This document shows, one piece after another, positions 1 through 29,070 of a stretch of DNA of 29,070 nucleotides. The notes under the pieces are model-generated. The model was not told the origin of the DNA. It worked only from the letters and a program-made list of their open reading frames with translations, and searched no databases. Within the stretch, counting starts at the first letter, position 1. Each line of letters starts with the position of its first letter. The stretch spans positions 1-29,070 of the forward strand of contig CAKMXJ010000036.1 of assembly GCA_928724745.1 (NCBI GenBank). The letters are read 5' to 3'. The DNA is from Anthracocystis setariae. Lineage: Eukaryota; Basidiomycota; Ustilaginomycetes; Ustilaginales; Ustilaginaceae. Position numbers and translations under genes: made by a program.

Positions 1-817
1 AAGTTGGCTCCTAGTTGTACATAGTTCCTGAAGTTCCCATGGACTTCATCTGAGGTTTTTTCATCCTCTTCACTGAGGGTTTTTCCTCACAATGAAGTAC
101 CTTTCTCTTGATCAAAGTACCTTCCAACCTAGACTGAAGTAGGATCAACCTCTGTGTACTGGCCCTTGAACCCTAGGCAGACCTCATCCAAGTATGTTGG
201 AACCTGAGTCCAACCAGGTTCAAGTACATTGCCAAGCCATGGTTGAAGATAGGCAGAAGTACCATCAACCTCAGTTGAAGTGCAGGAAGTACACTTCAAG
301 CTTGGTCCAAACTATACTTGGCACATAGTTCAACTTCAAGTCACCCAGCTTGGACTCCATCAGAACACCCCAGCCAGCATCCAAGTTTGAACTTCAACCC
401 TCAGTCAACCTACCCTCAACTTCGGTCAACCCCACCCTCAACTTCGGTCAACCCTACTTGGACCCCATCTTCATACCTGGGCTGGCCGAACTTGGACCTA
501 GGTTCAAGGTACCTTGGTGTCAACTTTGAACCCCTGTAGCACCGCAACCACTTGCAATTTCACCACTCTTGACATGTGTACAGCCTCTCTATAGGTTCTT
601 CTAGCTGTTCCACACATTGCCTCCACCCTTCCTCCTCTTTGAAAAAAAAATATTCTTCCCCGACAGAATCCTGGCGGCAACTTCAAATGCCCGTATCTCC
701 GTCAATAGAGTAAACTTTACCCCAAACTCAACGGCTTCTGGCAGCTCTCAGCCAGCTCTACAACTCTCATTAGTACAGATTTGATGGTGACTTTGATGGG
801 TCCAAGGGAACACCTTG
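1..817 (+). mobile_element. Telomere-array module A (3' trailer only, cut by window edge)
   Basis: This segment is nearly identical to the non-coding trailer of the three following modules (offsets 1166, 2367 and 3658 bp, set by aligning the shared GTTGGCTCC start). It holds many AAGTACC-like words, a 22-bp tandem duplication near 413-456 (two copies of a CCCTCAACTTCGGTCAA block) and an A-run near 640. It ends in CCTTG directly before telomere repeats. No OTU coding part is visible because the window begins inside the trailer. Short open frames here (for example 318-539) recur in every copy, overlap other frames and look like chance ORFs. Confidence 0.8.
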
Positions 818-841
818 TAACCCTAACCCTAACCCTAACCC
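818..841 (+). repeat. Interstitial telomeric repeat 1, (TAACCC)4
   Basis: Four perfect TAACCC units lie between module A and module B. The C-rich strand reads left to right, as expected at a left chromosome end. The junction on the left is CCTTG|TAACCC. Confidence 0.97.
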
Positions 842-1143
842 TTCACCACAACATGGTGGAAGCCATCCTGGCTACCAAGGAAGTACCCAAACACCCCTTC
901 ATATCCAAGGGGGAACCTCTGACAGTCAGAACCTACCTTTCTAAGATGGCTAGGCATGGTACATGGGGGGATGATGCTACTTTAAGTGCAGCAGTCTCCA
1001 TCTTCAAGCTCAGTTTGGTGATCATCAACCCAGACAGATCCTACTTTGAGGTCAACAAAGTACCTGTTCCTACCCAGTGGCATGCCCTCTACTACACAGG
1101 CAACCACTACGAGCTTGTACTCAAGTTCAACTCAGAGGCATAG
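842..1143 (+). pseudogene. OTU protease fragment, lacks the catalytic Cys half
   Basis: The frame encodes the C-terminal portion of an OTU-family domain. It includes a RTYLSKMARHGTWGDD segment typical of the centre of the fold and the NHYELVL segment carrying the catalytic His codon at 1105-1107. The DGNC cysteine segment is missing because the module starts downstream of it. The G-run here has six Gs, which keeps the frame open. An ATG at 784 in the preceding module makes a 119-codon chimeric frame that reads through the telomere repeats as alternating Thr and Leu. Without the Cys it cannot be an active protease. Confidence 0.75.
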
Positions 1144-1160
1144 GTACTTGGACCGAAGTT

Positions 1161-1189
1161 TGTATATAGTTGGCTCCTAGTTGTACATA
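1161..1189 (+). promoter_or_regulatory. Two PUF-type UGUANAUA sites after the OTU stop codon (module B)
   Basis: TGTATATA at 1161-1168 and TGTACATA at 1182-1189 lie within 50 nt of the stop codon. Both match the UGUANAUA recognition element of Pumilio/PUF RNA-binding proteins. The same pair occurs in module C (2362-2369, 2383-2390) and module D (3653-3660, 3674-3681), and one survives at 16-23 in module A. Function is inferred from the motif only. Confidence 0.4.
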
Positions 1190-1982
1190 GTTCCTGAAGT
1201 TCCCATGGACTTCATCTGAGGTTTTTTCATCCTCTTCACTGAGGGTTTTTCCTCACAATGAAGTACCTTTCTCTTGATCAAAGTACCTTCCAACCTAGAC
1301 TGAAGTAGGATCAACCTCTGTGTACTGGCCCTTGAACCCTAGGCAGACCTCATCCAAGTATGTTGGAACCTGAGTCCAACCAGGTTCAAGTACATTGCCA
1401 AGCCATGGTTGAAGATAGGCAGAAGTACCATCAACCTCAGTTGAAGTGCAGGAAGTACACTTCAAGCTTGGTCCAAACTATACTTGGCACATAGTTCAAC
1501 TTCAAGTCACCCAGCTTGGACTCCATCAGAACACCCCAGCCAGCATCCAAGTTTGAACTTCAACCCTCAGTCAACCTACCCTCAACTTCGGTCAACCCCA
1601 CCCTCAACTTCGGTCAACCCTACTTGGACCCCATCTTCATACCTGGGCTGGCCGAACTTGGACCTAGGTTCAAGGTACCTTGGTGTCAACTTTGAACCCC
1701 TGTAGCACCGCAACCACTTGCAATTTCACCACTCTTGACATGTGTACAGCCTCTCTATAGGTTCTTCTAGCTGTTCCACACATTGCCTCCACCCTTCCTC
1801 CTCTTTGAAAAAAAATATTCTTCCCCGACAGAATCCTGGCGGCAACTTCAAATGCCCGTATCTCCGTCAATAGAGTAAACTTTACCCCAAACTCAACGGC
1901 TTCTGGCAGCTCTCAGCCAGCTCTACAACTCTCATTAGTACAGATTTGATGGTGACTTTGATGGGTCCAAGGGAACACCTTG

Positions 1983-2015
1983 TAACCCTAACCCCCTTAA
2001 CCCTAAACCTAACCC
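1983..2015 (+). repeat. Interstitial telomeric repeat 2 (degenerate)
   Basis: A 33-bp run of TAACCC-like units with some irregular ones lies between modules B and C. The left junction is CCTTG|TAACCC, identical to repeat 1. The right junction falls at a different place in the element (before TTCAGAGGTGG). Confidence 0.93.
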
Positions 2016-2344
2016 TTCAGAGGTGGTAAAGTACCTTGAACTTCACCACAACATGGTGGAAGCCATCCTGGCTACCAAGGAAGTACCCAAACACCCCTTC
2101 ATATCCAAGGGGGAACCTCTGACAGTCAGAACCTACCTTTCTAAGATGGCTAGGCATGGTACATGGGGGGGATGATGCTACTTTAAGTGCAGCAGTCTCC
2201 ATCTTCAAGCTCAGTTTGGTGATCATCAACCCAGACAGATCCTACTTTGAGGTCAACAAAGTACCTGTTCCTACCCAGTGGCATGCCCTCTACTACACAG
2301 GCAACCACTACGAGCTTGTACTCAAGTTCAACTCAGAGGCATAG
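2016..2344 (+). pseudogene. OTU protease fragment with frameshift
   Basis: This is the C-terminal OTU portion, starting about 25 nt further upstream than in module B but still without the DGNC cysteine segment. A run of seven Gs at 2165-2171 replaces the six Gs of module B and breaks the frame in the middle of the HGTWGDD segment. The downstream part, with the NHYEL histidine segment and TAG at 2342-2344, is in another frame. Confidence 0.7.
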
Positions 2345-3183
2345 GTACTTGGACCGAAGTTTGTATATAGTTGGCTCCTAGTTGTACATAGTTCCTGAAG
2401 TTCCCATGGACTTCATCTGAGGTTTTTTCATCCTCTTCACTGAGGGTTTTTCCTCACAATGAAGTACCTTTCTCTTGATCAAAGTACCTTCCAACCTAGA
2501 CTGAAGTAGGATCAACCTCTGTGTACTGGCCCTTGAACCCTAGGCAGACCTCATCCAAGTATGTTGGAACCTGAGTCCAACCAGGTTCAAGTACATTGCC
2601 AAGCCATGGTTGAAGATAGGCAGAAGTACCATCAACCTCAGTTGAAGTGCAAGAAGTACACTTCAAGCTTGGTCCAAACTATACTTGGCACATAGTTCAA
2701 CTTCAAGTCACCCAGCTTGGACTCCATCAGAACACCCCAGCCAGCATCCAAGTTTGAACTTCAACCCTCAGTCAACCTACCCTCAACTTCGGTCAACCCC
2801 ACCCTCAACCCGGTCAACCCTACTTGGACCCCATCTTCATACCTGGGCTGGCCGAACTTGGACCTAGGTTCAAGGTACCTTGGTGTCAACTTTGAACCCC
2901 TGTAGCACCGCAACCACTTGCAATTTCACCACTCTTGACATGTGTACAGCCTCTCTATAGGTTCTTCTAGCTGTTCCACACATTGCCTCCACCCTTCCTC
3001 CTCTTTGAAAAAAAAATATTCTTCCCCGACAGAATCCTGGCGGCAACTTCAAATGCCCGTATCTCCGTCAATAGAGTAAACTTTACCCCAAACTCAACGG
3101 CTTCTGGCAGCTCTCAGCCAGCTCTACAACTCTCATTAGTACAGATTTGATGGTGACTTTGATGGGTCCAAGGGAACACCTTG
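2016..3183 (+). mobile_element. Telomere-array module C (5'-truncated OTU element)
   Basis: Same structure as module B, with slightly more of the OTU coding region retained at its left end. The trailer is nearly identical and ends CCTTG at 3183. In the trailer the second half of the 22-bp duplication differs (CCCTCAACCCGG), so this copy can be told apart from A and B. Confidence 0.75.
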
Positions 3184-3190
3184 TAACCCT
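3184..3190 (+). repeat. Interstitial telomeric repeat 3, single TAACCCT unit
   Basis: Only one telomere unit separates module C from module D, giving CCTTG-TAACCCT-CAAGG. It sits at the same left junction as the longer repeats, which is why I read it as a minimal telomeric junction. It could also be native internal sequence of the element. Confidence 0.55.
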
Positions 3191-3635
3191 CAAGGTACAG
3201 ACAACTACAGGATCACATCTGGCTACATCAAGGGAGATGGCAACTGCCAGTTCAGGGTACTATCCAAGATCATCTATGGTACCCAAAGTAGCCATCAAAG
3301 GGTACGTTCAGAGGTGGTAAAGTACCTTGAACTTCACCACAACATGGTGGAAGCCATCCTGGCTACCAAGGAAGTACCCAAACACCCCTTCATATCCAAG
3401 GGGGAACCTCTGACAGTCAGAACCTACCTTTCTAAGATGGCTAGGCATGGTACATGGGGGGGATGATGCTACTTTAAGTGCAGCAGTCTCCATCTTCAAG
3501 CTCAGTTTGGTGATCATCAACCCAGACAGATCCTACTTTGAGGTCAACAAAGTACCTGTTCCTACCCAGTGGCATGCCCTCTACTACACAGGCAACCACT
3601 ACGAGCTTGTACTCAAGTTCAACTCAGAGGCATAG
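3191..3635 (+). pseudogene. OTU-type cysteine protease domain, 5' truncated and frameshifted
   Basis: An open frame from the module start encodes the GDGNCQFR segment of OTU cysteine proteases, with the Cys codon at 3245-3247, and continues to the HGTWG segment. A run of seven Gs at 3456-3462 then shifts the frame. The remaining part with the catalytic His (codon 3597-3599) ends at TAG 3633-3635. No in-frame start codon precedes it within the module. It is a diverged relative of the OTU domain encoded at 6358-8721, so it is the C-terminal end of a second lineage of the same kind of protein. Confidence 0.72.
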
Positions 3636-4474
3636 GTACTTGGACCGAAGTTTGTATATAGTTGGCTCCTAGTTGTACATAGTTCCTGAAGTTCCCATGG
3701 ACTTCATCTGAGGTTTTTTCATCCTCTTCACTGAGGGTTTTTCCTCACAATGAAGTACCTTTCTCTTGATCAAAGTACCTTCCAACCTAGACTGAAGTAG
3801 GATCAACCTCTGTGTACTGGCCCTTGAACCCTAGGCAGACCTCATCCAAGTATGTTGGAACCTGAGTCCAACCAGGTTCAAGTACATTGCCAAGCCATGG
3901 TTGAAGATAGGCAGAAGTACCATCAACCTCAGTTGAAGTGCAGGAAGTACACTTCAAGCTTGGTCCAAACTATACTTGGCACATAGTTCAACTTCAAGTC
4001 ACCCAGCTTGGACTCCATCAGAACACCCCAGCCAGCATCCAAGTTTGAACTTCAACCCTCAGTCAACCTACCCTCAACTTCGGTCAACCCCACCCTCAAC
4101 TCGGTCAACCCTACTTGGACCCCATCTTCATACCTGGGCTGGCCGAACTTGGACCTAGGTTCAAGGTACCTTGGTGTCAACTTTGAACCCCTGTAGCACC
4201 GCAACCACTTGCAATTTCACCACTCTTGACATGTGTACAGCCTCTCTATAGGTTCTTCTAGCTGTTCCACACATTGCCTCCACCCTTCCTCCTCTTTGAA
4301 AAAAAAATATTCTTCCCCGACAGAATCCTGGCGGCAACTTCAAATGCCCGTATCTCCGTCAATAGAGTAAACTTTACCCCAAACTCAACGGCTTCTGGCA
4401 GCTCTCAGCCAGCTCTACAACTCTCATTAGTACAGATTTGATGGTGACTTTGATGGGTCCAAGGGAACACCTTG
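3191..4474 (+). mobile_element. Telomere-array module D (longest of the near-identical copies)
   Basis: This module retains the most coding sequence of the near-identical set, including the OTU cysteine segment, followed by the shared trailer ending CCTTG at 4474. The following bases are TAAC and then unrelated sequence, so the next junction holds less than one telomere unit. One base is missing in the second half of the 22-bp trailer duplication. Confidence 0.72.
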
Positions 4475-4478
4475 TAAC

Positions 4479-4729
4479 TCCTACGCAGGGAACATCACTG
4501 TATAGCACCCCTCTACACATCCCATTAAAGCGTCAGCACCATCAGAGGTGATCAAAAACTTTTTTTTCTTCCCCAAGAGAATCTGGCTGCGGACCTTTGA
4601 CGGTCTGTATCTCGGTGACCACGGAACATGGTTCCGTCAGACTTTGCATACATATACCTCAGACCTATATCTACAACTCCCATTAGTACAGATTCTTGAT
4701 CAAAGTGCTCTCCGGCGGGGAGGACCTTG
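4479..4729 (+). mobile_element. Diverged telomere-array module E
   Basis: The first ~70 bp are unlike the other modules. From about 4548 the sequence follows the end of the module A-D trailer in diverged form: a T/A-run, CTTCCCC, an AGAATC-TGGC block, a CGTATCTCCGT-like block (here CTGTATCTCGGTGA) and CATTAGTACAGATT. It ends in GGACCTTG against telomere repeats. It therefore appears to be an older, strongly 5'-truncated relative with the same 3' boundary. Confidence 0.55.
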
Positions 4730-4746
4730 TAACCCTAACCCTAACC
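4730..4746 (+). repeat. Interstitial telomeric repeat 4
   Basis: TAACCCTAACCCTAACC between module E and module F, with the same CCTTG|TAACCC left junction. Confidence 0.93.
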
Positions 4747-4839
4747 GCTTCAAAAAGCTCGCTTGCCAAGGCACGCAGCTACCATCCTCATCTTCCAAAC
4801 ACGCCGTTCTCAGTGCTCTTTGGCGACACCGGATGTGTT

Positions 4840-5036
4840 TGATCAACGTCATCAACACAATCCGACACCGCAAAAAAGCGAGGATTTTGGACGTTCTTGA
4901 ACATGTTAGATTGCGTTGAGTAACACGTTCTGCATTGCAAAAAAAGCGGAAATTTTCCGACATTTCCAGATTTGTTAGATTGTGCCAATTAACACAATCT
5001 GTCATTGCAAAAAAGCGAAAAAAATTTTCCGACACG
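4840..5036 (+). repeat. Tandem repeat, about 68-bp period, three imperfect units
   Basis: Each unit has a CAAAAAAGCG core followed by a TTTT block, then GAC, then TTAGATTG and a TAACAC...TCTG end. The cores start near 4871, 4937 and 5006. The last unit is shortened. Confidence 0.65.
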
Positions 5037-5037
5037 G

Positions 5038-5100
5038 AAACTCGGGAAATTACCTCGGGGAGCTCGGAATGCGTCGGGAAGCTCGGGAAGCTCGGGATCC
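5038..5100 (+). repeat. Short tandem repeat of AGCTCGGGA
   Basis: CTCGGGA/AGCTCGGGA words recur five or six times in 63 bp with small variations. This is a simple minisatellite within module F. Confidence 0.75.
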
Positions 5101-5137
5101 TCCATGAGTCAAACTTGACTCCCCATCTGCGGCCCGT

Positions 5138-5429
5138 ACGCTGCAGCTACCGCACCAAGCTTTTGCATGCCAAAGTGTACCCATATAGTGCACACACTGA
5201 CCCCAAGCAGCCCCCAAAGTTTGGCTTGCTCACCGTCGCCACCAGCCAACATGTACGCGCAGACGTACATTTACGTCAACTACGCCCGCTACGGTGCAGC
5301 CACTGTGCCTGGTGTTTGTGTTCCCAAGTCTGTCTATATACTGCACAAACTGACATAAAAAAACCCCCAGGGTTTTGCTTCCTCATCGACGCCCCCAGCC
5401 AAAGTGTACGCGTGGACCTACGTTTACGT
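5138..5429 (+). repeat. Direct duplication of about 152 bp, in one open frame
   Basis: Two imperfect copies run from TACGCTGCAGC to TACGT and from TACGGTGCAGC to TACGT. Both contain TATA-GTGCACA/CTGCACA, CCCCCA-AGTTT/GGGTTT and GTACGCG. The period is close to 153 bp, so a + strand frame (4935-5474) stays open through both and encodes two related ~51-residue segments, each with LRPxRCS and an SQ-VR-D segment. I do not recognise a protein family, and the frame has no other coding support. Confidence 0.6.
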
Positions 5430-5546
5430 AATTTTGCAAAAAAGTATGCAAACAATTTCGCCAAAATTTTCTGATCACAATCTACAAGATGAGAGCTTTC
5501 CAACGGTACCAAATGATCACCATAACTCACAAAGGGTCCCCCTATG

Positions 5547-5566
5547 TAACCCTAACCCTAACCCTA
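5547..5566 (+). repeat. Interstitial telomeric repeat 5
   Basis: Three TAACCC units plus TA, running into an A-rich tract. The left junction is CTATG|TAACCC. Confidence 0.93.
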
Positions 5567-5597
5567 AAAAAAAATAACTCACAAGGGAAACCGAGTG
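5567..5597 (+). mobile_element. Minimal module G, about 30 bp between two telomere runs
   Basis: An A-run followed by TAACTCACAAGGG and GAGTG is enclosed by telomere repeats on both sides. The TAACTCACAAGGG word matches the end of module F (ATAACTCACAAAGGG), so this is best read as an extreme 5' truncation of an F-type module. Confidence 0.5.
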
Positions 5598-5612
5598 TAA
5601 CCCTAACCCTAA
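5598..5612 (+). repeat. Interstitial telomeric repeat 6
   Basis: TAACCCTAACCCTAA between module G and module H. Confidence 0.93.
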
Positions 5613-6230
5613 GAACCTGAGTCCAACCAGGTTCAAGTACATTGCCAAGCCATGGTTGAAGATAGGCAGAAGTACCATCAACCTCGGCTGAAGTGCAGGA
5701 AGTACACTTCAAGCTCGATCCAAACTATACTTGGCACATAGTTCAACTTCAAGTCACCCAGCTTGGACTCCATCAGAACACCCCAGCCAGCATCCAAGTT
5801 TGAACTTCAACCCTCAGTCAACCTACCCTCAACTTCGGTCAACCCCACCCTGAACTTTGGTCAACCCTACTTGGACCCCATCTTCAAACCTGGGTTGACC
5901 GAACTTGGACCTAGGTTCAAGGTACCTTGGTGTCAACTTTGAACCCCTGCAGCACCGCAACCACTTGCAATTTCACCACTCTTAACATATGTACAGCCTC
6001 TCTATAGGTTCTTCTAGCTGTTCCACACATTGCCTCCACCCTTCCTCTGCTTTGAAAAAAAAATATTCTTCCCGAGAGAATCCTGGCTGGCAACTTCAAA
6101 TGCCCGTATCTCCGTCAATAGGTTAAACTTTAACCCAAACTCAACGGCTTCTGGCAGCTCTCAGCCAGCTCTACAACTCTCATTAGTACAGATTTGATGA
6201 TGAATTTCATGGTCGCTGAGGAGAGCCTTG
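5613..6230 (+). mobile_element. Telomere-array module H (diverged trailer copy)
   Basis: Sequence equivalent to about 200-817 of module A, with scattered substitutions and a different last 30 bp. It starts immediately after telomere repeats at GAACCTGAGTCC and ends GAGAGCCTTG at 6230. It has no OTU coding part, so the truncation lies inside the trailer. It is clearly older than modules A-D, which are almost identical to one another. Confidence 0.75.
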
Positions 6231-6253
6231 TAACCCTAACCCTAACCTAACCC
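6231..6253 (+). repeat. Interstitial telomeric repeat 7
   Basis: TAACCC units with one shortened unit, directly upstream of the complete OTU module. The left junction is CCTTG|TAACCC. Confidence 0.95.
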
Positions 6254-6357
6254 AAACGACCGACCAACATCAACTCACTTTGCGCCAGACACAGCACAGA
6301 CGCCCAAGCAATCCTCTCTTCTTTTCAGCACCTCTCTATTCCCTTGAGAGCGTCACA

Positions 6358-8721
6358 ATGGACCATCCATTGCCCATTAGGATGGACCATCAAGTCACCA
6401 AAGGATTCATGGCTCCACGTGACCTCGATGCGTGGAACATCAGCCTGTACCCCAAAGACTTACTCCAGGTGTTCAAGCCAATGTCACCTGTTCAGTTGGT
6501 CAGTCATGCTCCCACCATCAAGGACCATCCCACATTCAAGGACTGGGTCAGCGCTGGCCAGTGCATCTTCAACATCAAGATCCACCCAAAGTTCAAGATC
6601 CCGCTCCTCAACGACCTCATCTCTGCCGACATCATCATGCTGGGCTCCGACTATCCTGAAGCTCTGATCCGGGGCAATCAGGTGATCACCTGCAGTGTCT
6701 TCATCAACTGTCTGCAGAAGGCGGGTGTTGATACTGTCAGAGTCCAAGGCTATGGCATGAAGATGTGGGTCAACTACCCGTATGACGGTCCAGACCTTGG
6801 CAACCCTCAACACCCAATGTCGGACCTCAATACCTTTGACCTGGCATGTAACTGGCCCAGCCAGAACATCTGGCTTGTGACCAACCGACATGACAGCATC
6901 CCTGGCCTCCAGCAGTATCCCATCCTCACACCGGTGGGCCAGGGCTTTGGCGGTGTCCAGATGCCGGTCCAGTACGGTGGTGAGACATATCAGGTGAAGA
7001 TCTATCCACGCATCGTCCACCAGATCAAGGCACAGGCTGGCAACCACATGCTCAACAAGCCAAAGTCAATCTACATCTGCAAGAAGCGGAGAGCGACCCT
7101 GCTTGGCCATCTGGCGCACATGGAGAAGCTATCAAGCCAACAGCTTGGTGGCATACGGGTTGAGGCTACAATCACCAGCCCAACCCTCAGCCTTGCTGTA
7201 CGCAACATCACGGCTACTCCTGTGCTCAATATAACCCAGTACATGACGCCACGGGTTGAGGCAATGGAGCCGTACAAGATACGGAGCATCAAGATCAACA
7301 AGGAGGACTACATCAAGAACCTGCGTGATCTGCTGGCCAAAGCAGATGAGCAACAGGTGTTCTCTGGCAATAACAGCCGCTCTCCTCACCCTGACTCCCA
7401 GCAGATCATCATTGACCTCTTCAATGCGCTGGGTTGGCATACTGGACGCTTTGAGCCAACACGCTGGGATCATCCAGCTGCCTGGTGGCTCCACTCTCAA
7501 GGAGAAGCACCAGTGATCACCAGCAATGATGTGGAGATGGAAACACAGGCTGAGGAGCGCCGTCAGCCATCCAAGGCTCTCCTGAAGCGCCGTCTGCGCA
7601 CCATGGATGCTCTGCGTAGCTTCTTTGGCCAGATCAAAGGTCAGACACCGTGTCCCAAGTGTCAGAAGCCAGCGCCAGCACTGTACAACCAAGGTGGGCG
7701 CCGTCAGTTCCGCCTGCAGTGCACTGGCTGCAAGGCGCGCCTCAATCAAGAGCAGGCTCGAGAGTACTTTGGCCAGCTGCTTGATCAAGGCCGTCTGACG
7801 GTAGACCTGGGTCCAGAGCCAGTGCCAGAGCCAGAGGCAGCAGCAATGGAGGCAGTCACTACAGAGGAGGAGGATGTCAACATGCCTGACCTTGGCAGCA
7901 ACTCTGATTCCTCAGCTGACCAGGCTCCTGTCCATCCTCTGCATGGTCCACGCCGTCAGAGCAACCGTCTGCGTAGGCGTCTCTCTCCTGCAGCAGCAGC
8001 AGCACCAACAGTGGAGCTGCACACGCATGGCACAGATGCGGTGGTGCTCCTCCCAGCAGCGTCGCCAGCCCCTGCTGTGGTTAGGAGCAGCAGCGCAGAG
8101 ACCAGCGCTAGCATTCAGGCCATCTTGGATGAGCTTGATGCAGAGCTGGTCTCCAGCCCAGACCGCAGATGCAGGGAGACACCCAACCCCTTTGTGGCTG
8201 AGCTGGTGGTATCACCAGCAGTCACCCTGCCCTCCCGTCAGCCACTGCAGAGCAAGCCCAGCCTCCATGCTGTTGACAGAGTCACTGTACTGGCTGCTAC
8301 GCTTTGCAACCTGTATGGTCTGAAGGTCAGCAACATCATTGGCAGGGATGGCAACTGCATGTTCAGGGCCATGGCATACCACCTGACAGGCAACCAAGAC
8401 CAGCATATGATGGTCAGGACAAAAGCAATCCACTGGCTGCAGCGGAATCCTGACATCCTGCTGGCATTTGCGGCCCAGGGCGATGGGCATCTCTCCGCTG
8501 CCACATACCTGGCTAACATGGCCAAGCCAGGAACATGGGGTGACGAGATCATGCTCATGGCCATTGCGCAGGCATTCAGCATCTCAATCATGGTCTACTC
8601 TGGCATAGACCCTCAGACCGGTGACAGCCATGGCACCGTCTACCCTCACAATGCAGAGGGACCCCACTATGGCCTGTTTCACCTGGCCAAGTCCCAGCAT
8701 TATGAGCTCCTGTTCCCCTGA
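6358..8721 (+). CDS. Zinc-ribbon-like and OTU-domain protein of the telomeric element, 787 aa
   Basis: The start ATG at 6358 has A at -3 and G at +4; the frame is open upstream to 6280 but without another ATG. Residues 1 to about 380 form a long region I cannot assign. A CxxC...CxxC motif follows (C432, C435, C455, C458), resembling a small zinc-binding module. An acidic, Pro/Glu-rich linker (about 481-520) and a basic RRQSNRLRRR stretch, a possible nuclear signal, come next. The C-terminus (about 645-787) is an OTU-type cysteine protease domain with DGNC (catalytic C667), a central GTWGDE segment and a terminal QHYELLF carrying H781. OTU enzymes usually cleave ubiquitin or ubiquitin-like chains; here the substrate is unknown. 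Both catalytic residues are present and the frame is intact, which suggests recent function. The truncated modules to the left encode a diverged version of the same C-terminus. No reverse transcriptase YxDD motif is seen. Confidence 0.85.
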   Translation: MDHPLPIRMDHQVTKGFMAPRDLDAWNISLYPKDLLQVFKPMSPVQLVSHAPTIKDHPTFKDWVSAGQCIFNIKIHPKFKIPLLNDLISADIIMLGSDYPEALIRGNQVITCSVFINCLQKAGVDTVRVQGYGMKMWVNYPYDGPDLGNPQHPMSDLNTFDLACNWPSQNIWLVTNRHDSIPGLQQYPILTPVGQGFGGVQMPVQYGGETYQVKIYPRIVHQIKAQAGNHMLNKPKSIYICKKRRATLLGHLAHMEKLSSQQLGGIRVEATITSPTLSLAVRNITATPVLNITQYMTPRVEAMEPYKIRSIKINKEDYIKNLRDLLAKADEQQVFSGNNSRSPHPDSQQIIIDLFNALGWHTGRFEPTRWDHPAAWWLHSQGEAPVITSNDVEMETQAEERRQPSKALLKRRLRTMDALRSFFGQIKGQTPCPKCQKPAPALYNQGGRRQFRLQCTGCKARLNQEQAREYFGQLLDQGRLTVDLGPEPVPEPEAAAMEAVTTEEEDVNMPDLGSNSDSSADQAPVHPLHGPRRQSNRLRRRLSPAAAAAPTVELHTHGTDAVVLLPAASPAPAVVRSSSAETSASIQAILDELDAELVSSPDRRCRETPNPFVAELVVSPAVTLPSRQPLQSKPSLHAVDRVTVLAATLCNLYGLKVSNIIGRDGNCMFRAMAYHLTGNQDQHMMVRTKAIHWLQRNPDILLAFAAQGDGHLSAATYLANMAKPGTWGDEIMLMAIAQAFSISIMVYSGIDPQTGDSHGTVYPHNAEGPHYGLFHLAKSQHYELLFP

Positions 8722-9667
8722 TCTGTTCCAAGTTCCAAGTTCTGTGTTCCGTATGTAAATAGTTGTGGGGTCTAGGGCACTTTTTTTTTTCCCACTGGGT
8801 TTTTCCCCTAGACCATGTAAATAGTCGCTCCAATACATAATAGTATACACGTCTACACCTTCCTGTCTGTGGTGTTTGGTGGCCCTACCGGTGACTGACC
8901 AACAGAGGCAGACAGACCTGCAAAGTGGTTGAATCATCTTTAGAAGGTGTGAGAGCCTCACCGCACATTAAACAGCAGTGTCTCAATATACAAGTTCAGG
9001 TCGGCCCTACCTGACCAGGGTAGGGCTAGGGCTAGGTTCAGGTCCCAAAAAATTTTAGCCCTAGGGCCTGGAAGACAACTTGCTTAGATAGTGTCTGATA
9101 TGGCTCCTGCATGCCAGAGAACCCCAGCGCACATCAAAAAATGGCCACTTATTATGCCAGAAGAGTCCAACCCTACGGGGGGTAGGGCCTGGCCGACACG
9201 TTTCACCCTACCCAGCTGCAACCGCAACCGGTACAGCATTGACCTTGCAGATACAGCCATTTGGCACCATTTGACATGTATGTCATTAAGAGATGCAGTC
9301 CATCCAAGCCACTTTTTTTGGTCCACAAAATGCTCCCATGGTCCCCCCTTTGGATTTGGCCGTTTTTCAACTTCTGCTGCCCCTACACCCTCAGTATGCA
9401 TTCCCCATCCCTGCTTTCTTGCATACATTCCTATTTCACCATTACGCACCTTCCTGCGGCATCAGATCCCTCAAAATCCAAAAAAAGTTCTCAGACCCTA
9501 CCTCGACCCGGGGTCCCGACCCTACTTTCGGTGACCCGCCCTGACCTGTTTTTATAGTCAACTTGCGTAGGGCCACTTAATGACTTCAGCCAAACTCACC
9601 TAGCACTATCCAGTAATGCACAGAGAAGGGGGTGTTATGTCTTCAGCCCTACCACAAGATCCCCTTG
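8722..9667 (+). other. 3' trailer of the complete OTU element
   Basis: No credible gene lies in this 946-bp stretch. It holds two TGTAAATA sites flanking a hairpin, many CCCTAC/GTAGGG words from about 9001 onward, and a TAGGGC-type variant run near 9021-9036. It ends in CCTTG at telomere repeat 8. Open frames such as 9091-9534 have no recognisable protein similarity. Confidence 0.6.
8754..8823 (+). promoter_or_regulatory. Pair of UGUAAAUA (PUF-type) sites around a hairpin
   Basis: TGTAAATA occurs at 8754-8761 and again at 8816-8823, each inside an 11-bp ATGTAAATAGT direct repeat, 32 and 94 nt after the stop codon. Between them GGTCTAGGG (8769-8777) pairs perfectly with CCCTAGACC (8806-8814), with a T10 run in the loop. 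UGUANAUA is the known PUF-protein element. The arrangement matches the pair found just after the OTU stop in modules B-D. Confidence 0.45.
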
Positions 9668-9679
9668 TAACCCTAACCC
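9668..9679 (+). repeat. Interstitial telomeric repeat 8, (TAACCC)2
   Basis: Two TAACCC units join the end of the complete OTU element to the interior of a retrotransposon gag gene. This is the most internal perfect telomere run in the window. Confidence 0.9.
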
Positions 9680-9816
9680 ACATCGTCTTCGGTGACGTGC
9701 GTTCGAACTGACGCTGGAGAGCTGTCGTCAAACCTCGTCGGAAAAGGTGGAGCTTGAGGTGTTCGTTGCTCATGCCGGCGCGCTCTTCGAGGGTCCTGAA
9801 AGCCTCGACATACTTG

Positions 9817-10029
9817 TGTCATAACCAAGTTAAGGTTAAGGTTCTGACGTGCAGTGAGCTTGAGCTAAATGAGTGATCGATGTCATTTCGATGGAGGCAG
9901 TGTGAGTGAGACGAGATTTACAGGGAAAGCGGAACCAGCGAAAATAGGAGTCAGCCCGATACGGCGGATCGGGCTTGGATCGGCGATCTGGGAAGCGTAA
10001 GCGTTATAGGGGAGGAACGCCTCATGACA
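9817..10029 (-). repeat. 3' LTR of the gag-only element
   Basis: 213 bp, TGTCAT...ATGACA, identical to the copy at 11291-11502 except for one extra G near 10010. It is the 3' LTR because the element reads on the - strand. Confidence 0.93.
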
Positions 10030-10043
10030 TCCCCCCGCAAAGA
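10030..10043 (-). other. Candidate polypurine tract
   Basis: On the - strand a G-rich purine run (GCGGGGGGA) directly abuts the 3' LTR, the position required for plus-strand priming in LTR elements. Confidence 0.55.
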
Positions 10044-10156
10044 AAGAGAGCACTCGGACGAGACAAGGAGTGCGAAAAGGCCGGAAATCGGAAAGACGGA
10101 TCTCGGAGACGTGGAAATCGGGAAAAAAGGAACTCGGAAGAGCGGAAACCGGGAAA

Positions 10157-11149
10157 TTAAGGAGGAGGTTTGTGCACAGACCTCCAAGGTTCCTGCAAAG
10201 CACGGAGTTCTCGCAGGAAACCGGAAATCGAGGAAACTTCCTGGTACCGTGCGAGAAGCTTGAGTGAATCGGGAAGTCCAAGCCAGATATCATGGATCGT
10301 GTCCCGATCGTCACGTGAGTGGTACGCGGCGCGTAACAGTGACAATTTCGCGTAAAAGTAGCACGTGACATCCTCCGTGTGAGGCTGCCACTTCCGCAGT
10401 TCGGCCGTCCGACGGGCGACCGAGATATCCGTTCCGAAAGCGTCGTTGAGCATAATTCGCCAGATCGGCCAAGATCGGCTGAGATCTCGCCGATCACGAT
10501 CGGTGATCGAGCTGTACCAGTGCTGAGCCGTCTTTGTGAGGCAGAGAGGCAGCTGACTAAGCATTACAGCGACGAAGGAAGGCTCGTGATTCTGTGAATC
10601 CAGCAGAGACTCGACTCGTGCGAGAAAGAACTGGACGGCGTCGCTGGAACCGTCAAAGCGACCGATGTCGTCCGGAGACAGGCGGATTCGGTGGTGGGAC
10701 GGCTTCTGATTGGTGGGGCTGACAGCTGCGGAAGCCGGAAGGTTAGAGTTTTCGGCGTCATTAGAGTTTGCAGCGTTCTTGGACAGCCTGGAAACGTCAG
10801 AAGTAAGGTTTTCGGCTTTGACGTTGGCGTTCTTGGGCGCAGAAGCTTCATTTGACGTCACTAGAAGCTTCAGAAGCCGAGAGAGTGTGTCATTCGTGAC
10901 TTGTTGCGCAAGTTGAAGCCTGTCAAGAGACGTTGTGACAGCTTGAAGCGAGTCAGCTAGCGCATCAAAACGCTGGTTTTGCTGTTTTTGCACGTCAAGT
11001 AGCTGCGTGACGACGTCCGGGGCCGGTTCTGACAGCTGTCCAGGATCGTCTGGCATGTTGGTTTCGGAATCCGGAGGCGGAAGAACTGTTTCCGGAGGCG
11101 GAAGAACTGTTTCCGGAGGCGTAAGGCGTTGATTGCGGCTTCGGGTCAT
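10157..11149 (-). CDS. Gag protein of the non-autonomous LTR element, 330 aa
   Basis: The frame starts 141 bp inside the 5' LTR and is intact. The N-terminus carries a 7-residue repeat (PPETVLP-type) encoded by a 21-bp tandem repeat near 11064-11120. A coiled region follows (QKQQNQRFDALADSLQAVTT), then a Ser/Asn-rich linker. The C-terminal half is a retroviral-type capsid domain with RFDGSSDAVQFFLARVE and a central AQHWYSSI-like segment. No CCHC zinc knuckle is present. The protein would form virus-like particles packaging element RNA. It lacks detectable similarity to the older gag it interrupts beyond the general capsid pattern. Confidence 0.85.
   Translation of the reverse strand: MTRSRNQRLTPPETVLPPPETVLPPPDSETNMPDDPGQLSEPAPDVVTQLLDVQKQQNQRFDALADSLQAVTTSLDRLQLAQQVTNDTLSRLLKLLVTSNEASAPKNANVKAENLTSDVSRLSKNAANSNDAENSNLPASAAVSPTNQKPSHHRIRLSPDDIGRFDGSSDAVQFFLARVESLLDSQNHEPSFVAVMLSQLPLCLTKTAQHWYSSITDRDRRDLSRSWPIWRIMLNDAFGTDISVARRTAELRKWQPHTEDVTCYFYAKLSLLRAAYHSRDDRDTIHDIWLGLPDSLKLLARYQEVSSISGFLRELRALQEPWRSVHKPPP
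11064..11120 (+). repeat. 21-bp tandem repeat inside gag
   Basis: GGAGGCGGAAGAACTGTTTCC is repeated with a final partial unit. It preserves the reading frame and encodes a Pro-rich heptad in the Gag N-terminus. Confidence 0.8.
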
Positions 11150-11274
11150 GTTTGGCAGCCGTCAAAAAGCGAGTTTGGTGGGCGTGGTGGGACGAAACTC
11201 TCGGAGTCCGTGTAGAACAGCTTGTGATTGGTTCCAGGAACGTGGTACAGGCTGTTGAGGTGTGTGTCGAACTC

Positions 11275-11290
11275 CGCGCTCTTGTCACCA
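11275..11290 (-). other. Candidate primer-binding site of the gag-only element
   Basis: Directly internal to the 5' LTR, the - strand starts TGGTGACAAGAGCGCG. The leading TGG complements the CCA end of a tRNA. The matching tRNA was not identified. Confidence 0.5.
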
Positions 11291-11502
11291 TGTCATAACC
11301 AAGTTAAGGTTAAGGTTCTGACGTGCAGTGAGCTTGAGCTAAATGAGTGATCGATGTCATTTCGATGGAGGCAGTGTGAGTGAGACGAGATTTACAGGGA
11401 AAGCGGAACCAGCGAAAATAGGAGTCAGCCCGATACGGCGGATCGGGCTTGGATCGGCGATCTGGGAAGCGTAAGCGTTATAGGGAGGAACGCCTCATGA
11501 CA
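11291..11502 (-). repeat. 5' LTR of the gag-only element
   Basis: 212 bp with TGTCAT...ATGACA ends. It is followed on its right by ACTTG, the second copy of the target duplication. Confidence 0.93.
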
Positions 11503-12469
11503 ACTTGCTTGCGGCACCTGGCTTGTTGCTGGCAAGGCGCAGGGCGTAGAGCTTATTGAAAGCGTCTAGCTTCTCGTCATGTACCCCATAGAGCTGCTTG
11601 AGTTGGTTGACGAAGAGAGCCCAGTCCCCAAACAACGCACCCAACTGTGATGGATCGGCTCGTAGTTTCGACCGGTACCAAGTGAGAGCCCGACCCTTGA
11701 GATGCGGCCCTAGGAACTGGATCCTCTTGCGGCCGTCGGCCATCTCTTGGTATCGGAACCAGGCCTCGACCTGAATGAGTGACATTTCCAGGTCATCCTC
11801 TTGCCAGTCGGGGAAATCTAGCTTCAGATCATTCTTGGTAGTGTTGCGCTTGAAGTTTGTTTCCCGTGTCGGCATCGTAGGGTGGTCCCAGGCGGGGCGT
11901 CGGCCAGTGGACATCGAATACAAGTCCTCTTGACTGTACTCGTCATTCCAGCGTAGGACTGACGTCGCTGGCCGACGGGCGGGAGTGGAGCTGCCCAGCG
12001 GGGTAGAGCGCCGAGGATCATCATGCATGCTGTACGATCTTTCCTCGTGCGCTTCAAGACCAGGGGCAACGGCGGCGACCTCTGGCTCACCCCCTCGTCG
12101 TAGAGCAGGCTTGATCAGCTCCCGGAGGTCTGTGATCTCAGCCTTGAGCGCGAGAATCTCCTCCTGGTGCGCCGTTAGAGGTCGTGACGGAGCTGGAATA
12201 GCTGTCAAAGGCGTGGACGACGGCTTTGAGCCGGTCGCAAGGTCCATGAGCGTGTAGAGCTTCTCCTGGAAGCGGAGTCGGTCTTGGCTCTCTTTCAGCA
12301 TGGCCTCCTGTCGACTAGCTTCGTAAACCATGCGTTGATTGTGGACCTCCTTCATCTGAAGTCGTATGTCCTCAATTAAGCCTTGCAGCAATGGTTCCGG
12401 GTTCGCTGCAGGAGGCGACGAAGCCCAACTGCGAGGAGTGCTGCCTCGCGGCACAGCTGCGTCGGACAT

Positions 12470-13040
12470 GTCGAGTACGGGGCGCTGCTTGAACGATCCA
12501 CTCTAATGTCAGCGGTCGGGCGCCTGGTAAATAGGCCGATCTTGTTTCGAGAGCGGTGCGGTCCTGTTGGGCTGGGCCGCTGAGTTTGTGTTACGCGCCT
12601 GTGCAACTGGGAGGTACGAGGTGGGTTGCGCAGGTACGCCGGCGGCCCGGTGAGGGCTATTAAGCCGCACTCAATTTAGCGGCGGCGGAGTGTGAGACTC
12701 TCAACCGCGTTCGACCTTTTACCGACTGACCAATGTTGGCGCTCCGTTCAGAGGCAGCACGGCGTACTCGGTACGGCGGCGTGATGGCCTAATGTCTCGT
12801 GAGCGCTCTTGACGAGGCAGAAGGCGTGTTGATTGGTTAGATGGTCACTGGAAGTGATCACCAAGCTGTTACGGCGACGGCTTAGGGCCTGACGTCCCAA
12901 TGTCAGCTTGTAGGCAGCGTTTACGCACTGCGGTGTCGATACCGGTACCGACGAGGTCTAGCTGTTCTCCGACTTGAACGGAGGCACGCGAGGAAGCTGC
13001 AATGCTACTTGTATTGCAACTTACTGAACTAGAAACTGAA
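12470..13040 (-). other. Leader and possible LTR remnant of the older gypsy element
   Basis: Upstream of the older gag (to the right on this strand) lies a leader with no gene. At about 12733 a TGG-starting segment on the - strand (TGGTCAGTCGG) adjoins a possible LTR end, CGCCAACA/TGTTGGCG at 12734. This fits a primer-binding site next to a 5' LTR. I could not locate the other LTR end. Confidence 0.35.
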
Positions 13041-15290
13041 TGATCGTGAAGACGACGTTAAGAAGCTATACTGAGCTTAGAGACTGTGTTGTAAGAAGTA
13101 GAGTGGACGAGGAGCTCATCCACTGCGAGCCAGAGGGGGGAGGACTTAAGTATGACAGCTCCAAGCCCCTATGGCAAGGCCGTTCCAGCGCTAGCCTATT
13201 GTCCAGCTGCACGGCCTGCGTGTGCGCATGTACTGACCGTGGTACACGCAGCTGATCACCTCCAAGCCTCTGAGAACGTCCGAGATGGTGTCCCTTGACT
13301 GCTGATAGCTCCAAGATGGCGTTGCCGCAATCCGGCGTCTCTGCGCTGTCGAACAACCGCAATCCAACCGCTATGGACAAAAACGGCTGAGAGAGACCCT
13401 TTGAGCCGCACTCACTCCGAAGGCGGCCGAAAAGCGTGTTTTCCACCGCTCCAACTTTGCCGCCCGCGAGTAACGCCACTGCTAAATTTGACGCACTGCT
13501 TGGCCACGTATCTCCCCTCACCCAAATGCGAGGGCGGTTGACCGTAGCCCTCTTAACCGCGCTTGAACCGAGAGCGGCCGAATAACCAGTTTTCTGCCGC
13601 CTCGGCTTCGCTGCCTGTAACAAGCGTCTCCTGCCTTTGTCTCCCGTCTCCTGTCTCCTGCCTTTGTCTCCCATCTCCTGTCCGCTGCTCCTGCCCTCTT
13701 TCATGAGTGTGAAAAGTTGAATTTGTCCGCTGAGCACTTCAGCAGTCTGGCCAAACACGTGAACCACCCAACCAATTTCTGCCAATTTTGACGCGTCTCC
13801 CAGGGTCCAACCTGCCGCTCAGCCAAAAAATATTTGATTCTCCTGCGGCACTTGAGCAGTGTAATTTGGCTTGTCTCCTGGGGGTGGGAGACAAGACGCG
13901 TCAGGTCAATTTGGCAGGGGAGATTTGTCTCCCGCCAGCCATTGGGGACAACCGCCTAGGGCTAGGGCTAAGCATTAGAAGTGCTTACAGCAAAAGCAGG
14001 CGCAATCGTCCTCCATGGGCTGGGACCTGGGACGGAGGAGCAGCAACAATGTTGTGCTACCTGGCCGCAGGCAAATATGGTGAAGAAAGCAACGGAGAGC
14101 TTGAATTGCGGCTTGCCAGGCCAAGCAAGACAAGGTACACGCGCTGTTGGCAGGGCAAAGCCTCTTGCCTGCTCGTCGAGCCAGTTCTTGACGCCTGCTG
14201 AGCTACGCAGATGCTGGTGAGTGTGTCGCTACTGGGGATCAGTGCCAGTAGATGAATCGATAAGTTTAAGCTTATTGAGCCCGGAGAGGAACGCCACTGC
14301 TTGGCGCTGTTGGGCCCCAGCGATGACGGTTGACGAGGTGGCAGGAGAAAGGACCACCAAGAATTGCACAAAGCACTTGAGCACGCCGGCTACAAGGTCA
14401 CCCAATGGGGGTGTTCCTGACTTGTCAGAGGTCAGGGGCAAGTTGCTGTGGTGAGGGGCCTGCTGGGACACTGATTGTGTCAGTTGTGCTGAGCTGTCAA
14501 GATCAAGACATGCTGGGGCGACCAACCCTGCAGCACAGCTATGTTGGGAGACTGGGTCACCAACCCAGTAACAGCATGTTGGTGGTATCTATCACGGCTT
14601 GCCAAGCCGTGGGACCACATTACTCTAAAAAGAGCCTGTCAATTGCTTGGACCAAAGGAGCAATATGAGCAGCAGTGAAGAAGGTGAGCGCTAAAGGCGA
14701 GTGGAGTGTGCTCGAGCCAAGGCGCAGGATGAATCAACAAATTGCAGCCTGTGAGGTCTGCAATTGAGTGAGATGATGGTGGGAGACCACCAAGAAGATG
14801 AGCTAGAGGCAAATTGCTTCTAGCTCAGCATACGCGTGTCACCCAAGCACGTGACTGAACACTCTAACATTGAAGCAAGCGAGCATAGCCCGCTACGCCA
14901 GAAATTCAACTCTCATACTTTTCTCAACGCGCACTGCAACAAGTTGCTAATCGCTCGTGCGTTTTCACGTGAAATGTTACCGGACGCCTAGCAGCCTCGC
15001 TTTCTTTCAGAAACTTGCGGGGGTCTTGGAAGTGCTGAGCACGGAGTGCACGGTAATACAAAGAAAAACAACTTGAGGGGCGGCTCCTTGACCTTGTAGA
15101 ACAACTAGGCTCGGCAGATACAGGCTACTGTACGGTACAGTCTTTCGAAACCGACCTTGGGCTCCAATGCAATCAATAGACACACAGGCGTAAGGAGGAA
15201 CATTTTCTCTGTGACGAAGGCAAGAGAGCCGGCGTGACTCCCTGCGGAAAGGGTAAAAATCCGAGGCGGACCATTCGACCGACTCTTGTT
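13041..15290. other. Gene-free transition region
   Basis: I see no recognisable gene here. The stretch holds a TCTCC/GTCTCCTG-rich simple repeat (13618-13695), a perfect 9-bp inverted repeat CTTGTCTCC/GGAGACAAG (13870-13878, 13887-13895), a TAGGGC-type run (about 13957-13972), and small palindromes at 14593-14611 and 14800-14826. Open frames of up to 239 codons (13066-13785, - strand) follow the repeat composition and have no domain. It separates the mobile-element zone from the conserved genes. Confidence 0.5.
13618..13695 (+). repeat. GTCTCCTGCC-type minisatellite
   Basis: GTCTCCTG and CCTTTGTCTCCC words alternate over about 80 bp. The - strand frame through it reads as a Gly-Asp-Lys-Gly-Arg repeat, a composition artefact rather than evidence of a protein. 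Confidence 0.7.
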
Positions 15291-15542
15291 CGGTCACGCG
15301 GATGTCAGAAGCTCTGTGCTACATCAAATACAGTGCACTACAGAACCCGTTGTCATTTCCAACTCCATTGATACACTCACCGCTTTAGACTCACGACATC
15401 GTCTGCGGCACTTTCGCCGTTCACACCATCTCCTTCTTCAGCCAAGTTCGGTGTTGGCTTCCGTCTTTTTGCTGCTGATCACTCTTGTACACCGATACAA
15501 CAGACACGATCCCAAGGTCACCTTCCCCACCGTCAAGAAAGC

Positions 15543-17045
15543 ATGTCGACTCCTTCGTTCAGTACACGGACGGGGGCCAGCTCGAGCGACGTCAGCCTTG
15601 GCGGGACGAAGCGCCAGGTGGATCCCAACGTGCTGGCAGCCGTCAGACGCGCTTCGCCGCCTAGGCCCGCCATCCTCGTACCCTTCCTGCGATTGCTCTT
15701 GTTTCAGCTCTACTTCCTGCCTACCTCGTTCATCGCGATCCCGTGGTACATGATCCGCAGTCTCATCCCTCGTTTCCGACTCAACAAGAATTGGAGCTTT
15801 GTCACGGCGGTCTACATCCTCGTTGTACGCCGTGTCATGCGCAATCTGATCCGCTTCCGTGTACAGCCCATCGTTCCTCGCAAGGGAGGTCTTCGAGACC
15901 GCAACACACTGCTTGCTACCGTCGTCGGCTGTCTTAATCTGTCGGGACCGGGTGGCTCGGTCGTCCTCGCCAAAGATGCGGTCAAGGCGCTCAAGCTCGA
16001 TGTCAAGCACGGCAGGGCTGATAAGGTGTGGATCACTCCTGCGGGCCCCGAATACCTGGATGGCATCCTTGCTGTCAAAACCAGCCCGCAAGATCGCCGT
16101 CAGATTGCGACCGAGGCTTATACGGGTCCGCCCTTGCTGGATGCCAAGTGGCTTAAGTGGAGCGTCCGTGCGTTCTGGTTTACGCATAAGCCGCACGTGG
16201 TGCCCGCGCAACCTCGTGCAAGCACCAAGCCCAGCCGACCTGTCGTCTGCTACTTCCACGGAGGGGCTGGAGTCACGTTCAACGCGGGCGACGTCCATAT
16301 GGGCCAGAATCTGGCCAAGACGTTTGCTCGCAACGCCGGGATCGACATCTTTTCGGTCGACTACAACCTGGCTCCCTTTGCTGCCTCGCCGGTTCAGCTG
16401 TACCAGGCCCTGTCAGCTTACCTATTCCTGATCAACGAGCTGGGCTATTCGCCAGAACAGATCTACATTGGCGGCGACAGTCATGGCGCGTGGTTGACGC
16501 TGCAGCTGGAGCGCTACTTGCGCTCTTACAAACACCTCTTGTTCGACGAACCTGCATCCGTCAAGATGCCTGGATTGATCTTGCTCTCACCGTGGGCGGC
16601 GCCGGAGGATCTGTCGTTCAAGAGTCGAGAAGGCAACGTGGGCCGAGATATCATCACAATGGCATACGAGGAATGGGGGGTATCTGCACAGGGACTCGAG
16701 AAGCTCCCCTACCCTCTATCGGATCCCTGGAATACCCACACGAACAAGACCATGGCTGAGTTGGCTGCGATGCCACCCTGCTTCGTCGCCAACGGAGGCG
16801 GCGAGACGTTGCTGGATGAGGGTACAATGCTGGCCAATCAGCTTCGAAAAGCCAAGGGACTACCCACCTCGACTTCGTCGCACAAGATCATCTTGAGCCC
16901 AGGCGAGCTCAACTGCAAGGTGGTGCACCACGTGTACCCGGACCAGGTGCATGATTACTTTACTGTGGATACGGAGGTGTCGAAAGCTGCAGCGACGTAC
17001 AAGCAGATTGGCACTTGGGTCAAATACACACGCACTTTGTTGTAA
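15543..17045 (+). CDS. Membrane-anchored alpha/beta-hydrolase, HSL family (fold-3), 500 aa
   Basis: This intronless gene encodes a hydrolase of the hormone-sensitive-lipase type. A hydrophobic segment at about residues 43-70 looks like an N-terminal membrane anchor. The oxyanion-hole motif HGGAG begins at H239, and the nucleophile elbow is GDSHG with Ser313. His470 in DQVHDYF is the catalytic histidine. The acid position, usually DPLxDEG in this family, reads ETLLDEG here (E421 at the usual Asp position, D425 downstream), so Glu may act as catalytic acid. The architecture resembles fungal steryl acetyl hydrolase (Say1-like) ER proteins that deacetylate sterols, but substrate cannot be read from sequence. 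It converges on the PRKRIP1-like gene, with 137 bp between the two stops. A pyrimidine-rich leader precedes the ATG. Confidence 0.88.
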   Translation: MSTPSFSTRTGASSSDVSLGGTKRQVDPNVLAAVRRASPPRPAILVPFLRLLLFQLYFLPTSFIAIPWYMIRSLIPRFRLNKNWSFVTAVYILVVRRVMRNLIRFRVQPIVPRKGGLRDRNTLLATVVGCLNLSGPGGSVVLAKDAVKALKLDVKHGRADKVWITPAGPEYLDGILAVKTSPQDRRQIATEAYTGPPLLDAKWLKWSVRAFWFTHKPHVVPAQPRASTKPSRPVVCYFHGGAGVTFNAGDVHMGQNLAKTFARNAGIDIFSVDYNLAPFAASPVQLYQALSAYLFLINELGYSPEQIYIGGDSHGAWLTLQLERYLRSYKHLLFDEPASVKMPGLILLSPWAAPEDLSFKSREGNVGRDIITMAYEEWGVSAQGLEKLPYPLSDPWNTHTNKTMAELAAMPPCFVANGGGETLLDEGTMLANQLRKAKGLPTSTSSHKIILSPGELNCKVVHHVYPDQVHDYFTVDTEVSKAAATYKQIGTWVKYTRTLL

Positions 17046-17182
17046 GGTTCCTTTTGCTTGTTCTTGGTATAATGCGGATGAACGCAGAGTTGCTGTTGCA
17101 ATGCCGATCCAGCTGGAAACACCCGAATCAGGGACATGAGCACGAGCGATCGTGTAGTATGTGAAGCAGATGTGAGATTGTA

Positions 17183-17891
17183 TCAAGACTCGTCGGCGCT
17201 TTCGTCATTCGAGTCTTCCTTGGGCTTGAATGCGATGCGCTCTACTGCACTGTTGTGTAAACGCTGTTTCTTGGCTTCGGCCTCTCCGTCGGATCGTGCT
17301 TCGGTCTTACCGAGAGACGCTCTGTGGCGAATCTTGCCTTTGGCGGCCGATTGAGCCTTCAATGCTGCGAGCTTCTTCTTTTCCCGCTTGGCGCGATTCT
17401 TGTCCGTCTTTGCTTCATCTCTGCGTTGAACCTCGGAACGCTTCCGTTCGAACTCTTCTTGTTCCGTCAACTGAACGGTCGCGGTGGGAAACGAAGGACA
17501 ACAAGTTCAGTATCTGCGCTCCCAACATGGTGACGATGGAATCGTTCGACTTGCTGGAGCTTACCTTTTTGCTTTGTTCCTCCATCAGCTGGATGCGCTC
17601 GTACTCTCTCCTTCGTTGCTGTTTGTAGACATGAAACTCGCCCGACCCTGCACCTGCGCTCGAACCGGTTACATTCTTCATGACATCGCGAGGCGGTCGT
17701 ATGGTCTTCTCCTTGGGGCCACTCGGGATGTGCATCTCTTTTTCTGGATTCGCCAGGAGCTTCGAGATAGCTTGTGCCTGTCGCACATGTGGCGATAGTT
17801 TGCCCTTTCGACCTGAAGGCGGTGGTGGCCCTGTGAGATCCGAAGTTGAGCCGGTCGACGAAGCCTTGCCGGGAAAGGATGCATGCGACAT
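17183..17891 (-). CDS. PRKRIP1/DUF1168-family splicing-associated protein, two exons, 204 aa
   Basis: Exon 1 is 17891-17565 (109 codons) and exon 2 is 17470-17183 (95 codons plus stop). The 94-bp intron 17564-17471 has GTAAGC and CAG ends and lies in phase 0. The ATG has A at -3. The protein carries the family signature GSGEFHVYK followed by RRREYERIQ (about residues 83-100), then a long charged, Lys/Arg/Glu-rich helix expected to be a coiled coil (about 105-150) and an acidic Ser/Asp/Glu tail. In humans PRKRIP1 is a nuclear protein seen in late spliceosome (C*) complexes, so a nuclear splicing role is likely here. It is divergently transcribed from VPS16 across a 421-bp shared upstream region. 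Confidence 0.88.
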
Positions 17892-18312
17892 TGTAGCTTC
17901 CTCGATGGGTGGGCCTGCGGTTCCTCTCGTGATCTCTGGCTTCGCGCTGCTGCCTGTGGCGACGAGGCAAAGTTGCGGGTGACGAATGACACCTCTTGGC
18001 TAGGTCTTTTGGTAGAATGACAGAAGATGGTGAGGTTTGTCGTTTTGAATTTGATGCTGCGTTGGCTTATCGGAGTTTCCGACCGCGCCGCTCTTCCTCC
18101 ACACGCTCTGTGCTCGCGTTGCGTTCCAATTTGCTCCTGAAATCACAGCACAGACCACACACCCTCGGCTTGCTTCTTCACCACTGCTCGTTTCCACCTC
18201 GTCGACGCTTCCCACATCCATCCCCAACGTCGGCTCTTCCTTCGAGCGCCCTTTTGGCCATCTTGCCAATCAGCTACAGCTGGCTCGTTCGAGCGCGGAC
18301 GTTCAGTCTGCC
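17892..18312. promoter_or_regulatory. Divergent promoter region between PRKRIP1-like gene and VPS16
   Basis: A 421-bp interval separates the two start codons, which face away from each other, so it must hold both promoters. The VPS16 side is pyrimidine-rich. I see no clear TATA box. Overlapping open frames here (for example 17996-18493) are in the wrong frame for VPS16. Confidence 0.6.
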
Positions 18313-21300
18313 ATGGTCCAAGCCAACCATCCGACCACCGAGTGGACCAGCTTGCAGGACATCTTCTATCGACGAACTGAGCTCTACGCACTCACTTGGG
18401 GCATCGAAAACCTCGCAGACTATGTGGTCGCAGCCGCCAGCAATGGTGGTCTTATCGCACTTATCCGCGATCCCACCCGCCTCGTCTCGCTAGGCAAAGC
18501 CTCCTTGCTCAAACCCAAGATTCTCGTCTACACCGCAGCCGGTCAACTCATCGAGAGCATTCCATGGGATCCTTCGCTCCGAATCATCGCGCTCGATTTC
18601 AATGCTCTGGAACAGCTCGTCGTAGTCCTCGAAGAAGGCACCGTTCGCATTTACACCCTGCTATCCCCGTGTCCTGCCTCGACCGATCGACCCTCCAATG
18701 CCGCAAGCTCGCGCAGCCGCCCTGTCCCCATCGAGGCCACCTCCAACTCCTTCTACACGCAGCACTCGCTCGGTACAGAGGCTACAGAGACCGGTGTGAT
18801 AGAGGCAAAAATTTGGGCAGGAGGTCTGGTGGCCTTTGTTGGTACCCGTCGCTTTGTTGAGTGGCGCTTTCCAGGGCTTGATGTTGATGCCGAGTCTGGA
18901 GAGTACGCCGGAGCCGTCGCTCTGAGTGGCGGCGGCGAACACGGGTTTGCACTCCCTTCAGCTGATGACGATCTTGTCCAAGCATCAGCTCCAGAGCTGC
19001 TTCCACCCTTCGACCAATCACAGACCCAGCTGGGCAACTCTCACACTTCCCCATCCTCCTGGGCCGTCGTCCCGCCCAGTGTGTCGCAATCCGGCCGTAC
19101 CACGGTACTCGTTGCACAGGGCGCCACATTGCTCTCTCTTACACGATCGGCTGCTGGTCCTTCATCCATCGAGACCGCTTGCCAGGACATGCGCCTCTCG
19201 AGGGGTCCCTTCCACGTCATTCGTCCCTCCCCCAATGGCAAGCTTCTGGCGCTCATGACCGCAGATCTCATTCTCTGGGTGGTAAGTGCCGACTTCTCTC
19301 GCAGTCTCAGCGAATTCGACATTCGCTCCAGCGAAGCTTACCAAGACGCCGCCATCGTCGATGACCCTTTCCGATCCTTGAATGGAGACGCTGCTTCCTC
19401 AGGCACCAAGGGAGGCATAGGAGGCAGTGGTGTCCGGGGGGGTCCAGTGGTGCGGCAACAACGCGATCGCTTTGGCATTTCATGACGAAGTCGTCATGGT
19501 CGGACCCTTTGGAGATTCCATCCGCTATCCTTACGGCGGACCCACGCATCTGGTAGGAGAAGTGGATGGCCTTCGTATCATTGCGTCAGACCGCCACGAG
19601 TTTGTTCAGAAAGTGTCCGACGTCTCTAGTCGAGTCTTTCGACCGGGATCCAATGACCCGGCGGCGCTCTTGTTCGAAGCGGCCGAGCAATTCAGTGCAA
19701 AGAGTAGCAGAGCGGACGAAGGCATCAGAGCCATCCGCAGCAGTCTGCCAGACGCCGTGGATACCTGTCTTCGAGCTGCTGCGTACGAATGGGACCTCGC
19801 CTGGCAGAAACGCCTGCTCAAAGCTGCCTCGTTTGGCAAGAGCTTCGTAGACTTGTATGATCCAACCTCTTTCGTCGACATGGCAAGGACCCTGCGTGTC
19901 CTCAACGCAGCCCGTAATTATCAGACAGGGATCCCTATTTCCTACGAGCAATATGTTGCTGTCGGGCCGACAGCGCTGTTGTCGCGGCTGACAGCACAAA
20001 ATCACCACTTCCTCTCGCTCAAGATCGCTCGCTTCCTTCACATTCGACCGGACCCCATCCTCAAGCATTGGGCAAGAGCAAAGATCGCGAGAACGAGGCC
20101 TCCGTTGGGAGGCTCGGCAGCTTCAATCTCTGCTGCCGAGGAGCGTCTATGCGATGAAATTGTAGACAAATTTCGCCTCGCTACCATCCTCAATGAGCAA
20201 GTGGGCGAGCTTGGTGGAGATGAGAATGGCGCGCCTGCTGCTACAGCGGATGTTCCTTCGTCGTCCAAAGCGGTGGGCCCTGCAAACAGCGATGGAGCCG
20301 CTTCCATCAGTTTCGCTGGGGTTGCTTGGACTGCATGGAAAGCAGGAAGAGGCAATTTGGCCACGCGCTTGCTCGACCACGAGGCTCGGGCTATTGATCA
20401 GATCCCTCTGCTGCTCAACATGCGCGAGGACAAGCTTGCGCTCGTCAAGGCGATCGAGTCAGGAGACACGGATCTGATTTATCATGTGCTATTGCGCCTT
20501 AAAAATCAACTTTCTCGCGGTGATTTTTTTCGCATCGTTCAAGCGCCCATCTCGGATGCAAGGGTACCAAGCAGCACTTCCGCCTCTGCTTCGGATCGCA
20601 CGCGAACGACGTCGAAGCTGGCCTCAACACGCCAGTATCTGTCGCTGGCCTCGAATCTGCTGGAGTGCTATGCGAAACAGGTGGATCGCGATCTGCTTAA
20701 GGATTTCTACTATCAGGACGATCGCCGGACGGATTCGGCTATCTTGACGCTTGAAGAAGCCAACGCTTTACAGAGTCTTTCCGAAACCGAGCTCACCGAT
20801 AAGATCTTCAAGCTCAGGATGGCCATGAAGTTCTTCGGCGAGGATAAGGAACGGGTGTTGGAGGCAAAGGTAAGTAAAGATCGTTCGTTGTCTGAAATCT
20901 CGTTTGTGCTCCACTTTCTGACCTGTTTGTGTGCCTGGCTCGGTCCTTGTTTATCTAGCTCGTTGACGAGCAAATCCGTCTGTTGGCTATCCAGCAAGCT
21001 TTGGAAAAGGAAGATGGCCATCGAAGTCAATACACTGGCCTATCACTCAACGAAACCATCCGACAGCTACTGTTCCGCAACATGTCCAAAAAGGCAGAGA
21101 AGCTTCGGTCCGATTTCACAGTTCCGGACAAGCGATATTGGAACATCAAGCTGGACACTCTCATCCAGAGCAAAGACTGGGATGGCTTGTGGACATTTGG
21201 TAAGTCACGCCGGTCCATGGAAGAGAATCCCAGCGCGTAAACTGACCTTGCTTTGCTGTTGCATCTCGTCAGCCAACTCGAAACGCTCGCCTGTCGGCTA

Positions 21301-21466
21301 CACACCTTTCATCGTCAAGTTGGTGGAGCACAACCACGTTCAAGAAAGCCTGCGCTTCGTACCCAAGATCCAGGACAAGAGCGATCGCAACGCGTTCACC
21401 GCTTACTTGTCCCGACTGCCCAGTCAGGCCATCGCCAATCAGCTGTCGGACAAGTTCAGCGAATGA
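18313..21466 (+). CDS. VPS16: VPS16, class C core subunit of HOPS/CORVET; one apparent frameshift
   Basis: The product tethers and fuses membranes at the vacuole and endosome as part of HOPS/CORVET. The start ATG at 18313 precedes a conserved WxxLxDxFYRRxELY segment. A Vps16_N beta-propeller region follows, including RPSPNGKLLALMTADLILWV, SADFSRSLSEFD and WCGNNAIAL. The Vps16_C helical domain starts near residue 650. Intron 1 is 20870-20958 (89 bp, GTAAGT...TAG, phase 0) and intron 2 is 21200-21272 (73 bp, GTAAGT...CAG, phase 1); splicing restores the family C-terminus to the stop at 21464-21466. Between residues about 374 and 377 the frame changes at a run of seven Gs (19436-19442). Six Gs would give a continuous protein of about 996 residues. 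No good intron explains the shift. It converges with the Wss1-like gene. Confidence 0.9.
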
Positions 21467-21598
21467 ACAGCACTGTCACGCAAACATTGCCCATCGAGAC
21501 CTCAAAACTCAAGCGGGGGTTGTGTGCATTGGGGATGGTTAAATCCAACAAATTGCGTTCTATTCGTGCTGTGATGAATGCCTTAAGGTCTAGAGCGA

Positions 21599-23164
21599 TC
21601 ATTGGCCGACGATACGAGATCCTTTTGTGGTGGAGCAGGCATCGCACTTGGTTGCACCAGCGGGGTTTCGAAGCGTGCAGACTTGGCAGCTCCATTCCTG
21701 TGCGGAGGAAGGTGAGGATTGTACAAGCCGACGTTGAGCCGGTGGCCTGCTTGACACAACTGGTGGGCTGTCATCATCGGAAGAGAGGATCTCGATCGGA
21801 TCGTGTCTGGAGTTCTGGACTCGAGTTTTGACGCTTGGGGCTGGATCCTCTGCCGTCGAGTTGGCGTTGGGCAAGGTCGAGATGGCGCAGAAATCTAGCC
21901 AGTCTTCGTCCGTAGAGCGAAGCTTGCCACCTTGTTCGAGCTCGTGTTGGCGGTGGAGACGCGCTCGATCCAATCTTTGCTGCTCGCTCTCCCTAGTGGC
22001 CAGCGTCGAATGTGCCTCGGGATCTGTCTCGCCTTTTACTCGAGCTGCACCGACGGTTTCCGTGTCCTGTTTGCTCCGAGAAGCCGATGAGTTATCTGCA
22101 GTGTTTGCTTCATCTTCAGAGGAGTCGTCGAAGCGTATGATTAAACCGCCATGGATGGTATCCTTCTCGTCCTCTGTCTCGCTTTCTGTCCCGGTGCTGT
22201 CCTCTTCTTTGATGGCATGACTGCTACTGGCCGATGAGATCGAGCCTGCAGACCGTGTCTTTTCATCACCCTCGCGTGAGGGCCAAAAGGAGCCCTGCGC
22301 ATGGACCTTGGCTTCGGTATCCTCTGCCTTCAGGGCGTCGAAGCGTCGTTGGGCAGCTTGAGCGCGAAGTTCTCTCGCCGAAGCGGTCTGGGTACGCTTT
22401 CGAAAAGTCGAATTGACATCCTGCTTGTACGATGAGCTAGACGCAGATGCTGGCGGAAGATGATTGTTGCCATCGACGCGGGAGCCGTTGCCTGGCAATG
22501 GAGCCTGCATGCGTCGGCCGCCCTTGGCGTTTGGTGCAGTTTGCGCGCCCGTATGAAGACTGGGTCCGCGGAAGCCTGGTTTGCGGGATTGGGAAGCGGC
22601 CGTGGTGCGCCGCCGCTTTCGAGCTCGGCTTTTGGCTTGCTTGCTTCGGAAGGCGCCACCACAAGAGTATTCGGGCAAACCTTGAAGCGAGTTGATGCCA
22701 CTGCCTGCGACAAATACATTGTCCTGAAGACGCTGCCCCGCCGACCAGAACCCATCGCCGTAGTAGCCTCGCGACTGAAGCTGTCTGCATTCGTTGCGAA
22801 GTTCGCCATCAAGTTTGCCATGTTGGGACGGGATATGGTTCATGTACTTGATATGAGCCAACTCATGACAAAAGACCATGAGCACCCATTGCAGAGGAGC
22901 AAATGAGCCATCTTGGCGTCTTAGGACCAGCTCGACTGTTTCGCCGTTGTTCCAATTTCGTCCAGCGAATTCGCGATTCCATTCGAATTCCTCCAGCGAG
23001 TTGATCTGGAATCCATGCTTCTTCATGACTGGCTGCACCTGGGCTGCCAGCTGAAGCAGCCGATGGCGTGCCTGTTCGCTATCAGCATATTGAGGCAATG
23101 CTGTGATGTAGTTGATGTGCTTGTTCCGTGAGGTGTCCGGGTCGTTCAACCGAAGATGGACCAT
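21599..23164 (-). CDS. WSS1: Wss1-like WLM-domain metalloprotease (DNA-protein crosslink repair), 521 aa
   Basis: This intronless gene encodes a WLM-domain zinc protease. The active site is HELAH (H100, E101, H104) with a third ligand H110, the HExxHx5H spacing of Wss1 proteins, followed by a GDGFWSAG segment conserved in the family. A basic cluster at 174-186 (KQAKSRARKRRR) may be a nuclear signal. The long middle is acidic and Ser-rich. Two SUMO-interaction-like motifs are seen: LIIRF followed by DDSSEDE (341-352) and IEIL followed by SSDDD (457-465). The C-terminus holds a RanBP2-type zinc finger (W491, C493, C496, C507, C510). Family members cleave proteins crosslinked to DNA and act with SUMO and Cdc48. 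Its stop lies 132 bp from that of VPS16, tail to tail. Confidence 0.92.
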   Translation of the reverse strand: MVHLRLNDPDTSRNKHINYITALPQYADSEQARHRLLQLAAQVQPVMKKHGFQINSLEEFEWNREFAGRNWNNGETVELVLRRQDGSFAPLQWVLMVFCHELAHIKYMNHIPSQHGKLDGELRNECRQLQSRGYYGDGFWSAGQRLQDNVFVAGSGINSLQGLPEYSCGGAFRSKQAKSRARKRRRTTAASQSRKPGFRGPSLHTGAQTAPNAKGGRRMQAPLPGNGSRVDGNNHLPPASASSSSYKQDVNSTFRKRTQTASARELRAQAAQRRFDALKAEDTEAKVHAQGSFWPSREGDEKTRSAGSISSASSSHAIKEEDSTGTESETEDEKDTIHGGLIIRFDDSSEDEANTADNSSASRSKQDTETVGAARVKGETDPEAHSTLATRESEQQRLDRARLHRQHELEQGGKLRSTDEDWLDFCAISTLPNANSTAEDPAPSVKTRVQNSRHDPIEILSSDDDSPPVVSSRPPAQRRLVQSSPSSAQEWSCQVCTLRNPAGATKCDACSTTKGSRIVGQ

Positions 23165-26100
23165 CGTTGTTGGCTTCCTTGAAATCTTGTTGATCTCACC
23201 ATATCGCTGGCATGTCTGTCCTCAAATCAATGGTGACTCGTCTTGCCACGATCGCGAAGAAGGCGCAGTGTAGCGGAAAGGAGGAGTTTGATGCCATCTT
23301 CGGTCGTGGTCACGAAAGCATGCGTTCAAGCTGAGCTCAAATGGTTTTGTGGAGGTCGGCTCTCGACTCGAGAAAAAAACCATGGTGCAGCATCGATCTA
23401 ACAAGTTCATGCGGCTTGCGCGCCCAACCCGCAGGGCCAACTACAAAAATCGGTTGTGTGACGCTCACAAAGGAGATCGATCCCACCTAGCTTCAAGAAT
23501 GCGGTATTGTGTCGACCCTACAGCGATATAGTACGACCCAATTCCGAAGATGGTCGAGGGTGAAAAAGGGCAATGAGTCCACTGCTATCGACGTTGCTCC
23601 CTTCGCTAAGGGAAGAGTGCAGAATGCCACCAATGAGCAGGCCGAGCACTTTACTTTGGACTCTGACGGCTAGGAAGCTGTGCTGGTCGCGCGGACCCAA
23701 AGGTTCAGACAGAAGTGGCCTTGCGCAGCCGCAACACCAGCATCCCTAATTGCGAACTTGTGCAACTTCCTGGAAGCGAGCTTTCGCTTCCGACCATCAA
23801 GTCCAGTTCAAACCGTCCAGGTGGTCTCCCTCCCAATGGTGAAGGCACGGCATAGTGTACACAAGTTCGAAAAAGAAAGAACGAATTCCAAGCAGCACCA
23901 CTGAAACCTCCTCATTCAGATCAAGTCAAAATGGAAGAACGAGGCGTCCAGATGCAGGGACCCGGTCTCGGCTAGACAGCAGACTTCGGTAAGAAAGCAT
24001 ATCCAGGATAGCAGGGCGCCTTTGAAATGGTTACATCGCACGTTGTCGTACAGTATAATATGTTGCAGGCCCGAATGCGATCCACACAAACACACGATGG
24101 CACGGTCTTGCAGCTGCTCTACTGCACCAAACGATATCATATCAAATGGAAACAAGGCGACAAGATTGCAGCTGCAAAGATCCAAGTGCTGTATGAATGA
24201 GAAACAGGAATTGCAAGCGGCGGTCAAGTGAGACAATTTATCGAAACTTCCAGGTGAGAAAATCACATGTCCGGTGTCCATTTTCGGAAAACAAGTAGTT
24301 TGCCTTTTTCTCATGGTTGATTGCTAACTAAGTTCGGTACCTGCCTTGGCGGCGGCGTGGCGACTCGATGTCTTCTCGGAACTAATTACTGAACCCAAGA
24401 AAGCGGCCCAGAAAGGAGGCCGGCCACTTTGCAAACGCAACAAGCCATCTTTGCTATGCTGCAACCGAGGATTGTGCCGTTCAGCTGGAATCTCTATAGC
24501 GGCGCGTGCAATGGCTCTGATCATCCATTTCGCTTCAGGTCGCCACTTTGGACGTTGATAGGCGCGCGCCGGGTTGACTTCGCTTTAGCTTGCTCGACCT
24601 GAGCTAAAGCCAAGCGAGATCGCATGCGATGCGCTTCCTTTCCACCATTTGCTCTCAAGCACTCTGCCACCTCCTCCGCAAGTCCATCTGATCAATACTA
24701 GACTCGTTGCCTACAGTACATCGCTCCGTGGCCCCTGGCCTCTCGATCAAATACTTAAATACTAGCACGCCTTTCTTCACATGACTGGCAAGTAGATGGC
24801 TCCCCACATAAACTAGACCCGTAGTGCCCTCATCTAGCCCGACACGCGTGCGGCTCCGAGCCTACCAGCCCTCTGCATTGTCACAGTTAAATGGGGTTCA
24901 TGGTGAGAAACATGTTTCGTCCTTTCTTCACACTAAAGATGACTTGCGAGCAAAATGTCCTCGGCAAAAGTGAACCGCGATCGAAAGCGAGATGCCGTGC
25001 TTAAGCGGCGGCGAGCTCGTATGACTGTCCAAGGTTGCTCGGATGCATCGCTCAATTAACGTCAGCAGCGACTTCGATGCATGCAAGTCGAAGGGCGGCG
25101 GACTCAAGAGCGGCGAATCGGGCCGGCAAGGAAATGCCAGGCCGATTAGTTTCCTAGCAAGCCAAGCACCCGACATCGTCTGAGTAGATGCTTGTTCGAA
25201 AAGCCAAAGCCAAATCCAAACCTCGGTTCGTGGGGACTCTTTCGAGCACTCGCCGCTTCATAAGGCGAACCTGCATTCTAATCCCCTGCCGGTAAGCAAC
25301 AAGGTCGGTGGCGGAGCATAGGATGGCATCTAAGAAAAGGCGATAGCTTCGGGCCTGCCGATTTAGAAAGGCTTGCCGATTCAGAGCTGTGGCGATGCCT
25401 CTGGGACGGGATGGTTAGCGGTGCAGCTCGCAACCTTGTTTTTCTTCTTTTGACTCTTTTGCGTCGATTCACTTTTTGCGCGAGCAGACGTGCACCACCG
25501 ACTATCCGTGCCTCCGCAAATTCGACAACTCGGCTGAATCACACAAGCGAGCCTTTCGGGCCATAGAACGCGCTGTGGAATCCGTCTCGAACAACAAGTT
25601 CTTCCGGGTTCGGCGGTTTTTTTTTATTTTTTGGGACGCCCTTCTGTTCTGTTTCTTCCTAAGCACAGTACCCCGTCCGGTAGTGAACTCACACGCCCCG
25701 CTTTTGGTCGTACTATACAGTACTCGGATATAACAAAATGATTGCAAGGGTGCGTGTGTAGAATTGGCGATGCGAGGAGGTGGTTTGCAGAGTGAAAAAA
25801 CGTCGCGGGTCGCATCTTGGGTTTGTTTTTTTTTCCCATATCCCCCAACGCTGACCGTGTACTGTACCCGACACCGGTCAAATCTCCTTGCTTTACGGTC
25901 GCTGGAATGTAGCAACCATGCAGCCCCTCCATAGGCGAGACGCAACAGCTGATGAGATGCATTCAACACAATCGCTTCTGTGATCTCGGGTAGAGCATGA
26001 ACAGTGGAGCACCAAGTGCACCATCCAACCCTCTCCGCCATCGTTTCTTTGCCCGGTTTACGCTTGGGACCATGATGGTGGAAGCCAGACTTAGGCAGAC

Positions 26101-28931
26101 TCAATCCGGACTGCTGCGTTGCATCTGGCTAAAGGTGGTGCCGCTCTTGTCCTTGCATTGACTCGATCGTTGTCGGATTCGATTGTCGCACCATGCTTAC
26201 ACGTCGGAGGTTCCGACGGACCTTGCAGTCGGTGCAAGTCGTTCCTACTCAGACTCGGGCAGCAGAAACAGCCTACGAGATTCAATATGCAGACTCGTGG
26301 GAGTGTTTCTTCTGCGCTGCAATCACACACCACCACATACGGCACTGAATCAGAAATGCCGTCGTACTCAAGTTTGTGCATTGTGTACTTTGCTGGCTCG
26401 AAATCTTCACTCTCTGCAGTGATTCCCTTCTATTTGCAGCGATAACCGACGTCATTTTCGAGCCCCGACAGAACAGATCAGTACTGTACAGTTCTTGCAG
26501 TGTGCCTGACTGCTACAGAAAGAAAACGGGATTTTTGTGTGAAAAAGGACGACGACGAGCATGAATTTGCTAAAACTCAGCTAGCTCACAGCAGATCATC
26601 GCTCCCACGATCTGGCAGTAGACGCAGCGGTCCTTTTGCGCTCTTTACACTCCCAAACTGCACCTTCTTTCCAAGCCCAATATGATCTTCTACCACTACT
26701 GCATCTATTCTCCGCTCTGCTCTAATGCAAAGTCAGCCTCTGGAACTTGCAGCCACAATGGAAAACGTAAAAGAACTCAGACCGGATTCGATGCTTCACC
26801 TGCATTGGCCCAACGGCAAGCCCTTGTTTCACTTGCATCCATCAATGCACATCATTCCGATCCATCGCCTTGACCACTTTGCCGATTGCCTCTGAGCCTC
26901 TTTCGTAAGCAACTGTGCTGTCCTGAGCTGAGCTGAATTGTGCGATGAGAATTAGGGGACAAAAATGATTGTTCTTGGCTGCTACTGCACTTTCTCTGTT
27001 GCAGAACGCTTTGACGTTGCGACGTTGATAGCCGGCATCGCTGGTGCCAAAAGATCGCTTCGATTTCTATTTCCGCTCGTCTCAGCTTGTCAAGAGATCC
27101 ATGACAAGGCCAAACTAACCACACCATCCTGTGCTTCGAGCAACTATCACGTGCGATGATCGGAAACCGTAAGTGCGTCAGACAGAATACCGGATTGCAT
27201 TGGACGCTCAGGGTTGGGTCGCTGAAGAAACCGTCGTCTGCTGTATGCGATCAGTGTAGTCTGCCACTACTGCATCTATATTGTTCAATCTAATAATTGC
27301 TTTTCCAGGTGACCTGGCTTCAGCTGGACGGACGGACGGACGGACGTCTTTGCAGCTGCGCTCCAGAACATTTGAGTCCCCGAAGGCGTTTTGGTGGTCC
27401 CTCTTGACAACCAAACACGGAGTAAACTCAGTCATGACAGTACAGTAGAGTACGATACAGTACTGACTGAATGTTGCAGGACTCTATCTATCTGAGTTAA
27501 CTATGATTGTTATGGTGCTTGCCCTTCAATCATCATTCAGACTCGACATGTGAGCACCCCTTTGATGCATATCGGCTGTTCCGCTGTTTGTTCCCCTGCA
27601 ACCCGCTGTCGCGCATCTTCTGCCTCCCTCCCCCCCTTGCGAAGGCTTCCATGTCAAATCCAGCCAACGTGCATGCTGCCTTCCAGTGCTTTCCGTTTCC
27701 CTCGTCGAAGTCGCATCGCCCTGACTGTGAATGTGATTCTGCAAGCTTGACGGTCCTTGAATCCGATGTCCCACAGCCTGCAACGGTCGCAGCCCGAGTA
27801 ATGCTTTGTGCCGCTTGATCGCTTGCCTCGTTGACCTCGTCATGCCGCGGCCAATCCGACTCGTTTGACGTCGCGTGCATCTATCCATCTTTCTCACCGT
27901 CAATCTCGCTCCCTTCTTGACCCTCACCTCTGCATCCTCCTTCCTTCCTTGGCAGCTTACACTCTTTCGCCCGCCATCTTGGACTGTTGTTTCGTTGATC
28001 GACCTACGGCAAATCGTCTTCTCCTCGACGCCGACTCATGCCTCCGACATCACAGCTTTGCCTCGGCGTGGACTCGCTCTAAATCTGTGCTGTGTCAATC
28101 TGTGACACCTGTCACACTTTGTCAGCCTGTTGATTGCCGTCTCCTTCGACCGCTTCTTGAAAAAGCCCGCCATCATCGCGAGCGAGCTGGGACGCGTCGG
28201 GCGTGTCGCCACCGTCGCTACTGCTCGGCGAGCCTTCGTCTGGAGGACTACTTTTGTTTGGCACCCACAGGTCTGGATTCTTTTCTCTGGGGAATGCCCA
28301 GTAGCTTCGACTTAGACATCTTTGTCCGTGTTTCGGGCCGGCCGATCTCCCGCTTTTAGCTCACATTGTGTCTCACGTCGAGTTGAAACCTTTGCCTCTT
28401 GGTGTTCTCACTTTCTTCTTGTACTGACTGCAGATCGATCAGCTGCGCTGGTGTCGGGAACATCCGAACGATTACAGGAGGCGCGACTTTCTTCCCAAAC
28501 CGAGCACCAGTCGCCAGAACATCGGCTCAGCGCATTGGTTCGCCCTATACGCTTCTGTTCAAGCACGTGCAACGATCTTTAGCGGGTACAAGATCATCAT
28601 TTCCCTGCTTTGCTGGTTCTTCGAGCTCAGCATATCCAACTGCAAAAGTATCCGACCGCATTCCACCTCTACAACCCACTCGAATAGACTCTCAGTGATC
28701 TCGTTTGGCCCAAACTCCATGGCCATCGTTTGGTAGGGTCTGTTGACTTGATTGAGTATAGTCTTCGGTCGACTCTGCTGCAGCGTGACGAGCGAATCTT
28801 CTTCGAGCGCAGTGCCACAGCGAATGTCGGCTTGCGAATATCTTTCCAGCAGTCCGATCCCACATGCCCTTCGCACCACTTCCTCAGACCACTCGAGCGA
28901 TCAAACGGTACGCCATCACCCAGCCTCATAA
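23165..28931. other. Long intergenic region without a recognisable gene
   Basis: No open frame here exceeds about 200 codons and none shows a domain I recognise; no tRNA or rRNA is evident. The left end must contain the Wss1-like promoter. The interior has several TACTGTA/TACAGTA palindromic words, homopolymer T/A runs near 25617 and 25826, and a (GGAC)4 run near 27325. From about 27850 the + strand is rich in CTTCC-type pyrimidine tracts, as in long 5' leaders of smut genes. A long upstream region of a gene at the right edge, or non-coding RNA, is possible. Confidence 0.5.
27323..27345 (+). repeat. (GGAC)n microsatellite
   Basis: Four to five GGAC units in tandem within the long intergenic region. 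No function is inferred. Confidence 0.8.
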
Positions 28932-29070
28932 GCTCCTGCGCCGGTGCCCAGCCGGCCTTCAGGCAGGCCCTTTGCAAGCAACGCCACTGGCCCTCATCAT
29001 CATCAACTCAACGCCGGTGCCGATGTCAGCTTTGATCTAAGCAACTCTCATTCCGCCTCCAGCTCCTTCC
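28932..29070 (+). CDS. Possible start of a Ser/His/Ala-rich protein, cut by window edge
   Basis: After a TAA at 28929-28931 one + strand frame stays open for 46 codons to the window end. Its composition (APAPVPSRPSG, then HHHQ, then DLSNSHSASSSF) and C-rich third codon positions resemble low-complexity parts of fungal regulatory proteins. No ATG is in frame here, so an upstream exon would be needed. Chance openness cannot be excluded at this length. Confidence 0.22.

Follow-up and report, generated by a model that had tools for sequence, protein, structure and literature searches.

The first ~9.7 kb (positions 1-9679) of the window, by which we mean the whole 29,070-base stretch analyzed here (C31:1-29070 of genome G000, which has 21.47 Mb in 36 contigs), is a head-to-tail array of modules that all lie in one orientation, and the anatomy of its junctions suggests that eroding chromosome tips repeatedly receive RNA copies, a process running beside telomerase. 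The best reading of the data, to which we give a probability of roughly 0.57, is RNA-templated extension of chromosome 3' ends by an enzyme acting in trans, alternating with telomerase and accompanied by recombination. According to this reading, the modules would be RNA copies added at chromosome 3' ends. An RNA with a terminus of about CUUG-UAA(CCC) would meet a G-strand 3' end, either made by telomerase (...TTA) or eroded and matching over a few bases, a reverse transcriptase (RT) supplied in trans would copy the RNA, often stopping early, and the new end would then be lengthened by telomerase or by the next RNA. Recombination at interstitial telomeric tracts would spread the arrays among chromosome ends.

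The eight TAACCC runs from which an earlier note on this DNA had argued are present at 818, 1983, 3184, 4730, 5547, 5598, 6231 and 9668, all in a single orientation; the positions are correct, but the run at 3184 is just TAACCCT (7 nt), and a TAAC junction (4 nt) at 4475 had been overlooked. The module starts at 842, 2016 and 3191 do differ as claimed, since they correspond to positions 142 (at base 841), 117 and 1 of the reference module, and the common right end was confirmed for all four F1 copies of the window, which stop at the identical base of that module. Seven modules of the window end in CTTG (817, 1982, 3183, 4474, 4729, 6230 and 9667), and two ends of one family are CTATG (5546) and GAGTG (5597), followed by TAA. 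The tracts between modules range from TAAC (4475) to a 33-nt degenerate repeat (1983-2015). The motif TAACCCTAACCC matched 10 times in the window, always on the + strand, with 0 matches expected from 100 shuffles, and an Rfam scan of the window gave 0 matches at the gathering score. The features of the array are as follows.

1..817, +, F1 module with its left side removed by the contig end and the fixed 3' end CTTG (alignment to the reference module)
818..841, +, telomeric tract (TAACCC)4
842..1982, +, F1 module with its outer (5') cut within the OTU coding region (covers the reference from position 142, at base 841, to its end)
1983..2015, +, degenerate telomeric tract
2016..3183, +, F1 module with another outer cut (reference position 117 to the end)
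3184..3190, +, telomeric tract TAACCCT, 7 nt (identical junction at L034 2025)
3191..4474, +, F1 module, the longest copy of the window (starts at reference position 1)
4475..4478, +, tract TAAC, 4 nt
4479..4729, +, F6 module (251 nt) with a box A tail (identical tail at L034 3570)
4730..4746, +, telomeric tract
4747..5546, +, F3 module with the tail CTATG/TAACCC, a 5'-truncated relative of the X element
5547..5567, +, telomeric tract
5568..5597, +, 30-nt mini-module with an F3-like tail (likeness by eye) and the end GAGTG
5598..5612, +, telomeric tract
5613..6230, +, F1-type module in which the last part of the tail differs (GAGGAGAGCCTTG)
6231..6253, +, telomeric tract
6254..9667, +, F5 module, an OTU-protein gene plus ~0.95 kb of 3' sequence
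6358..8721, +, ORF of 787 aa from the first ATG, with an OTU-like cysteine protease domain at residues 664-754
9668..9679, +, telomeric tract that closes the array on its inner side, with other sequence beyond

Separately, a small LTR-bounded element was observed at window 9817-11502, with a minus-strand gag-like ORF, for which no pol-like Pfam match was obtained, between two repeats of 213 and 212 bp (TGTCAT...ATGACA, ends set by eye) that are one inserted base apart; a repeat search recovered 195 bp at 100%. The element shows an apparent ACTTG target duplication (by eye) and sits at the edge of another gag-like ORF.

The fixed tails were followed in a set of 290,146 bases, mostly contig-end DNA, drawn from the window, 10 kb at the start of each of C1-C20 (C13 excepted) and chosen stretches close to other ends; it includes only a minority of the right ends and of the C21-C36 left ends. 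Perfect runs of at least two repeats in L009-L028 were all on the + strand, as expected for left ends. A 583-base F1 query had 50 matches in the genome, and a 295-base query spanning the F1 end had 42, of which 39 continue beyond the module end into the tract; the match ends 27 bases early in the other three, two of which were examined and have a different last part that likewise ends in CTTG/TAA. With the count restricted to cores that have 90 nt of following sequence, four tail cores reached a TG/TAA end in 125 of 125 copies of the 290-kb set: at 35-36 nt for class A tails (81 sites), 25-26 nt for F4 (28 sites), 14 nt for F5 (8 sites) and 15-17 nt for F3 (8 sites). The 125 tails precede 80 distinct downstream contexts (18-mers past the telomeric run), an upper limit on the number of independent targets because single-base variants were counted separately. 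There are several dissimilar tail classes rather than the single element family that the earlier note had inferred. Copies elsewhere in the DNA examined keep fixed right ends instead of stopping at random positions, and left and right junctions are not identical everywhere, although some copies do share both ends; neither of these two patterns, which had been named as counting against the earlier reading, was thus found.

The class A tails carry a motif, box A (ATTAGTACAGATT), that occurs 200 times in 21.5 Mb, in 198 cases followed by N31-32 CTTGTAA, whereas a reversed control pattern had 0 matches in the whole genome. Including near variants, 83 of 83 box A sites in the 290-kb set reach CTTG/TAA at 35 or 36 nt, and the exact motif had no site on the opposite strand of that set. 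Among the box A positions listed (100 of 200 overall, 65 of 65 in the TTTG subset and 100 of 120 in the TTTCA subset), + sites occupy the low contig coordinates and - sites the high ones, and the site farthest from an end, considering contigs of known length and leaving out C22, C23, C26 and C27, is C10:764060, ~66 kb in. This last tail is possibly an internalized relic. Nine class A tails gave no consensus RNA structure and no consensus pairs, and no occurrence of TTAGTACAGATT was found in the literature searched. Box A was also matched in five viral contigs, in all of them within the same phage gene as judged by eye, and this was taken as coincidence.

To the fixed inner ends correspond variable outer ends. 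Sixteen tail seeds yielded 138 junctions, which bound 113 intervals when array duplicates are kept, the smallest modules having 13, 13, 17, 21, 30 and 35 nt and the largest reaching kilobases; the telomeric run was at most 6 nt at 36 of the 81 class A sites, and the tracts between modules were often below one repeat. Sixty-eight distinct outer junctions could be compared with a longer parent copy; 12 of them were uninformative (the parent itself was telomeric or a junction copy), leaving 56, i.e. 13 with a gap, partly because the parent copy had diverged, and 43 with an overlap of 0 nt (10 junctions), 1 nt (9), 2 nt (11), 3 nt (10), 4 nt (2) or 5 nt (1). Thus, 2-5 nt are shared with telomeric sequence at 24 of the 43 overlap junctions, compared with a mean of 6.9 and a maximum of 15 in 2000 simulated runs in which breakpoints were random on the same DNA and the junction was able to match on both sides. 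At three junctions (L015 525, L013 7117 and L033rc 5049) TAA(C) was already present in the target, so that no telomeric base need have been added there, and at some others exactly TAA precedes non-telomeric DNA; from these junctions we infer an RNA that would end in about CUUGUAA. Erosion followed by telomerase healing also yields variable outer ends and microhomology, and these features are therefore no stand-alone sign of early RT stops. The 13 gaps among the 56 informative junctions likewise speak against the RNA reading.

Duplication and exchange between ends clearly shape the arrays as well. Window 1168-6406 and C32:7-5250, the latter reaching the limit of the compared C32 stretch, share 99.8% identity, so that much of the window array is also present at a second contig end; C6:76-5591 and C8:229-5748 are 99.9% identical over 5.5 kb and diverge within 5 nt of the F5 3' end; and uniform arrays were found, e.g. 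at L026 and L015. These shared blocks and uniform arrays suggest two layers, in which attachment sets the fixed ends and exchange spreads the arrays. As to spacing, C3:1800806-1810683 holds 23 box A sites at ~446 bp (two intervals are near 434 and 500), and L026 1-10000 (C18) is built of short box A modules in which intervals of ~340-380 and 807 bp alternate.

The same blocks and uniform arrays are what would be expected if recombination were the only process, with eroded ends, healed by a few telomeric bases, invading interstitial TAACCC and copying distal DNA by break-induced replication; the fixed inner ends would then be the borders of old tracts and the outer ends healed breaks. The microhomology at the outer junctions fits such healing, and MoTeR ends behave in this way, their truncation being attributed to erosion and healing in the accessible part of PMC7367193. 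We nevertheless regard this explanation as rather unlikely, because it leaves unexplained the single TG/TAA rule across dissimilar tails, the distance of 35/36 nt that holds at 83 of 83 box A sites and the presence of one tail ahead of many different targets.

RNA-templated extension raises the question of the enzyme. The earlier note had proposed reverse transcription primed at the chromosome end, and this is still the best reading of fixed and variable ends, but the module proteins scanned with Pfam have no RT of their own, giving OTU or nothing above the cut-off; a full-length relative with an RT and the same 3' end, also envisaged there, was absent among them. The priming proposal is only partly supported, given the missing RT, the distance of the non-LTR RTs, the antisense gene of F3/X (see below) and the duplication and exchange between ends. 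The enzyme would accordingly be telomerase itself or derive from LTR elements, unseen sequence or another source, and no donor was identified among the RTs found in the genome. Of 206 RVT_1 candidates, 150 were scored, and among these 13 matches of 750-771 nt, taken as non-LTR type by their length, lie inside chromosomes, the nearest about 33-34 kb from an end (C12; contigs of known length). Partial RVT_1 matches lie near ends (e.g. C1:628493 and C21:10994), and the RTs that were typed near contig ends, at several of them, are of the LTR kind. The dispersed non-LTR RTs could be a source in trans. As a telomeric partner they were rejected, since three loci (L041-L043, two of them covered by an RVT_1-only scan) are inside chromosomes and none carries box A among the positions listed. 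A copia RT was also considered as donor, because RVT_2 ORFs at the C6 and C8 ends resembled an autonomous element with an F5 tail, and was dropped when inspection by eye showed a copia-type LTR element inserted within the F5 module (L014 76-5591 and L016 229-5748), RVT_2 having 81 matches genome-wide.

Telomerase itself might be the copying enzyme, if several dissimilar RNA families had converged on a 3' end that mimics the template border of telomerase RNA (CUUG-UAACCC, template plus 5' border, preceded in one class by box A at 35/36 nt) and the cell's telomerase wrote these RNAs onto eroded ends as alternative templates. The TERT gene is present as one copy (a 1355-aa frame with a Telomerase_RBD match at C1:163274, E 1.1e-42), and the RTs typed near ends being LTR-type fits the idea. 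We consider it improbable, since some modules reach kilobases and no kilobase products are known for telomerase, and since the LTR-type RTs near ends or the dispersed non-LTR RTs could serve instead. In its favor, the junctions on the G strand come after ...TTA, with which copying of a 5'-UAACCCUAA template finishes; this template is the one proposed for Ustilaginales telomerase RNA in the part of PMC10035886 consulted. The 1355-aa TERT frame compares with 1371 aa for the TERT of U. maydis according to the accessible part of PMC4192592. Two further frames were observed near ends: on the 68-kb contig C9, a BRCT frame with a weak Rap1-Myb match (both just below the cut-off) that neighbors a RecQ-type helicase (L017 2156-5764 and 6445-8817), and a 1207-aa DEAD-box/ResIII helicase frame, perhaps a telomere-linked helicase, on the 32-kb contig C16 (L024 5478-9098).

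A DNA route, in which the telomere receives a DNA fragment with a single fixed end, either rolling-circle (Helitron-like) or ligated, would account for one fixed and one variable end and for the T after the module end, but it is very improbable, because the module proteins scanned have no Rep or helicase domain and no Pfam match to the Helitron RepHel protein, and because the modules end in CTTG, TATG or GAGTG rather than following the Helitron 3' end rule, CTRR. Simple ligation also predicts another phase if A. setariae resembles U. maydis, whose C strands mostly start with 5'-AACCCT and with 5'-TAACCC in 2.5% (PMC6167521, in part).

What the modules do encode is an OTU-type protein. The 787-aa protein of the window matches PF02338 with 45.7 bits (cut-off 23.3) and contains DGNC and QHYE, which we take to be marks of OTU proteins. 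Seven of the nine members of set A1 match OTU at E up to 1; of eight further frames scanned, five also match and three, distant frames that read toward the telomere, do not. A genome search gave 63 matching stretches, and database searches returned 8 and then 10 relatives for the window protein and 2 for the X protein. The proteins differ by module, with 664 and 661 aa in full-length F1 relatives (C12 and C15) and 786-787 aa in F5, and close gene copies have dN/dS of 0.17-0.28 in four comparisons, each on 5-15 synonymous differences. In some modules the OTU protein probably assists the RNA that encodes it. The predicted fold of the OTU protein has a mean pLDDT of 55, and structure searches with this model returned OTU and weak Zn-ribbon-like rows and no assignment for the core (155-380), a lack that shows nothing about fold novelty. 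In viral contigs, 126 pattern stretches of the family were found and none was confirmed.

In F1 and F5 the gene runs toward the fixed end. The OTU-family gene of the X element (L013 1364-7116, F3 tail), however, is antisense to this end, and many more distant members of the 63 stretches also point away from it, as judged by strand and position. No other result speaks as strongly against a simple mRNA-3'-end model as the antisense gene of X, and a non-systematic look noticed neither intron loss nor a poly(A) tail as a sign of an RNA intermediate. The X frame has a weak eIF-5-type match below the cut-off, and the three distant antisense frames and the L014 frame have no Pfam match. Frames of 1125-1181 aa at L030 2722-6264, L014 6605-9979 and L018 5020-8532 read toward the telomere and show an OTU-family-like core with ~30% identity to the window protein, no Pfam match and, in L030, C2H2-like motifs seen by eye.

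The modules work like MoTeR and HeT-A and yet miss a defining feature of each. In Drosophila, HeT-A of the HeT-A/TART system is an RT-less element copied onto chromosome ends with a fixed 3' and a variable 5' end, and its protein is Gag. The modules share these ends, and their scanned proteins likewise have no RT, but the Drosophila system lacks telomerase, whereas here TERT is present, telomeric repeats separate the modules and the protein is OTU-type. Endonuclease-deficient Penelope-like elements (Athena, Coprina) are attached to telomeres, in basidiomycetes too. They are linked to Agaricus chromosome ends in the part of PMC7473861 consulted, and no such RT was seen here with the general RVT_1 profile, the only RT profile bearing on them.

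Closest in layout are MoTeR and FoTeR, CRE-like telomeric non-LTR elements that, like the modules, form same-orientation arrays with telomere repeats between copies and have a fixed 3' end with 5' truncation. In Magnaporthe, MoTeR1 and MoTeR2 form head-to-tail arrays with tracts from half a repeat upward, MoTeR2 is a partner without RT, and very short 5'-truncated relics occur (PMC7367193, in part); FoTeR of Fusarium has TAACCC after its 3' end, and truncated copies outnumber full ones (PMC12857005, in part). Since MoTeR shares the layout, short tracts, RT-less partner, relics and healing, the general principle was already known. These elements, however, encode an RT with a restriction-like endonuclease, neither of which was seen in the module proteins scanned; the modules further differ in having several dissimilar tail classes that obey a single end rule, a gene for an OTU protein and box A. 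No equivalent modules were found in the portions consulted of the literature on telomeric elements of fungi, basidiomycetes and smuts. OTU modules without RT, a multi-class end rule and box A were likewise not found in the accessible parts of PMC7367193, PMC12857005, PMC8381367 (a review of fungal telomeres), PMC6167521 (U. maydis STELA), PMC10035886 (TER), PMC10532341 (ter1 transcriptome), PMC7473861 and PMC4466345, the last of which, in the part consulted, describes subtelomeric helicases in the Sporisorium scitamineum genome.

RNA-templated extension in trans would here operate in a fungus that has telomerase and whose attachment junctions can in many cases be resolved to the base, those of 13-nt modules included. 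Junctions of this resolution make testable the enzyme that writes RNA onto ends, the requirement at the RNA end and the idea of RT-less elements living off telomerase, and box A, 31-32 nt and CTTGTAA provide a genome signature for finding such systems.
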